Shown here one piece after another: positions 1 through 64,000 of a stretch of DNA of 64,000 nt (position 1 is the first letter of the stretch; every line of letters starts with the position of its first letter). Origin of the DNA: Zoogloea dura (GTDB taxonomy: Bacteria > Pseudomonadota > Gammaproteobacteria > Burkholderiales > Rhodocyclaceae). Below the pieces are notes generated by a model that saw only the letters and a list, made by a program, of their open reading frames with translations, ran no database searches and had not been told where the DNA came from. A program made the translations under genes and the position numbers. The stretch is taken from positions 248,001-312,000 of the forward strand of contig NZ_JABBGA010000003.1 of the NCBI RefSeq assembly GCF_012927165.1, written 5' to 3'.

Positions 1-1
1 C

Positions 2-360
2 CTCACCACCCTGCGCCTGCTGACCCGCCCCCGCGACGAGATGCTGGCCCAGGCCGAACGCCTGCAGGCCTGCGTCACCGCCGCCCTGGCCGGTTGGCCC
101 CTCACGGTGAGCATCGAGCCCATGCTGTCGCAGATCGGCTCCGGCAGCCTGCCGGTGGACCGCCTGCCCTCCGCCGGGCTGGTGTTCCGCCCCCAGGGCC
201 GCAAGAGCGGCGTGCTCAACAAGCTCGAGGCCGCCCTGCGCGGCCTGCCTGTACCGGTCATCGGGCGCATCGCCGACAACGCCCTGCACCTGGACCTGCG
301 CTGCCTGCCGGCCGCCGACGAGGCCAGCTTCGCTGCCCAGTTGGCCCAGGGCTTCAAGCC

Positions 361-367
<7 letters not shown>
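2..367 (+). CDS. selA: SelA, L-seryl-tRNA(Sec) selenium transferase, C-terminal part
   Basis: This is the 3' end of selA, cut by the left edge; about 121 codons are visible and the reading frame is open from base 2. SelA is the PLP enzyme that turns seryl-tRNA(Sec) into selenocysteyl-tRNA(Sec) using selenophosphate. The visible part matches the small C-terminal domain of the family, including a run ending in LPVPVIGRI followed by LHLDLRCL, where SelA proteins typically have a similar strand pair; the catalytic lysine lies outside the window. The stop overlaps the selB start by 7 bases (selB ATG at 361), so the two are translationally coupled. The immediate selB and tRNA-Sec neighbours make the assignment firm. 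Confidence 0.93.
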
Positions 368-2291
<1,924 letters not shown>

Positions 2292-2295
<4 letters not shown>

Positions 2296-2320
2296 CAACA
2301 AATGCGTTAAAATACGCTAA
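2292..2320 (+). promoter_or_regulatory. possible promoter of the selenocysteine tRNA gene
   Basis: A consensus -35 box TTGACA (2292-2297) overlaps the selB stop codon. The best -10 at 18 bases is a weak GCTAAA (2316-2321); a better looking TAAAAT (2308-2313) is too close. The AT-rich stretch contrasts with the surrounding GC-rich coding DNA and would place transcription start about 10 bases before the tRNA. The call is from inspection only. Confidence 0.3.
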
Positions 2321-2337
2321 ACGTGCATTTATTTAAC

Positions 2338-2434
2338 GGAAGGGACACGACCCCCGGTGGGGCGACTGGTCTTCAAAACCAGGAGGGGCCGTCAAACGGT
2401 TCCTGGTGGGTTCGACTCCCATTCTCTTCCGCCA
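2338..2434 (+). tRNA. selC: tRNA-Sec (anticodon TCA)
   Basis: A selenocysteine tRNA gene of 97 nt with an encoded CCA end. The acceptor stem has eight pairs, GGAAGGGA at 2338-2345 with TCTCTTCC at 2423-2430 (one G-T), the lengthened acceptor typical of bacterial tRNA-Sec. The anticodon loop CTTCAAA has anticodon TCA at 2373-2375, which reads UGA. A long extra arm (AGGGGCCGTCAAACGGTTCC region) precedes a T arm with the TTCGACT loop. It sits directly behind selA-selB, completing the incorporation machinery. Confidence 0.97.
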
Positions 2435-2467
2435 CCTTCTTTTGCCACCTCTCCTGCAGAGCACCCC

Positions 2468-2944
2468 ATGGCCCAGCTGCGCGGCTGCGAATTCCCGGAC
2501 GACCTGCTCTACCACCCGGACAGCCACCTGTGGTTCGCTCCCCTGGATGACGGGCGTTACCGGGTTGGTGTAACCCGCTTCGGCATCGCCCTGTCCGGCG
2601 AGATCCTGCTGTTCACTCCCAAACCCTGCGGTGTCGAACTGGACGCCGGACGCGGTTTCGGCCTGCTGGAAGCCGGCAAGACCGTGTTCCCGGTCAAGAC
2701 GCCCTTCGCCGCCCGCCTGGTGCAGGCCAATGCCGGCCTCGACCCCTCGGCCCGGGCCATGAACCGCGCCCCCTTTGCGGCCTGGCTGGTCGAACTGCAG
2801 GCCTTGCAGCCACCGGCCCCTGAGCTCCTGCTGCCGTGGCCGCAAGCTGCCGGCCCGCTCACCGCGATCATGGAGCGCTACGCCTTCCGCGACCTGGCCG
2901 ACTTCTCGGCCCCGCTGTTCCACGAGGATGATCGTGACTTCTGA
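2468..2944 (+). CDS. GcvH-like lipoyl-domain protein
   Basis: A 158-residue protein related to the glycine cleavage H protein. Around residue 71 it has LLEAGKTVFPVKTPF, which lines up with the ESVKAAS lipoyl-attachment loop of GcvH; the modifiable lysine (K71) is kept although the flanking residues differ. An N-terminal segment DDLLYHPDSHLWF resembles the H-protein start (YTxxHEW). No other glycine cleavage genes are nearby, so the usual role is unlikely. It overlaps the DsrE-like gene by 17 bases and lies between tRNA-Sec and mobA, which points to sulfur or selenium handling linked to formate dehydrogenase biogenesis; that is inference. The start is ATG 2468, since the longer frame upstream runs through the tRNA gene. 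Confidence 0.72.
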   Translation: MAQLRGCEFPDDLLYHPDSHLWFAPLDDGRYRVGVTRFGIALSGEILLFTPKPCGVELDAGRGFGLLEAGKTVFPVKTPFAARLVQANAGLDPSARAMNRAPFAAWLVELQALQPPAPELLLPWPQAAGPLTAIMERYAFRDLADFSAPLFHEDDRDF

Positions 2945-3326
2945 AGCCCGCGCCGAAAAGCTGGCCATCCTCGTCTGGGCGGCCGACCCGGGCCGACCGG
3001 AGCTATGCGCCACACCTTTCTATTTCGCCGCCGCGGCCGCCGCCATGGATGTGGAGGTGGAGATGTACTTCACGGCCCGCTCAGTGGAGCTGCTGCGCCA
3101 GGGTGTGGCCGAGGGCATCGAGGCCGCCGCCGGCAGCGGCAAGTCGGTAGCCGACTTCCGCCGCGAGGCGCTGGCCTTCGGCGTTCGGCTCTACGCCTGC
3201 CCGACAGCCCTGGCCGCCCACAGCATTGCGGGCGACGCCCTGATCCCCGGCCTCGCCGGCCAGGCCGGCGCCGCCGCCTATCTGGGCCGCACGCTCGACC
3301 CGGCCTGGCGCACCCTGAGCTTCTGA
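2928..3326 (+). CDS. DsrE-like sulfur-carrier family protein
   Basis: A 132-residue protein of DsrE/YchN type. It shows the family opening (LAILVWAADPGRPELCATPFYFAAAAA), an EMYFTARSVELL strand-helix and, near the C terminus, RLYACPTALAAHSI, where DsrE-type proteins carry the persulfide-accepting cysteine (usually xACGxxL). Cysteines are present at both the ELCATP and YACPT positions. DsrE proteins shuttle sulfane sulfur between partners. The gene overlaps the GcvH-like gene by 17 bases and is 13 bases before mobA, so the three are probably one transcript. The start could be ATG 2928 or GTG 2934. Confidence 0.68.
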   Translation: MIVTSEARAEKLAILVWAADPGRPELCATPFYFAAAAAAMDVEVEMYFTARSVELLRQGVAEGIEAAAGSGKSVADFRREALAFGVRLYACPTALAAHSIAGDALIPGLAGQAGAAAYLGRTLDPAWRTLSF

Positions 3327-3339
3327 ACGGAGTCCCCCA

Positions 3340-3936
3340 ATGGCAAACCCGTCCATCACCGGACTCATCCTCGCCGGCGGTCTCGGCACCCGCATGGGCG
3401 GACAGGACAAGGGCCTCGTCGCCCTCGCCGGGCGGCCAATGGTCGAGCACGTACTGGCCCGCCTGGCTCCCCAGGTCGGCCGCGTGATGATCAACGCCAA
3501 CCGCAATGCCGATGTCTATGCGCACTTCGGTCTGCCGGTGCTGGCCGACCGTTTGCCGGGTTTCGTCGGGCCGCTGGCCGGCCTGGACGCCGCCCTGCAC
3601 GCCCCCGGGACAGAGGGCGAATGGGTGCTGACCTGCCCCTGCGACTCCCCCTTCCTGCCCCTCGACCTGGCCCCACGCATGCTCGCCGCAGCCCTGTCGA
3701 CCAATGCCGATGTGGCCATGGCCAGCGCCGGCGGCCAGCCAGAACCGGCCTTCCTCCTCGCCCACCTGCGCGTCGCCCCGCAGCTGGCCGCCTTCCTCGA
3801 CGGCGGGGGGCGGCAGATCCGCCGCTGGGTCGGGGAAACCCGCCACGTGGTGGTGGACTTCTCCGATTGCCCGGACGCCTTCTCCAACATCAACACACCG
3901 GAAGAACTGGCCCGCCAGACACCGGGCCCGTCCTGA
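3340..3936 (+). CDS. mobA: MobA, molybdenum cofactor guanylyltransferase
   Basis: MobA (198 aa) couples GMP to Mo-molybdopterin to make the bis-MGD cofactor used by formate dehydrogenases and other DMSO-reductase family enzymes. The N-terminal nucleotide-binding signature LILAGGLGTRMGGQDKGL is clear; further on are FVGPLAGLDAAL and a TCPCDSPFLP segment (the metal/substrate loop, usually DxPxL), and the C terminus has the FSNINTPEEL motif typical of MobA. It is preceded by a GGAG ribosome-binding site at about 8 bases. Its place after the selenocysteine genes fits cofactor supply for a selenocysteine formate dehydrogenase. Confidence 0.93.
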   Translation: MANPSITGLILAGGLGTRMGGQDKGLVALAGRPMVEHVLARLAPQVGRVMINANRNADVYAHFGLPVLADRLPGFVGPLAGLDAALHAPGTEGEWVLTCPCDSPFLPLDLAPRMLAAALSTNADVAMASAGGQPEPAFLLAHLRVAPQLAAFLDGGGRQIRRWVGETRHVVVDFSDCPDAFSNINTPEELARQTPGPS

Positions 3937-4079
3937 AGGGCGGAAAGCCGACAACAAGGCCGACAAAACCGCCCTGCCATCGGGCCACCCGGGCAGCGGA
4001 ACGCGCCGTTCAAGCCACTGCCAGCCTGGTCCCTGTCTTGCTTCCCGGAGAGTCACTCCCCATCCAGGACGACGCTCCC

Positions 4080-4697
4080 ATGAAGTTCTACATGACCCCC
4101 GGTTCCTGTTCCACCGGCATCCACATCCTGCTCGAAGAGGTCGGCGCCGTCTTCGAGGCCTACATCGTCAATCTACCGGCTGGCGACCACCTCAAGCCCG
4201 ACTATCTGGCGATCAACCCCAAGTCGACGATTCCCACCCTGGTCCTCGACGATGGCTACCCGATCACCGAATTTCAGGCCATCGCCTGGTGGCTGGCCCG
4301 CCAGTATCCGCGACGCAAGCTGCTCCCCGAAGATTCTGGCGGCGAGGTGAGGGTACTGGAATGGATGGATTACGCCGTCGGGACGATCCACGGCCAGGGC
4401 TTCACGCGCATCTTCACCACCTCCACCTTCACGCCGAACGGCGCCGACCACGAAGCGGTGCAGGCCCGCGGCCGGGAGATCGTGGCGCGGGGCTTCGAGG
4501 TGGTGGATGCCCAGCTCGACGGGCGCGACTACCTGGCGGACCGCTTCTCGATTGCCGACGCGGCGCTCTTCTACACGGAGTTCTGGGCCGAGCACCTGAA
4601 GATGACCCTGCCGCCCAACTGCAGGGCCCACTACCTGCGCATGCTCGAGCGGCCCGCCGTGCGGCAGGTGCTGGCGGAGGAGGGCTACCGGATCTGA
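4080..4697 (+). CDS. glutathione S-transferase family protein
   Basis: A 205-residue cytosolic GST. The N-terminal thioredoxin-like domain begins MKFYMTPGSCSTGIHILLEEVG, with the serine-containing SCS loop of beta-class-like enzymes, then NPKSTIPTLVLDDGYPITEFQAI: the cis-proline (IPTL) and the glutathione gamma-glutamyl-binding (ITEFQAI) motifs. The C-terminal helical domain includes DYLADRFSIADAALF, the family capping box with the conserved aspartate. The substrate cannot be predicted. The start ATG 4080 gives the correct family N terminus. The 3' end overlaps the convergent EamA gene by 13 bases. Confidence 0.88.
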   Translation: MKFYMTPGSCSTGIHILLEEVGAVFEAYIVNLPAGDHLKPDYLAINPKSTIPTLVLDDGYPITEFQAIAWWLARQYPRRKLLPEDSGGEVRVLEWMDYAVGTIHGQGFTRIFTTSTFTPNGADHEAVQARGREIVARGFEVVDAQLDGRDYLADRFSIADAALFYTEFWAEHLKMTLPPNCRAHYLRMLERPAVRQVLAEEGYRI

Positions 4698-5593
4698 GCC
4701 GCCCGCCGGCTCGACAGCCAGCCGAACAGGGAGAGCAGGGTCAGGCCGCCGCCGATCAGCAGGATGCCCGCGACTTCGCTGCTCTTGAACTCCTCACCAA
4801 GGGCCAGCCGCGACGACAGGATGGCCACCACCGGGGTGCCCAGCACCGACAGGCTGGCCTCCCAGGCCGGCACCCGATCGAGGATCCACACCCACAGCCA
4901 CCAGCACAGGGCCACGCTGGCCACCGACAGGAAGCTGAGGATGGCGATGTAGTGGCCGGTCCACTCGGTGCTGCGCCCCGGCACCAGCTCAGCCAGCAAC
5001 AGCAGCGGCACCGAACCGATGATCATCTGCCAGGTGGTCAGCACCACCAGGTCCACCGGCTCGCGGCTGCGCAGGCGCTTGATCAGGATGGTGCTGACGG
5101 CCCAGCACATGGCAGCACCGATGCCCAGCATCTTGCTGAACAGGCTGGAATGCATGTTCCATGGCTCGATGATCAGCAGCAGCCCCCCCAGGGTGAAGGC
5201 CGCCGCCAGCCACTGCTTGCCACGGACCCGCTCGCCGAGGATCGGCCAGGCCATCAGCAGCGTCCAGATCGGCATGGTGAAGATCAGCACCGCCGTCTTG
5301 CCGGGGCCCCCTTCCACCAGCGCCCAGGTCTGCAGGGCCACGAAGCCGGTGATCTGGACCAGGCCCAGCACCACGGTTTCCCACGGCGCCACCAGGCGCA
5401 TCGACTTGCCCATCAGCCTGACGGCCACCAGCAGCGCCAGCGCGCCGCCCACGCAGCGCTGCGCGGCCAGGGCCAGCGGCGAGGCATACATCAGGCCCTG
5501 TTTTAGCAGGACCCAGGTGTAACCCCAGGTACAGGACAGGACTACGAGGGCAAGGGCAGGGACCCAGCGGGCTGACGAAGTGGGGGAAGACAT
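4685..5593 (-). CDS. EamA/DMT-family permease
   Basis: A 302-residue inner-membrane protein with ten predicted hydrophobic helices in two EamA repeats, the architecture of the drug/metabolite transporter superfamily. The first repeat starts at LALVVLSCTWGYTWVLLKQGL (conserved W-G near helix 1), and the second around MLGIGAAMCWAVSTILIKRL. The C terminus ends in basic residues on the cytoplasmic side. Members export amino acids, purines or other metabolites; the substrate is not readable from sequence. It is convergent with the GST gene and overlaps its stop by 13 bases. Confidence 0.88.
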   Translation of the reverse strand: MSSPTSSARWVPALALVVLSCTWGYTWVLLKQGLMYASPLALAAQRCVGGALALLVAVRLMGKSMRLVAPWETVVLGLVQITGFVALQTWALVEGGPGKTAVLIFTMPIWTLLMAWPILGERVRGKQWLAAAFTLGGLLLIIEPWNMHSSLFSKMLGIGAAMCWAVSTILIKRLRSREPVDLVVLTTWQMIIGSVPLLLLAELVPGRSTEWTGHYIAILSFLSVASVALCWWLWVWILDRVPAWEASLSVLGTPVVAILSSRLALGEEFKSSEVAGILLIGGGLTLLSLFGWLSSRRAAQIR

Positions 5594-5695
5594 GGGGAAA
5601 CCGCCGGACGGACGGAGAGCAGGGCAAAGGTGACTGACTGGCGGGCAGAAGGGAAGTTCAGCCCGCCGGTGTCACAAACCGTCAAGGTGACGGAT

Positions 5696-7111
5696 TCAGG
5701 CCTCGCCGGTTTTCCTGGAGCGGGGAGTGCGACTCGGCTTCTTGCGCCGCGTCTCGACATTCTCGGCTGGCGCCGCTGGCGGCTCGAGGGAGGCGGGAGC
5801 GGCTTCCTGCACCGCCTCGGCCTTTTTGCGCGGGCTGCGCTTGCGTGGCTTGGCGGTGGTTTCGGCCTTGCTGTCGACATCAGCAGCGGCCGGGCTTTCG
5901 GGCTGGGTCGCGATGGCAGGCGGGGGAGCGTCCACGACCGGCGCGGCGGCAGGCACCGGCTCGGCGCTGGATTCGATCACCGGTTCGGCAGGTTTGCGCC
6001 GGCCGCGCCCTTTGCGCCCCGTCTCCCGGGCAGACGCCTTTGCTGATTCCAGGGACTCTGCCACCTCGTCGAGGATGCGGGTTTCGATGGCCTCGGAAGA
6101 ATCGTCCGCCTGAAGCTGGAGCTCATCGATCGGCAGCTCGGCCTGTCCCTTGCGGGGGCCACGGCCACTGCGCCGCGACGGCCGGCGCGGCTCGGCAGGC
6201 TGCAACTGGAAACCCTCACTGCCTGCCGGCGCTTCGGCGGAATCGGAGGCAAGCAGAATTGCCTCGCTGCGGCTGCTCACCAGACCGGCAGACTGGCTGC
6301 GGGTCACCCAGGTGCCGGACTTTTCATCCCGCCCCACCTCGAGCAAACCACGGGCCTGGGCTTCCTCGAGGAGATTGCCGAAAGCCTTGAAGCCGTAGCG
6401 GGTTTCGCTGAAATCCGGTTTGCGGCGCTTGATCGCCTCTTTCAGCACAGACGCCCAGATCTTCCCGGTATCGCCTCTTTCGGCCAGCAGGGCGTCAAAG
6501 GTCTCGGCCACGATGTCCACCGCGCGGCTGCGCCTGGCATCGGTTTCCTCCTTGCGGCGCTTCTCCTCCTCGGGGCTGCGCCGGGGTGCCTGCTGGGCTT
6601 CCCTGGGTTCCCGCCGGGCGGCCGCATGGCGGGTCTCGCGGACCAGGTCGTCGTAGAAGATGAACTCGTCGCAATTGGCGATGAGCAGGTCGGAGGTGGA
6701 TTGCTTGACCCCCACGCCGATCACCTGCTTGGCGTTCTCGCGCAGCTTGGAGACCAGCGGCGAAAAATCCGAATCGCCGCTGATGATCACGAAGGTGTCC
6801 ACGTGGCTCTTGGTGTAGCAGAGGTCCAACGCGTCCACCACGAGGCGGATGTCGGCGGAATTCTTGCCCGACTGGCGCACGTGGGGAATCTCGATCAGTT
6901 CGAAATTGGCCTCGTGCATGCCGGCCTTGAAGCCCTTGTAGCGCTCCCAGTCGCAGTAGGCCTTCTTGACCACGATGCTGCCCTTGAGAAGGAGGCGCTC
7001 GAGCACCAGCTTGATATCGAATTTTTCGTACTTGGCATCGCGTACGCCGAGGGCGACGTTCTCGAAGTCACAGAACAGGGCCATGCTGACGCTGTCGGGG
7101 GATGCGGCCAT
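5696..7111 (-). CDS. NYN-domain putative RNase with LOTUS/OST-HTH domain and long charged tail
   Basis: A 471-residue protein. Residues ~8-155 form a NYN (LabA/DUF88, PIN-like) domain with acidic residues in the expected places: CDFENV (D15), SADIRLVVDAL (D87), and SGDSDFSPLV (D113, D115). Residues ~200-285 (AVDIVAETFDALLAERGDTGKI to GTWVTR) look like an OST-HTH/LOTUS RNA-binding domain. The remaining ~185 residues are low-complexity, rich in K/R, A, E and P, ending in RKKPSRTPRSRKTG. NYN proteins are predicted or shown ribonucleases acting on structured RNA. Start ATG 7111 has an AGGAG site; an upstream frame extension lacks domain content. Confidence 0.82.
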   Translation of the reverse strand: MAASPDSVSMALFCDFENVALGVRDAKYEKFDIKLVLERLLLKGSIVVKKAYCDWERYKGFKAGMHEANFELIEIPHVRQSGKNSADIRLVVDALDLCYTKSHVDTFVIISGDSDFSPLVSKLRENAKQVIGVGVKQSTSDLLIANCDEFIFYDDLVRETRHAAARREPREAQQAPRRSPEEEKRRKEETDARRSRAVDIVAETFDALLAERGDTGKIWASVLKEAIKRRKPDFSETRYGFKAFGNLLEEAQARGLLEVGRDEKSGTWVTRSQSAGLVSSRSEAILLASDSAEAPAGSEGFQLQPAEPRRPSRRSGRGPRKGQAELPIDELQLQADDSSEAIETRILDEVAESLESAKASARETGRKGRGRRKPAEPVIESSAEPVPAAAPVVDAPPPAIATQPESPAAADVDSKAETTAKPRKRSPRKKAEAVQEAAPASLEPPAAPAENVETRRKKPSRTPRSRKTGEA

Positions 7112-7232
7112 GGAAGGCTCCTGATGACGGGGCAAGGCCCCTGAATGGCGCCGATTGTAGTCTGCCACCACGCGATGCGTGAAGAAGGATGGATAAGGCT
7201 GGATAAGGCCGGGATGCGTGCAGCGGCGAACG

Positions 7233-9041
7233 TCAGCGGCCTTCTTCGTTCTCCGCCGGCGGCGCGACCTTGACCACTTCCTCCAGCGTGGTGATACCGG
7301 CCGCCACCTTGAGGGCCCCGGACAGGCGCAGCGGCTTCATGCCCTCACGGATCGCCAGGTCGCGTATGCGCGCGATATCCACCTCGCCGCCCACAGCCCG
7401 GCGAACCTCGGGCGACATCAGCAGGATCTCATAGAGGCCGATGCGCCCCATGTAGCCGGTCATGCGGCATTCGATGCACCCCGTCGCCCGGTGGATGCGG
7501 GCCGGCCGCGGGGCCTTCCAGGGGGTCACCAGGTGATCCCAGATGGCCTCCTGCTCCGGCGTCATCGGATGCGCCTGCTTGCAATGAGGGCACAGGATGC
7601 GCACCAGGCGCTGGGCCATGATGCCCAGCAGGGTGGCGTTGAGCAGATAGGCCGGTACGCCGAGGTCGAGCATCCGCGTCACGGCCGACGGGGCGTCGTT
7701 GGTATGCAGGGTGGACAGCACCAGGTGGCCGGTGAGGGCTGCCTGGATGGCCATCTCGGCCGTTTCCAGATCGCGGATCTCGCCCACCATGATGATGTCC
7801 GGGTCCTGCCGCATCAGTGCCCGCACGCCCTCGGCAAAACCCAGCTCGATCGACTGCTGGACCTGCATCTGGTTGAAGGCCGGCTCCACCATCTCGATCG
7901 GGTCCTCGATGGTGCACACGTTCACTTCCGGCGTGGCCAGCTGCTTGAGGGTCGAGTACAGCGTGGTGGTCTTGCCCGAGCCGGTCGGTCCGGTCACCAG
8001 GATGATGCCATTGGGGCGGGACGAGATGGACTTCCAGCGCGCCTCGTCCTGCTCCGAAAAGCCCAGCTCCACCATGTTGCGGACCAGCACCTCCGGGTCG
8101 AAGATGCGCATCACCAGCTTTTCGCCGAAGGCCGTGGGCAGGGTGGACAGGCGCAGCTCCACCTCCTTGCCGCTCGCCACCCGGGTCTTGATGCGGCCGT
8201 CCTGTGGGCGGCGCTTTTCGACCACGTCCATGCGGCCGAGGATCTTGATGCGGCTGGTCATGGCCACCAGCACCGGCATCGGCATCTGGTACACCTGGTG
8301 CAGCACCCCGTCGATGCGGAAGCGCACCAGGCCCATGTCGCGCCGCGGCTCGATGTGGATGTCGCTGGCGCGCTGCTCGAAGGCGTACTGCCACAACCAG
8401 TCCACGATATTGACGATGTGGCGGTCGTTGGCATCGAACTGGCGGTTGCCCTGGCCCAGCTCCACCAACTGCTCGAAGGACGACAGGTGGCTACCCGAGT
8501 GGCCGCTGCTCTGGGCCGCGTTCTTCACCGAACGGGCCAGGTTGTAGAACTCCACCAGGTAGCGGGCCACGTCGGCCGGGTTGGCCATGACCCGCCGGAT
8601 CTCCTTCTTGAGGATGCCGGACACCTCCCTCTCCCATTCCCGCAGGAAGGGCTGGGAAGTCGCCACCACCACCTCGCGCAAGCCCACCTGCACCGGCAGC
8701 ACGCCGAAACGGGTGGCGTAGGCCGAGGACATCACGGCGGTGACGGCTGCAAAATCGATCTTCAGCGGGTCGATGCGGAAGTAATCCAGCTCCAGCTTGC
8801 CGGCCAGCCACTCGGTGAGCTCCTCGAGGCCCAGCACCCGGTGCGGCGCCTGGCGCGACACCCACTTCTGCCCGGCGATGACGACCAGCGGGTGGGTATC
8901 GCCGGATTTCAGCCCCTGGGCCAGGCGCAGCGCATCCGCATCCGCCGGATCCACCAAGTGATCGAGCATCAGCAGGTCGAGCACCTCGGCCAGGGTCAGG
9001 CGGTGTTCGTGGGTTGGAACGGAACGCAGGGCAGACGGCAT
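7233..9041 (-). CDS. GspE/PilB-type secretion ATPase
   Basis: A ~602-residue hexameric-ATPase of the type II secretion/type IV pilus GspE/PilB family. It has an N-terminal N1E-like domain (MshEN-type), the ASDIHIEP segment, Walker A GPTGSGKTTT near residue 350, an aspartate box (IEDPIE), Walker B/LMRQDPDIIMVGEIRD, the histidine box LSTLHTNDAPSA, and a tetracysteine zinc site CPHCK...CIEC. This last feature is typical of PilB and GspE. No other secretion gene is next to it, so its machine lies elsewhere. The start is uncertain: ATG 9041 or ATG 9065, neither with a good ribosome-binding site. Confidence 0.88.
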   Translation of the reverse strand: MPSALRSVPTHEHRLTLAEVLDLLMLDHLVDPADADALRLAQGLKSGDTHPLVVIAGQKWVSRQAPHRVLGLEELTEWLAGKLELDYFRIDPLKIDFAAVTAVMSSAYATRFGVLPVQVGLREVVVATSQPFLREWEREVSGILKKEIRRVMANPADVARYLVEFYNLARSVKNAAQSSGHSGSHLSSFEQLVELGQGNRQFDANDRHIVNIVDWLWQYAFEQRASDIHIEPRRDMGLVRFRIDGVLHQVYQMPMPVLVAMTSRIKILGRMDVVEKRRPQDGRIKTRVASGKEVELRLSTLPTAFGEKLVMRIFDPEVLVRNMVELGFSEQDEARWKSISSRPNGIILVTGPTGSGKTTTLYSTLKQLATPEVNVCTIEDPIEMVEPAFNQMQVQQSIELGFAEGVRALMRQDPDIIMVGEIRDLETAEMAIQAALTGHLVLSTLHTNDAPSAVTRMLDLGVPAYLLNATLLGIMAQRLVRILCPHCKQAHPMTPEQEAIWDHLVTPWKAPRPARIHRATGCIECRMTGYMGRIGLYEILLMSPEVRRAVGGEVDIARIRDLAIREGMKPLRLSGALKVAAGITTLEEVVKVAPPAENEEGR

Positions 9042-9146
9042 CGGACAGGTATGGCACGCCCGCATCGGGCATGCCCGCGGAAGGGTTGTTCGCAGGCGAC
9101 GAGCATAAGCCCAAACCCCTCCGGCGGCCGCAACTTTTACGCAGGC

Positions 9147-9341
9147 TTACCAGCCCCGGCGATCCCAGCCACGGCCGTAGCCCGGCCCAGGGCCATAACC
9201 CGGGCGGGGCGCCGGCACCACCACCGCCGGCGGAGGCGCGTCGTAGTGGCGATGGCCATGGCGATACCCGTGTCCCACCGGCAGGACGACACAGCCTACG
9301 AGCAGAGTGGCGGGCAGGAGCAGCAAGAGCAGGGTCTTCAT
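9147..9341 (-). CDS. small lipoprotein, glycine/proline/histidine rich
   Basis: A 64-residue predicted lipoprotein: basic-hydrophobic N terminus MKTLLLLLLPATLLVGC with a lipobox (LVGC, Cys17), followed by a mature part rich in H, G, P, Y and R (GHGYRHGHRHYD, then proline-rich and GYG repeats). Such composition resembles the small YXWGXW/PXPX-type lipoproteins common in beta- and gammaproteobacteria. No function can be given. ATG 9341 is preceded by GGAG; an upstream extension would hide the signal peptide. Confidence 0.6.
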   Translation of the reverse strand: MKTLLLLLLPATLLVGCVVLPVGHGYRHGHRHYDAPPPAVVVPAPRPGYGPGPGYGRGWDRRGW

Positions 9342-9431
9342 GGAAGGACTCCAGGGGTGGATGCGTACCCGATTAACGCCCGGTGACCAAAGCGGTGCGC
9401 ATGGAATCATCTCCGGATGTTTCCAACCCCC

Positions 9432-9460
9432 TTGAAAATGCTTTATGCATTTAGTTAAAT
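9432..9460 (+). promoter_or_regulatory. probable sigma-70 promoter of the ComEA-like gene
   Basis: TTGAAA (9432-9437) and TTAAAT (9455-9460) are separated by exactly 17 bases in a locally AT-rich stretch, 37 bases before the ComEA-like start codon. Matches to consensus are 5/6 and 4/6. Confidence 0.5.
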
Positions 9461-9497
9461 GACATCTCCACTACAACCAGAAGCACAAGGAGACATC

Positions 9498-9761
9498 ATG
9501 AAGCGCCTGCGTACCTTCCTCTTCCTCGCCCTTGCCGGCATCCACAGCGCCTTCGGGGCGGTCAACCTCAACACCGCCACGGTGGCCGAGCTGGACAGCG
9601 TCAAGGGTATAGGCCCGTCCAAAGCCCAGGCCATCGTGGATTACCGGACCAAGAACGGCCCCTTCAAGAGCCTCGACGACCTGAAGAACATCAAGGGTTT
9701 TGGCGACAAGAGCATCGCCCGCATGAAGGACGAGCTCACCGTGGGACCCGCCAAGAAATAA
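9498..9761 (+). CDS. ComEA-like helix-hairpin-helix protein
   Basis: An 87-residue exported protein: signal peptide MKRLRTFLFLALAGIHSAFGA followed by VNLNTATVAELDSVKGIGPSKAQAIVDYR and GFGDKSIARMKDEL, the two helix-hairpin-helix motifs of the ComEA DNA-binding domain. ComEA-like proteins bind incoming DNA in the periplasm during natural transformation; this short form has only the signal peptide and the HhH domain, as in many Gram-negative bacteria. AAGGAG lies 7 bases upstream of ATG 9498. It is not next to other competence genes. Confidence 0.85.
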   Translation: MKRLRTFLFLALAGIHSAFGAVNLNTATVAELDSVKGIGPSKAQAIVDYRTKNGPFKSLDDLKNIKGFGDKSIARMKDELTVGPAKK

Positions 9762-9853
9762 GGCTCCACCCATTGCTGGCGGGGCATGACGGAAGGCGCC
9801 ACACGCGCTAGTGTGTGGATGAATCCCGTCATGTCCTGCCACAAGGAGCCACC

Positions 9854-10123
9854 ATGCCTGCCTCTCTCCCTGCCTCCATCCGCCTATCTCACCTATCCCA
9901 CCTATCCCGCGTCATCCGTCCAACCCTGCTGGCAGCATTACTGGTCCCCCTCGCCGGCTGTGGCCTCGGCGATGCAGGCAGCAGCGCCGCCACAGCTGCC
10001 AAGCTCAAAGCCCACGAGGCTGAACAGGCCCAGGCCACCAGGGCGCGCATCGAAACCCAGCTCGATGCGGCCAACCAGCAGGCCGAGCAGCGCCGCAAGG
10101 AGGCCGAAGCCGCCAATCGCTGA
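9854..10123 (+). CDS. small lipoprotein with charged coiled-coil tail
   Basis: An 89-residue predicted lipoprotein. The hydrophobic segment LLAALLVPLAGC gives a lipobox (LAGC) and acylated cysteine near residue 36; the mature part is rich in A, E, Q and R (KAHEAEQAQATRARIETQLD...) and is likely to form a helix or coiled coil. AAGGAG lies 6 bases before ATG 9854. No family is recognised. It precedes the alpha-2-macroglobulin gene by about 100 bases on the same strand. Confidence 0.55.
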   Translation: MPASLPASIRLSHLSHLSRVIRPTLLAALLVPLAGCGLGDAGSSAATAAKLKAHEAEQAQATRARIETQLDAANQQAEQRRKEAEAANR

Positions 10124-10224
10124 AAGCCAAGCCTTCTCGGGCGACTCGGGCTCGGGTACATTGCCCGTCACATTGCTCCGTCATGCTCGCTGGCCAGCCT
10201 CAGGCTGTGCCTGAAAGGACGCCC

Positions 10225-13200
10225 GTGATTTCCCCTGTCCGCCACCGGGGCCTGGCCCTGGTTTCCGTCCTGGTGATGTTCGTCGCCGCCGTGGCCGCCG
10301 GTCTCTACCTCACCCGCAACGGGGCCGACGCCGGGCCGGCCGAAGACGGCACCGACGGCCCTTTCCGGATCATCGAGCTGGCCAACCGGGATCTCGACGG
10401 ATCGCCAGCCCTGGCCCTGACCTTCAGCCAGCCCCTCGACGCCAGACGTGGCTACGACCCGGAGATCCAGGTCTTCGAGATGCCGCCGGAAGCCGGCGCA
10501 ACGACAGACAAGCAGGCACAGCAGGAAGAGGACAGCGGAGACGGGGATGGCGAAGGCGGCCCCGACCCCGACAGCAAGGCCACCGCGGTCGCCAGCACCG
10601 CACCCGCCGACATCGCCACCGACGGCGGCACCCTGGTCAAAGGCGCCTGGACCGTCGGCGACAATCCGCGCCTGCTCTTCTTCCCCCACATCAAGCCGCG
10701 CACCCGCTACGTGGTCCGCATCGCTGCCGGACTCCCCGCCAGGAGTGGCCAGAAGCTGGACGCCGAGGCCCGCTATTCGATCCGCACGGCCACGGTCTCA
10801 CCGGCCTATTACTTCGCCAGCCAGGGCGCCGTGCTGCCCGCCCGTCAGAACGGCGGCCTGCCGGTGGTCACCGTCAATGTGCCGGAGGTGGACATCCAGT
10901 TCCTGCGGGTCAAACCCGACCAGCTGCCGCGTTTCCTCGACCGCATCATCAGCCCCGCCCGGCAGCCCCGCGACGCCAGCCCCAGGGATGAAGACGACGG
11001 GGAAGGCGACGATTACGACTACGCCAACCGCCGCCTCAAGCTGCGCGGCGCCATCGGCAACTGGGAGCTGGACAGCCTGCACGGGCTCACCGACAGCGTC
11101 TATGCCGGCCGCTTCCTGACCGAACAGAAGAGCAACCGGCGCAGCGTCACCTTCATTCCCGTGGAGGACATCAAGGCCCTCCAGGAACCCGGCGTCTACA
11201 TCGCCGTGATGAGCCAGCCCAACCGCTTCCGCTACGACTACCAGGTGAGCTGGTTCTACGTGAGCGATCTGGGTCTCCACCTGCGCCTGTTCGACAAGAG
11301 TGCCGACGCCTATGTCAGCTCCCTGACCGACGGCAAGGGCCTCAAGGGGGTCGAGATCAGCTGGATCGACGAAGCGGGCAAGATGCTGATCCGCGGTGAG
11401 ACCGACGCGGACGGCCGCGCCAGTTTTGCAGAACGCCCCGCCAGCGCCCGGGTCGTGATGGCCCGCAAGGGGCAGCAGATGTCCCTGATCGCCACCCGCG
11501 AGCCGGCCCTGGACCTGTCCGAATTCGACATTGCCGGTCTGCCCGGGCGGGCGGTGCGCCTGTTCGCCTGGTCCGGCCGCAACCTCTACCGGCCTGGCGA
11601 GCGCTTCGACCTGTCGGTACTGGCGCGGGATGCCGACGGCCGCCCCGTCCCGCCCCAGCCGCTGCAGGCGATCCTCAAGCGTCCCGACGGCAAGGCCCAG
11701 TTCACGGCCACCTGGCAGGCCGACGCCGGCCATGCCGGCTACTACCGCCGCCCCATCGAGCTCCCGGCCGACGCGCCGACCGGGGCCTGGGTGCTCGAGC
11801 TGCGCGCCGACCCGGCCGACAAGCTGCCCACCAACACCTACCGCTTCCAGGTGGAGGAATTCCTGCCCGAGCGCATGAAGTTGACGCTCACGCCCGCTCA
11901 CCCCAGCCTGGACAAGGACCACCCCTTCCACCTGGAGGTGCAGGGCAGCTACCTCTACGGTGCCCCGGCCTCCGGCAACCGGCTCCTCGGCGTCGTCCAG
12001 TACGAGCGCAACAAGAACCCCCTGGGCCAGAGCCTGCCCGGTTTCGAGTTCGGTGACACCAACGAGGACAGCGCCCGCAGCCGTGCCGAACTGAACGAGG
12101 CGACCCTCGACGAAGCCGGCAAGGCCGCCTTCGACATCGACCTGGAGCCCGCCTCCAGCCGCCAGTCCCCTTTCACGATCCGCAGCACCCTGAGCCTGCT
12201 CGAAAGCGGCGGCCGCCCAGTGGTCCGTTCGGTCGAGCGGGTGTTCTGGCCCGCCCCCGTGCTGGTCGGTGTGCGCCCGCTGTTCCAGGGGGACTACGCC
12301 CGTGAAAACGCCCCCGCGCGCTTCGAAGTCGTCCGCGCCGACCGGGACGGCAAGCTGCGCGGTGCGAGCCTGCCGGTCCGCCTGTTCCGTGAGAACCGGG
12401 ACTACTACTGGCGCTTCGACGACCAGCGCGGCTGGCATTCGGGCTTCACCGAGACCGACGAGCTGGTCGCCACCCGCAGCGTTGCCATCACCGCCACCCA
12501 GCGCGGCCAGCTGGAGGTGCCGGTCAAGTACGGCCGCTACCGCCTCGAGATCAGTGATCCGGAAACCGGCAAGGCCCTCAAATACCGCTTCTACGCCGGC
12601 TGGAGCGCCAAGGGTGACGAAGAGCAGGGGCTGCGCCCCGACCGGGTGGCCCTCAAGCTCGACAAGCCCGCCTACAAGGATGGCGACAGCGCCCGCCTGA
12701 GCATCACCCCGCCCCACGGCGGCCAGGCGCTGGTCAGCGTCGAAGGCGACAAGACCCTGTGGGTCAAACGTCTCGCCATGCCCGCCGAGGGCACGACCGT
12801 GGACATCCCTCTCGATCCCGCCTGGCGCCGCCACGACCTGCACGTCAGCGTGCTGGTCCTGCGTCCAGGCAGCGAGGGCGACCGGATCACCCCGGCGCGG
12901 GCCGTCGGCCTCATCCACCTGCCCCTCGAACGGGGTGACCGGAAGCTGGCGGTCAGCCTCGAGGCCCCGAAGAAGATGCTCCCCGAGACCCCCCTCAAGG
13001 TGAAGGTCAGGGTGCCCGCGGCCAAAGGCCAGAAAGCCATGCTGACCCTGTCGGCGGTCGACGTGGGCATCCTCAACATCACCCGCTTCCCCAGCCCCGA
13101 TCCGCACGGGCATTTCTTCGGCAAGTTGCGCTACGGCGCCGACCTGTACGACGTGTATGGCCGGCTGATCGAGAAGATGGCCGGGCGCAAGGGCAAGCTC

Positions 13201-15363
13201 AAGTGGGGGGGCGACGCGGCGCCCAAGCCCACCCAGAGCCTGCCGAAGAAAGTCCGCCTGGTGGACCTCTTCTCCGGCCCGGTCAGCCTGGACGAGCAGG
13301 GCGAGGCGGAAATCAGCCTGCCGGTGCCCGACTTCAACGGCAGCCTGCGCCTGATGGCGGTGGTGGCGAGCCCCGACAGCTTCGGCAGCGCCGAGGCCGA
13401 AGTGGTGGTGGCCGCCCCCCTGGTTGCCGAGTTGTCCACACCCCGCTTCCTCACCGTCGGAGACAGCGCCACCGTCGCCCTGGACCTGCACAACCTGTCC
13501 GGCGCCGAGCAGAAGCTGAAGGTGGAGATCAGCTCACCCGACGGCCTGCGCATCCAGAACGCCAGCCAGACCCTCAGCCTCGCCGATCAGCGCCGGCAGA
13601 CCCTGCGCTTCCCGGTCGAGGCCGGCAGCGCTTTCGGCCTTGCCGCCGTCAGGGTCCAGGTCAGCGGCAGCCTTGCCCTGAAGCGGGAATTCGCCCTGCA
13701 GGTCCAGGCTCCCACACCACAGCAACAGTACAGCCGCCGCTTCACGCTGGCACCGGATGAGACCCTCGTGATCAAGGATGCCGAGCTGGGCGGCTTCCTG
13801 CGACATTCCGTGGAAGCCCACCTGAGTGTCTCCAACCAGCCGCCCATCGACGTGCGCAGCGCCATCCAGGGCCTGCTGGTCTATCCCTATGGCTGCGCCG
13901 AGCAGACCACCAGCACCGCCTATCCGCATGTCTTCGTCGATGAAGACGCGGCCCGGCGCTTCGGGCTCAAGCCCTTCAGCCGCGAGCAGCGGGCGGCCAT
14001 GCTCGAGAAGTCGATCGCCCGGCTCGGCGCCATGCAGGCCCCCAACGGCGGTTTCAGCCTGTGGGGCAATGTCTCGGAGTACGAATACTGGCTGTCGGCC
14101 TATGTCACCCACTTCCTGCTGGATGCCCGTGAGCAGGGCTTCAACGTACCGCCGGCAGTGCAGCAGAAAGCCACCGATTTCCTGTTGCGCGCCCTGCAGG
14201 AAGGCGTCGCCGGCCTCCCCACGGCCAAGCCGGCCTACAACGAGAGCAGCATCTGGGCCGACCGCCGCTACGCCGGCAGCGGCCGTTTTGGCGTGCTGGC
14301 CTACGGCGCCTACGTGCTGGCCCGCGAATCGAAGGCCCCGCTGGCCACCCTGCGCCAGCTCCACGAACTGCGCGCCCAGGCCCATTCGGGCCTGGCCCTG
14401 GTGCAGCTCGGCATCGCCCTCAAGCTGATGGGCGATGAAGCCCGGGCCAGGGTGGCCATCGCCGAGGGTATCGCCAAGCCCCGCGACAGCGGCTACTGGT
14501 GGGGCGACTATGGCAGCCCGCTGCGCGATGCGGCCTTGTCCTACGCGCTGATCCAGCGTCACCGCATCCAGGCGGATGGCAGCGCCGCGCTGGTGACCCT
14601 GGCCGCCGCCGAACTCGACCGCAACCGGTGGACCAGCACCCAGGAGAAGTTCGCCCTGTTCCTGATCGGCCGCGAGCTGGGCAACCCGGAGAAGGGTGCT
14701 GCCTGGCGTGCCGAGCTGTCCTCGGGCGGCGACAAGCCCCAGCCCCTGAGCGGCCCGGGCAACCAGGTGAGCAGCCTCGCCGCAGACAGACTCACGGCCG
14801 GCGCAAAGCTGCGCAATACCCACAGCGACAAACTCTTCGTTGAACTCGGGGTGAGCGGCCACCCCGCGAGGATGCCGGCCGAGCGCAGCGACGCCATCGC
14901 CCTAGAACGGAAACTCTTCGACAGCCAGGGCAAACCCCTTGGCGAGCGCCCCCTGCGGGTCGGCGAAAGCGTGCTGTTGCGGGTCCTGGTCAAGCCCAAG
15001 GTGCATATCGCCAATGCCCTGGTGGTGGACCGCATCCCCGCCGGGCTGGAGATCGAAAACCTCAACCTGGTCCAGGGCGAGGCAATGGGTTCGGTGACCC
15101 TCGACGGCATCGATCCAGCCGCCGCCATGGCCGACCGGCGCATCCAGCACGTGGAGTTCCGCGACGACCGCTTTGCCGCGGCCCTGCGCCTGGACGGCCC
15201 GATCCAGCTGTTCTACCGGGCCCGGGTGGTCACCCCCGGCAAGTTCGTGATCCCGCCTGTGTTTGCCGAGGACATGTACCGGCCCGACACCTACGGGCTG
15301 GCCGATGGCGGCCGCACGCTGACGGTGGTGGATGGCAAGGAGAAGGACAAGTCCGCTCCCTGA
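10225..15363 (+). CDS. bacterial alpha-2-macroglobulin (YfhM type)
   Basis: A very large (about 1712 aa) periplasmic protease-trap protein. The N terminus has a single hydrophobic segment (GLALVSVLVMFVAAVAAGLYL). The body has MG-type beta domains, a bait-like region, and the thioester motif GCAEQTTS at Cys1224 (bases 13891-13914), then an alpha-toroid domain (GGFSLWGNVSEYEYW). Thioester-containing A2Ms covalently trap attacking proteases and are usually encoded beside PBP1C, as here. I prefer GTG 10225, with GAAAGGAC just upstream, over ATG 10183, which has none. Unlike E. coli YfhM there is no visible lipobox, so it may be anchored by the N-terminal helix. Confidence 0.93.
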   Translation: MISPVRHRGLALVSVLVMFVAAVAAGLYLTRNGADAGPAEDGTDGPFRIIELANRDLDGSPALALTFSQPLDARRGYDPEIQVFEMPPEAGATTDKQAQQEEDSGDGDGEGGPDPDSKATAVASTAPADIATDGGTLVKGAWTVGDNPRLLFFPHIKPRTRYVVRIAAGLPARSGQKLDAEARYSIRTATVSPAYYFASQGAVLPARQNGGLPVVTVNVPEVDIQFLRVKPDQLPRFLDRIISPARQPRDASPRDEDDGEGDDYDYANRRLKLRGAIGNWELDSLHGLTDSVYAGRFLTEQKSNRRSVTFIPVEDIKALQEPGVYIAVMSQPNRFRYDYQVSWFYVSDLGLHLRLFDKSADAYVSSLTDGKGLKGVEISWIDEAGKMLIRGETDADGRASFAERPASARVVMARKGQQMSLIATREPALDLSEFDIAGLPGRAVRLFAWSGRNLYRPGERFDLSVLARDADGRPVPPQPLQAILKRPDGKAQFTATWQADAGHAGYYRRPIELPADAPTGAWVLELRADPADKLPTNTYRFQVEEFLPERMKLTLTPAHPSLDKDHPFHLEVQGSYLYGAPASGNRLLGVVQYERNKNPLGQSLPGFEFGDTNEDSARSRAELNEATLDEAGKAAFDIDLEPASSRQSPFTIRSTLSLLESGGRPVVRSVERVFWPAPVLVGVRPLFQGDYARENAPARFEVVRADRDGKLRGASLPVRLFRENRDYYWRFDDQRGWHSGFTETDELVATRSVAITATQRGQLEVPVKYGRYRLEISDPETGKALKYRFYAGWSAKGDEEQGLRPDRVALKLDKPAYKDGDSARLSITPPHGGQALVSVEGDKTLWVKRLAMPAEGTTVDIPLDPAWRRHDLHVSVLVLRPGSEGDRITPARAVGLIHLPLERGDRKLAVSLEAPKKMLPETPLKVKVRVPAAKGQKAMLTLSAVDVGILNITRFPSPDPHGHFFGKLRYGADLYDVYGRLIEKMAGRKGKLKWGGDAAPKPTQSLPKKVRLVDLFSGPVSLDEQGEAEISLPVPDFNGSLRLMAVVASPDSFGSAEAEVVVAAPLVAELSTPRFLTVGDSATVALDLHNLSGAEQKLKVEISSPDGLRIQNASQTLSLADQRRQTLRFPVEAGSAFGLAAVRVQVSGSLALKREFALQVQAPTPQQQYSRRFTLAPDETLVIKDAELGGFLRHSVEAHLSVSNQPPIDVRSAIQGLLVYPYGCAEQTTSTAYPHVFVDEDAARRFGLKPFSREQRAAMLEKSIARLGAMQAPNGGFSLWGNVSEYEYWLSAYVTHFLLDAREQGFNVPPAVQQKATDFLLRALQEGVAGLPTAKPAYNESSIWADRRYAGSGRFGVLAYGAYVLARESKAPLATLRQLHELRAQAHSGLALVQLGIALKLMGDEARARVAIAEGIAKPRDSGYWWGDYGSPLRDAALSYALIQRHRIQADGSAALVTLAAAELDRNRWTSTQEKFALFLIGRELGNPEKGAAWRAELSSGGDKPQPLSGPGNQVSSLAADRLTAGAKLRNTHSDKLFVELGVSGHPARMPAERSDAIALERKLFDSQGKPLGERPLRVGESVLLRVLVKPKVHIANALVVDRIPAGLEIENLNLVQGEAMGSVTLDGIDPAAAMADRRIQHVEFRDDRFAAALRLDGPIQLFYRARVVTPGKFVIPPVFAEDMYRPDTYGLADGGRTLTVVDGKEKDKSAP

Positions 15364-15377
15364 ACGGCTTACCGACA

Positions 15378-16253
15378 ATGGCATTGCTGCCGGCCGCGCC
15401 TTTCCTTCCCCTGCCCGTGGCGGCCTTCGCTTGCCTGGGCCTGGCCATCATCGCCGCGGCCCTCCCCATCCAGGGCCGGGCGAGGTGGGGGTGGAGCCTG
15501 TTCTTCCTGGCCGCCTGCGGCCTCGGCGTGGCCGGGGACACCCTCGCGCCTCCCGCCCTCGCCAGCCTCGCCGCCCTGGGCCTGGCCTGCGCGGCCAGTC
15601 AGCACGCCCGGCTATCAGCCGCGGCGCAGTGGCTGGCGGGCACCTTGACCCTGCTGCTGGCCCTGCACCTTGTCCCCGGTTTCCAGCCTCTGCTGCTGGC
15701 GGATGGCCTGAGCCTGAGTCCGGGGGCCACCCCCTTCACCCTGCGTGCCGGCTTCGACAAGGCTGCTGCCGGCCTGCTCCTGCTGGCCTGCTTTGCCCCC
15801 CGCTGCAGGCGCTTCGATGAACTCGGCCAAAGCCTGCGAGACATCCTTCCGCTGGCCATCCTGACCGTGGTGCTGACCCTCGCCGCGGCCTGGCTGAACG
15901 GGCGAGTGGTGCCGGATCCAAAATGGCCGGCCGTCGCGCCCACCTTCCTGGCCATCAACCTGCTGTTCACCTGCGTCGCCGAAGAGGCCTTCTTCCGCGG
16001 CCTCATCCAGGAAGGCCTGCACCGCCGCTTTGCCAGCCTCGGCCCGGCCCTGCCGGTAGGCCTGAGTACCGTGCTTTTTGCCGCTGCCCACCTGGGAGGA
16101 GGCGTCCTTCATGCCGTCATCGCCGGGCTGGCGGGACTGGGTTACGCCCTGGTCCATGCCCGCAGCCGACGCATCGAAGCCGCGATCCTGACCCACTTCG
16201 CGGTCAACGCCGTGCACTTCCTCGGCTTCACCTATCCCGGACTGGCTCCCTGA
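15378..16253 (+). CDS. CPBP-family intramembrane protease
   Basis: A 291-residue polytopic membrane protein of the CPBP (CAAX protease and bacteriocin-processing, ABI) family. About eight hydrophobic segments are visible. The family motifs are all present: EEAFFRG (Glu202-Glu203 and Arg), AAHLGGG with a conserved histidine, and HFAVNAVHF near the C terminus. These residues form the glutamic-type active site in the membrane. It lies 14 bases after the alpha-2-macroglobulin gene and 42 bases before pbpC, so it is probably cotranscribed and may act on an envelope substrate; the specific target is unknown. Confidence 0.87.
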   Translation: MALLPAAPFLPLPVAAFACLGLAIIAAALPIQGRARWGWSLFFLAACGLGVAGDTLAPPALASLAALGLACAASQHARLSAAAQWLAGTLTLLLALHLVPGFQPLLLADGLSLSPGATPFTLRAGFDKAAAGLLLLACFAPRCRRFDELGQSLRDILPLAILTVVLTLAAAWLNGRVVPDPKWPAVAPTFLAINLLFTCVAEEAFFRGLIQEGLHRRFASLGPALPVGLSTVLFAAAHLGGGVLHAVIAGLAGLGYALVHARSRRIEAAILTHFAVNAVHFLGFTYPGLAP

Positions 16254-16295
16254 AGCACACTGGAGCCCACCAGAGCCCGTTCAGGCCCACGCACC

Positions 16296-18617
16296 ATGCC
16301 CTCCAGCTGGCTCCCCACCTTCCACCCCCTGCGCCACACGCTGGCGGCCCTGCTGCTGGGCCTGCTGATCATCGACCAGCTACTGCCGCCACCCCTACCG
16401 GGGCGCGACTCACCGCAGGCGCTGCTGGTGGTGGCACAGGATGGAACGCCCCTGCGGGCCTTTCCCGACCGGGATCACGTCTGGCGCCATCCGGTGACCC
16501 TCGAAGAGGTCTCGCCCCTGTACCGGGAGGCCTTGCTGGCCTACGAGGATCGCTACTTCCGCTGGCATCCCGGCGTCAATCCGGCCGCCCTGCTGCGCGC
16601 CGCCGGGCAGTGGATCCGCCATGGCCGCATCGTCTCCGGCGGATCAACCCTGACCATGCAGGTGGCACGCATCCTCGAGCCGGTGCCGCGCAGCCTACCG
16701 GGAAAACTGCGCCAGATCCTGCGTGCACTGCAGCTCGAGGCGCGCCTGTCCAAGGACGAGATCCTCACCCTCTATCTCAACTACGCCCCCATGGGCGGCG
16801 TGCTGGAAGGCGTCGAAGCGGCCAGCCGGGCCTACCTGGGCAAGCCGGCGCGCCGCCTGAGCCATGCCGAAGCGGCCCTGCTGGTCGTGCTGCCCCAGGC
16901 GCCATCGCTGCTGCGCCCCGACCGCCACGCCGATGCAGCCCGCCAGGCCCGCGACAAGGTCCTGCAGCGCCTGCAGGGGCGCTGGCCGGACGCCGCGATC
17001 GCCGATGCCCTGCAGGAACCCGCATACGCCCAGACCCTGCGCGAACCCCTGCTGGCGCCCTTGCTGGCCGAGAGGCTGCGGGCCGGCGCAGCGGGGCGGA
17101 CACGCATCGATACCTTCATCGACGCCCAGGCCCAGCAGACCGTCGAACTCCTCCTGGCAGACCGCCTCGCCGCGCTGCCGGCACGGGTTTCCATGGCCGC
17201 GCTGGTGGTGGACAACGCCAGGCTGGAGGTGCGCGCCTATGCCGGCTCGGCCGACTTCACGGACAAGCAGCGCTTCAGCCATGTGGACATGGTGCGGGCT
17301 TCCCGCTCTCCCGGCTCCACCCTCAAGCCCTTTCTCTACGGCCTGGCCCTGGATGAAGGCCTGATCCACTCCGAATCCCTGCTGGCCGACGTGCCCCAGT
17401 CCTTCGGCGGCTACCAGCCGGGCAACTTCCAGCAATCCTTCCACGGCCCGGTCAGCGTCTCCGAAGCCCTCACCAAGTCGCTCAACGTGCCGGCCGTCGA
17501 GGTGCTGGAACGCCTCGACCCGGTGCGCTTCGTGTCCCTGCTGCGGCGGGGCGGGCTGAAACTGGATTTTCCGAAGGGGGGCGCCCCCAATCTCGCGGTG
17601 ATCCTCGGCGGTGCCGGTACCAGCCTGGAACAGCTGGTCGGTGCCTACAGCGCCTTCGCCCGCGGCGGCATTGCCGGCAAGCCGCGCTACACGCCGGACG
17701 CGCCTGTGGAGGAGCAACGCATGCTGTCGGCAGGAGCGGCCTTCATCATCCGCGATCTGCTGGAATCCGGCGGCCCCACCGGCCGGGCTGTCGAAAGCGG
17801 CGCCGGCGTCCGGCGCGGCATCGCGTGGAAGACCGGCACCAGCTTCGGCTTCCGCGACGCCTGGTCGATCGGGGTCTCGGACCGGCTGACCATCGGCGTG
17901 TGGGTGGGGCGCCCCGACGGTACCCCCAATCCGGGCTTCTTCGGCGCCAACATCGCCGCCCCACTGCTGGTGGATCTGTTCAACGCCCTGGATGGCAGCC
18001 CACCCACCCGGCGGGAAGCACCGCCCGGCGTCCGCCAGCAACGCATCTGCTGGCCTCTCGGTACCGCGGCCCCGGACGGGGATGATGACCCCACCTGCCA
18101 GCAGCGCCGCCTGGCCTGGACCCTGGACGGGGCCAGCCCGCCCACCTTCCCGGACCGCCTGCGCGGCGGCGAGGCACGCTATCGCATCCTGGTGGATCCG
18201 CAATCCGGGCAACGTGCCTTGCCCGAGTGCTTCCGGGGCCCCCTGGAGAGCCGGGAGATGGCCCGCTGGCCCGCCGTTCTGGAACCCTGGCTGGGCAGCG
18301 AGCTGCGTCAGCGGGTCCTACCTCCGCCGTGGCTGAAGGCCTGTGCCGACCTGGCCCAGCCCGAAAGCGGTCTGCGCATCGTCGGCGCCAGCAACGGTGA
18401 TGTGCTGCGCCGGGCCGGCGCCACGCCACCGCTGCTGCACCTGGAAGTGCGCGGAACGGCTGACGGCGATGTGATCTGGCTGGTCAACGGCCAGCCAGCC
18501 GGTCGAAAGCCGGCCGCCGCAGGATTCGAGAAACGGATGGATGAGCCTGGCCGATACGACATCACGGTCCTGGACGACCAGGGTCGCTACGACCGGATCA
18601 GCCTGAGCGTGCGTTGA
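16296..18617 (+). CDS. pbpC: PBP1C, bifunctional penicillin-binding protein
   Basis: A 773-residue class A penicillin-binding protein of the 1C type. After one N-terminal membrane helix, the GT51 glycosyltransferase domain shows YEDRYFRWHPGVN (catalytic E84) and GGSTLTMQVARI. The transpeptidase domain has SxxK in SPGSTLKP (S341, K344), SLN in TKSLNVPAV and KTGT (K512). The C-terminal ~150 residues match the PBP1C-specific beta domain. PBP1C builds peptidoglycan and genetically pairs with alpha-2-macroglobulin, suggested to repair the wall where a trapped protease or attacker breached it. Confidence 0.95.
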   Translation: MPSSWLPTFHPLRHTLAALLLGLLIIDQLLPPPLPGRDSPQALLVVAQDGTPLRAFPDRDHVWRHPVTLEEVSPLYREALLAYEDRYFRWHPGVNPAALLRAAGQWIRHGRIVSGGSTLTMQVARILEPVPRSLPGKLRQILRALQLEARLSKDEILTLYLNYAPMGGVLEGVEAASRAYLGKPARRLSHAEAALLVVLPQAPSLLRPDRHADAARQARDKVLQRLQGRWPDAAIADALQEPAYAQTLREPLLAPLLAERLRAGAAGRTRIDTFIDAQAQQTVELLLADRLAALPARVSMAALVVDNARLEVRAYAGSADFTDKQRFSHVDMVRASRSPGSTLKPFLYGLALDEGLIHSESLLADVPQSFGGYQPGNFQQSFHGPVSVSEALTKSLNVPAVEVLERLDPVRFVSLLRRGGLKLDFPKGGAPNLAVILGGAGTSLEQLVGAYSAFARGGIAGKPRYTPDAPVEEQRMLSAGAAFIIRDLLESGGPTGRAVESGAGVRRGIAWKTGTSFGFRDAWSIGVSDRLTIGVWVGRPDGTPNPGFFGANIAAPLLVDLFNALDGSPPTRREAPPGVRQQRICWPLGTAAPDGDDDPTCQQRRLAWTLDGASPPTFPDRLRGGEARYRILVDPQSGQRALPECFRGPLESREMARWPAVLEPWLGSELRQRVLPPPWLKACADLAQPESGLRIVGASNGDVLRRAGATPPLLHLEVRGTADGDVIWLVNGQPAGRKPAAAGFEKRMDEPGRYDITVLDDQGRYDRISLSVR

Positions 18618-18642
18618 AAACCCGGGGCTCACAAGCCCCGGG
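18617..18642 (-). terminator. rho-independent terminator of the aminotransferase gene
   Basis: A perfect 8-bp GC stem (CCCGGGGC/GCCCCGGG at 18621-18628 and 18635-18642, 6-base loop) followed on the reverse strand by TTTT (18620-18617). On the forward strand it follows the pbpC stop directly but lacks a T tract, so it mainly serves the reverse gene. Confidence 0.7.
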
Positions 18643-18654
18643 AAACGGAAGGAA

Positions 18655-19788
18655 TCAGCCCTTGATCACTGTTTCCAGCGCACTCAGACACAGGGCAATG
18701 TTGGCGGCCCGGCTGGAATGCCCCATCAAGCCGATACGCCAGACCCGGCCAGCCAGCGCGCCCAGGCCGGCACCGATCTCCAGGCCGAACTCCTGGAGCA
18801 GGCGGGTACGCGCCGCCGCTTCGTCCACACCTTCCGGCACCCACACGGTGTTGAGCTGAGGCAGGCGGGCGTCCTCCCGCACCACGAAACGCAGGCCCAT
18901 GGCTTCCAGGCCGGCGCGCAGGCGCAGGTGGTTGTCACGGTGGCGCTGCCAGGCGTTCTCGAGGCCTTCCTCGGCCAGCATCACCAGGGATTCGTGCAGC
19001 CCGTAGAGCGGATTGACCGGCGCCGTGTGGTGGTAGGTGCGCTTGGCACCACTCCAGTAGCCCAGCACCAGGCTCAAGTCCTGGAACCAGCTGGGGCAGG
19101 GCGTCTTGCGGTTACGGATGCGCTCCACCGCGGCGGCCGAGAAGCTCACCGGCGACAGGCCCGGGGTGCAGGACAGGCATTTCTGGCTGCCCGAGTAGGC
19201 CGCATCAATGCCCCACTCGTCCAGCAACACCGGCACGCCGCCCAGCGAGGTGACGCAGTCCATGATCGTGAGCGCCCCATGGCGGCGGGCGATGGCTGCC
19301 AGGGTGGCCGCGTCGGAGAGGGCGCCCGTGGAGGTTTCCGCATGCACGAAAGCGAAGATCGCGGTGTCCGGGTTGGCGGCAAAGGCCTCTTCCACCTTGG
19401 CCGGGTCCACCGGCTCGCCCCATGGATCCTCGACGATCACCGGCACACCGCCCACCCGGCGGACATTCTCGGCCATACGCTGGCCGAACACGCCGTTGAT
19501 GCAGACGATGACCTTGTCGCCCGGCATCACCAGGTTCACGAAACAGGTTTCCATGCCCACCGAACCGGGCGCCGAAACCGGGAAAGTCAGCTCGTTGTCG
19601 GTCTGGAAAGCGTAACGCAGCAGGCCCTTCAACTCGTCCATCATGCCCACGAAGACCGGGTCCAGGTGGCCGACAGTAGGACGGGCGAGGGCGGCCAGCA
19701 CCCGCGGCGGCACATCGGAGGGGCCAGGGCCCATCAGGGTACGGACGGGCGGCTGGAAGGAAGTGATCCCGGGATTGGCGACCTTCAT
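18655..19788 (-). CDS. class V aminotransferase (alanine-glyoxylate/serine-glyoxylate type)
   Basis: A 377-residue fold-type I PLP enzyme of the AGXT/SgaA family. It contains the N-terminal [14 protein letters not shown] motif, substrate- and PLP-binding segments ([17 protein letters not shown]) and the Schiff-base lysine in [13 protein letters not shown] (K203). It transfers an amino group from alanine or serine to glyoxylate, linking glyoxylate and glycine/serine metabolism. The exact donor cannot be told from sequence. ATG 19788 is preceded by an AGGAG site (19797-19801). It is a single gene on the reverse strand with its own terminator. Confidence 0.9.
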
Positions 19789-19842
19789 GGATGAATCTCC
19801 TGGTCTTGTCGTGGTGTCAGGATGAAAACAGGGGGCCGGCCT

Positions 19843-20316
19843 TCACTGGGGAAGGCCGCCGGTGGCGATCAGGCGGATGACCCGGACAGTGTCCAGGTCG
19901 GATTCCCGGTAGGCCGACTTGACGAACTCGGACACTTTCACGCCCTCATCGGAGCTCAGGCCATCCGGCAGCGAGGTTTCGTAGGTGAAGCGTAGGAACA
20001 GCCGCAACGCGTCAGGCTGTTCGATACGGATGGTCAGGCTGCCCCCCGCATGCTCGGCGGTAGCCGCGGATTCGAAGCGTACCCACTCCCCCGGCTCGAA
20101 GGTGACGGTGTCGCGGATCCGGGCCTGGCCGAAATGCAGCAGGCGCTCGAGCTGCTGCCCTTCACGGAAGAGGATCTCGCAGCGGTCCAGCCCCGGCAGG
20201 AAGGCCGTGGGATCCTCGACCCGGTACATCAGGCCGGCCCACACCTGCTCCAGGCTCAGGCTTTCGATCAGGGGGTTGAGGGGATCGTTGATTTCGATCA
20301 GGTGTTCAAAACGCAA
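19843..20316 (-). CDS. DUF1857 / AtaL-like SRPBCC-fold protein
   Basis: A 157-residue protein beginning MRFEHLIEINDPLNPLIESL, the signature N terminus of the DUF1857 (AtaL-like) family, with later conserved WAGLMYRVEDPTAFLPGLD. The family has the SRPBCC helix-grip fold that binds hydrophobic ligands; in fungi a member acts on a polyketide-like intermediate, but the bacterial role is unknown. It lies 54 bases upstream of the aminotransferase and 28 bases after the EamA gene stop, all on the reverse strand, so cotranscription is possible. Confidence 0.78.
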   Translation of the reverse strand: MRFEHLIEINDPLNPLIESLSLEQVWAGLMYRVEDPTAFLPGLDRCEILFREGQQLERLLHFGQARIRDTVTFEPGEWVRFESAATAEHAGGSLTIRIEQPDALRLFLRFTYETSLPDGLSSDEGVKVSEFVKSAYRESDLDTVRVIRLIATGGLPQ

Positions 20317-20344
20317 GGGGTGCTCCCGGATTAGGGGTGGGAGT

Positions 20345-21250
20345 CTAGCCTTTCTTGAAACCTGTCGTCAGCCAGATTCCACTCAGGATCAGTGCAATAC
20401 CCAAAAAATGATAGGTCCGGGGGATCTCGCCGAGGAAGACGGTGGCCAGGATGGTGCTGAAGGCAGGCATCAGATGGATGAACAGCCCGCCCCTCGAGGC
20501 TCCCACCTCGCCCACCGCCCGGTTGTAGAACACGTAGCCCAGGAAGGCCGGAAAGATCCCGGTATAAGCCACCCCGGCCAGGGACATGGGGCTGAGATGC
20601 AGCTGCGCACCGTGGGAGAGCTCCCACCACGCCAGCGGCACCAGCACCACCAGGCCGATCACCGTCAGCACCGCCAGCAAGGCCATCGGGTGCAAGCCAG
20701 CGGGCCGCCAGCGCAGGCCGATGGTGTACAGCGCCCACGACAGCACCGCACCGAGCATCCACAGATCGCCCACGTTCAGGCTCAACCCCGCCAGCACGGC
20801 CAGATCTCCCCGCCCGATGATGGTCATGACGCCACCGAAGGAGACGGCCACCCCGATCGACTCGAGCAGGGTGGCCCGATGTCCCATGAACCAGGTGATG
20901 GCGATGATGGCGATCGGGATGAAGGAATTCAACAGGGCGGCGTTGGTCGCGGTGGTATGCACCAGGGCCAGGTAGGCCAGGGTGTTGTAGGCCCCTATCC
21001 CCAGCACCCCGAGCACCAGCAGGACGCCCCACTTGCCGCGGGACAGGCCGCGCAGGGTGTGAAGGTGTGGCCAGGCGAAGGGCAGGGTCAGCAGCAGGGC
21101 CAGCACCCAGCGGGCCAGGGCCAGGCTCATGGGCGGCACGGCTTCCCTCAGGCCCCGTCCCACCACCATGTTGCCAGACCAGAACAGCACGGTGAGCGTC
21201 AGCAACAGGTAGGGATGGGTCAGGCTGCGGGGCAATCGCGACAAGGGCAT
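20345..21250 (-). CDS. EamA/DMT-family permease
   Basis: A ~301-residue inner-membrane protein with ten hydrophobic helices in two EamA repeats (LLLTLTVLFWSGNMVVGRGL for the first, LWMLGAVLSWALYTIGLRW for the second). It is more like the RhaT/YdcZ-type exporters with FWSGN in helix 1 than the other EamA protein at 4685-5593. The substrate is unknown. I use ATG 21250; a TTG at 21295 would add 15 residues with no matching family content. The upstream region is the AT-rich candidate origin. Confidence 0.85.
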   Translation of the reverse strand: MPLSRLPRSLTHPYLLLTLTVLFWSGNMVVGRGLREAVPPMSLALARWVLALLLTLPFAWPHLHTLRGLSRGKWGVLLVLGVLGIGAYNTLAYLALVHTTATNAALLNSFIPIAIIAITWFMGHRATLLESIGVAVSFGGVMTIIGRGDLAVLAGLSLNVGDLWMLGAVLSWALYTIGLRWRPAGLHPMALLAVLTVIGLVVLVPLAWWELSHGAQLHLSPMSLAGVAYTGIFPAFLGYVFYNRAVGEVGASRGGLFIHLMPAFSTILATVFLGEIPRTYHFLGIALILSGIWLTTGFKKG

Positions 21251-21382
21251 GGCGGCATTTTGCGGACTGATCGGTCGGGAATTATCGGTGACCAATGGTT
21301 TTCCTGCGCTTGGGATCTACCCCTATGTCTTTCCGGAGGGCTGCCCCTGCTGAAGACAGGATGTTCTTATAAGGTTTTGTAT

Positions 21383-21428
21383 ACATATAAGTACACGTTA
21401 ACTATGCTCGGCCTGTTTCTGTGGATAA
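21383..21428 (+). repeat. imperfect direct repeat, copy A
   Basis: Shares with copy B the ordered blocks ATATAAGTAC, GTTAAC, ATGCTCGGCC and GTTTCTGTGGA. Copy A ends in a perfect reverse-strand DnaA box (TGTGGATAA). The two copies lie about 390 bases apart in the same orientation. Confidence 0.7.
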
Positions 21429-21776
21429 CCGTGTTAACCCTTTAATAATCATTGCTTTGATCCGTGAAAAAAGCTCTGGAAACAGGGCGGGACAGGATCT
21501 GGACAGTTTGGGGATGGTTTACCGGCTTGTGCGTCTTTCAGGGGTTGTGCACATTTTCTACGTGTGTTAACACGGTAGTTGTGCACATGGCTGATGTGGA
21601 CAACCTGGAATGAGGGGCCTCAAGGGCTTTCCTTGGAGCCGAGTCGAATACATCAGGACCTGGATGAAGCGGAGTCCTGTTGATCGATCCAGGAGTGTGA
21701 AGAACCGGTTTTGTACTGCAGTCGGCCTTTCCTGTTCGAAAAGGTCTGGGCATAAGTTGTTTACAGTTTTTAGATA

Positions 21777-21825
21777 TATATAAGTACTGTTAACAATAAT
21801 GCTCGGCCCGTTTCTGTGGAAAACT
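21777..21825 (+). repeat. imperfect direct repeat, copy B
   Basis: Second copy of the blocks ATATAAGTAC, GTTAAC, ATGCTCGGCC and GTTTCTGTGGA, with small spacing changes. It ends in TGTGGAAAA, a one-mismatch DnaA-like site. It is preceded by a run of A/T (TTTTTAGATATATATAAG). Confidence 0.7.
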
Positions 21826-21985
21826 ACAAAAAATTCAGTTTTTTCAGTTTGTTGCGGCGTTGATAAGCCTGTAGGCGAAGCCCTTGTTGTCGTGTGGGTC
21901 GATTGTTGAGGAAATTTGGCCGCGCACCCGCCATGGGCTTTGTGCACAATTTGACTGGTGTCCTTCCCAAGGTTTGTCCCCAGAT

Positions 21986-23140
21986 TTGGATCCTTCCGCT
22001 CTTCTCCGTGCTCCCGAGGACCACTGGGACATCTTTTGTCCGGTGGTGGATAACTACGGCGATGTCGGTGTGTGCTGGCGTCTGGCCCGCCAGCTCGTCA
22101 CCGAACACGGAATCGCCGTCCGCCTGTGGATCGATGACCTGAGCAGCGCGCGGCGCCTGATTCCTTCCCTCGACCCAAGCCTGGACGGGCAGACCGTGCG
22201 TGGTGTGGATATCCGGGCGTGGACCAGTACGTTCCCCGATGCACCGGTGGGGGCGGTGGTCATCGCGGCTTTTGCCGCATCCCTGCCCGAATCCTTCCTG
22301 GAGGCGATGGCCCAGCGTTCGCCGCGTCCGGCCTGGATCAACCTGGAGTATCTGAGCGCTGAAGACTGGGTCGCCGGCTGCCACCGCCTGCCTTCGCCGC
22401 ACCCCCGTCTGCCCCTGGTCCAGCACTTCTTCTTTCCGGGGCTGGACGCCCGGACCGGTGGCTTGTTGCGGGAGGCCGACTACGCCGCCCGGCGCCGGGC
22501 GTTTTCCAGGGAGGCCTTCAGGCAGGCCCTGGAGCTGCCTCCGGAACAGCCCGGGGAGCGCATGGTGTCCCTGTTCACCTACGAGAATCCGGCCCTGCCC
22601 GAGTTGCTCGAGCTGTGGAGCAAGTCGCCTTTGCCGGTCTGTTGCCTGGTGCCGGAAGGGCGGGTCCTGCCTGGATTGGCGGCCCATCTTGGGCTGAGCG
22701 GCTTGCGCGCGGGCGACAAGATCCTGCACGAGGCGTTGACGGTCTGTGTCCTGCCTTTTGTCGAACAGACCGGCTACGACGAGCTGCTGTGGGCTTGTGA
22801 CCTGAATTTCGTGCGCGGGGAGGACTCCTTTGTGCGGGCCCAGTGGGCCGAGCTGCCCTTCGTGTGGCACATCTACGCGCAGGAGGAGGACGCCCATTTG
22901 GTGAAACTGCAGGCCTTCATCACGCGCTACCTGGATGGCGTCGAACCGGCGGTGGAACTCGCCCTTAGGGATTTCTGGCTGGCCTGGAACCGGGGTGAAG
23001 GCGTGGCCGCCGCCTGGCCGTCCTTCGCGGCTTGCCTGCCGCTGCTCAAGCTTCACGGACCTGCCTGGTCGGCCTGCCTGCAGGAAACAGGCGACCTCGC
23101 TGCGAATCTGGTGCGTTTCTGTAAAGTTGAGATAGAATAA
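21986..23140 (+). CDS. earP: EarP, EF-P arginine rhamnosyltransferase
   Basis: EarP (about 384 aa) transfers rhamnose from dTDP-rhamnose to arginine 32 of elongation factor P, needed for efficient translation of proline runs. The GT-B enzyme's N-terminal motif WDIFCPVVDNYGDVGVCWRLARQL contains the two catalytic-loop aspartates, and FVRGEDSFVRAQW near residue 270 is the conserved nucleotide-sugar site. The next gene is EF-P, whose target arginine is present. The start is uncertain: no in-frame ATG or GTG lies near the conserved N terminus, and TTG 21986 or TTG 21974 gives the family length. A long upstream extension runs into the AT-rich intergenic region and is unlikely. Confidence 0.93.
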   Translation: MDPSALLRAPEDHWDIFCPVVDNYGDVGVCWRLARQLVTEHGIAVRLWIDDLSSARRLIPSLDPSLDGQTVRGVDIRAWTSTFPDAPVGAVVIAAFAASLPESFLEAMAQRSPRPAWINLEYLSAEDWVAGCHRLPSPHPRLPLVQHFFFPGLDARTGGLLREADYAARRRAFSREAFRQALELPPEQPGERMVSLFTYENPALPELLELWSKSPLPVCCLVPEGRVLPGLAAHLGLSGLRAGDKILHEALTVCVLPFVEQTGYDELLWACDLNFVRGEDSFVRAQWAELPFVWHIYAQEEDAHLVKLQAFITRYLDGVEPAVELALRDFWLAWNRGEGVAAAWPSFAACLPLLKLHGPAWSACLQETGDLAANLVRFCKVEIE

Positions 23141-23197
23141 TAAGTTACCTATTTACCGTGGCCCGTGCCGCGCAATCTTCAGCAAGCAGGAAACAGC

Positions 23198-23758
23198 ATG
23201 AAAACCGCAATGGAACTCCGCTCCGGCAACGTGATCATGGTGGGCAGCGACGCCCTCGTGGTTCAGAAGGCCGAGTACAACAAGTCCGGCCGCAACGCCG
23301 CCGTCGTCAAGATGAAGCTCAAGAACCTGCTCACCGGCGCGCCGTCCGAGTCGGTGTACAAGGCGGACGACAAGTTCGAAATTGTGGTGCTCGACCGCAA
23401 GGAAGTGACCTTCTCCTACTTTGCTGATCCGATGTACGTGTTCATGGACGCCGAGTACGAACAGTACGAAGTGGAAGCCGAGAACATGACCGACGCGCTG
23501 AAGTACCTGGTGGACGGCATGCCCTGTGAAGTGGTGTTCTACAACGGCAAGGCCATCTCCGTGGAACTGCCCACCACCGTGGTGCGTGAAGTGGAATACA
23601 CCGAGCCCGCCGTCAAGGGCGACACTTCGGGCAAGGTGCTGAAGCCTGCCCGCATCGCTCCCAGCGGCTACGAGCTGGCGGTGCCGGCCTTTGTCGAAAT
23701 CGGTGACAAGATCGAAATCGACACCCGTACCGACGAGTACCGCAACCGGGTGAAGTGA
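23198..23758 (+). CDS. efp: elongation factor P
   Basis: EF-P (186 aa) binds ribosomes stalled on consecutive prolines and promotes peptide bond formation. It has three beta-barrel domains; the loop [10 protein letters not shown] puts arginine at position 32, the residue rhamnosylated by EarP, instead of the lysine used with EpmA. The C-terminal signature [16 protein letters not shown] is typical. ATG 23198 follows GCAGGAAAC, a reasonable ribosome-binding site. It lies 57 bases after earP and is followed by a terminator, so the two may share a transcript. Confidence 0.97.
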
Positions 23759-23777
23759 TTCCCCGTGGCAAAATGAC

Positions 23778-23808
23778 AACAAGGTCCTGAGGGACCTTGT
23801 TTCATTTT
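23778..23808 (+). terminator. rho-independent terminator after efp
   Basis: A 9-bp stem ACAAGGTCC/GGACCTTGT (23778-23786 and 23792-23800) with a 5-base loop, followed by a T-rich tail (TTCATTTT). Confidence 0.75.
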
Positions 23809-23937
23809 GTGGCGCCAGTCATCCTCCTGACCTGATTCTGCGTTAATTTTCCGTGCGTTAGTGAATTCGAATCCATACCGGGTCCGTTACCTGTCCGATT
23901 CCGGATCCCCTTTTGATCCAACCCAGGAGAATTTCAT

Positions 23938-24297
23938 ATGAATACCCGTGCCCTCGCTCTTGCTGCCCTGATCGCCCTTGGCCTGAACGCTTGCTCCAAG
24001 AAGGAAGAGGCGCCTGCACAGGCTCCCGCGCCGGTGGTCGATGCCGCCAAGGAGGCCGCTGTCAAGGCTGAAGAGGCTGCCAAGCAGGCCGCCGAAGCAA
24101 CCAAGGATGCGGCAGGTGCCGTGAAGGAAGCCGGTAAGGACGCGGTTGATGCGACCAAGGAAGCTGCCAAGGATGCCGTGGCCGCCGCGAAGGATGCCGC
24201 CGGTGCCGCCAAGGAAGCGGGCAAGGAAGCCGTCGCCGCGACCGCGGATGCCACCAAGGAAGCGGCCGACAAGGCCAAGGCTGCCGTCGGCAAGTAA
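23938..24297 (+). CDS. alanine/lysine-rich lipoprotein with amphipathic repeats
   Basis: A 119-residue predicted lipoprotein. The signal ends in the lipobox LNAC (Cys19). The mature chain is almost entirely A, K, E, D, V and T in imperfect 11-residue units of the type AAKEAAKDAVA, predicted to be a continuous amphipathic helix, like LEA-type or small apolipoprotein-like bacterial proteins. Such proteins are linked to envelope stress or membrane coating, but no function is established here. It has an AGGAG site 8 bases upstream of ATG 23938 and its own terminator. Confidence 0.72.
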   Translation: MNTRALALAALIALGLNACSKKEEAPAQAPAPVVDAAKEAAVKAEEAAKQAAEATKDAAGAVKEAGKDAVDATKEAAKDAVAAAKDAAGAAKEAGKEAVAATADATKEAADKAKAAVGK

Positions 24298-24319
24298 AAT
24301 CCGGCCAGCCTGTTGCGTG

Positions 24320-24347
24320 ACCGGGCCTCTGGCCCGGTTTTTTGTTT
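24320..24347 (+). terminator. rho-independent terminator after the Ala-rich lipoprotein
   Basis: An 8-bp stem ACCGGGCC/GGCCCGGT (24320-24327, 24331-24338) with a 3-base loop followed by six T (24338-24343). Confidence 0.85.
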
Positions 24348-24364
24348 ACTGTCTCCGATCCATC

Positions 24365-24910
24365 ATGGCCCTCAAATCCACCATCTTCCGAGCCACGCTC
24401 ACTGTTTCCGACCTCGATCGGGGATATTTCGGCGAACACATCCTGACCCTCGCCCGCCACCCCTCGGAAACCGACGAGCGGATGATGGTGCGGGTCCTGG
24501 CCTTTGCCCTCAATGCCGATGAGCGCCTGGAGTTCGGGCGTGGCATTTCGACCGATGATGAACCAGCCTTGTGGCGCAAGGACGATACGGGGCGGATCCT
24601 CCAGTGGATTGAAGTGGGGCTGCCGGACGAACGATTGCTGCGCCGGGCTGCTGGCCGGGCCGATGAGGTGATCGTGTTGGCCTATGGCGGCCGCACGGTG
24701 GATCTGTGGTGGCAGAAGGACGTTGCCACCTTGGGCAAGCTGTCCAACCTGCGGGTGCTCACCCTGCCCCAGGACGAGTCACGTGCCCTGGCGGCCCTGG
24801 CATCCAGGAACATGTCGCTGACCTGCACCATCCAGGACGGGCAGATCTGGTTTTCCGCTGGAGAAACGGTATTGAGCCTGACGCCCGGCAGCCTTCATCC
24901 AGCAGTTTGA
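24365..24910 (+). CDS. YaeQ-family protein
   Basis: A 181-residue YaeQ protein. The N terminus MALKSTIFRATLTVSDLDRGYF and the core HPSETDERMMVRVLAFAL, with LEFGRGISTDDEPALW, are hallmark segments of the family; the fold is related to PD-(D/E)XK nucleases, and E and D residues in ETDERMM and DEPALW fit that. The family is widespread in proteobacteria but its role is not settled; early work connected it to transcription antitermination and that was not confirmed. Start ATG 24365 gives the family N terminus; the longer frame overlaps the upstream lipoprotein. Confidence 0.9.
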   Translation: MALKSTIFRATLTVSDLDRGYFGEHILTLARHPSETDERMMVRVLAFALNADERLEFGRGISTDDEPALWRKDDTGRILQWIEVGLPDERLLRRAAGRADEVIVLAYGGRTVDLWWQKDVATLGKLSNLRVLTLPQDESRALAALASRNMSLTCTIQDGQIWFSAGETVLSLTPGSLHPAV

Positions 24911-24929
24911 GGTTGTTGCGACACACTTG

Positions 24930-24959
24930 ATGACAAAAGCGTGCCGGACTGGCTAATAA
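24930..24959 (+). promoter_or_regulatory. probable promoter of the superoxide dismutase gene
   Basis: ATGACA (24930-24935) and TAATAA (24954-24959) with an 18-base spacer, 60 bases before the start codon, in a short AT-richer stretch. Confidence 0.45.
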
Positions 24960-25020
24960 TGGGCGGCCCGATCATCACTCCGATGGCCGGATCCAGCGAA
25001 CCTGATACAGGAGAGTCCGC

Positions 25021-25734
25021 ATGAAGCTTCCCCAACACGCCAACGTTTCGTCCGGTGTCGATCGTCGCCACTTTCTGGGTGCTTCCCTTGGCCTGATCGC
25101 CGCGACTTCCCTCGGCGGCCTGGCCCGCCCGGCAAGCGCCGCCAGCCCGATTCTGTTGCCGCCGCTGCCTTATGCTGACAGTGCCCTGGCGCCGGTCATC
25201 TCGGCCAACACCATCGGTTTCCACTACGGAAAGCACCACAAGGGCTATGTGGATAACCTCAACCGCCTGCTGGCCGGCTCCGACCTGGCCGATCTGCCTC
25301 TCGAGAAGATCGTTGCCGCGGTGACCGGCAAGGCCGACAAGACCGCCATCTTCAACAACGCGGCGCAGATCTGGAATCACACCTTCTACTGGAACAGCCT
25401 GCGTCCCAACGGCGGTGGCGAGCCGCCTGTGGCGCTGAAGCAGAAGATCGAGGCATCTTTTGGCAGCGTCGATGCGCTCAAGAAGGAACTGGCCACCGCG
25501 GCCCTGGGGCAGTTCGGCAGCGGTTGGGCCTGGCTGGTGGCCGATGGTGACAAGCTCAAGGTGGTCAAGACCGGCAATGCCGATTTGCCGGCCGCCGGTC
25601 TCAAGCCGCTCCTGACCATTGACGTGTGGGAACACGCCTATTACCTCGACTACCAGAATCGCCGCGCCGATTACGTAAATGCGTTACTCGACAAGCTGAT
25701 CAACTGGGAATTCGCCCTGAAGAACCTGGGCTGA
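25021..25734 (+). CDS. Fe superoxide dismutase with a Tat-type signal peptide
   Basis: A 237-residue Fe/Mn-family SOD that dismutates superoxide. Metal ligands are in place: H68 ([11 protein letters not shown]), H120 (WNHTFYW), D201 and H205 ([11 protein letters not shown]). The active-site glutamine is in AAQIWNHTF, as in Fe-type enzymes. Unusually, it has a ~40-residue N-terminal extension with [11 protein letters not shown], a hydrophobic stretch and ASA-A, matching a twin-arginine signal with a signal peptidase site; most FeSODs are cytosolic. The product therefore probably folds with its metal inside the cell and is exported to the periplasm. A GGAGAG site precedes ATG 25021. Confidence 0.92.
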
Positions 25735-25782
25735 GCCTGTCTGTTCGTCACCTTCCTGCTGGCTGGTCCTGGCGGGGCCAGC

Positions 25783-27663
25783 CTAACGCCAGTCGCCCCG
25801 CAGCTCTGCCACCTGGAGCTGGAGTGATGGGAGGCTGACCGTTTCCGGAGCCTGGGCTTCACCCGCCACCAGTTCGATACGGCTGAACAGGCCGCGTCGC
25901 AGCGGCCGGCTGAGCACAGGACCATCCTTGCGCGAGAACATGCTGCCCCACAATCCGCGCAGAGCCATCGGGACCACCGGTACCGGGTTGGCCTGGAGAA
26001 TGCGGGTGATGCCCGGACGGAAAGGGCACAGTTCCCCATCGCCGGTGATCCTGCCTTCAGGGAACAGACCTATGAGTTCGCCGGCCGCCAGGGCTTGCGA
26101 TACTTCCGCGAAGGCGGATTCCATCATGGCCGGATCTTCCTTGGCCGGCGCGATCGGAATCGCCCGGCTGTGGCGGAACACGAAGGACAGTACCGGCCAG
26201 CGGAAGATGCGGTGATCCATCACGAAACGGATCGGACGACGGCTGGCGGCGGCAATCACCAGGGCATCCACGAAGCTCACGTGGTTGCACACGATCACGG
26301 CAGGCCCCTCTTCGGGGATGTGCTGGAGGCCTTCCGTACGCAGGCGGTATACCGTGTGGACCAGCAGCCAGATGATGAAGCGCAGCAGGAATTCCGGTAC
26401 CAGCTTGTAGATGTAGATCGCCACGGCGGCATTCATGATCGCCGCCACGCCGAACAACACCGGGATCGACAGCCCTGCGCCGAGCAGGCTGCCCGCGGCC
26501 AGGGCGCCAGCCACCATGAACAGCGCGTTGAGGATGTTGTTGGCTGCGATGATGCGTGCCCGCTGGGCCGGCGCGGAGCGGCTCTGCAGCATGGCGTAGA
26601 GGGGCACGATGAAAAAGCCGCCGAACACGCCCAACATCATGAGTGCCAGTAATACCCGCAGCATGCCGGGTTGTGTCAGGACCTCACCAATGGCCAGCGG
26701 CGCACCTGGCGGCAGCACCGCTGGTGAGGCAAAGGCCAGGTCCAGTCCGAAGAGGGTGAGGCCGATGGAGCCAAAGGGCACCAGACCGATCTCGACGTGG
26801 CCGCCGGACAGTTTTTCGCACAACAGGGAGCCCAGCCCGATACCGATCGTGAAGGTGGCCAGGAGCAGGGTGACGGTACCTTCCCCACCGCCCAGAACGC
26901 CTTTTGCATAGGCCGGAAACTGGGCCAGGAAGAGGGCGCCGTAGAGCCAGAACCAGGAGATGCCCATGATGGCCAGGAACACCGTCTGGTTCTGTCGGGC
27001 GAAACCGATGTTGCGCCAGGTTTCGGTGAAGGGATTGGGATTGATCCGCAAGTCGGGGGCGGGCGCAGGTGCTGGCGGAATGCCGCGGCTGGTGAGGTAG
27101 CCGACCACTGCGACGATCAGGCCTCCGCCGGCGATCCACACATCGCCGTTGTCGAGGCCGGCGAGCAGGCCGCCCACCAGGGTGCCGATCAGGATGGCGA
27201 CAAAGGTGCCGGCCTCCACCAGGGCATTGCCGCCGACCAGTTCTTCCTCGTGCAGGTGCTGGGGCAGCAGCGCGTACTTCACAGGTCCGAACAGCGTCGA
27301 ATGACAACCCAGCAGGAACAGGGCGCTGAACAGCACGGTCAGGCTGTGCAGCAGGAAGCCGGCCAGCGCGACCAGCATGATGGCCATCTCCAGCACTTTC
27401 ACCAGGCGGGTCAGCCGGGCCTTGTCGTACTTGTCGGCAAGCTGCCCGGCACTGGCTGAGAAGAGGAAGAAGGGCAGGATGAAGATGCCCGCGGCCAGGT
27501 TGGAGAGCAGGGCTGGTGAGAGAGTGGTCCAGCTGGCGGTCTGGAAGGTCAGCAGCACGACCAGTGCGTTCTTGAACAGGTTGTCGTTGAAGGCACCCAG
27601 GAACTGGGTCAGGAAGAATGGCCGGAAGCGCCGTTCGCCGAGAAGATGGAATTGGGAGCTCAT
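25783..27663 (-). CDS. MFS lysophospholipid transporter (LplT-like) fused to a PlsC acyltransferase
   Basis: A 626-residue fusion. Residues ~1-420 are a 12-helix major facilitator transporter of the LplT type (FRPFFLTQFLGAFNDNLFKNALVVL; LADKYDKARL loop; LFGPVKYALLPQHL). Residues ~430-626 are a PlsC-type acyltransferase with CNHVSFVDALV (HX4D) and GLFPEGRITGDG (FPEGR). LplT flips lysophosphatidylethanolamine inward and Aas reacylates it. The acyl ligase half of a classic Aas is absent here but present in the first gene of the same operon. The gene overlaps the amidohydrolase gene by 4 bases (ATGA). Confidence 0.9.
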   Translation of the reverse strand: MSSQFHLLGERRFRPFFLTQFLGAFNDNLFKNALVVLLTFQTASWTTLSPALLSNLAAGIFILPFFLFSASAGQLADKYDKARLTRLVKVLEMAIMLVALAGFLLHSLTVLFSALFLLGCHSTLFGPVKYALLPQHLHEEELVGGNALVEAGTFVAILIGTLVGGLLAGLDNGDVWIAGGGLIVAVVGYLTSRGIPPAPAPAPDLRINPNPFTETWRNIGFARQNQTVFLAIMGISWFWLYGALFLAQFPAYAKGVLGGGEGTVTLLLATFTIGIGLGSLLCEKLSGGHVEIGLVPFGSIGLTLFGLDLAFASPAVLPPGAPLAIGEVLTQPGMLRVLLALMMLGVFGGFFIVPLYAMLQSRSAPAQRARIIAANNILNALFMVAGALAAGSLLGAGLSIPVLFGVAAIMNAAVAIYIYKLVPEFLLRFIIWLLVHTVYRLRTEGLQHIPEEGPAVIVCNHVSFVDALVIAAASRRPIRFVMDHRIFRWPVLSFVFRHSRAIPIAPAKEDPAMMESAFAEVSQALAAGELIGLFPEGRITGDGELCPFRPGITRILQANPVPVVPMALRGLWGSMFSRKDGPVLSRPLRRGLFSRIELVAGEAQAPETVSLPSLQLQVAELRGDWR

Positions 27664-28892
27664 GCAGGCGTCCGATCAAAGAAGGGGCGGGTTTCGAAGA
27701 CCCGGTCGGCAAAGCGTGCCGGGCCCGCGCGCAGATGGCGCTTGAGTACGAAGTCGAAGAGCAGCGGATTATGCTCGCGGAGAGTTTCCAGCACCGGTAC
27801 GGCGGCAGGCGCCAGCAGCCCTTCGCGGACCAGTTGCCGTGGTGAGATCAGGGGCAGGATGCCGGGCAGGGGATAGTCCGTGCCGAAGAGCAGACGGGAA
27901 TGCCAGTCGTCCCGCTGGATCAAGGTCCGCAGGGTGGATATCTCGCGGTTGCGCAGGGTGATGGCCGAGATATCCCCGAACAGCTTCCCTTCATGGCGGC
28001 GCTCTGACATCAGACGCGCGAACAGGCTGAAGCTCGGGACCTTCCTGCCCTGCCGGCCGGCATCTTCGTCCTGGTCCTGGCCCAGGCTGGCGCAATGGGC
28101 CACCACCACCCGCACACCCTGGTCGAGGGCCCGGCGCAGACGCAGGGGGTTGCCCCATTCGGGACGCCCGGCCCCATGCACGGCCTTCTCTTCACCGGCA
28201 TGGGTGATCAGAGGCAGATCAAGTCGGGCCAGAGCGGCATAGAAGCGGTCGCACCGGGGGGATGCCGGATCGATTCCCATAGCCGGCGGCAGCCATTTGA
28301 CCGCCCGGGCGCCGTCGCGGACCGCTGCCTCCAGGGCATCCACGCAGTCTTCCCGCCAGGGGTGGATCGAGCAGGCCCATTCGAAGAAGGTCGGATGGGC
28401 GCGGGCCAGATTGCGCGCGTAGTCGTCGGGTACATGAAAGGCGGTGAGGTCCGGGCGGGGACGACCGTCGCCGTCGTGGGTGCGCTCGAAGGCAAAGAGC
28501 AGCAGCTTGAAGCCGCCCTGCATGCCGTCTGCCAGGTTGTGCAGGCGCTCGACGTAGCTCTGGTCTACCTTGCCCGGTGCTTCGTGGGCGCAGCCGGCGT
28601 TTAGGTAAAAGAGCCGCTGGAAATACTCGGCCGGATGCAGCGGGCTCAGCATGCGCGGGTTGATCGTGATGCCGCTGCCGCCGTCACCCAGGCCGGCCAG
28701 ATGGGCATGACAATCCCAGACCTGGGCCGGATCGAGACCTTCCCAGGCGGACCGGATCAGATCATGGCTGGCGATCGGGGGCGGCAGGGAGGCACGGCAG
28801 GGATTCCACAGATTGCGCCGGGCCAGGGCCTGGCCGCCGGCGGTGGCGAGCGCAAGGCTGGCAGCCCCGGCCAGGAAGCGGCGCCGGTTCAT
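27660..28892 (-). CDS. exported metal-dependent amidohydrolase-family protein
   Basis: A 410-residue protein with a signal peptide MNRRRFLAGAASLALATAGGQALA; the RRRFL start resembles a Tat motif. The mature part is an amidohydrolase 2-like TIM barrel: VWDCHAHLAG (HxH), LITHAGEEKAVHG and VVVAHCASLG (metal or catalytic histidines), and LFGTDYPLPGI (the aspartate after strand 8). Such enzymes hydrolyse or decarboxylate varied substrates. The start overlaps the rhombosortase stop by 4 bases and its stop overlaps the next gene by 4 bases, so it is part of the lipid/rhombosortase operon. The substrate is not known. Confidence 0.78.
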   Translation of the reverse strand: MNRRRFLAGAASLALATAGGQALARRNLWNPCRASLPPPIASHDLIRSAWEGLDPAQVWDCHAHLAGLGDGGSGITINPRMLSPLHPAEYFQRLFYLNAGCAHEAPGKVDQSYVERLHNLADGMQGGFKLLLFAFERTHDGDGRPRPDLTAFHVPDDYARNLARAHPTFFEWACSIHPWREDCVDALEAAVRDGARAVKWLPPAMGIDPASPRCDRFYAALARLDLPLITHAGEEKAVHGAGRPEWGNPLRLRRALDQGVRVVVAHCASLGQDQDEDAGRQGRKVPSFSLFARLMSERRHEGKLFGDISAITLRNREISTLRTLIQRDDWHSRLLFGTDYPLPGILPLISPRQLVREGLLAPAAVPVLETLREHNPLLFDFVLKRHLRAGPARFADRVFETRPFFDRTPA

Positions 28893-29437
28893 GATCCGGA
28901 TAGCCTCCCGGCACGCCGGTAGCGGAGGGCCGCCGCGGTGGCGATGCCCAGCAGGATGCCGCCCAGGTGGGCCTGCCAGGTGGTGGAGATGCCTTCCGGC
29001 AGCAAGGGCGAGCTGCCTCCGCGCATGGCATCGAAGCCCAGCTTGGCCAGGTAGGCCAGACCCAGCAGCCGGCCGATGGCACCACCTTCGAGCGCTGCGC
29101 CGACGATCAGGGCACCGACCAGTCCGGAGAGGCCCCGGTAATGCGTCAGGGCCGGAGCTGCTGCCAGCAGGAAGAGCGACAGGAGGGGCGCGAGCAGCGG
29201 CAGGGCGCTCAGCCAGCGCTGGATCCGTCTTCCGGTGATCAGGGCAATTGCGCCAACTGCTGCCAGGTTGCCGGCCAGATGGAGCGCCGACCAATGGCAG
29301 AACTGCCCGGTCCACAAGCGCCACCACTGCCCCTCACCGAAGGCCTCGCGGTTCCACTCCATCGCTTCGCCAGGGAGCAGGTTGGCCGCGGCAAGGAGCA
29401 CGACCAGTGTTGCCAGCAGCATGCGTTCAACCGGCAT
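28889..29437 (-). CDS. rhombosortase (rhomboid-family GlyGly-CTERM protease)
   Basis: A 182-residue intramembrane serine protease with about six helices. Features of the rhombosortase branch: GQWWRLWTGQFCHWSALHLAGNL (H53 and N57), YRGLSGLVGAL with the catalytic serine in GLSG (S104) and TTWQAHLGGILLG with the catalytic histidine (H157). Rhombosortases cut proteins bearing a C-terminal GlyGly-CTERM tail. The gene directly upstream encodes a lipoprotein with such a tail, the expected substrate. The start may be ATG 29437 (overlapping the lipoprotein stop by 11 bases) or ATG 29422. Confidence 0.87.
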   Translation of the reverse strand: MPVERMLLATLVVLLAAANLLPGEAMEWNREAFGEGQWWRLWTGQFCHWSALHLAGNLAAVGAIALITGRRIQRWLSALPLLAPLLSLFLLAAAPALTHYRGLSGLVGALIVGAALEGGAIGRLLGLAYLAKLGFDAMRGGSSPLLPEGISTTWQAHLGGILLGIATAAALRYRRAGRLSGS

Positions 29438-30260
29438 GGCGCTTCTTGAGCATGGCCAGCGCGGCAAGCGTCCCGAGCAGGCCCAGGGTAGCCAGGTCGA
29501 CACTACCGCTGCCCCGGTTGTAGCCCGGTTTCTCGACGATACGGGCGACCTTCTCTTCCTTCACCCGGACCCGGAAGGCTTCCAGCTGAGTATTGAGCCT
29601 GGGAATCAGGTCATCGACGGCCTGCCGGTAGCCCTCGCCGCGCGCTTCCCGCGATGCTTCGGCAAACTTCACCAGCGGCGAGCTGCCCTTGATCTGGCTG
29701 GTGCCCGGCGCGCGGAACAGCAGGCTGCGGGTCGTCATGTCGAAGACCGCAGCATCGACCAGGGTGTTGACGTCATATTGGCTGCCGTTGATGAAATACC
29801 CGCCGACGATGGTCCAGTAGAAGATGGACAGGCGGTTGCTGTCACTGAACTGGACCTGGTCGTAGGAGAGCAGGGCGACCACATCCACATTGAACATGCG
29901 GGCGGCCTGCTGCAGGTTGTCGAAGCCGCCCCGCGGGCGCAGGTAGGTGCTGGGGATGACTTCGATGGCGGCGATGTATGGCCGGTTGGCGAAAGCGTCC
30001 CGCACCCGCTTCAGCAACAGCTCCCTTTCGGTTTCGGGCAGTTCTCCGAGGGTGTTGTTGCCCGGTACGAAGGCGATGCCGACGCGCAGGGGCAGGCGCA
30101 GCTCGGGCACGGTTGGCGTCAGCGTGGGTTGCTCACCCTTCGGGTAAAGGTAGTCGACCACCGAGCCGCGGTGAATCTGCCCGCCCCTGTCGAACCAGGT
30201 GGCGCAGCCGCTCAGAACGAGGGTGGCGAGCAGGAGAGTCGTGATCATCTTGCCGTTCAT
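29427..30260 (-). CDS. rhombotail-type lipoprotein with GlyGly-CTERM-like tail
   Basis: A 277-residue lipoprotein. The N terminus MNGKMITTLLLATLVLSGC carries a lipobox (LSGC, Cys19). The body (VPELRLPLRVGIAFVPGN ... VEVIPSTYLRPRGGFDNLQQAARMFNVDVVALLSYDQ) resembles the rhombotail lipoprotein family. The C terminus NRGSGSVDLATLGLLGTLAAL then basic KKRHAG has the three-part sorting signal: Gly/Ser motif, hydrophobic helix, basic end. It is therefore lipidated at its N terminus and likely processed by the adjacent rhombosortase at its C terminus. ATG 30260 is preceded by CCGGAG; an upstream extension is non-family. Confidence 0.83.
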   Translation of the reverse strand: MNGKMITTLLLATLVLSGCATWFDRGGQIHRGSVVDYLYPKGEQPTLTPTVPELRLPLRVGIAFVPGNNTLGELPETERELLLKRVRDAFANRPYIAAIEVIPSTYLRPRGGFDNLQQAARMFNVDVVALLSYDQVQFSDSNRLSIFYWTIVGGYFINGSQYDVNTLVDAAVFDMTTRSLLFRAPGTSQIKGSSPLVKFAEASREARGEGYRQAVDDLIPRLNTQLEAFRVRVKEEKVARIVEKPGYNRGSGSVDLATLGLLGTLAALAMLKKRHAG

Positions 30261-30277
30261 GGGAGGTGCTCCGGCTG

Positions 30278-32419
30278 TCAGGCCTGTTCGGCCCATTGTT
30301 TGAGGGTGACGTAGTCGATCTTGCCGGTGCCGAGCAGCGGCAGCGTTTCTACCAGGATGAGTCGTCGCGGTACTGCAATTTCCGGCCAACCTCCATCGCG
30401 TGCTGCGGTTTGCAGCTGTTCGCGACTGAGCTTCGGATCCGTGGTGAACAGCAGGATCGCTTCGCCACGGGTCGGGTCCGCCTGGGTGGAGGCCGCGTGG
30501 GCGGCGCCCGGCGAGGCGGCGGCGGCCAGCTTCTCGACGGATTCCAGCGACACCATCTCGCCGGCCACCTTGGCGAAGCGCTTGACCCGGCCGACGATCT
30601 TGACGAAGCCCTCGGCGTCGATCTCCACGACGTCGCCGGTTTCGTACCAGCCTTCGCCAGCGGGGGAGACGGGGGGCTGCAGGACGCCGGGGTTTTCGAA
30701 ACGCAGGTAGCCGGACATCAGGTTGGGGCCCTTCACGTGCAGCATGCCGCCATCCGGAATACCGGGGACCGGGATCAGGCGCGACTCGATGCCGGGCAGG
30801 AACTGCCCCACTGTGCCGCTGCGGAAGGCCATGCGGGTGTTCACCGCCAGCACGGGCGCGGTCTCGGTGGCGCCGTAGCCTTCAAAAATACGGATGCCGA
30901 ACTTCTCGAACCACAGGTCGCGTACCGGTGCGGCCAGCTTCTCGGCCCCGGCGATCACGTAGCGCAGCCGGTAGAAGTCGTAGGGATGGGCGAACTTGGC
31001 GTAGTTGCCAAGGAAGGTGCTGGTCCCCAGCAAGACGGTGCAGTTGCGGTCATAGGCCACCTCCGGGATGACCCGGTAGTGGAGCGGAGACGGGTAGAGG
31101 AAGACCCGGGCACCGGTGAGGACCGGCAGCAGGCCGCCGGCGGTGAGGCCGAAGGAGTGGAACAGGGGCAGGGCGTTGAGGATCTTGTCGTCGATGGAGA
31201 AATCCACCACGGCACGGATCTGCGCCACATTGGCGAGCAGGGCGCGATGGGACAGCACGACGCCCTTGGGCTTGCCTTCCGATCCGGATGTGAACAACAC
31301 CACCGCCGGATCTTCCGGGGAGGCGCTGGCGGGCAGGGCGAGGCGGGGAAACGGCGAGGCCCACAGCAGCAGCCACAGCTTGTCACCCAGGCCGATCTGC
31401 TCGCGCAGATCTTCCAGGTGGAGGATGCGGACGTCGCGCAGCGCAGCCAGCTTGTCGCCGAGCTTGGCCTGGTCGACGAAGGCGCGGGAGGTGATGATGG
31501 TGCGGATCTGCGCAGCGGTGCAGGCCGACTGCATGCTGTCGACGCCAGCCGTGTAGTTGAGCATGGCGGCGACGCGGCCATGGGCCGACAGGCCGAAGAG
31601 CAATCCCAGGGTTGGCGCCAGGTTGGGCAGCAACAGGCCGACCTTCTCGCCCGGACTGCTCTCGCGGGCGGCCAGGCGACCAAGTGCCAGGGCCATGCGG
31701 GTCAGGTCGCGATAGCTGTACTCGATCTGCTTGAGATCCTCCACCAGGCGATGTCCGCTGCCCTGAATCGCAGAGGCTTCGAGGAGGGCACCGAACAGTG
31801 TCTGCTCCGGCCGGGTGGCAAAGATCATCTCCTGCATCACGCGGCGCATGCCTTCGCCCGCCAGGCGGCGGCGCTGGCGCGCGGTGGGGGCCTCGGGCAT
31901 CGGAATCCGGGTCGGCTCCAGGATGGACAGGCTGATCTTCGGGAACAGGCGTCGCGGCACGTGGGAGGCCAGGCGGGAGAAATAGGTGCGCGCGGCACCA
32001 TCGATGCGGACCGGGAGAACCGTGGCTCCGGTCTTGGCGGCCACGAAGGCCGGCCCCTCGTAGGTCTTCATCAGGCTGCCGGTGGTGGTGATGCGGCCCT
32101 CCGGAAAGATCACCACCGGCCGGCCGGCTTCGAGCAGGCGGATCACCTTCTTCATGGCCATCGGGCTGGTCGGGTCCACCGCCAGGTAATCGACCAAGCA
32201 CAGCAGCAGCCGGAAGGCTGGGTTGGCCGCCACGCCGGTATGCACGACAAACACCGGGTCGAGAGGCAGGAAAAGGCCGAGCAGAAGACCATCCAGAAAG
32301 GACTCGTGATTGGCGATGATCAGCAGCCGCTCACCGTCGGAAGGTGTCTGCCCCTTCAGGCGCACACGGAACAGCAGGCGGGTCACGATGCGCAGAAGCG
32401 CCTTGAGCAGGGTTCGCAT
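30278..32419 (-). CDS. Aas-like PlsC acyltransferase fused to AMP-dependent acyl ligase
   Basis: A 713-residue two-domain enzyme. Residues ~1-190 are a PlsC acyltransferase (IANHESFLDGLLL, HX4D; VVIFPEGRITTTG, FPEGR). Residues ~215-713 are an AMP-forming ligase: VVLFTSGSEGKPKGVVLSH (P-loop), GYGATETAPV, GWYETGDVVEI and GTGKIDYVTLK at the end. This is the layout of Aas (acyl-ACP synthetase/2-acylglycerophosphoethanolamine acyltransferase), which reacylates lyso-PE. It lies first in a five-gene reverse-strand operon, 17 bases before the lipoprotein gene. Confidence 0.88.
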   Translation of the reverse strand: MRTLLKALLRIVTRLLFRVRLKGQTPSDGERLLIIANHESFLDGLLLGLFLPLDPVFVVHTGVAANPAFRLLLCLVDYLAVDPTSPMAMKKVIRLLEAGRPVVIFPEGRITTTGSLMKTYEGPAFVAAKTGATVLPVRIDGAARTYFSRLASHVPRRLFPKISLSILEPTRIPMPEAPTARQRRRLAGEGMRRVMQEMIFATRPEQTLFGALLEASAIQGSGHRLVEDLKQIEYSYRDLTRMALALGRLAARESSPGEKVGLLLPNLAPTLGLLFGLSAHGRVAAMLNYTAGVDSMQSACTAAQIRTIITSRAFVDQAKLGDKLAALRDVRILHLEDLREQIGLGDKLWLLLWASPFPRLALPASASPEDPAVVLFTSGSEGKPKGVVLSHRALLANVAQIRAVVDFSIDDKILNALPLFHSFGLTAGGLLPVLTGARVFLYPSPLHYRVIPEVAYDRNCTVLLGTSTFLGNYAKFAHPYDFYRLRYVIAGAEKLAAPVRDLWFEKFGIRIFEGYGATETAPVLAVNTRMAFRSGTVGQFLPGIESRLIPVPGIPDGGMLHVKGPNLMSGYLRFENPGVLQPPVSPAGEGWYETGDVVEIDAEGFVKIVGRVKRFAKVAGEMVSLESVEKLAAAASPGAAHAASTQADPTRGEAILLFTTDPKLSREQLQTAARDGGWPEIAVPRRLILVETLPLLGTGKIDYVTLKQWAEQA

Positions 32420-32442
32420 AAATGTGTGAAAGAAACAGGAGA

Positions 32443-32754
32443 TCAGAGATAAGCCGCCAAATAACTGGTGACCCGGCCGAAGGATGTCTCGAGGAAGGTT
32501 TTATTGACCCGGAAATAAATTTCCTTTCCTTCCCGTTCGGAAATCAGCACCCCGGCCTCACGCAGGACCTTGAGGTGGTGTGACACTGTGGAGCGGGCCA
32601 GGGTGGACACCTCCGCGATCTGGCCCACGTTGAGTCGCTCGCCAGGCTCGAAACTCAGCAGGATGCGTTGCCGGTGTTCATCGCCGAGAGCCGCGAAAAT
32701 AGCGGAGATGTCGCGCCAGGCTGTCGGAATCGTTCGCGAGTAGTCTTTGTTCAT
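32443..32754 (-). CDS. ArsR-family winged-helix repressor
   Basis: A ~103-residue transcriptional regulator. It has the ArsR/SmtB winged helix: AWRDISAIFAALGDEHRQRILLSF, then EVSTLARSTVSHHLKVLREAGVLIS (recognition helix) and EREGKEIYFRVNKTFLE (wing). No ArsR-type metal cysteines (CxC motif) are seen, so the signal is probably not arsenic. It lies 23 bases upstream of the acyltransferase operon on the same strand and may control it. I start at ATG 32754; longer frames read through the palindrome upstream. The predicted promoter would make the transcript nearly leaderless. Confidence 0.82.
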   Translation of the reverse strand: MNKDYSRTIPTAWRDISAIFAALGDEHRQRILLSFEPGERLNVGQIAEVSTLARSTVSHHLKVLREAGVLISEREGKEIYFRVNKTFLETSFGRVTSYLAAYL

Positions 32755-32773
32755 GTCGATAATCATCGACATG
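32752..32773. promoter_or_regulatory. palindromic operator at the ArsR-family gene start
   Basis: A perfect 9-bp inverted repeat CATGTCGAT/ATCGACATG with a 4-base spacer overlaps the start codon and the predicted -10 region of the regulator gene, a typical place for autorepression. Its size and symmetry fit a winged-helix dimer. Confidence 0.65.
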
Positions 32774-32790
32774 TTCGTTGTATGTGTCAA
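32762..32790 (-). promoter_or_regulatory. promoter of the ArsR-family gene / lipid operon
   Basis: On the reverse strand TTGACA (32790-32785) is a perfect -35; GATGAT (32767-32762) lies 17 bases on and falls within the palindrome. The predicted transcription start is about base 32755, right at the start codon. Confidence 0.5.
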
Positions 32791-32844
32791 GTTGGAGCAC
32801 ATCCCGAAATGCCCGGAAATCCTGGTGTTGCACCGCGACAATGA

Positions 32845-32873
32845 TTGACTTTCATGCGGTTAACCCCTACCAT
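32845..32873 (+). promoter_or_regulatory. probable promoter of the atp operon
   Basis: TTGACT (32845-32850) and TACCAT (32868-32873) with a 17-base spacer, about 58 bases upstream of atpI. It is divergent from the ArsR-family promoter. Confidence 0.5.
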
Positions 32874-32930
32874 CCACATGTTTTTCGTACGGCGGACGGC
32901 GCACTACCCGACGTGCCACGCAGAGAGCCA

Positions 32931-33272
32931 ATGTTAAAAGCGGTATTCCTGCAGATAGGCGCGACAATACTGGCAGCATTGATTGCCGGATTGATTTTAG
33001 GGACGCGCGGTGCGTTGTCGGCGGCGTTGGGAGGCGCAGCCTGTGTTCTTCCCAATTTGTTTTTCGCCCTGCGCCTGAGTTTGGTTTCCAAGCGATCGGC
33101 CGCGTCGTACCCGCTTGAGTTTTTTGTTGGCGAGTTTTTCAAGATCGCGTCAACCGTAGGATTGTTGGCGACCGTTCAACTCGTGTATCCAGACGTCCAT
33201 TGGTTGACGTTGTTCATCGGGTTGGTCGTGGCGCTTAAGGCGAATTTGTTTGCATTTTTGGTGAAGACCTGA
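32931..33272 (+). CDS. atpI: AtpI, ATP synthase assembly-associated protein
   Basis: AtpI (113 aa) is a small membrane protein encoded at the head of bacterial atp operons; it helps assembly or stability of the c-ring and may be linked to Mg2+ uptake. Four hydrophobic segments are visible ([64 protein letters not shown]), and the GAACVLPN motif is characteristic. Start ATG 32931, with GAGAG upstream, gives the family N terminus. The stop is 2 bases before atpB. Confidence 0.88.
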
Positions 33273-33274
33273 CC

Positions 33275-34111
33275 ATGAGTACAGAAGCGCACGGCCCTAC
33301 CGCGGGCGAATACATCGTCCACCACCTGACCCACTTCAACTCCACCGGTCACGCTCAAAGCGCGATCATCGACTGGAGCGTGTGGAACCTCGACACCCTG
33401 TTCTTTTCGGTCGGCCTCGGCATCGTCACGCTGCTGATCCTGATCAAGGCTGCAGGCGCCGCCACCTCCGGCGTGCCGGGGCGTTTCCAGGCCGCCATCG
33501 AGATCCTCGTCGAAATGGTCGCCGACCAGGCCAAGGGCATCGTGCATAGCGCCGAGTCCCGCAAGTTCGTGGCTCCCGTGGCTCTGACCGTGTTCTTCTG
33601 GATCTTCCTGATGAACTCCATGGACTTCCTGCCGGTTGATCTGCTGCCCAAGATCTGGGCCCTGATTTCTGGTGACGAGCACGCCTACCTCCGCGTCGTG
33701 CCGACCGCCGACCTGAACGGCACCCTGGGCATGTCCATCGGCGTACTGCTCATCTGTATTTACTACAACATCAAGATCAAGGGCTTCGGTGGCTGGGTGC
33801 ATGAACTCTTCACCGCCCCCTTCGGTTCCCACCCGCTGCTGTACCCGATCAACTTCCTGATGCAGATGATCGAGTTCCTCGCCAAGACCGTGTCCCACGG
33901 CATGCGGTTGTTCGGCAACATGTATGCTGGCGAGCTGGTCTTCATGCTGATCGCCCTGATGGGCGGTACCGCCACCGTCTTCGGTTTCCTCGGCCATGTG
34001 GTTGCCGGTTCCATCTGGGCCGTGTTCCACATCCTGATCGTCGCCCTGCAGGCCTTCATCTTCATGATGCTGACCCTGGTGTATATCGGTCAGGCCCACG
34101 AGAGCCACTAA
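33275..34111 (+). CDS. atpB: ATP synthase F0 subunit a
   Basis: Subunit a (278 aa) forms the two proton half-channels of F0 and works against the c-ring. The essential arginine lies in [19 protein letters not shown] (in helix 5), and the final helices include [24 protein letters not shown] with the conserved glutamine. The chain has about six hydrophobic helices and the usual proteobacterial length. Second gene of the atp operon. Confidence 0.97.
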
Positions 34112-34156
34112 GTTTCAGTTTCAAGCAGTCTGTTTCGGTTTCAAGTTTCAATTTAA

Positions 34157-34426
<270 letters not shown>

Positions 34427-34461
34427 GTTTCGCGGTTCAACCTGACTAAAGGAAGATTACC

Positions 34462-34935
34462 GTGAATCTGAACGCAACCCTGGTAGCCCAGCTCGTTGTG
34501 TTCTTCATTCTGGCGTGGGTCACGATGAAGTTCGTGTGGCCCCCCATTGTGAAGGCACTCGACGAGCGTGCGAAGAAGATCGCCGACGGGCTGGCGGCTG
34601 CGGACAAGGCGAAGAGTGATCTCGCGCATGCCGAGAAGAAGGTCGTCGAAGAACTGCGCAAGGCCCGCGAGTCCGCTACGGACGTGCGTGCCTCTGCTGA
34701 AAAGCAGGCTGCAGTGTTCCTCGATGAAGCGCGCGCCGAAGCCGCCCGTATCATTGCCCAGGCCCGTGAAGCCGCTGAAGCCGAAGCCGGCGTCGCAGCC
34801 CAACGTGCCAAGGAAGCCCTGCGCGATCAGGTCGCCCAACTCGCTGTCGCCGGTGCCGAGAAGATTCTCCGCAAGGAAATCAACGCTCAGGCCCATGCCG
34901 ACCTGCTGGCCAACCTGAAACAGGAACTTCAATAA
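34462..34935 (+). CDS. atpF: ATP synthase F0 subunit b
   Basis: Subunit b (157 aa) is the peripheral stalk. It starts with one membrane helix ([25 protein letters not shown]) and continues as a long charged coiled coil ([20 protein letters not shown]...). The start is GTG 34462, preceded by [18 protein letters not shown] is the normal N terminus of the betaproteobacterial protein. Confidence 0.96.
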
Positions 34936-34938
34936 GCC

Positions 34939-35475
34939 ATGGCCGAGAACGTCACCATCGCACGCCCCTATGCTGAAGCGGCATTTCAGCTCGCTTCCGC
35001 GGGCAATGCGCTGGGGCCTTGGTCGGAAGCACTTGATCGGCTGGCCGCTGTCGCCACCGATTCGCAAATGAGGGATTGCATCACCGATCCCAAGCTCGCG
35101 CCGCAACAGCTGGCCGGGCTTTTCCTCGATGTCGCCGGGACCGGACTTTCTGCCGAACAGCAGAACTATGTCCGCGTCCTGGTCGAGAACGAGCGTCTGC
35201 AAGTGCTTCCCGAGATCCGTGACCTGTTCGTTGCCCTCAAGAACGAACATGAAGGCGTCAAGGAGGCCAATATCGCCTCCGCCTTCCCGATGGACGATTC
35301 CACGCTGAAGACACTCGTTGGCGACCTTGAAGCCCGCTTCAAGGCCAAGCTCAACGTCACCGTCAGCGTCGACCCCGAACTGATTGGTGGGGTCAAGATC
35401 GCCGTTGGGGATGAAGTCATCGACGCCTCGGTCCGCGGCAAGCTCGCGAACATGGCCGCCGCGCTAAAGAACTAG
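34939..35475 (+). CDS. atpH: ATP synthase F1 subunit delta
   Basis: Subunit delta (178 aa) links the b stalk to the alpha3beta3 head. The N-terminal helical domain begins with [14 protein letters not shown], and the C-terminal signature [28 protein letters not shown] is complete. It starts 3 bases after the atpF stop, indicating translational coupling. Confidence 0.96.
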
Positions 35476-35486
35476 GAGCATAAGCT

Positions 35487-37025
<1,539 letters not shown>

Positions 37026-37046
37026 CGCGGGCATACGGAGAGCAAT

Positions 37047-37916
37047 ATGGCTAGCGGCAAAGAGATCCGTAACAAGATCAAGAGTGTCCAGAACACTAAA
37101 AAGATCACCAAGGCCATGGAGATGGTCGCAGCGTCCAAAATGCGCAAGGCGCAGGAACGCATGCGTGCAGCCCGTCCCTATGCCGAGAAGATCCGCCGTC
37201 TCGCCGCGAATCTGTCTGCAGCCAACATCACCGACTACAAGCATCCGTTCCTCATCAAGAAGGACAATGCCAAGCGTGTGGGGCTGATCGTCGTCACGAC
37301 CGACAAGGGTCTGTGCGGCGGCCTCAACACCAACACTCTGCGTGTCGGGTTGAACACGCTCAAGGAATGGGAAAGCAAGGGTGTCTCCGACATCCGCGTG
37401 ACCGCCATTGGCAACAAGGGGCTGGGTTTCATGCAGCGCCTTGGTGCCAAGGTGGTTTCTCACGTTACCCAGCTCGGGGATACCCCCCATCTGGAAAAGC
37501 TGATCGGGCCCGTCAAGGTCATGATCGATGCTTTCCAGAATGGTGAGCTGGATGAAGTGCACATTGTTTATTCCCGCTTCATCAACACGATGAAGCAGGA
37601 ACCCCAGCTTGAGCAGCTTCTCCCGCTGACCGGCGAGCGTCTCGGTACCCCGGAAGGGAACTGGGACTACCTCTATGAGCCGGATGCGCAGGTGGTGATC
37701 GACGAACTCCTGGTGCGCTATGTCGAAGCGCTGGTGTACCAGGCCGTCGCCGAGAACATGGCGTCCGAACAGAGTGCCCGGATGGTGGCGATGAAGGCAG
37801 CCTCCGACAATGCAGGGAGCGTGATCGGCGAATTGCAACTGGTCTACAACAAGACCCGTCAGGCCGCGATCACGAAGGAACTGTCCGAAATTGTCGGCGG
37901 CGCAGCCGCGGTGTAA
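37047..37916 (+). CDS. atpG: ATP synthase F1 subunit gamma
   Basis: Subunit gamma (289 aa) is the central rotor shaft. The N-terminal coiled coil starts with [30 protein letters not shown], followed by the Rossmann-like domain ([19 protein letters not shown]), and the C-terminal helix has [31 protein letters not shown]. Full length. Confidence 0.97.
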
Positions 37917-39320
<1,404 letters not shown>

Positions 39321-39381
39321 TCAATGCGACCATCGCCCGGCGGCGCTCTAGCGGGCCCGCCGGTTTGAGGAGGAAATAGCT

Positions 39382-39807
39382 ATGGCAATGACTATTCACG
39401 TCGACATCGTCAGCGCAGAAGAGCAGATCTTCTCCGGCTTGGCCGAGTTTGTGGCGCTCCCCGGCGAAGCCGGTGAGCTGGGTATCCTGCCCGGCCACAT
39501 GCCGCTGATGACCCGGATCAAGCCGGGTGCCGTGCGCGTCAAGGTCCAGAACCAGCCCGAAGAAGAACTCGTCTTCGTGGCCGGTGGCCTGCTGGAAGTT
39601 CAGCCCAACCTGGTGACGGTTCTGGCGGATACCGCTATCCGTGGCAAGGATCTGGACGAGGCCAAGGCACTCGACGCCAAGCGTATCGCGGAGGAAGCCA
39701 TGCGTAACCAGGGTTCTGCCCTGGAATATGCAAAAGCCCAGTCCGAGCTGGCATCGGCGCTTGCGCAGATCGCAGCGATCAACAAGCTGAAGAAGCGCGG
39801 CCACTGA
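39382..39807 (+). CDS. atpC: ATP synthase F1 subunit epsilon
   Basis: Subunit epsilon (141 aa) binds gamma and can inhibit ATP hydrolysis. The N-terminal beta sandwich ([43 protein letters not shown]) is the family signature, followed by the two-helix C-terminal domain ([24 protein letters not shown]). It has a strong GAGGAG site and ends the operon before a terminator. Confidence 0.97.
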
Positions 39808-39832
39808 GCAAGACAGTCGCGGTAGCAAGACA

Positions 39833-39866
39833 AAAAGGGCAGACCATACGGTCTGCCCTTTTGTCG
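39833..39866 (+). terminator. rho-independent terminator of the atp operon
   Basis: A perfect 13-bp stem (39833-39845 with 39850-39862; loop ATAC) whose arms end in AAAA and TTTT, so it can work in both directions, serving the atp operon and the convergent ubiJ-ubiE genes. Confidence 0.92.
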
Positions 39867-39882
39867 TTTACCGGACTCCGCT

Positions 39883-40458
39883 TCAGCGCTTTGCCGATTC
39901 CAGTTTTTTCAGGCGCTTGTCGAGGCGGGCGATATCATCCCGCAGGGCGGCAGCTTCGCCACCAAGATCTTCCAGGAGCGTCTTTTTCACGAGAACCGGC
40001 TGTTCCTCGCTGAAATACTCGGCCAGGTTATCGATCACGTTGCGGGCCGTCTGGCGCTGCCAGCCGATCACGTTCCTCGCCGTGGCTACGGCCCGGTGGG
40101 CGACGATGTCGCCGGTCAGGCGCGACAGGGCTTCCTCGCCATCCCAGCGCAGCTTGCGCAGCACGAAGCCGAGGGCGTCGGCGAGGTCGGCGTTGCCACT
40201 GATGCGGATGTCGGACATCAGCGCATCGGCGCCGCCGACCAGCTTGGGTAGGCTGCCGATCGGCAATTCCAGGGATACGTCGGGATCGTCGGTGGCAGAC
40301 TCGGTGAAATAACCCGCCGCGTCGATGCCCAGGCTGATCTCGACGGGCTTGAGCACCACGCAGGCGCTCCGCCCGGCGAAGGGCATCAGGCGCTCGCGGG
40401 CCCAGGGGGCATCCTGCAGCAGGTGATTCAGGCCGTTGATCACGGGTGAGGAAAGCAT
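39883..40458 (-). CDS. ubiJ: UbiJ-like SCP2-domain ubiquinone biosynthesis accessory protein
   Basis: A 191-residue protein with an SCP2-like lipid-binding domain (residues ~15-110; VVLKPVEISLGIDAAGYF and ISGNADLADALGFVLRKLRWD) and a C-terminal helical tail ending in DDIARLDKRLKKLESAKR. It matches UbiJ, which holds ubiquinone intermediates for the Ubi enzyme complex. It lies 11 bases downstream of ubiE, the usual E. coli neighbourhood (ubiE-ubiJ-ubiB). UbiB is not adjacent on this side. Confidence 0.85.
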   Translation of the reverse strand: MLSSPVINGLNHLLQDAPWARERLMPFAGRSACVVLKPVEISLGIDAAGYFTESATDDPDVSLELPIGSLPKLVGGADALMSDIRISGNADLADALGFVLRKLRWDGEEALSRLTGDIVAHRAVATARNVIGWQRQTARNVIDNLAEYFSEEQPVLVKKTLLEDLGGEAAALRDDIARLDKRLKKLESAKR

Positions 40459-40469
40459 GACGGCGCCGT

Positions 40470-41207
40470 TCAGAGTTTGTAGCCGCGGTGCAGGGCGACG
40501 ACGCCTGCGGTCATGTTGAAATACTCGACGCGGCTCAGTCCTGCCTCTTCCATCAGGGTCTTGAGGGACTCCTGATCGGGATGCATGCGGATGCTCTCGG
40601 CCAGGTAACGATAACTGTCGGCATCCCTGGCAACTTTCTCGCCCATCATGGGCAGCAGCTTGAAGGAATAGAAATCGTAAGCCGGGGCAAGGGGCTTCCA
40701 GACCTTGGAGAATTCCAGCACAAGCAGACGGCCACCGGGTTTCAGCACACGCCGCATTTCTGCGATGGCCTGGTCCTTGTGGGTCATGTTGCGCAGCCCG
40801 AAAGCGACGGTCACGCAATCGAAGTGATTGTCGGGGAAGGGCAGCTTCTCGGCATCGCACTGGGCCACCGGAAGCAGGAAGCCCTTGTCCACCACCCGGT
40901 CACGACCGCGTGACAGCATCGCGTGGTTGATATCGGTCAGCCATACTTGGCCGCTCGGCCCGACCTTCTTGGCGAAGGCGAGGGACAGGTCGGCGGTGCC
41001 ACCGGCCACGTCAAGCACCCGGTCGCCGGCGCGTACTCCGGCTATCTGCACGGTGAAGGCCTTCCAGAGGCGGTGCAGGCCGAAGGACATGAGGTCGTTC
41101 ATCACGTCGTAGCTGCTGGCGACGGACGAGAACACGCCGCGAACCTTGCTGGCCTTTTCGGACTCGGCGACCTTCTGGAAGCCGAAATGGGTGGTCTTGT
41201 CGTTCAT
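40470..41207 (-). CDS. ubiE: UbiE, ubiquinone/menaquinone C-methyltransferase
   Basis: A 245-residue SAM-dependent methyltransferase acting on 2-polyprenyl-6-methoxy-1,4-benzoquinol and demethylmenaquinol. Family signatures: [47 protein letters not shown]-binding [15 protein letters not shown], and [29 protein letters not shown]. Start ATG 41207 gives the standard N terminus; an upstream extension is low-complexity antisense to the next region. Confidence 0.97.
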
Positions 41208-41263
41208 GATCTGCTTGCGGGATCGATATCGGTTGGCCGGCCCGGCGGGGCGTCGGCAGGAAA

Positions 41264-41689
41264 TCAGTGGTGATGGCCGCAGCCACCGCCCTTGGGTACG
41301 GGAGCGGGCTGATCGGCGGGATCGCGGCTGCCCCCTGCTTCGGCGAGGCGCAGCAGATAGGTCTGCCACAGATCGTCGCGGGTCTCGCCGATCTCGTAGA
41401 GGTAATCCCAGGAATACAGGCCGCTGTCGTGCCCGTCCGAAAACACCGGGCGGATCGCGTAATTGCCTACCGGTTCGACCCGGACGATATCCACGTCACG
41501 CTTGCCCAACTGCAGCACTTCCTGGCCCGGGCCATGGCCTCGGACTTCGGCGGACGGGGAATACACCCGCAGGAACTCGAAGCTGTATTCAAAGCGCTTG
41601 CCGTCGTCGAAACTCACCTCCATGAGGCGTGACAGTTTGTGCAGCTTGATCTCGGTGGGGACGGGATCGTCCTTGCGAAGGCCTGCCAT
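41264..41689 (-). CDS. DUF971-family protein with C-terminal CGHHH
   Basis: A 141-residue DUF971 protein. It has the GBBH-like N-terminal domain ([43 protein letters not shown] and [23 protein letters not shown]), related to a small zinc/iron-binding beta domain. The extension ends in GGGCGHHH, a likely metal-binding tail. The family is found in proteobacteria near ubiE or Fe-S-related genes; the function is unknown. It lies 56 bases upstream of ubiE on the same strand. Confidence 0.85.
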
Positions 41690-41780
41690 GGATCGCTCCG
41701 TATTCTGATTGCGCGAGCCCGAATGATACTCGAAGGCGGCCCGGCTTCCCGATACCGGGCAGGCATTGCAGACCTGTGAC

Positions 41781-41799
41781 CTGTCATCAAAACTTCAAC
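41781..41799 (+). promoter_or_regulatory. Pho-box-like site upstream of phoB
   Basis: CTGTCATCAAAACTTCAAC: the first unit CTGTCAT is perfect, the second unit is weaker (4/7). An extra CTGTGAC lies directly upstream at 41774-41780. The site lies 47 bases before the phoB start, where PhoB autoregulation would be expected. Confidence 0.45.
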
Positions 41800-41845
41800 T
41801 TGCTGCAATACACTGGCCTGGTTGCCAGCATTCCTTGAGGTTTTC

Positions 41846-42556
41846 ATGCCCGCCACCATCCTCCTCGTCGAAGACGAGCCCGCCATTCAGGAACTGATCG
41901 CCGCCAATCTCATGCGGGCCGGGCACCATGTGGTGCGGGCATCCGACGCCGAGACGGCCCAACGCATCGTGCGCGATGCCCTGCCAGACCTGGTCCTGCT
42001 GGACTGGATGCTGCCAGGCATGTCCGGTGTCGAATTCGCCCGCCGCCTGCGCGCGGAAGAACGCACCCGGGGCATTCCGCTTATCATGCTCACCGCCCGC
42101 GGCGAGGAGCAGGACAAGGTCTCCGGCCTCGAGGCTGGCGCCGATGACTACATCACCAAGCCGTTTTCGCCGCGCGAGCTGGTGGCCCGCATCAAGGCCG
42201 TGCTGCGCCGCCGTGCGCCGGAAACCACCGAGGATCCGGTGGAACTGGGCGGTCTGCGGCTTGATCCCTCCACCCACCGCCTGGCGGCTGCCGGTGTGCC
42301 GGTGACCCTGGGCCCCACCGAATTCCGCCTGCTGCATTTCCTGATGACCCACCCTGAGCGGGTCCATTCCCGTGCCCAGCTGCTTGATCAGGTGTGGGGC
42401 GACCACGTATTCGTCGAGGAGCGCACTGTCGATGTGCACATCCGTCGCCTGCGCTGCGCCCTCGAACCGAGCAACCACGACAACCTCGTGCAGACTGTGC
42501 GTGGCAGCGGCTACCGCTTCTCGACCCAGCAGGAATCCCCGGCCCCCGTGCGATAA
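41846..42556 (+). CDS. phoB: PhoB, phosphate regulon response regulator
   Basis: A 236-residue OmpR/PhoB-type response regulator. The receiver domain has acidic residues ED at 10-11, phosphoacceptor D53 (LLDWMLPG), T/S and K105 ([10 protein letters not shown]). The C-terminal winged helix has [31 protein letters not shown] and [11 protein letters not shown], closest to PhoB. Followed 3 bases later by phoR. It activates phosphate uptake genes under phosphate limitation. Confidence 0.93.
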
Positions 42557-42559
42557 TCG

Positions 42560-43906
42560 ATGACAGTCCAGTCAGTCGAAGGAGTACCGGTCATACGGTC
42601 GATCCGTTACATCATTGTCGCGGCTGTCCTGTCGCTGTTCGTGATGGTGCTTGCCGCCCTGGTGGTGTGGGCGGCCTGGGGGCCGCAGGAAGCGCTGCTG
42701 GCCTTTGCGGCGGCATCCATACTGCTGGGTGCCCATCACTTTGCCAACATCTACAAGCTTGTCCGCTGGTTGCGCACGCCGGTGGACAACGCCGTGCCCA
42801 CCCCTCGGGCCATCGGCCTGTGGAATTACGTCTTTGCGGAGATGAACAGCCGGGTGCGCAGCGCCAACCGGCGCCAGCAGCATCTCTCGACCGCCCTCGA
42901 GCGCTTCCGCGAAGCCAGCCAGGCCATGCCCCATGGTTTGCTGTTCCTGTCCGACACCCATTCGATCGAGTGGGTCAATCACCAGGGGGAGCAGCATTTC
43001 GGGCTGGATCGGGCGCGGGATCAGGGAACGCCGATCACCAACATCGTCCGCCAGCCGGACTTCGTGCGCTACCTCCAGGAGGGCCGTTACGACAAGCCGC
43101 TGACCCTGAGCATGGGTCGGCCCATCGGCCGGACCCTGATGGTGCACGTCGTGCCCTTCAGCGAAGACATGCTGCTGCTGATGTCGGAGGACATTACCCA
43201 GGGCGAACGCCTGCAGACCATGCGGCGGGACTTTGTCGCCAATGTCTCCCACGAGATGCGCACGCCTCTTACCGTGGTCGCGGGCTTCCTCGAAACCGTC
43301 ATCGACGGGCTGGATGATCTGGAGAAGGACGACATCTCCCATTATCTCGGCCTGGCCCATGAGCAGGCAGGACGCATGCAGCGCCTGATCCAGGACCTGC
43401 TGACGCTATCCGCCCTGGAGTCTGATGCCCCCATCCTCCAGGAGGAGGCCGTGGACGTCGCGTCCTTGCTGAAAGAAGTCCTGCAGGAGGCGCGGGTGGT
43501 CTCCGCCGGCCGCCATCGCATCGATCTCGACTGTGCTACCCACGCACGGCTGCTCGGCAATGCCAAGGAGCTCTACAGCGCCATGGCCAACCTGGCGATC
43601 AATGCGGTGCGCTACACACCCGAGGGAGGGCGTATCCAGATCAGCTGGCGTCAGCGGGGTTCGGTGGTTGAGTACGCCGTCAAGGACGACGGCATCGGGA
43701 TTGCACCGGAGCACATTCCCCGCCTGACCGAACGCTTCTACCGGGTGGACCGCGGGCGCTCCCGCGAAACCGGTGGGACTGGGCTGGGACTGGCCATCGT
43801 CAAGCATGTGCTGAGCCGCCACCAGGGTGACTTGCTGATCGACAGCGAACCGGGCCGTGGGAGCACCTTTACGGCTTGCTTTCCGGCCCGGCGCCTGGTG
43901 GCCTGA
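42560..43906 (+). CDS. phoR: PhoR, phosphate regulon sensor histidine kinase
   Basis: A 448-residue sensor kinase. Two N-terminal hydrophobic helices (YIIVAAVLSLFVMVLAALVVWAAW and the following ALLAFAAASILLG) lack a large periplasmic domain, as in PhoR. A PAS domain is followed by HisKA with FVANVSHEMRTPLTVVAGF (phosphorylated H) and a HATPase_c domain with NLAINAVRYTPEGG (N box) and GGTGLGLAIVKHVL (G box). It pairs with PhoB three bases upstream. Confidence 0.93.
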   Translation: MTVQSVEGVPVIRSIRYIIVAAVLSLFVMVLAALVVWAAWGPQEALLAFAAASILLGAHHFANIYKLVRWLRTPVDNAVPTPRAIGLWNYVFAEMNSRVRSANRRQQHLSTALERFREASQAMPHGLLFLSDTHSIEWVNHQGEQHFGLDRARDQGTPITNIVRQPDFVRYLQEGRYDKPLTLSMGRPIGRTLMVHVVPFSEDMLLLMSEDITQGERLQTMRRDFVANVSHEMRTPLTVVAGFLETVIDGLDDLEKDDISHYLGLAHEQAGRMQRLIQDLLTLSALESDAPILQEEAVDVASLLKEVLQEARVVSAGRHRIDLDCATHARLLGNAKELYSAMANLAINAVRYTPEGGRIQISWRQRGSVVEYAVKDDGIGIAPEHIPRLTERFYRVDRGRSRETGGTGLGLAIVKHVLSRHQGDLLIDSEPGRGSTFTACFPARRLVA

Positions 43907-43913
43907 GCGAAGG

Positions 43914-43947
43914 GACGATTGCCGGAGATTCCGGCAATCGTCGTTTC
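43914..43947 (+). terminator. rho-independent terminator after phoR
   Basis: A perfect 13-bp stem (43914-43926 and 43930-43942) with a 3-base loop, followed by GTTTC. It lies between convergent genes and overlaps the stop of the reverse-strand one. Confidence 0.6.
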
Positions 43948-45556
43948 AGGTGGCGACCGACTCGTAGGTTGCCTGATCGAAGTTGGTACCGCGGGCCACC
44001 AGGCTGGTGAGTCGGACCTGGCGTGATTCACCTGTGTGCAGCTCGAGGACCCGGTCGGCCTGGAACCAGCCGGCCGGCAGCACGATGCTTGCGGGCGCGC
44101 GCATGGCCGCGATCTCCGGCAGCATGAAGCCCTGGATATAGGGCTCGTGCGATGCCACGTTGATGCCCGTGCCGCGGATGGCCACCGAGGATGGCAGCCC
44201 GGACAGCAGATGAATGCCTGCCATCAGGGTGCCGTCCGGCTCGTACATCAGCCAGCTGACCTGCCCAAGCAGGTACTGGTTGCCGTCGCCCGGCTTGATG
44301 CCCACCAGCTGGTGATGTTCGATCCGCTGCCCCGGGTGTCTGCGCTGCAGGCGGAATCCCGATACCGAATGATCCACCGTGGCCCATTCCTCGATGATGA
44401 AGCCACGCCGCCGGGCTTCAGCCTCGGCATCCAGGTCAGGCTGGGTCTCGTCGTCGGCCCGTGCCCCAAAGGTGAGCACGTTCATGTCGTAACGGTTGCT
44501 CATCAGCTGGCGCCGGTTGGGGGGCACGAACTCGCGCCCCGAAACCAGCAGTCCGATGGCTTCCCAGTCGGTGCTGATGAAATTGCCACCCCTCTTGCTC
44601 CGCCGCGGGAAGCGGCGTCCGGCCGCCGACATGCCCCACGGCCGGTAGAGGGACACCAGCAGGCGGGCGCAGGCGGGCTGGGCGCAATCGTCACCCAGGC
44701 CCAGGGAGGCCGGCGTGGTGCCCTGCTTGAACTCCGCCAGCATGGCCTTGATCTGGGCCGCCAGGCGATGCCCGTCAAAGCGGCGCATGCCGGGCCGGGT
44801 GCCGATCAGGGCGATCGGGCGCAGGCCATGATCTTCGTTGAGGTCGAGGCCGTAGGCACGGGCATCATCCTTGTCCCACTCGGACTGGAGGATGCAGTAA
44901 GGGGCAAAGCGCTGGGCCCAGCGGCAGATCCAGTTGAGTTCGCGCTGATTGCGGCCGTAGGGGTTGGTCAGGTCGATCAGCAGCAGGGCGATATAGGCTT
45001 CGTCGGGGCTCTGGGCCTTCCAGGTGTTGTTCAGGGGGTCAATGACCCGGCTGTGGGTGACGCCGGCACGTTCTGCCTCCTGGTAGGCCGCGTGCACCAC
45101 CTGCCAGGCACCGGGCGGCTCAGCCCGGTGGGCGCGAAAATACTCGATGATGACCTGGCCCAGATACTGGATGCGCCGCTGGGCGAGGAGAGGCCACTGG
45201 GCACGGAACTCGTCGCCCGTGCTGCCGCTGTGCTCGGCGAGGCGGGCGTAGGCGGTGCTGAGGGCGGTCCACAGCTTGACCACCTGGCGCAGGGTGGCGT
45301 CTTCCGCGCTGTCGGGCGGCAGGGGATGGGCCGCATAGCGCGACGACATCTCGTGCTGCACGAAGGTGATGGTCTGGCGGGCCGACTCCAGGACCTCGAG
45401 TTGCTCCTCCGGCCCCAGGGGGCTGGCCAGCAGGCCCTCGAGCATGCGCACCAGCGTGGCGTGGCTTTCCCCTGCATTGAGGGTGTGCAGATTGCGCAGC
45501 AGCTTGCGGTACTGGTCCACGCTGCGCAATTCGGTGTAGTTCAGGGGAGTTTCCAT
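43946..45556 (-). CDS. uncharacterised protein with a possible PilZ-like C-terminal domain
   Basis: A 536-residue soluble protein I cannot assign to a named family with certainty. The N-terminal ~300 residues are helical. Around residues 390-480 is RRRGFIIEEWATVDHSVSGFRLQ, which has the DxSxxG signature of PilZ c-di-GMP-binding barrels with upstream arginines, followed by beta-rich sequence (LVGIKPGDGNQYLLGQVSWL). It may therefore be a c-di-GMP receptor, but this is inference from a short motif. It lies 18 bases downstream of the HIT gene on the same strand. No signal peptide. Confidence 0.55.
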   Translation of the reverse strand: METPLNYTELRSVDQYRKLLRNLHTLNAGESHATLVRMLEGLLASPLGPEEQLEVLESARQTITFVQHEMSSRYAAHPLPPDSAEDATLRQVVKLWTALSTAYARLAEHSGSTGDEFRAQWPLLAQRRIQYLGQVIIEYFRAHRAEPPGAWQVVHAAYQEAERAGVTHSRVIDPLNNTWKAQSPDEAYIALLLIDLTNPYGRNQRELNWICRWAQRFAPYCILQSEWDKDDARAYGLDLNEDHGLRPIALIGTRPGMRRFDGHRLAAQIKAMLAEFKQGTTPASLGLGDDCAQPACARLLVSLYRPWGMSAAGRRFPRRSKRGGNFISTDWEAIGLLVSGREFVPPNRRQLMSNRYDMNVLTFGARADDETQPDLDAEAEARRRGFIIEEWATVDHSVSGFRLQRRHPGQRIEHHQLVGIKPGDGNQYLLGQVSWLMYEPDGTLMAGIHLLSGLPSSVAIRGTGINVASHEPYIQGFMLPEIAAMRAPASIVLPAGWFQADRVLELHTGESRQVRLTSLVARGTNFDQATYESVAT

Positions 45557-45574
45557 GATCGGCGGATCTCCGCG

Positions 45575-46018
45575 TCAGCCGGCGATCTGCTCGGCGATGG
45601 CATTGCGCACGGCCAGTGCCAGGCGCGCATCATCAACTTCGGGTGCCGGGGAGCCCCGGCTCTTGCGCTGGGCCTGCCCCCAGACGGGCTGCGGGTAATG
45701 CAGGTCGTCCAGGTAACGGGGAATGACATGCCAGTGCAGGTGTGGAACGACATTGCCGAAACTCGCCAGATTGATCTTGTCGGGCCGGAAGCACTCCCTG
45801 ACTGCGACTTCCACGGCCATCAGGATATTGAAGCAATGGCGTTGCTCGGCCGGCGTCAGGTCGCTCATCTCGGACACATGATCTTTCCAGATCAGGCGGC
45901 AATAACCCGGGTAATCCGCATCAGGAACCCGGATCACACGGCAGCTCGCATCGTGCCAGAGCACGATCTCCTGCTCGGGGAAGCACAGGGGGCAGTCTTT
46001 CGGAGCGTTAATCGGCAT
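45575..46018 (-). CDS. HIT-family hydrolase
   Basis: A ~147-residue histidine-triad protein. The catalytic motif VVPHLHWHVIPRY (HxHxHxx) is present, as are N-terminal CPLCFPEQEIVLW and the conserved NLASFGN. Members hydrolyse nucleoside phosphoramidates or dinucleotides; the extra cysteine pair CPLC and the long C-terminal region are common to a proteobacterial subgroup. Start is ATG 46018 or ATG 46042; neither has a strong ribosome-binding site. Confidence 0.86.
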   Translation of the reverse strand: MPINAPKDCPLCFPEQEIVLWHDASCRVIRVPDADYPGYCRLIWKDHVSEMSDLTPAEQRHCFNILMAVEVAVRECFRPDKINLASFGNVVPHLHWHVIPRYLDDLHYPQPVWGQAQRKSRGSPAPEVDDARLALAVRNAIAEQIAG

Positions 46019-46099
46019 GAAGGTTTCGACCCGCGTTGGCAATATCCCTTGATTCTAGCCCGGATACCCTGCGATTTCTCATCGCGACCCGGTGTGAGT

Positions 46100-46957
46100 T
46101 TATTCCTTGAAACAAGTGCTTTCGTTGTCATTCGCGGGGGCCGGCGACCCGCATTCGCTGCGCACGAAGGCACAGGTTCCGGCGGGCCCGCAATCCACCG
46201 CCTCGCCATCCACAAACAGCATCAGGGTGCCGGGTGCGATGGGGGTCCAGGTCTCGTTGTCGGTGAGCGGCGTCGTCGCCACAACCGCCACCCGGTCGGC
46301 CGGCGAGGTCAGCTCCCGGAAGTCGACAGTGATGTCCTGATCCTTCAGGTGGGCCCGGTCGAAGGGAGCCTTTCTCACGATGTAGGCCAGCCGTGATGCG
46401 CAGTGGGCAAACAGGCAGGTGCCGTTGGAAAGCAGGAAGTTGAATTCTCCATGGGCGCCGATTTCTGCCGCGATGTCGCGAATGGCCACGAACAGGGTTT
46501 CGCGTGGCGGCTCTCCCTCGGGAAACTGGCGGCGCAGGGACTCCATCAGATAGCAGAAGGCCAGTTCGGAATCGGTCTGCCCCACCGGCTGGAAATAGCC
46601 CCGCAGTTCCGGTGCAAAGTCCTTCAGGTTGCCGTTGTGGGCAAAGACCCAATAGCGCCCCCACAGCTCCCGCTGGAAGGGGTGGGTGTTTTCAAGGCTG
46701 ACGAAGCCCTGGGTCGCCTTGCGGATGTGGGCGATCACGTTGAGGGAATGGATGGGATAGCCACGCACCAGCTCGGCCACCGGGGAATGGGCGCTGGCCT
46801 TGGGGTCGAGGAAGAGGCGCACGCCGCGGCCCTCGAAGAAGGCAATTCCCCAGCCGTCGCCATGCACATCGGTCAGCCCGCCCCGCGCCTGGAAGCCGGC
46901 GAAGGAGAAGCAGATGTCCGTCGGTGTATTGCAGTTCATTCCCAGCAACTGGCACAT
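46100..46957 (-). CDS. class II glutamine amidotransferase domain protein (YafJ-like)
   Basis: A 285-residue protein with an N-terminal nucleophile glutamine amidotransferase fold: MCQLLGMNCNTPTD with the nucleophile Cys2 after Met removal, GDGWGIAFFEG, VIAHIRKATQGF, TDSELAFCYLME. It matches the YafJ/GATase_4 type, often stand-alone, with unknown acceptor. The C-terminal part contains three cysteines (DCGPAGTCAFVRSEC) of unknown purpose. Divergent from the Sir2 gene. Confidence 0.87.
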   Translation of the reverse strand: MCQLLGMNCNTPTDICFSFAGFQARGGLTDVHGDGWGIAFFEGRGVRLFLDPKASAHSPVAELVRGYPIHSLNVIAHIRKATQGFVSLENTHPFQRELWGRYWVFAHNGNLKDFAPELRGYFQPVGQTDSELAFCYLMESLRRQFPEGEPPRETLFVAIRDIAAEIGAHGEFNFLLSNGTCLFAHCASRLAYIVRKAPFDRAHLKDQDITVDFRELTSPADRVAVVATTPLTDNETWTPIAPGTLMLFVDGEAVDCGPAGTCAFVRSECGSPAPANDNESTCFKE

Positions 46958-47075
46958 TTTTGTTTGCGATTCCCGTATGGCTTGAGACCGTCACGCTGGT
47001 CCGGATTAAACTCACGGCGCTGCTTGCCGACAGCCTGCGTGCAAGAGCGCCGAATTTTCCCGCAAGGGACTTCCC

Positions 47076-47891
47076 ATGACAAATCACACCTTAGCCGATC
47101 ACGCGGACCGGATCACTGCCGCAGGTCGCCTGCTATCGACCGCAAGGCGCATCCTCTTCATCACCGGCGCCGGCCTGTCGGCAGACTCCGGCCTGCCCAC
47201 CTACCGCGGGGTCGGCGGCCTGTATGAAGGCACCCTCACCGACATGGGCCTGCCCATCGAACAGGCCCTGTCGGGTGAAGTGTTCCGCCGTCGTCCCGAC
47301 ATCACCTGGCGCTACCTGGCGCAGATCGAGGCCAGCTGCCGCGATGCCCGCCCCAATGCCGGGCACTACGCCATCGCCCGCCTGGAAGCCCTGCACGGCC
47401 ACGTGACCGTGCTGACCCAGAACGTGGATGGCTTCCACCTGATGGCCGGCTCGCGGGACGTGATCGAGATGCACGGTACGCTGCGCCGCCTGCGTTGCGT
47501 TGATTGCGGTCGTTCCCGCCATGTGGACAACTATGCCGGCCTGACGATCCCGCCCGAGTGCCCCTATTGTGGCGGCACCCTGCGGCCCGACGTGGTGCTG
47601 TTCGGCGAAAGCCTGCCCGATCCGGCGATGCACCGCTTCGAGGCGGTGCTGGCGGCCGGGCCCGATCTGGTGCTGTCGGTCGGCACCGGCAGCGCCTTTC
47701 CCTATATCGCCGGGCCGGTGCTGTGGGCGATCTCGGCCGGTGTGCCCACCATCGAGATCAACCCGGGTGAAACGCCGCTCAGCGACAAGGTGGACATCCG
47801 CCTGCGCCTGCGCGCCGCCGAAGCCCTGCCGGCCATGCTCGATGCCGCCGGCTATTCCCTGGACAGCGGCCGGGACGCCAGCGCCGGATAG
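47076..47891 (+). CDS. Sir2-family NAD-dependent protein deacylase
   Basis: A 271-residue sirtuin. Motifs: GAGLSADSGLPTYRG (NAD-binding, Rossmann), TQNVDGFH, catalytic histidine in IEMHGTLRRLRC, zinc ligands CVDC and CPYC, then RPDVVLFGESLP. It removes acyl groups from lysines using NAD. The class with GAGxSxxSGxPTYR and a full zinc module is a canonical cobB-like deacylase, not the defence-type Sir2. It lies 75 bases upstream of the SNF2 helicase on the same strand. Confidence 0.92.
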   Translation: MTNHTLADHADRITAAGRLLSTARRILFITGAGLSADSGLPTYRGVGGLYEGTLTDMGLPIEQALSGEVFRRRPDITWRYLAQIEASCRDARPNAGHYAIARLEALHGHVTVLTQNVDGFHLMAGSRDVIEMHGTLRRLRCVDCGRSRHVDNYAGLTIPPECPYCGGTLRPDVVLFGESLPDPAMHRFEAVLAAGPDLVLSVGTGSAFPYIAGPVLWAISAGVPTIEINPGETPLSDKVDIRLRLRAAEALPAMLDAAGYSLDSGRDASAG

Positions 47892-47966
47892 AACATCACC
47901 GATCCACCGTTTCGCTGCAGCGCCGCAAAGCCTAGAATCGGAGGTTTTCGCCGCCCGGACGCAGGC

Positions 47967-50900
47967 ATGGATCTCCCCCGACTCCTCGCACAGCTCGACG
48001 ACACCCTGCTGGGAGAACTGTTTTCGGCCAATGCGTTGACGCGCGCCCGGACTTACGTGGGCCGGGTACGCAACATCGAGGTGGCCGGCAACCAGCTGCA
48101 AGCCCTGGTGCAGGGGTCGGAAGCCGCGCCCTACCGGGTCAGCGTGCGTCTCGAGCGGCGGGAGTTCTTCGGCAAGAGTTCGGTCGAGCTGGCCACCCGC
48201 TGCACCTGCCCGGTGGGCAACCGCTGCAAGCATGCCGCTGCCCTGGTGCTGGCGGCCCGGCGGCCGGGGGCGCTGGCCGACAACAAGCCGCGTGCCGAGG
48301 TGCTGGCCTGGGCCCGCGGTCTGCGCGAGCGCATGGACAAGGCCGGCAAGGCGCGCAAGGCGGCGGTGTCCAGGGAAGGCATCTTCTACCTGTGCTCGGT
48401 GCTGCATCTGCCCACGGGCGACGAGCTCGAGTTCAGCCTGCTCAAGGCGCGCACCGGCGCCGACGGTGAGCTGACCAGCGTGGCGGCCGAGTGGACCAAC
48501 TACGAACAAGCCCTGCTGCGCCCGCCCGCCTTTGTGCGCGACGAGGACCTGCATGTCTTCCGCCTGCTGCGCGAGGCCAACCGGCGCACCGGCGGCTATG
48601 GCTGGCCCCACCTGGCGGGTGCGGCCGGACTGGCCCTGCTGGAGGCGGCCATGGCCACCAGCCGGTGTTATCTGCAGACCCTGTCCGACGGGCGGGTGCG
48701 CCCCCTGAAGGTCGGAACGGCGCGGCCGGCGGCCCTTGAGTGGGTGCCCGGCGAGAACGGCGTGCGCGCCCGGGTGGCCGTGGAGCCGCCGGCCGGCCTG
48801 GTGATCCGCACCGAGCCGCTGGCCTACATCGACATGGTGGGCAGCGAGGCGGGCCGCGTGCACATCGATGAGGCGCTGGTGATCGGCGAACTGCTGACTT
48901 TGCCGGCCCTCTCGTCTGCCGAACTCCCGGTGATTGCCGAGGCACTCGCCCAGGTGGCACCGGGGTTGCCGTCTCCCCAGGGGCGCGAGTCCGCCGAGCT
49001 GCCCCTGGTGGACCTGCCCTGTCAGCCGGTCTTGGGCCTGTCCAGCCTGTTTTGCTGGAGCTGGCGCAAGCATCGGGGCTACGAAGCCGACTTCGGTGGC
49101 CGCGAGTACGACGTGGCCACTCCGGTGTTCACCTACGGTGAGGCGCGCTTCGAGCCGGGCTCCACCGGCGACCTGGCCAGCCTCCCCGATGGCCGCGCGG
49201 TGCGCGTCAAGCGCGACCCGGCGGCCGAGGCGGCCGCCTGGCAGGCCTTCCTCGAGGTGGGCTTCCAGCCCCTCAAGCGGGGCTGGCTGATCAGCCCGGG
49301 AACGGTCACCGAAGGCCTCTACGGCCTCGACAGCGAAGCCCGCTGGGCCCATTTCTTCGGCCTCATCGCGCCCGACCTGCGCAGCGCCGGCTGGCGCATC
49401 GACGCCCCCAAGGATTTCCGCCACCGGGTGCTGGTGGCGAGCGGCTGGGAAGTGGCCATCGAGGAGAGCGACGACGGCTGGTTCGAGGTGTCGCTGGGGG
49501 TCGAGGTGGAGGGCCGCTGGGTCGACCTGGCGCCGATGCTGCACCTCGTGTTCCGCCAAGACGCCCGCTGGCTCGATCCGAAGCTCATCGATCAGATCCC
49601 CGACGAGGCCCAGGTCATCGTGCAGCTCGACGACGGCGACCGGGTGGCCCTCGCCGCCGAACGGGTCAAGCCGATCGCCCGCAACCTGGTGGATCTCTTC
49701 GACACCCCGTCGGCCACGCTGCGGGTCTCCCGTTTCGATGCGCCCAGGCTCTCCGAAGTGCTGGGCGAGGGCTGGCGGGCAGAAGGCCTGGCCAGCCTGG
49801 AAGACTGGATCAAGCGCATCCGCGGCGCCGGCAAGGTCAAGGCGGTGGCCGAGCCCAAGGGCTTCGGCGTGGCCCTGCGCCCCTACCAGCTGGAAGGCCT
49901 GGCCTGGCTGCAGCACCTGCGCCGGCATGGGCTGGCCGGCATCCTGGCCGACGACATGGGCCTCGGCAAGACCGCCCAGACCCTGGCCCACCTGCTCACC
50001 GAAAAGCGCGGCCGCCGGCTCGGCAAGCCGGCCCTGGTGGTGCTGCCCACCTCCCTGGTCTTCAACTGGCAGCGCGAGGCCGAACGCTATGCGCCGGACC
50101 TGAAGGTGCTGAGCCTGCGCGGCAGCGGCCGTGCCGAGGCGTTTGCGCAGATCCCCGCGCACGACGTCTGCCTCACCACCTACCCCCTGCTGTGGCGCGA
50201 CCGGGAGCAACTGGCCGCGCACGAATACCACTCCCTCATCCTCGACGAGGCCCAGACCGTCAAGAACGCCGCCAGCCAGGCCGCCCAGGTGGTGCGCACC
50301 CTCAAGGCCGAACACCGCCTGTGCCTGACCGGTACCCCGCTCGAAAATCACCTGGGCGAGCTGTGGAGCCAGTTCGACTTCCTGCTGCCGGGCTTTCTGG
50401 GCGACACCAAGGACTTCACCACCCGCTGGCGCACGCCCATCGAAAAGCACGGCGACAACGTCCGCCGCGACCTGCTGGCGCGCCGCATCGCACCCTTCGT
50501 CCTGCGCCGGCGCAAGAACGAGGTGGCCAAGGAACTGCCACCCAAGACGGTGGTGGTGCGCAGCGTGGAGCTGGAAGGGCGCCAGCGCGACCTCTACGAA
50601 ACCGTGCGCGCCTCGATGGACCAGCGCGTGCGCGACGAGATCGCCGCCCGCGGTTTCGCGCGCAGCCAGATCGTCATCCTCGATGCCCTGCTCAAGCTGC
50701 GCCAGGTGTGTTGCGATCCGCGCCTGCTGAAGACCGACGCCGCCGCCCGGGTCAAGGAAAGGGCCAAGCTCGACCTGTTGATGGACATGCTGCCCGAGCT
50801 GGTGGAGGAAGGCCGCAAGGTGCTGCTGTTCTCCCAATTCACCGGCATGCTGGCCCTGATCGCCGCCGAACTGGACACGCGCCGCATCGAATACGTCACC

Positions 50901-51320
50901 CTCACCGGCGACACCCAGGATAGGGAGGCCCCGATCCGTGCCTTCCAGGATGGCGATGTACCGATCTTCCTGATCAGCCTCAAGGCCGGCGGCGTGGGCC
51001 TCAACCTGACCGCCGCCGACACGGTGATCCACTACGACCCCTGGTGGAACCCGGCGGTCGAGAACCAGGCCACCGACCGCGCCCACCGGCTCGGCCAGAC
51101 CAAGTCGGTCTTTGTTTACAAGCTGGTGGTGGCCGGCTCCATCGAAGAGAAGATCCTCGGCCTGCAGGAGAAGAAGGCCGAGCTGGCCGCCGGCATCCTG
51201 GCCGAAGACCATGAAGGCTCGGTCAAGTTTGGCGATGACGATCTGCGCGCCCTGCTCGAACCCCTGCCCGAAGCGGCGGGCGATACCCCTAACGCTCCGA
51301 GGAAGCGCGGGCGGGGCTAG
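47967..51320 (+). CDS. SNF2-family DEAD-like helicase with SWIM zinc finger
   Basis: A 1117-residue SWI2/SNF2 ATPase. The N-terminal SWIM zinc finger is C79-x-C81-x5-C87-x-H89 (CTCPVGNRCKH). A middle region of ~550 residues resembles the SNF2 helicase-associated module. The ATPase core has ADDMGLGKTAQTLAHLL (K668 in Walker A), LILDEAQTVKN (DEAQ box), LTGTPLENHLGELW, and the C-terminal lobe with ISLKAGGVGLNLTAADTVIHYDPWWNPAVENQATDRAHRLGQ. Bacterial members (HepA-like) remodel protein-DNA complexes; the exact role is not known. Confidence 0.92.
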   Translation: MDLPRLLAQLDDTLLGELFSANALTRARTYVGRVRNIEVAGNQLQALVQGSEAAPYRVSVRLERREFFGKSSVELATRCTCPVGNRCKHAAALVLAARRPGALADNKPRAEVLAWARGLRERMDKAGKARKAAVSREGIFYLCSVLHLPTGDELEFSLLKARTGADGELTSVAAEWTNYEQALLRPPAFVRDEDLHVFRLLREANRRTGGYGWPHLAGAAGLALLEAAMATSRCYLQTLSDGRVRPLKVGTARPAALEWVPGENGVRARVAVEPPAGLVIRTEPLAYIDMVGSEAGRVHIDEALVIGELLTLPALSSAELPVIAEALAQVAPGLPSPQGRESAELPLVDLPCQPVLGLSSLFCWSWRKHRGYEADFGGREYDVATPVFTYGEARFEPGSTGDLASLPDGRAVRVKRDPAAEAAAWQAFLEVGFQPLKRGWLISPGTVTEGLYGLDSEARWAHFFGLIAPDLRSAGWRIDAPKDFRHRVLVASGWEVAIEESDDGWFEVSLGVEVEGRWVDLAPMLHLVFRQDARWLDPKLIDQIPDEAQVIVQLDDGDRVALAAERVKPIARNLVDLFDTPSATLRVSRFDAPRLSEVLGEGWRAEGLASLEDWIKRIRGAGKVKAVAEPKGFGVALRPYQLEGLAWLQHLRRHGLAGILADDMGLGKTAQTLAHLLTEKRGRRLGKPALVVLPTSLVFNWQREAERYAPDLKVLSLRGSGRAEAFAQIPAHDVCLTTYPLLWRDREQLAAHEYHSLILDEAQTVKNAASQAAQVVRTLKAEHRLCLTGTPLENHLGELWSQFDFLLPGFLGDTKDFTTRWRTPIEKHGDNVRRDLLARRIAPFVLRRRKNEVAKELPPKTVVVRSVELEGRQRDLYETVRASMDQRVRDEIAARGFARSQIVILDALLKLRQVCCDPRLLKTDAAARVKERAKLDLLMDMLPELVEEGRKVLLFSQFTGMLALIAAELDTRRIEYVTLTGDTQDREAPIRAFQDGDVPIFLISLKAGGVGLNLTAADTVIHYDPWWNPAVENQATDRAHRLGQTKSVFVYKLVVAGSIEEKILGLQEKKAELAAGILAEDHEGSVKFGDDDLRALLEPLPEAAGDTPNAPRKRGRG

Positions 51321-51446
51321 GGTCCGTGCAGGGGGAGGCTTCAGCCGCCCGCGAGCTCGGATCAAGCACTGCGTCTGTGCCTTTACTGGGCGGCTTTCCG
51401 TTGTTCCGCGTTGAGTTGGCCGGGATTTCGCCCCGGCGGGCGACCC

Positions 51447-51494
51447 CTTTCTTTCCCCCTTTCTTTGCGTCGCCAAAGAAAGGGGGAAAGAAAG
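51447..51494. repeat. perfect 21-bp hairpin within the element
   Basis: Left arm 51447-51467 (CTTTCTTTCCCCCTTTCTTT then G), loop CGTCGC, right arm 51474-51494: a perfect 21-bp stem with pyrimidine-rich and purine-rich arms. Confidence 0.9.
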
Positions 51495-51918
51495 GCGACC
51501 CGGCTTCCCCGGTCGTCCGCTGCGCGAACGACTCCCCTGCGCTGCTCGCATCGGGCGGCCGGCGCGGAACTCGTCGGCTGCGCCTCCTCAGACAGCCGCG
51601 CCGGACTTCCCCGCCCGCTGCTGCGCTGCTCGGCGGGTCAGAACGGGCTTTCAACAAGCACCGAGCCTCTGCGGAAAATCCGGTGGATGCTAGACGCTGG
51701 GGTTTTGCTTGTGCGTTGATCATCACGCCCTGCTTCAGCAAACGCGCGGTGTTTGCGAAAAGCCCGTTCCGACCCGCCGAGCAGCGGAACGGCAGGCGGG
51801 GAAGTCCGGCGCGGCTGTTTGAGCCCGAAGGGCGAGTTCCGCGCCGGCCGCCTGGCGTGAGCAGCGCAGGGCAGTCATTCGCGCAGCGAATGACCGGGGA
51901 GGCGGGTCGCCTTCTTTG

Positions 51919-51948
51919 CCTCCTTTCTTGGCGAAGCAAGAAAGGAGG
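51919..51948. repeat. 12-bp hairpin in the other half of the element
   Basis: CCTCCTTTCTTG and CAAGAAAGGAGG with loop GCGAAG. It is the shorter counterpart of the hairpin at 51447-51494. Confidence 0.88.
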
Positions 51949-52003
51949 TCGCCCGCCGGGGCGAAATCCCGGCCAATTCAACTCAAAACAACGGAAAGCC
52001 GCC

Positions 52004-52307
52004 CCTGCAGCATGGCAGGCCCTGTCCGCACGTGCCTCGCGAGGGTTGATGGGACAGGCTGCCCCTGTCCCGCAGACCGGCCCACCCACACCTCGGAACC
52101 CTGGCGAGACACCTTGAGATCCTCCCGAGCACTTCCGGGATAGGGCCGGCCTGTCCGGGAGAGGGACAAGAGCAGCCCGCGGAATGGGCCGGCCTGTCCG
52201 GGAGTGGGAGCGGAGGGCGGCTGGGAGGGTCGCTTCGGTCGCCTGCCAGGGCGGGTCGAGCTGCGAGGGGGGCTGCTCCGTCCCCGCCGCCCTCGTTGCC
52301 CCCGCCC
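52004..52307. other. non-coding gap with short repeats
   Basis: No gene is visible in these 304 bases. It contains a hairpin around 52051-52070 (GGGACAGG/CCTGTCCC) and a perfect 19-bp direct repeat, GGGCCGGCCTGTCCGGGAG, at 52143-52161 and 52186-52204. Confidence 0.7.
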
Positions 52308-53258
52308 TCAGGCCACCCGGTTGCGCGCCTGCCCGGCGACGAAGGCCTCGATGTTGTCGATCAGCTGGTCGGCCAGCACCTGCATGGCCTCCCGGCTGGA
52401 CCAGGCCACGTGGGGGGTGAGGATGAAGTTGCCCGCCGCGAGCAGGTCGGGGGCCAGCAGGGGGTTGTCCCGCGGGGGTTCCTCGGTCAGCACGTCGAAG
52501 CCGGCGCTGATGTGCCCGGCGCGCAGGGCGGTGGCCAGGGCCTGTTCGTCCACCAGCCCGCCCCGGGCCGTGTTGATCAGCAGGGCGCCGGGCTTCATGG
52601 CGGCCAGCTCGGCGGCGCCGATCAGGTGCCGGGTGGTTTCGTTGAGGGGGCAGTGCAGGCTGATCACGTCGGCTTCCCGGATCAACTGCGCGAAGGCCAC
52701 GTAGCCCTCCCGGACCTCCGTCACGCCCTTGCGTTCGCCACGCAGGACCCGCATGCCGAAGGCTTCGGCCAGGCGCGCCACGCCATCGCCGAGCACACCG
52801 CTGCCGAGGATGCCCAGGGTGCGCCCGGCCAGGTCGCGGATCGGGTAATCGAAATAGCAGAACTGCTCGCTCTTCTGCCAGCGTCCGGCGGCCACCGACT
52901 GATGGAAGGGGCCGATCTGCCGAGCCAGCGCCAGGAGCAGCGCAAAGACATGTTCCGGCACCGTCTCGCGGGCGTAGCCGCGTACGTTGGACACCACGAT
53001 GCCGCGCGCCCGGCAGGCGTCGAGATCGATGTTGTTGTAGCCGGTGGCGGCGATCGCCACCATGCGCAGCTCGGGCAGGGCCGCGATGGTGTCTGCGTCG
53101 AGGCGCAGCTTGTTGACCACCGCGATGCTGGCGCCGGCAAGGCGCTCGGCGACCTCCACCTGGGCCGTGGCGACGTGTTCCGTCCAGGTGTGGGGAAAGG
53201 CGGGGCGGCGCAGATCGGCGATGAGGGCGCCGGATTCGAGATAGACGATGCGGTGCAT
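52308..53258 (-). CDS. D-2-hydroxyacid dehydrogenase (hydroxypyruvate/glyoxylate reductase type)
   Basis: A 316-residue NAD(P)-dependent dehydrogenase. The nucleotide-binding fold has AGRTLGILGSGVLGDGVARLAEAFG (GxGxxG-like with GSGVLG), and the catalytic residues are INTARGGLVDEQAL (R), the HxxE-region FDVLTEEPP (E) and TPHVAWSS (H). It reduces a 2-keto acid to the D-hydroxy acid; glycerate dehydrogenase-like (HprA) is the best guess, but substrate cannot be told. It has no obvious link to the B12 genes next to it. Confidence 0.85.
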   Translation of the reverse strand: MHRIVYLESGALIADLRRPAFPHTWTEHVATAQVEVAERLAGASIAVVNKLRLDADTIAALPELRMVAIAATGYNNIDLDACRARGIVVSNVRGYARETVPEHVFALLLALARQIGPFHQSVAAGRWQKSEQFCYFDYPIRDLAGRTLGILGSGVLGDGVARLAEAFGMRVLRGERKGVTEVREGYVAFAQLIREADVISLHCPLNETTRHLIGAAELAAMKPGALLINTARGGLVDEQALATALRAGHISAGFDVLTEEPPRDNPLLAPDLLAAGNFILTPHVAWSSREAMQVLADQLIDNIEAFVAGQARNRVA

Positions 53259-53380
53259 GGGCAGGCCATTCCGTGGACGGAGAGCGGCAGCTTAGCCTGC
53301 CCCGGTGCTTCTGCTGAACCGGGGTTTACCGCAGTGGGTTCTCAAGGAAAGGCCGGGCCGTAGCCCGGCCCTGGGGGCGC

Positions 53381-53995
53381 TTAGAACTCCACCCCCGGCT
53401 GGGCGGCGATGCCGGCCTTGAAGGCATGCTTCACCATGCCCATGTCGGTTACCGTGTCGGCGGCTTCGACCAGCGCCTCGGGGGCGCCCCGGCCGGTGAT
53501 GATGACGTGCTGCAGGGGCGGGCGGGCCTGCAGGTCGGCGATGACTTCCTGCACGTCCAGGTAGGCGTACTTCAGCACGATGTTGAGCTCGTCCAGCACC
53601 ACCAGGCCGATCGCCGGGTCGCGCAGGAAGGCGCGGGCCTGCTCCCAGCCGGCGCGGGCGCTGGCCATGTCGGCGCTGCGGTCCTGGGTGTCCCAGGTGA
53701 AGCCGTCGCCCATGACGTGCCAGCTGACCTCCGGCTGACGGCGGAAGAAGGCCTCTTCGCCGGTATCGGAGCGTCCCTTCACGAACTGCACCACGCCGGC
53801 CTGCATGCCATGGCCCAGGGCCCGGGCCAGCACGCCGAAGGCGGCGCTGGACTTGCCCTTGCCGTTGCCGGTGTTGACCAGCAGCAGGCCGCGGGTGTCG
53901 GTGGCGGCGGCGATGGCGGCATCGACCACCGCCTTCTTGCGTTCCATGCGGTTCTTGTGGCGGCTGTCGCGGTCGCTGGAGTTCTGGTCGGTCAT
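53381..53995 (-). CDS. cobO: CobO/BtuR, cob(I)alamin adenosyltransferase
   Basis: A 204-residue enzyme that adenosylates cob(I)alamin or cobinamide to coenzyme B12. The P-loop LLLVNTGNGKGKSSAAFGVLARALGHG, VVQFVKG and VVLDELNIVLKYAYLD (Walker B-like) are typical. The gene is the last of the btuB-btuC-btuD-cobO operon, so uptake and adenosylation are coordinated under the riboswitch. The gap after btuD is 18 bases. Confidence 0.95.
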   Translation of the reverse strand: MTDQNSSDRDSRHKNRMERKKAVVDAAIAAATDTRGLLLVNTGNGKGKSSAAFGVLARALGHGMQAGVVQFVKGRSDTGEEAFFRRQPEVSWHVMGDGFTWDTQDRSADMASARAGWEQARAFLRDPAIGLVVLDELNIVLKYAYLDVQEVIADLQARPPLQHVIITGRGAPEALVEAADTVTDMGMVKHAFKAGIAAQPGVEF

Positions 53996-54013
53996 CTGTT
54001 CTTCTCTCTTCTT

Positions 54014-54796
54014 TCAGGCCGGTATGAACAGGGTCTGTGCCCCGTCTGCAACGGCTCTCAGGGGGTGGCCGAAGGCGCTGGACAGGCGTTCGGTGGTCAG
54101 TACGTCATGGGCCGCACCAAAGACATGGCCGCCTGCGCCATCGAGCAGCAGCACATGGCTGGCGTAGCGGGCCGCCAGATTGATGTCGTGGAGCACCATC
54201 ACGACGCCGGCACCTTCCGCCGCGAGCGCGCCGAAGTGGTCGAGCACGGCGACCTGGTGATGCAGGTCGAGATGGGCCAGGGGTTCGTCCAGCAGGTAAA
54301 GGCGCGGCCGCTGTGCCAGCAGCGCGGCAATCGCCAGGCGCTGGCGTTCGCCGCCCGACAAGGTGGGCACCTGGCGTTCGGCAAAGCCCTCCAGGCCCAT
54401 GCTGGCCAGGGCTGCCAGGGCGATCGCCTCGTCCTCGGGGCTTTCCCAGTCCCAGCGGCCCAGGTAGGGGTGGCGCCCGACCAGGGCGGTCTCCAGCACC
54501 GTGGCGCTGAAGAAATCGGGCTGGCTCTGGGCCAGCAGGCCGCGCAGGCAGGCTTCGTGACCCCGCGGCCAGGCCGCGTAGGGTTGGCCGGACAGCAGCA
54601 CCACGCCGCGGGCGGCGTCGCGCAGGCCGGCGAGGGTGTGCAGCAGGGTGGTCTTGCCGGCACCATTGCGCCCCAGGATCACCAGCGTGTCGCCGGGCTG
54701 CACGGTGATGTTCAGCTCCCGCAGCACATCGCGCCGGCCCACATGGACGGTGAGCTGCTCGGCCGCCAGCACGGGGGGGCGCACGTCCATCTTCAT
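54014..54796 (-). CDS. btuD: BtuD-like B12 ABC transporter ATP-binding protein
   Basis: A 260-residue ABC ATPase: Walker A GRNGAGKTTLL, signature LSGGERQRLAIA, Walker B LYLLDEPLAHLDL and the H-loop VMVLHDINLAARYAS. Forms the transporter with BtuC, with which it overlaps by 4 bases. Family FecE-like, cobalamin/iron-chelate type. The B12 assignment rests on the operon with btuB and cobO. ATG 54796. Confidence 0.9.
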   Translation of the reverse strand: MKMDVRPPVLAAEQLTVHVGRRDVLRELNITVQPGDTLVILGRNGAGKTTLLHTLAGLRDAARGVVLLSGQPYAAWPRGHEACLRGLLAQSQPDFFSATVLETALVGRHPYLGRWDWESPEDEAIALAALASMGLEGFAERQVPTLSGGERQRLAIAALLAQRPRLYLLDEPLAHLDLHHQVAVLDHFGALAAEGAGVVMVLHDINLAARYASHVLLLDGAGGHVFGAAHDVLTTERLSSAFGHPLRAVADGAQTLFIPA

Positions 54797-55833
54797 CGCG
54801 GGTGTCTCGCCAGCAGAAAGAGGAAGACCGGCACGCCGATCAGGGCGGTGAGCACCCCCACCGGCAGCTGGATCGGGGCCACCACGGTGCGCGCCGCGGT
54901 GTCGGCGGCGCACAGCAGCACGCCACCGGCCAGGGTGGCGGCAGGCAGCAGCAGGCGCTGGTCATTGCCGATGGCGAGGCGCACCAGGTGGGGCACGATG
55001 AGGCCGACAAAGCCGACCGAGCCCACCGTGGTGACCGCCACCGCGGTGAGCAGGGAGCCCAGCCCGTAGACCAGTCCGCGCAGGCGGGTGACCCGCACGC
55101 CGAGGGCGCGGGCGGTGATCTCGCCGCGGGCCAGCAGGTTGAGCTCCCGGGCGAAGGGCAGCACGCTGGCCAGGCCCACGACCAGCAGCCCTAGGGCCGG
55201 CCACGGGCGGGTGGCGCCGCTGGCGTCGCCCATCAGCCAGAACAGCATGCCCTTGACCCGACCTTCCGGGGCCAGGCTGAGCATCAGGGCCACGGCGGCG
55301 CCACAGCCGGCGGCCACGATGACCCCGGTGAGGAGCAGGCGGGTCTGGGTCCACGAACCGTCGCCGCGGGCCAGGCCGAAGACCAGCAGGGTCGCGCCGA
55401 GGGCGCCGATGAAGGCGCCACCGTCGATCCACCCCGAGGTGGCGCCGGCCACGATGGCGCCGAGGGCGCCCACCGCCGCACCGCCCGAGATGCCCAGCAC
55501 GTAGGGGTCGGCCAGGGGGTTGCGGAGCAGCACCTGCATCAGCGCGCCAGCCAGGGCCAGCAGGCCGCCACAGGCAAAGGCCGCCACGGCGCGGGGCAGG
55601 CGCAGGCTGCGGATGATGTCCGCCTCCATGCTGCCGTCGCCGCCCTGCAGGGCGCCGAGCAGATCACCGGGGCCGACCGGCAGCGCGCCGGCTGTGAGGG
55701 ACCACACGAAGGCTGCCAGCGCAGCCAGGACGAGGCCGGCCAGCACCTGTAGGGCACGCCGCCGCTGGACCGGCATGCCGCCCCCCGCGGGGTGTGTTGC
55801 GCTGTGGCCGTGGGCCATCGTCCCTCCGTGCAT
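54793..55833 (-). CDS. btuC: BtuC-like B12 ABC transporter permease
   Basis: A 346-residue FecCD/BtuC-family permease with about ten hydrophobic helices. Motifs: RLPRAVAAFACGGLLALAGALMQVLLRNPLADPYVLGISGGA and the cytoplasmic coupling region TRLRGLVYGLGSL; VGSVGFVGLIVPHLVR is characteristic of the family. The first ~20 residues are histidine-rich (HGGTMAHGHSATH). Start at ATG 55833 is 7 bases after the btuB stop; ATG 55776 (MPVQRRR) is possible. Confidence 0.9.
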   Translation of the reverse strand: MHGGTMAHGHSATHPAGGGMPVQRRRALQVLAGLVLAALAAFVWSLTAGALPVGPGDLLGALQGGDGSMEADIIRSLRLPRAVAAFACGGLLALAGALMQVLLRNPLADPYVLGISGGAAVGALGAIVAGATSGWIDGGAFIGALGATLLVFGLARGDGSWTQTRLLLTGVIVAAGCGAAVALMLSLAPEGRVKGMLFWLMGDASGATRPWPALGLLVVGLASVLPFARELNLLARGEITARALGVRVTRLRGLVYGLGSLLTAVAVTTVGSVGFVGLIVPHLVRLAIGNDQRLLLPAATLAGGVLLCAADTAARTVVAPIQLPVGVLTALIGVPVFLFLLARHPR

Positions 55834-55839
55834 GGCGTC

Positions 55840-57666
55840 TTATTTCGGAGCGTAGCGTACGCCGAAGAAGACGTTCGCGCCGGCCGTCTGGAAGCCGCGG
55901 ACGGTCTCGTACTGCTTGTCGAGCAGGTTGTTGGCGCGCGCCTCGAGCGCCCATTCATGCGTGACCGCGTACTTGGCGAAGGCGTTCAGGATGCCGTAGC
56001 CACCCATCGGGTTGATCTCGGCGGCCCGGTCGTAGCGGCCACCGGCACCCTGCCATTCGGCGCCCACGGTGAGGGCCTGGAAGCGCCGCGTGACGGCGAG
56101 GTTGGCGGTCTTGTTGGCACGCCGCTGGAGGCGCTTGTCGGTGTCCAGGTCCTTGGGGTCGAGGAAGTCGATGCTGCCGTTCAGGTCGAAGCCGGCCAAC
56201 TGGCCGCCGTAGCCCAGGCTGATGCCTTCCAGGCGCGCATTGGCGATGTTCTGGGGGATGAAGTTCTGGTCGTTGGCGATCAGGTTGCTGATGCGGTTGC
56301 GGTAGTAGGTGGCGCTCAGGCTATGCCCGGCCTTCTCCCACAGCAGGCCGATCTCCTTGTTGTAGGCGCTCTCGGGCTTGAGGTTGGGGTTGCCGAAGCC
56401 CGGGTAGTAGAGCTCGTTGAAGGTGGGGGCGCGGAAGGCCGAACCGACGCTGCCCTGGACCCGCAGGCTGGGCAGGATCTGGTAGCCATAGCCGGCGTAG
56501 CCGGTGGTCTTGCCGCCGTACTGGCTGTTGTCGTCGTGGCGGGCGTTGAGCTGGACCTTGTGGGCGCCGAAGCTGGCCGTCCAGCCCAGCAGGGCCGAGT
56601 TGACGGTGCGGCCGACGTCGAAGGTGCCTTCATTGACGGCCTTCTGGTGCAGGTTCTCGAAAGCGGCCAGCAGGGTGCCGACGGGCAGGCCGATGTCGTT
56701 CTGCCACATCAGCTGATCCTGGGTGGTCTTGATCGTCGCGCCATTGGGGGCGTAGGACGCGAAGTTCCGGGCGTCGTCGATGGACTGGCCGAAGCGCAGG
56801 GTGCTGGTCCAGTTGTCGAGCAGGCGGTTGCGGCTGAAGACGTTCCAGGCGCTGGTGACGTTATTGGCGTAGTTGTCGAAGCCGGCGCCGGAGTCGTAGT
56901 GGTTGCGCGACTCGGCATACAGCACGGTGGCGCCCAGCTCGTGGCCGGCGGCCGGGCGGTAGCTCAGGTTGCCCGAGAAGCTGCTGTTGCGGTACGGGTC
57001 CTTGTCGCCGTTGTAATAGAAGGGCTGCTTGGCCTTGCTGTAGATGGCGCTGTAGCTCTTGCTCTCGGTGTAGGCGCCACGCAGGCTGTAGGACAGCTTC
57101 TCGGTGCCGCCGTACACGCCGGCCGCCACATCCTGGGTGCCGTAGCTGCCGGCGCCGAGGTAGGCGTCCACCTTCGGTGCGCCGCTGCCCTTCTTGGTGA
57201 ACACCTGGATCACGCCGCCGATGGCGTCGGAGCCATACAGGGCCGAGGCGGGGCCACGCACGATCTCGATGCGTTCGATCTGCGACAGGGGAATGTCCTG
57301 CCAGGCCGCGGTGCCGAGGGTGGCGGAGCCGACGCGCATGCCGTCCACCAGCAACAGGCTCTGCTTGCTGCTGGTGCCGCGGATGAAGACGTCGGTGGCC
57401 TTGCCCGGGCCGCCACTGTTGCTCATCTGGATGCCCGGCTGGCGGGACAGCAGGTCGGGCAGCGAGAAGCTGGGGCCGGCCCGTTCGATCTGCTCGCGCT
57501 CGATCACGGTGATGTCGGCCAGGGCTTCATCGGCGCGTTGGGTCTGACGGGTGGCGGTGACCACCACGGTGGGCTGTTCGGCCGGTGCGGCGAAGGCGGG
57601 AAGGGCAAAGCCGAAGGGGAATGCGGCAGCGACCGCAAAGGCGGTGGCGGAAAGGCGGATGGTCAT
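55840..57666 (-). CDS. btuB: BtuB-like TonB-dependent cobalamin receptor
   Basis: A 608-residue outer-membrane receptor. The signal peptide (FAVAAAFPFGFALPAFAA) is followed by the TonB box TVVVTATR, the plug domain (DLLSRQPGIQMSN, DVFIRGTSSKQSLLLVDGMRV, IPLSQIERIEIVRGPASALYGSDAIGGVIQVFTKK) and a beta barrel ending in FFGVRYAPK. The riboswitch upstream strongly supports cobalamin as ligand. First gene of the reverse-strand operon with btuC, btuD, cobO. Confidence 0.95.
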   Translation of the reverse strand: MTIRLSATAFAVAAAFPFGFALPAFAAPAEQPTVVVTATRQTQRADEALADITVIEREQIERAGPSFSLPDLLSRQPGIQMSNSGGPGKATDVFIRGTSSKQSLLLVDGMRVGSATLGTAAWQDIPLSQIERIEIVRGPASALYGSDAIGGVIQVFTKKGSGAPKVDAYLGAGSYGTQDVAAGVYGGTEKLSYSLRGAYTESKSYSAIYSKAKQPFYYNGDKDPYRNSSFSGNLSYRPAAGHELGATVLYAESRNHYDSGAGFDNYANNVTSAWNVFSRNRLLDNWTSTLRFGQSIDDARNFASYAPNGATIKTTQDQLMWQNDIGLPVGTLLAAFENLHQKAVNEGTFDVGRTVNSALLGWTASFGAHKVQLNARHDDNSQYGGKTTGYAGYGYQILPSLRVQGSVGSAFRAPTFNELYYPGFGNPNLKPESAYNKEIGLLWEKAGHSLSATYYRNRISNLIANDQNFIPQNIANARLEGISLGYGGQLAGFDLNGSIDFLDPKDLDTDKRLQRRANKTANLAVTRRFQALTVGAEWQGAGGRYDRAAEINPMGGYGILNAFAKYAVTHEWALEARANNLLDKQYETVRGFQTAGANVFFGVRYAPK

Positions 57667-58154
57667 CGAAGGGGTCTCCCTGGCCCGGTGGCGTCCCCGC
57701 CGCCGGGTGGATTGCGTATGGAGGCGCCGGGGGAGAGGGGGAGAGAGAGGGAGAAAGGCCTGGAGGACACACCATGACCGCGCTCGTCGCCACCACCCCG
57801 TGGCACTTCCGCTTTCGTGTGGTCAAGGCCGGTATCCGGGCTCACAAGCTGTGCCGGTGCGGCAAATGCCGGACCGGACGCGGTGGGTCGCCTTCCCAGG
57901 CCTGAGGCCCAGTGGCGGAGTGACTCACCTTGCGCTTGCTTACCGTTGCGGGGGCAGCACAGGTATTGCGGCTTCGAAGACGGAGCACGCTCACCTGTTT
58001 CCCGTTTAACTCCTGGGCCGGAAAGCCCGTGGAGCACCTGGAGCACGTTTGCCTGCCGCGAAATGCTCCGCTGGCAGACAGGCTGCGATAATACCACCAA
58101 AATCATGGACTTCCATGAATTGGTTAACGTGCACGGAACTTGTGAAAGCCCCTT
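57667..58154. other. divergent intergenic region between btuB and cobU
   Basis: 488 bases with no accepted gene. The middle is the riboswitch; 58021-58154 should hold the promoters of both operons, but no strong -35/-10 pair stands out. A small forward frame at 57774-57905 is discussed among the findings. Confidence 0.7.
57860..58020 (-). ncRNA. cobalamin riboswitch in the btuB leader
   Basis: On the reverse strand the conserved core elements appear in order: GGGAAACAGGTG (58003-57992), GCTGCCCCCGCAACGGTAAG (57958-57939), GCCACTG (57916-57910), and GGGAAGGCG (57897-57889). The remaining leader to btuB is about 220 bases. With bound B12 the element would repress the uptake operon. The ends are approximate. 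Confidence 0.93.
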
Positions 58155-58700
58155 ATGCCTTGTGAATTGATACTGGGCGGCGCCCGTTCGGGCAAGAGCC
58201 GTCATGCCGAGAGCCTGGCCGGTGCGGCGGGACTGGCGGTCTGCGTGATCGTCACCGCAGAGCCGCTGGACGAAGAGATGGCGGCCCGCATCGCCCGCCA
58301 CCAGGCCGATCGTCCTGCCGGCTGGCAGGTGGTCGAGTCGCCCCGGGGGCTGGCCCGGACGCTCGCCCGGGAAGCCCGGGCGGATCGCTGCGTGATCGTG
58401 GATTGCCTCACTCTGTGGCTTGCCAATCTGCTGGAGGGCGCCGAGACCCTGCCTCCCGGCGTGGGCGGCGAAGGCCTGCCACAGCTGCTGGAGGAACGTG
58501 CGGCCCTGCTCGAGCTGATCCCCTCGCTGCCGGGCCGGGTGATCTTCGTGGCCAACGAGGTCGGCCTCGGTCTGGTACCCGAAACCGCGCTGGGCCGCCT
58601 GTTCCGCGACGAGGCGGGGCGGCTCAACCAGGCGGTGGCGGCGGCCTGCCCGCGGGTGACCTTCGTGGCTGCCGGCCTTCCCCTGGTGCTGAAGGGATAG
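58155..58700 (+). CDS. cobU: CobU, adenosylcobinamide kinase/guanylyltransferase
   Basis: A 181-residue enzyme that phosphorylates adenosylcobinamide and then transfers GMP to it, activating the corrin ring for lower-ligand attachment. P-loop LILGGARSGKSRHAESLA, VDCLTLWLANLL and FVANEVGLGLVPE are family motifs. It heads the forward-strand cobU-cobT-cobS-cobC group. Start ATG 58155 has only a weak ribosome-binding site. Confidence 0.95.
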   Translation: MPCELILGGARSGKSRHAESLAGAAGLAVCVIVTAEPLDEEMAARIARHQADRPAGWQVVESPRGLARTLAREARADRCVIVDCLTLWLANLLEGAETLPPGVGGEGLPQLLEERAALLELIPSLPGRVIFVANEVGLGLVPETALGRLFRDEAGRLNQAVAAACPRVTFVAAGLPLVLKG

Positions 58701-58823
58701 GTTACAGATCGTGTCGTTGGAACTAAATCACATGGACGCCATGGTGTAGTTCATGGCGATGACGGGGCTGGGCGCGGAGGGTGAACGCGAGATACAAAAA
58801 GTCAGATTCAGGGAGCCCTACGC

Positions 58824-59117
58824 ATGAACACCCAGCGCCTCGCCAGCCATATCGGCCAGCCTTGCCGGATCGTCCTGCCTGCCACCGCAGGCGCCACCTG
58901 GTATATCGATCCGGCTGGTGCGCCGGTGCGGGTCAGCCTCGAGCAGACCGGTGGCACGCGTCGGGACGGCCAGCAGACTTTCGTGCTGGTGGGCGAACTC
59001 CCCGGCAATCACGAACTGCATTTCGTCCTCAAGCGCGCCTGGGAGACCCGCGTCCGCAGCAGCCATCGCGTGGTCCTCCACGTTCAGCCGTCAGGGCGCC
59101 GGGCCCGCGCCAACTAA
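58824..59117 (+). CDS. small protein resembling chagasin-type (I42) protease inhibitors
   Basis: A 97-residue protein without signal peptide. Its later half GGTRRDGQQTFVLVGELPGNHELHFVLKRAWET resembles the chagasin/I42 inhibitor layout: a GG loop, a beta strand, a turn, then an R/K-x-W/P loop (here KRAWE) before a last strand (HRVVLHVQ). The first inhibitory loop (NPTTGY in the family) is not evident. So this may be a divergent inhibitor-like domain with another function. It sits between cobU and cobT, on the same strand, with GGGAG upstream of ATG 58824. Confidence 0.5.
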   Translation: MNTQRLASHIGQPCRIVLPATAGATWYIDPAGAPVRVSLEQTGGTRRDGQQTFVLVGELPGNHELHFVLKRAWETRVRSSHRVVLHVQPSGRRARAN

Positions 59118-59225
59118 GGCTTTCCTCGGTTTCAGGGTGCCCTTTCCGGCGCCCCGCGCAGCCCGGGTGGGCTTGTGTTTGCTGCGTCCGCACCCTAGCA
59201 TCCGCGGCCTCGACACCGTCTGCAG

Positions 59226-60272
59226 ATGCCCTTTCCCATGTCTTTCGCCATCGCCCGCCCCGATCAGAACCTGGCCGCTGACCTGCAGCGACGCATCGAC
59301 GCCAAGACCAAGCCGCTCGGCGCGCTCGGCCGTCTCGAGGCCCTGGCGCTGCAGATCGGCCTGGTCCAGCAGAGCCTGTCCCCGACCCTGCAGCAGCCCC
59401 ACATGCTGGTCTTTGCGGGCGACCACGGGGCGGCGAAGGCGGGTGTGTCGGCCTATCCCCAGGACGTGACCTGGCAGATGGTGGAGAACTTCCTGGCCGG
59501 TGGGGCGGCGATCAACGTGTTCGCCCGCCAGATGGGCATGGCCTTGTCGGTGATCGATGCCGGGGTGGTCCATGATTTCGGCGAACGTGCCGGCCTGGTG
59601 TCGGCCAAGATCGCCGCCGGGACGGCCAATTACCTCGAAGAGCCGGCCATGGATGCGGCGCAGCGCGACCAGGCCCTGGCCCGCGGGCACGCGCTGGCCA
59701 GCGGGCTGGCGCGCCAGGGATGCAATGTGATGGGTTTCGGCGAGATGGGCATAGGCAACACCGCCGCGGCTTCGCTGCTGACCCATTGCCTGAGCGGTGT
59801 CGACCTGGACAGCGTGATCGGCCGGGGAACGGGGCTCGACGATGCCGGCCTGGCCCGCAAGCGCGAGCTGCTGGCTCGCGCCGTGGCCCGCGGCGGCCGT
59901 CCGGCGGACCCGCTCGAGGCGCTGGCCCAGTACGGGGGCTTCGAGATCGCCATGATGGCGGGGGCCATGATCGGCGCGGCGCAGGCCGGCTGCCTGCTGC
60001 TGATCGATGGCTTCATCGTCACCAGCGCGCTGCTGGTGGCCCATGCCCTCAGCCCGGAGATCCTCGACTATTGCGTGTTTGCGCATCGCTCCCACGAGCA
60101 GGGTCATGCGGTGCAGCTTGCCCACCTGCGGGCCGAACCGTTGGTCGAGCTCGACCTGCGCCTGGGCGAAGGCACCGGCGCTGCGCTGGTCTATCCCCTG
60201 GTCCAGGCCGCGGTGAACTTCCTCAACGAGATGGCCAGCTTCGAGTCGGCCGGCGTCAGCGGCAAGGCCTGA
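59226..60272 (+). CDS. cobT: CobT, nicotinate-nucleotide-dimethylbenzimidazole phosphoribosyltransferase
   Basis: A 348-residue enzyme that makes alpha-ribazole phosphate, the B12 lower ligand. Motifs: [60 protein letters not shown] and, near the end, [15 protein letters not shown] with the catalytic glutamate. The start could be ATG 59226 or the in-frame ATG 59238 (MSFAIA). Precedes cobS by 24 bases. Confidence 0.96.
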
Positions 60273-60296
60273 GCGCCCAGGTCGGCGACCTCTACC

Positions 60297-61070
60297 GTGA
60301 TCCGTTCCCAGCTCGAGCTCTTCTTCATCGCCCTCGGCTTCTTCAGCCGCCTGCCGGTGCCCGGCTGGGTCGAGTTCAGCCCGGACAAGCTGGGCCGGGC
60401 TGCCCGCTTCCTGCCGCTGGTGGGGTGGCTGATTGCGGCCATCGGTGCGGCCGTGTTCTGGCTGATGGTGCAGGTCCTGCCGGTGGAGCTGGCGGTGGTG
60501 TTGTCGATGGCTGCCACGATCCGCGCCACCGGTGCCTTCCATGAAGACGGCTGGGCCGACACCTGCGATGGCCTGGGAGGTGGCTGGACCCGGGAGCAGG
60601 TGCTGCAGATCATGAAGGACTCGCGCATCGGCAGCTACGGGGCCATCGGCCTGGTGCTGATGCTGCTGGCCAAGTACCTGGTGCTGAGCGCGCTCGGGGC
60701 CGACGAGGACTACCCGGTGCTGGCCGCCCTGCTGGTGGCCCATCCTCTCTCCCGCCTCGCGGCGGTGAGCATCATGGCCGTGCTGGACTACGCCCGGACC
60801 GACAACAGTGCCAAGTCGGGCCCGGTGGCACGTCGCCCGGATGCCGGCGAGCTCGGCATCGCCACCCTGGCCGGGGTGCTGCCCCTGCTGCTGCTGCCGG
60901 GGACTGCGGCGCTGGCCGCCCTGGGGCTGAGCGTGGTGGTCGTGCTGATGGCCCTGCGGACCTTCGCGCGGCGCTTGGGCGGCTACACCGGGGATGCCCT
61001 GGGGGCGGTCCAGCAGCTGTCGGAAATCGCCATCTACCTGGGAGTCCTCGCCGCATGGAGCTCTACCTGA
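60297..61070 (+). CDS. cobS: CobS, cobalamin synthase
   Basis: A 257-residue membrane enzyme joining adenosylcobinamide-GDP and alpha-ribazole (phosphate). Family signature: FFSRLPVP, then [18 protein letters not shown] with the acidic metal-binding residues, [21 protein letters not shown], and C-terminal [24 protein letters not shown]. Several hydrophobic helices. GTG start at 60297. It overlaps cobC by 16 bases. Confidence 0.96.
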
Positions 61071-61636
61071 TCCGTCACCCCCGGCCCGCCGTGGCGCCGG
61101 GGATCTGCTACGGCCAGACCGATCTCGGGCTGGCCGAGTCCGCCACGGAGGTCGCCCGGCGCCTGCTGCCGCTGCTGCCTTCCGCCTTCGCCCTGCATGC
61201 CAGCCCGCTGACCCGGGCCCGCCTGCTGGCCGAGGCCCTGGGGATACCCCGGCTCGATCCGCGCCTTAAGGAGATCCACTTTGGCGAATGGGAGGGGCGC
61301 AGCTTCGAGGACATCGGCCAGACCGCCCTGGATGCCTGGGTGGCCTCGCCCCTGGATTTTTCGCCCCCGGGCGGTGAGTCGCCCCGCGCCATGGCGGCGC
61401 GGGTACTGGACTTCGTGGCAACCCTGCGTGACGAGGCGCCCGCCGCGGCCGTGGTGGTGGCCCATGGTGGCCCGCTGCGGGCCATCGCCGGGCACCTGCT
61501 GGGCCTGCCGCCGGAGCGCTGGCTTGGGCTCGACTTCGCCTGCGGCGAGGTGTCCCGCCTCGATCTGCACGACTGGGGCACCGTGCTGCGCTGGTTCAAC
61601 CGGCGGGACGCGGGCAGCGCCGCATCCGGCGCCTGA
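61055..61636 (+). CDS. cobC: CobC-type alpha-ribazole phosphatase (histidine phosphatase)
   Basis: A 193-residue phosphoglycerate-mutase-like phosphatase. The catalytic RHPRP motif (LIRHPRP, usually RHG) contains the phosphorylated histidine, and [19 protein letters not shown] holds the second histidine. Its overlap with cobS suggests it removes the phosphate from alpha-ribazole phosphate or adenosylcobalamin phosphate, as CobC does. Confidence 0.88.
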
Positions 61637-61693
61637 TTGCGGCGCCGGACTCTCCGGTAGACTGCGGGCCTTCAAAGTGATCGGCCCGACACC

Positions 61694-62548
61694 ATGGAGC
61701 ACTTTCTCGCCGACGATGGCGAAAGAATCCATCTCCGCATCTCCGGCCAGGGGCGGCCCCTGGTGCTGCTGCATGGCTGGACCTCGACCCACCGGGACTG
61801 GACTCCCTTCATGCCGGCCCTGGAAGCGGGCTGCCGTGTCTTCCGCTGGGATGCCCGCGGCCACGGCGGCCATGCCCCCCGGAGCGCGGCGGTGCCGACC
61901 GTGGCGCGCATGGCCCGCGACCTGCACAACCTCATCCGCCATTACGGGCTGCAGGATGTGGCGATCGCCGGCCATTCGATGGGTGCCCTGACGCTCTGGC
62001 AATACCTGCGGGACTGGGGCGAGGAGGGCTTGTCCCACCTGGCCTTCATCGACCAGTCGCCACGCCTGTTGACGGACACTGGCTGGCGGTTCGGCATCTA
62101 CGGCGATTTCGATGCCCACCGCAATGCCATTTTCATGGACGAGCTGGGGAAGGACCTGGCCGAGGCGGTGCTGCGCCTCGCCGCCTTCGGCAACAATGCC
62201 CGGGCCCGCGACAAATACCTGGAGAACGGTGCCGGCATCCAGCTCGCCCGCCAGCGTCTGGGCGCCCTCGATCCGCAGCCGCTGATCGACTGCTGGGCCA
62301 GCCTGACGGCGGCGGATTATCGGGATGTGCTGCAAACGATTACCCTTCCGAGTTTTCTCGTCTATGGTGACGAGAGTAATTTCTACTCGGTGGACACGGC
62401 GCGCCATGTGGCGGGCCAGATTGCCGGATCCCGGCTGCAGTTATATGCGGGACAGGACCATGCCCCCCATCTGGGCGAGCGCGAACGCTTCATCCGGGAA
62501 TTGAGTGCATTCCTTGGCCTGTGCGGCGCTGCTGCCGGCCGCCCGTAG
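61694..62548 (+). CDS. alpha/beta hydrolase
   Basis: A 284-residue alpha/beta-fold hydrolase. The oxyanion motif is LVLLHGWTSTHRDW, the nucleophile elbow GHSMGAL, the acid likely in VYGDESNFYSV and the histidine in GQDHAPHLGERERF. Substrate unknown; possibly an esterase or C-C hydrolase. It follows cobC by 57 bases on the same strand but has no known B12 role. Confidence 0.86.
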   Translation: MEHFLADDGERIHLRISGQGRPLVLLHGWTSTHRDWTPFMPALEAGCRVFRWDARGHGGHAPRSAAVPTVARMARDLHNLIRHYGLQDVAIAGHSMGALTLWQYLRDWGEEGLSHLAFIDQSPRLLTDTGWRFGIYGDFDAHRNAIFMDELGKDLAEAVLRLAAFGNNARARDKYLENGAGIQLARQRLGALDPQPLIDCWASLTAADYRDVLQTITLPSFLVYGDESNFYSVDTARHVAGQIAGSRLQLYAGQDHAPHLGERERFIRELSAFLGLCGAAAGRP

Positions 62549-62672
62549 AATGGGTCAAGAATCGTGAAGCTCCCCCTGTGTGCAATGTCGAGGTGTTACG
62601 GTAATGCTCTCGAAGTGATCAACGATGACTTTCCCGCGGTCGGTCCGGCCGTGGCCGTGCAGGGAGTAAGGA

Positions 62673-63107
62673 ATGGCGGGATTCAACATGGTCCGTTTGC
62701 AGCGCGCATTGCTGGGGCTGGGTGCGTTGATTGTGGTCGGTCTATGGACCGCCGAGGAAATCGGCATCCTCCATGTCGCCGCTCCCCAGCAAGGCAGCGC
62801 CTCACTGCCGGTGCTGCCGCCTCCGCCGGGGCTGGTATTGCAGGCCACCATCCCGGCCAGCGGTGCGGCGCCGGGCATGGCCATCCTGGCCGATGGCAAC
62901 CACCCGCCCGTGCTGGTGCCTGAAGGCGCGGCCTTCAACGACGATCTGCGCGTCGACCGGGTGCTCAACGACAGGGTTGTCCTGCGTCATCGTGGGCTGG
63001 ATGCTCCCATGGTCCTCATCGCCGGCGCCGTGCCGGTACCGGCGATCACGCCTGACGCGGCTCCTCGCCCCTCGCCGGCAGTGCCGGCCGTGCCTCCTGC
63101 ACGCTGA
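62673..63107 (+). CDS. small inner-membrane protein with GspC-like periplasmic segment
   Basis: A 144-residue protein with one N-terminal helix (ALLGLGALIVVGLWTAEE), a proline-rich linker (LPVLPPPPGLVLQATIPASG) and a segment AILADGNHPPVLVPEGAAFNDDLRVDRVLNDRVVLRHRG that resembles the HR domain of GspC/PilP-like secretion proteins (strand-D-strand-RVVLRRxG). The C terminus is Ala/Pro rich. No other secretion gene is adjacent. A GGGAG site precedes ATG 62673. Confidence 0.5.
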   Translation: MAGFNMVRLQRALLGLGALIVVGLWTAEEIGILHVAAPQQGSASLPVLPPPPGLVLQATIPASGAAPGMAILADGNHPPVLVPEGAAFNDDLRVDRVLNDRVVLRHRGLDAPMVLIAGAVPVPAITPDAAPRPSPAVPAVPPAR

Positions 63108-63205
63108 TCCGTCCGGCATCACGGATTTGGAGGCGGGTCGCGCCGATCCGCTTGCGGCGGCGGGCACTGCACCGCACAATTGGCCGTCATCTTCCGGGCC
63201 AAGCC

Positions 63206-63850
63206 ATGACCGACCCCGACGCCCATGCGACCCCTCCCGCCGATCTGCTGGCCTGTCACGACTGTGACCTGCTCCAGACCGAACCTGCGCTTGCGCCGGG
63301 CGAGACGGCGCGCTGCGCGCGGTGCAACGCAATCCTGGCCCGCAATCCGCCGGACAGCCTGGATCGCACCCTGGCGCTGACCTTCACCGCCGCCGTGCTG
63401 TACCTGATCGCCAACCTGTATCCCCTGGTGGGGCTCGAAATGCAGGGGCGGCGGGTCGAGGTGAGCCTGTTCGAGGCCGTCCATATCCTCTGGCGTGACG
63501 GCGTGGAGCCCGTGGCCGCGCTGGTCTTCGTGACCGCGCAGCTGTTTCCGGTGCTCGAGCTGAGCATGATCCTCGTCGTGCTGCTGCCACTGCGCCTGGG
63601 CCGGGTGTCGCCCCGTCTGGCAACCTTCTTCCGCCTGGTCCGCTCGGTGCAGCCGTGGGGCATGGTCGAGGTCTTCCTGCTGGGCATGCTGGTGTCGCTG
63701 GTCAAGCTGTCCCACCTGGCCACCGTCATCCTGGGCACGGCCTTCTGGGCCACCGCCGCCCTCATCGTGGTCCTCACCCTGGCGGCCCGCGCCTTCGATA
63801 CGCGCCTGCTGTGGCAGCTGGCGCCGGGCGACGAGGGGGCACGGCCTTGA
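63206..63850 (+). CDS. PqiA-family membrane protein
   Basis: A 214-residue member of the paraquat-inducible protein A (PqiA/YebS) family, half of the usual two-repeat protein. The N-terminal zinc ribbon LACHDCDLL...ARCARCNAIL is followed by four membrane helices (LALTFTAAVLYLIANLYPL and others) and the characteristic VSLFEAVHILWRDGVEPVAALVF. PqiA/YebS proteins work with MCE-domain PqiB/YebT in lipid transport across the periplasm. Start ATG 63206; its stop overlaps the next gene by 4 bases. Confidence 0.92.
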   Translation: MTDPDAHATPPADLLACHDCDLLQTEPALAPGETARCARCNAILARNPPDSLDRTLALTFTAAVLYLIANLYPLVGLEMQGRRVEVSLFEAVHILWRDGVEPVAALVFVTAQLFPVLELSMILVVLLPLRLGRVSPRLATFFRLVRSVQPWGMVEVFLLGMLVSLVKLSHLATVILGTAFWATAALIVVLTLAARAFDTRLLWQLAPGDEGARP

Positions 63851-64000
63851 CGCGGCAGGTCACCGCCCGTGAAGCGGGCCTGATGAGCTGCCATGTCTGC
63901 GGCCAGCTCGCGCGCAGCCCCCACGGGGCCGCGCAGCGTCTGCGCTGTCCGCGCTGCGGCGCGCCGCTGCACCTGCGCAAGCCGGCCAGCATCACCACCA
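63847..64000 (+). CDS. second PqiA-family protein, N-terminal part
   Basis: Cut by the right edge. TTG 63847 overlaps the previous stop (TTGA). The visible 51 codons contain a zinc ribbon with CHVC (residues ~15-18) and CPRC spaced like the previous gene, followed by HLRKPASI, which begins the membrane part. Together the two genes equal the two repeats of E. coli PqiA split into separate proteins. Confidence 0.82.
   Translation, partial: MTRQVTAREAGLMSCHVCGQLARSPHGAAQRLRCPRCGAPLHLRKPASITT

Follow-up and report, generated by a model that had tools for sequence, protein, structure and literature searches.

A lipoprotein-rhombosortase pair probably inserted into an older, putative lipid-repair operon of Zoogloea

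An operon of Zoogloea dura is best read as a composite, in which a lipoprotein and a rhombosortase that together form a sorting pair were inserted into an old lipid-repair core, and we put the probability of this reading at roughly 0.7. The operon lies in a 64-kb stretch of DNA that was analyzed as a whole (the window) and comes from a floc-forming environmental bacterium. The conserved core consists of a regulator, Aas, an exported amidohydrolase, and an LplT/PlsC fusion. Comparison with related loci places the probable insertion site of the pair between aas and the amidohydrolase gene, and the event itself in the Zoogloea ancestor.

RESULTS

Five genes of the operon are carried on the minus strand, from 32419 down to 25783 of the 64-kb window (Table 1). 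A gap of 17 bases separates Aas from the lipoprotein gene, the lipoprotein and rhombosortase genes overlap by 11 bases, and overlaps of 4 bases each join the rhombosortase gene to the amidohydrolase gene and the amidohydrolase gene to the LplT-PlsC gene. Coordinates and family matches confirm the five same-strand genes and the overlaps that the initial annotation described, but its gene list missed an ArsR-type regulator just upstream. The regulator gene lies on the same strand, ends at 32443, and is separated from Aas by 23 bases; it is the first gene of the conserved module. Its start codon is uncertain, and the open frame reaches 32841. The gene arrangement is not due to chance, because Zoogloea relatives retain it. 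Judging from the overlaps, the pair is probably now expressed together with the rest of the operon.

Table 1. Genes of the operon and the regulator upstream of it, in window coordinates
Feature	Position	Strand	Supporting match
ArsR/SmtB-type transcriptional regulator	32443..32802	-	NF033788, 69.4 bits (cutoff 55)
Aas, fusion of PlsC-type acyltransferase and acyl-ACP synthetase (AMP-binding)	30278..32419	-	NF005959, 982.3 bits (cutoff 886); PF01553 and PF00501
Rhombotarget lipoprotein	29427..30260	-	TIGR04179, 279.5 bits (cutoff 150); lipobox and tail
Rhombosortase, rhomboid-type intramembrane serine protease	28889..29437	-	TIGR03902, 92.6 bits (cutoff 84); GLSG and AHLGG motifs
Exported amidohydrolase, twin-arginine-like signal	27660..28892	-	Amidohydro_2 PF04909, 46.6 bits (cutoff 26.4)
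LplT-type MFS lysophospholipid transporter fused to a PlsC domain	25783..27663	-	PF07690 and PF01553; NF005291/NF008397 below cutoff

Aas is assigned to its family by a score over the NF005959 cutoff together with PlsC and AMP-binding domains, and it is the single Aas in the window's genome at an E value of ≤1e-100. The LplT-PlsC protein scored 563.5 bits against NF005291 (cutoff, 1349), in a match covering the first half of that model (LplT-PlsC), and 95.8 bits against the LplT model NF008397, where the threshold of 297 was not reached. We infer an LplT-like function for the transporter from these sub-cutoff matches, the PlsC fusion, and the gene context. Import and re-acylation of lyso-PE are carried out by a complex of LplT with Aas (PMC11416262).

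The exported amidohydrolase had no NCBIfam match, and Amidohydro_2 was its only Pfam match. Across 36 sequences, residues D60, H64, K199, H231, H266, and D339 were invariant, and H62 was conserved in at least 90%. HxH, K, H, H, and D make up what we take to be the metal-ligand set of the amidohydrolase superfamily, and the protein thus belongs there both by its score over the Pfam gathering threshold and by conservation of that set. A PDB search with one amidohydrolase sequence returned nothing below an E value of 0.09, and a profile of the 36 sequences gave weak matches to the uncharacterized proteins 2f6k (E = 0.00056) and 3irs (E = 0.01). No paper on an amidohydrolase in an Aas/LplT/Arc3 setting was found by literature search. 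In an even sample of the class (one draw, 369 genomes), Aas, LplT, or Arc3-type genes lay within ~7 kb of a strong amidohydrolase gene in 14 of 38 genomes, and no such neighbors were seen in the other 24, some of which had the gene on short contigs. Relatives of the module also carry Arc3A/B domains (DUF2339/DUF3999), as found with Pfam at one locus and with our own models, and an MlaD-domain gene adjoins Aas at one amidohydrolase locus near Aas, LplT, and Arc3 genes. The amidohydrolase is a conserved member of the module and may be an overlooked partner in lipid repair.

The rhombosortase retains GLSG (RGLSGLVG) and the His of WQAHLGG, and the Ser of GxSG and the His are presumably catalytic. 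It was the single rhombosortase match in the window's genome at an E value of ≤1e-8. The lipoprotein carries the lipobox LSGC and a tripartite C-terminal tail of Gly-rich, hydrophobic, and basic parts (RGSGSVDLATLGLLGTLAALAMLKKRHAG). The tail in the window reads RGSGS-hydrophobic-KKRHAG; in the 10 Zoogloea relatives that carry the lipoprotein, GG or a longer run of Gly stands at that position. A search of the window's genome with the GlyGly-CTERM model TIGR03501 (E ≤ 10) gave no match over the 15.5-bit cutoff; three matches fell below it, none of them the lipoprotein tail. No lipoprotein relative turned up when viral contigs were scanned. The pairing of this lipoprotein family (TIGR04179) with rhombosortase (TIGR03902) is already catalogued, and a rhombosortase beside its sole target is a pattern already described (PMC3237569). 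The earlier description of a rhombosortase and an adjacent likely substrate within an apparent lysophospholipid-recycling operon is supported.

Relatives of the amidohydrolase show the core with and without the pair. In Zoogloea, rhombosortase was present at 11 of 11 loci and the lipoprotein at 10, and the exceptional MAG (L068) has lost the lipoprotein from the site and kept all other genes. Neither member of the pair was found at any of 53 non-Zoogloea amidohydrolase loci in the stretch read (some contigs being short). Aas and/or LplT were found at 32 of the 53, where at most 10 kb on each side was read. All 32 fall among the 39 loci from outside the Myxococcota, 7 of which show neither gene, and the 14 Myxococcota loci had no partner genes in the stretches read. 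The ArsR-type regulator was present at 10 of the 11 Zoogloea loci (the contig of the remaining one begins within Aas) and at 25 of the 39 other non-Myxococcota loci. Gene calls in these relatives came from our own ORF picker and are rough, and neighbor families were named by Pfam on representatives only.

In whole-genome searches, an E value of ≤0.001 returned a match to the rhombosortase model in 22 of 49 genomes but also in 14 of 14 controls, and the curated cutoff was used instead; 7 of the 49 passed it, 4 from Zoogloea and 3 others. Three of 45 non-Zoogloea core genomes searched whole were over the cutoff, and three more fell just under it (66 to 78 bits). In G792, the core, with the amidohydrolase directly after Aas, and the pair lie on separate contigs. 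TIGR04179 was absent from the 12 other listed genomes of the window's family. In quick IQ-TREE searches, with support by SH-aLRT only, the 12 Zoogloea-type amidohydrolases, window included, grouped in a single clade (SH-aLRT, 99) that sits within Rhodocyclales loci lacking the pair, e.g., Aromatoleum. Because the Zoogloea clade is nested in this way, insertion is simpler than repeated loss.

DISCUSSION

How the composite operon might work can be outlined. The core (regulator, Aas, Tat-type amidohydrolase, and LplT-PlsC) would repair envelope phospholipids, the lysophospholipids arising from phospholipase action or from acyl donation by enzymes such as Lnt and PagP. The LplT domain would flip lysophospholipids inward, and Aas and the fused PlsC domain would re-acylate them after import. 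Judging from gene neighborhood alone, the amidohydrolase would most likely act in the periplasm just before uptake, where it would remove or open a group on a damaged or N-modified lipid and so create an LplT substrate. The Zoogloea ancestor would have acquired a dedicated sorting pair, the lipoprotein and a rhombosortase that cuts its C-terminal tail. By analogy with VesB of V. cholerae, the rhombosortase may leave the lipoprotein joined to phosphatidylethanolamine (PE), and sorting and repair may be chemically linked.

Whether the pair does more than share the operon can be judged at other rhombotarget loci. In the stretches read there, 31 of 34 lacked Aas, LplT, and amidohydrolase genes alike, and three (G311, G589, and G081) lay near one of these genes, versus 0.1 to 0.4 expected by a rough chance estimate (Poisson P, 0.0002 to 0.008). 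The count left out the short-flank rows L026, L027, L028, L056, L066, and L154. Two AAS-model matches at L059 were treated as other AMP ligases (tblastn, 25 to 26%, ligase part only); that genome has no Aas at an E value of ≤1e-100, and the locus was set to 0. In G021, a weak amidohydrolase-like match (156 bits) lies 7 to 8 kb from a rhombosortase; it was left out of the module members. The linkage at G589 may not be independent, as a neighbor that we take to be YaeQ-like is common to it and the window. At G081, the lipoprotein is very divergent (183 bits, long branch), three genes separate it from Aas, and the rhombosortase is on a different contig. We note that the three linkages hint that the pair may exceed a passenger role. 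A functional tie between pair and core is possible, given these linkages and the conservation in Zoogloea.

Two readings of the link between sorting and repair fall inside the composite picture. Perhaps the pair merely hitchhiked, having landed in an envelope operon with which it has transcription alone in common, and we give this slightly less than an even chance. Rhombosortase is common in the class (over the cutoff in 126 of 369 genomes), and it co-occurs weakly with the amidohydrolase, in 19 of 38 genomes with that gene versus 107 of 331 without (Fisher p = 0.045, uncorrected for kinship). We also considered, and rejected, the idea that the amidohydrolase is driven by the presence of rhombosortase. 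Hitchhiking, however, does not account well for three linkages in 34 or for G311, where lipoprotein, rhombosortase, and amidohydrolase stand in the same order and the amidohydrolase is from another clade. Moreover, LplT is among five neighbor families tied at 4 of 31 rhombotarget loci, behind rhombosortase as the top neighbor; the tie also takes in Aas/AMP ligases and three families identified by eye (an ABC transporter, a short-chain dehydrogenase, and an ABC binding-protein family).

Alternatively, the sorted lipoprotein might itself be a surface or periplasmic part of lysolipid repair, for example by binding or carrying lipid, such that joint regulation would be useful. The three outside linkages are consistent with such a shared job, and so is the distribution of the lipoprotein in the class sample, where it was present in 5 of the 38 genomes that have the amidohydrolase and in 13 of the 331 that lack it (p = 0.028, uncorrected). 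Two of those 5, the window's genome and G311, carry both genes next to or close to each other. The 31 rhombotarget loci away from core genes and the Zoogloea MAG that lacks the lipoprotein and keeps the rest argue against it, and we consider it unlikely, though worth weighing.

We speculate, at long odds, that the amidohydrolase is a periplasmic amidase for PE with an acylated amine. It would act in general on N-acyl-PE-type lipids of damaged envelopes. In Zoogloea and G311, where the amidohydrolase gene directly follows those of the lipoprotein and rhombosortase, it would detach sorted lipoproteins, making the C-terminal lipid anchor reversible. The expected rhombosortase product (protein-Gly-CO-NH-PE) would be chemically the same type of amide as N-acyl-PE, conjugation and release of Atg8-PE would be an analogue, and LplT/Aas would recycle the freed lipid if one chain were lost. 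Least probable, and very improbable, is the proposal of the initial annotation that rhombosortase uses a phospholipid acceptor and leaves a lysolipid for LplT/Aas to repair in a self-contained lipidation-and-repair unit: the arrangement is conserved at 11 of 11 Zoogloea loci and three further linkages exist, but in the stretches read the core lacks the pair at 53 of 53 other loci and the pair lacks the core at 31 of 34, and the V. cholerae work (PMC6219818) proposes transamidation onto the amine of a glycerophosphoethanolamine-type lipid as acceptor, which would release no lysolipid.

The composite operon resembles three known systems. Like the LplT/Aas repair system (E. coli aas-lplT; PA3267), it has an Aas over the cutoff and an LplT-type transporter in the same operon, with the LplT-PlsC fusion reported for P. 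aeruginosa PA3267 (PMC8926400). Unlike that system, it combines a full Aas with a PlsC-fused LplT, encodes an exported amidohydrolase between the two, and has an ArsR-type regulator, an LplT part below the cutoff, and, in Zoogloea, the inserted pair. The Arc3 phospholipase-toxin defense also handles lysophospholipids, and module relatives carry DUF2339/DUF3999 in the same cluster. Arc3A prevents lysophospholipid buildup under phospholipase attack, and aas genes neighbor arc3 in many bacteria (PMC8926400). The window's genome had no DUF2339 (PF10101) match at an E value of ≤0.001, and we note that this, like the sub-cutoff LplT part, counts against the composite reading. The 7 non-Myxococcota loci with neither Aas nor LplT, the 14 Myxococcota loci, the 24 class genomes without such neighbors, and the three rhombotarget linkages weigh the same way. 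Finally, the pair resembles RssP-VesB of V. cholerae, a studied rhombosortase/GlyGly-CTERM pair, in that the proteins are adjacent, both pass curated cutoffs, and the rhombosortase is single (E ≤ 1e-8). It differs in that the target is an N-terminal lipoprotein with GSGS instead of GG in its tail and that TIGR03501 has no match over the cutoff in the genome.

Because the genome has one rhombosortase, encoded beside its target and among putative lipid-repair genes, the Zoogloea operon is a compact place to test which acceptor rhombosortase uses and what becomes of the product. The Tat-type amidohydrolase is the stronger lead: it recurs close to Aas, LplT, and Arc3A/B, and it would bring a further enzyme into the pathway that lets Gram-negative bacteria withstand phospholipase attack.

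Results

The five-gene order of the initial annotation, all on the minus strand, was borne out when coordinates and overlaps were reread: Aas, lipoprotein, rhombosortase, amidohydrolase, and LplT-PlsC follow one another with one 17-base gap and then overlaps of 11, 4, and 4 bases. An ArsR-type regulator that had not been listed lies on the same strand and ends 23 bases before Aas.

Features of the operon and of a convergent neighbor in the window
Feature	Coordinates	Strand	Assignment
Aas-type protein	32419-30278	minus	NF005959, 982.3 bits (cut-off 886)
Rhombotarget lipoprotein	30260-29427	minus	TIGR04179 (NCBIfam), 279.5 bits (cut-off 150)
Rhombosortase	29437-28889	minus	TIGR03902, 92.6 bits (cut-off 84)
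Exported amidohydrolase	28892-27660	minus	PF04909, sole family assignment
LplT-PlsC fusion	27663-25783	minus	scores under the cut-offs of its NCBIfam models
Fe/Mn superoxide dismutase, twin-arginine-like start	25021-25734	convergent to operon	

Whether the sorting pair belongs with the lipid genes was approached through the amidohydrolase, which as a query against named genomes gave 64 loci, with the rest of the module mapped by tblastn and profile models. Aas, rhombosortase, amidohydrolase, and LplT-PlsC were present at all 11 Zoogloea loci and the lipoprotein at 10, the exception being L068 (Zoogloea sp. SB3, a metagenome-assembled genome), where an 18-codon remnant (9410-9466) with first and last codons similar to those of relatives sits between intact neighbors, the other four genes being kept. 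Within the stretch available per locus, neither rhombosortase nor lipoprotein was found at any of the 53 non-Zoogloea loci. Among the 39 non-Zoogloea loci outside Myxococcota, 32 had Aas and/or LplT (22 had both, 7 neither), 25 the ArsR-type regulator, 16 DUF2339, and 8 DUF3999. None of these five neighbors was found at the 14 Myxococcota loci. Aas ran almost directly into the amidohydrolase at 17 of the 23 Aas-bearing non-Zoogloea loci (8 to 100 bases between profile matches), a junction that represents the empty site of the pair. The 12 Zoogloea-type rows of the amidohydrolase tree, the window included, form one clade inside Rhodocyclales loci that lack the pair. When 45 non-Zoogloea genomes with these loci were searched whole, rhombosortase exceeded the cut-off in 3 and fell just under it (66 to 78 bits) in 3 more; all 4 Zoogloea genomes so searched exceeded it. 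One of the former three, G792, carries Aas-amidohydrolase and lipoprotein-rhombosortase on separate contigs. At six Methylotenera-type loci (L105, L106, L109, L110, L113, and L122), DUF2339/DUF3999 genes always lie between Aas and LplT, together with some of an M28 peptidase, a C92 papain-like amidase, and DUF2145.

The pattern was similar in an even class sample of 369 genomes, which contained 38 with a strong amidohydrolase (E ≤ 1e-90); a limit of 1e-40 gave 54, the 16 weaker or partial ones being left out. Aas, LplT, or Arc3-type genes lay within about 7 kb in 14 of the 38 (the window counted), and no such neighbor was found at that distance in the other 24, some on short contigs. At seven loci (L204, L205, L213, L218, L221, L224, and L225), an Atg22-like MFS protein, so labeled from a Pfam run on L204 alone, adjoins the amidohydrolase and the LplT model has no match; this protein perhaps stands in for LplT. 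Directly upstream of Aas-MFS-amidohydrolase at L218 (12368-14214, genome G184) are an MlaD-domain protein and an ABC ATPase, a further phospholipid-transport neighbor. Rhombosortase was present in 19 of the 38 amidohydrolase genomes versus 107 of the 331 others (P = 0.045, uncorrected), a weak genome-level co-occurrence.

Rhombotarget lipoproteins over cut-off occurred in 18/369 class genomes, 14/399 order genomes, 5/57 genomes of the order of G311, 6/12 of the genus of G589, and 1/6 of the order of G081. These are 35 distinct genomes with the window's, and Aas, LplT, or amidohydrolase lay near the lipoprotein in 3 of the other 34, in flanks that reached at most about 10 kb in each direction and were shorter where contigs were short. 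G311 has lipoprotein-rhombosortase-amidohydrolase with Aas-LplT divergent; G589 has LplT-PlsC, lipoprotein, rhombosortase; and in G081, Aas-LplT is divergent about 3 kb from the lipoprotein, with three intervening genes. After the three-gene run of G311 (L036, 1239-7198) come HMG-CoA reductase, a PPDK-like protein, and a DUF3419 protein. Three or more linkages have a P of 0.0002 to 0.008 at a rough expectation of 0.1 to 0.4, which we estimated from the sizes of genome and window, and the lipoprotein tree requires four changes for the linkage. The G589 case may not be independent, as it shares another neighbor with the window, and the G081 lipoprotein is a very divergent one. No linkage to module genes was found in the 4 other rhombotarget genomes of G311's order or the 5 others of G589's genus (AMP-ligase matches at L059 discounted).

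Rhombosortase is common (over cut-off in 126/369 class genomes). In the window's genome there are one rhombosortase (E ≤ 1e-8) and one Aas (E ≤ 1e-100), and nothing matches GlyGly-CTERM above the cut-off. The pair thus resembles the dedicated systems reported in 2011, in which protease and target were at most one gene apart in 16 of 21 single-target genomes (PMC3237569). At L062 (9447-11165, genome G755), two tandem lipoprotein copies precede rhombosortase; the first lacks a C-terminal tail in its open frame, its model match spanning stop codons, and the second keeps its tail.

Aligned, 36 sequences of the amidohydrolase family share an HxH motif, its first His present in at least 90%, followed by Lys, two His, and Asp, a set which we take to be that of a metal-dependent hydrolase. 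Conservation of a twin-arginine start reaches at least 90% in a 16-row alignment, and in the 36-row alignment such a start forms the majority consensus; some members, such as L110 (Methylotenera), lack it. These features fit a metal-dependent periplasmic hydrolase.

Discussion

The initial annotation supposed that the rhombosortase reaction leaves a lysolipid, or a modified phosphatidylethanolamine (PE), for LplT and Aas to repair, making the operon one lipidation-and-repair unit. This mechanism meets a chemical difficulty. In Vibrio cholerae, the C-terminal glycine of VesB bears ethanolamine or glycerophosphoethanolamine, and the authors proposed that transamidation joins the protein to the amine group of a lipid of the glycerophosphoethanolamine type, which may be PE, and left room for a second enzyme (PMC6219818). 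Such a reaction would consume PE intact, so that no lysolipid would result. The reading of the operon as one unit was not supported. In a paper that followed this proposal, the abstract and discussion name no acceptor (PMC13393428), and a 2025 paper again says "possibly" PE (PMC11980579). Lyso-PE has known sources independent of rhombosortase, namely phospholipases, PagP, and Lnt (PMC11416262).

DUF2339 and DUF3999 are Arc3A and Arc3B, Arc3 blocks lysophospholipid accumulation under phospholipase-toxin attack, and aas genes adjoin arc3 in many bacteria (PMC8926400); aas and arc3A are named together again in PMC12663445. The literature found on LplT, Aas, and lysophospholipid operons named no amidohydrolase in that setting, and a search joining amidohydrolase, lysophospholipid, outer membrane, and periplasm matched PMC3715468, of which the subject is TesA.

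We suggest that the operon is composite: a conserved lysophospholipid-repair core, amidohydrolase included, into which the sorting pair was probably inserted in Zoogloea. We favor this reading because the core occurs without the pair outside Zoogloea, the Zoogloea clade is nested, 31 of the 34 other rhombotarget loci have no core gene in the flanks covered, and the chemistry of the initial proposal is difficult. Given the Aas, LplT, and Arc3-type genes and the other neighbors around it, the amidohydrolase is often found beside genes for handling envelope glycerophospholipids, with or without rhombosortase. Family membership, gene order, conservation, and nesting are the parts of this reading that were shown directly; the amidohydrolase would have a role in lysophospholipid repair not described in the literature searched, and this role, like any coupling between sorting and repair, is inferred.
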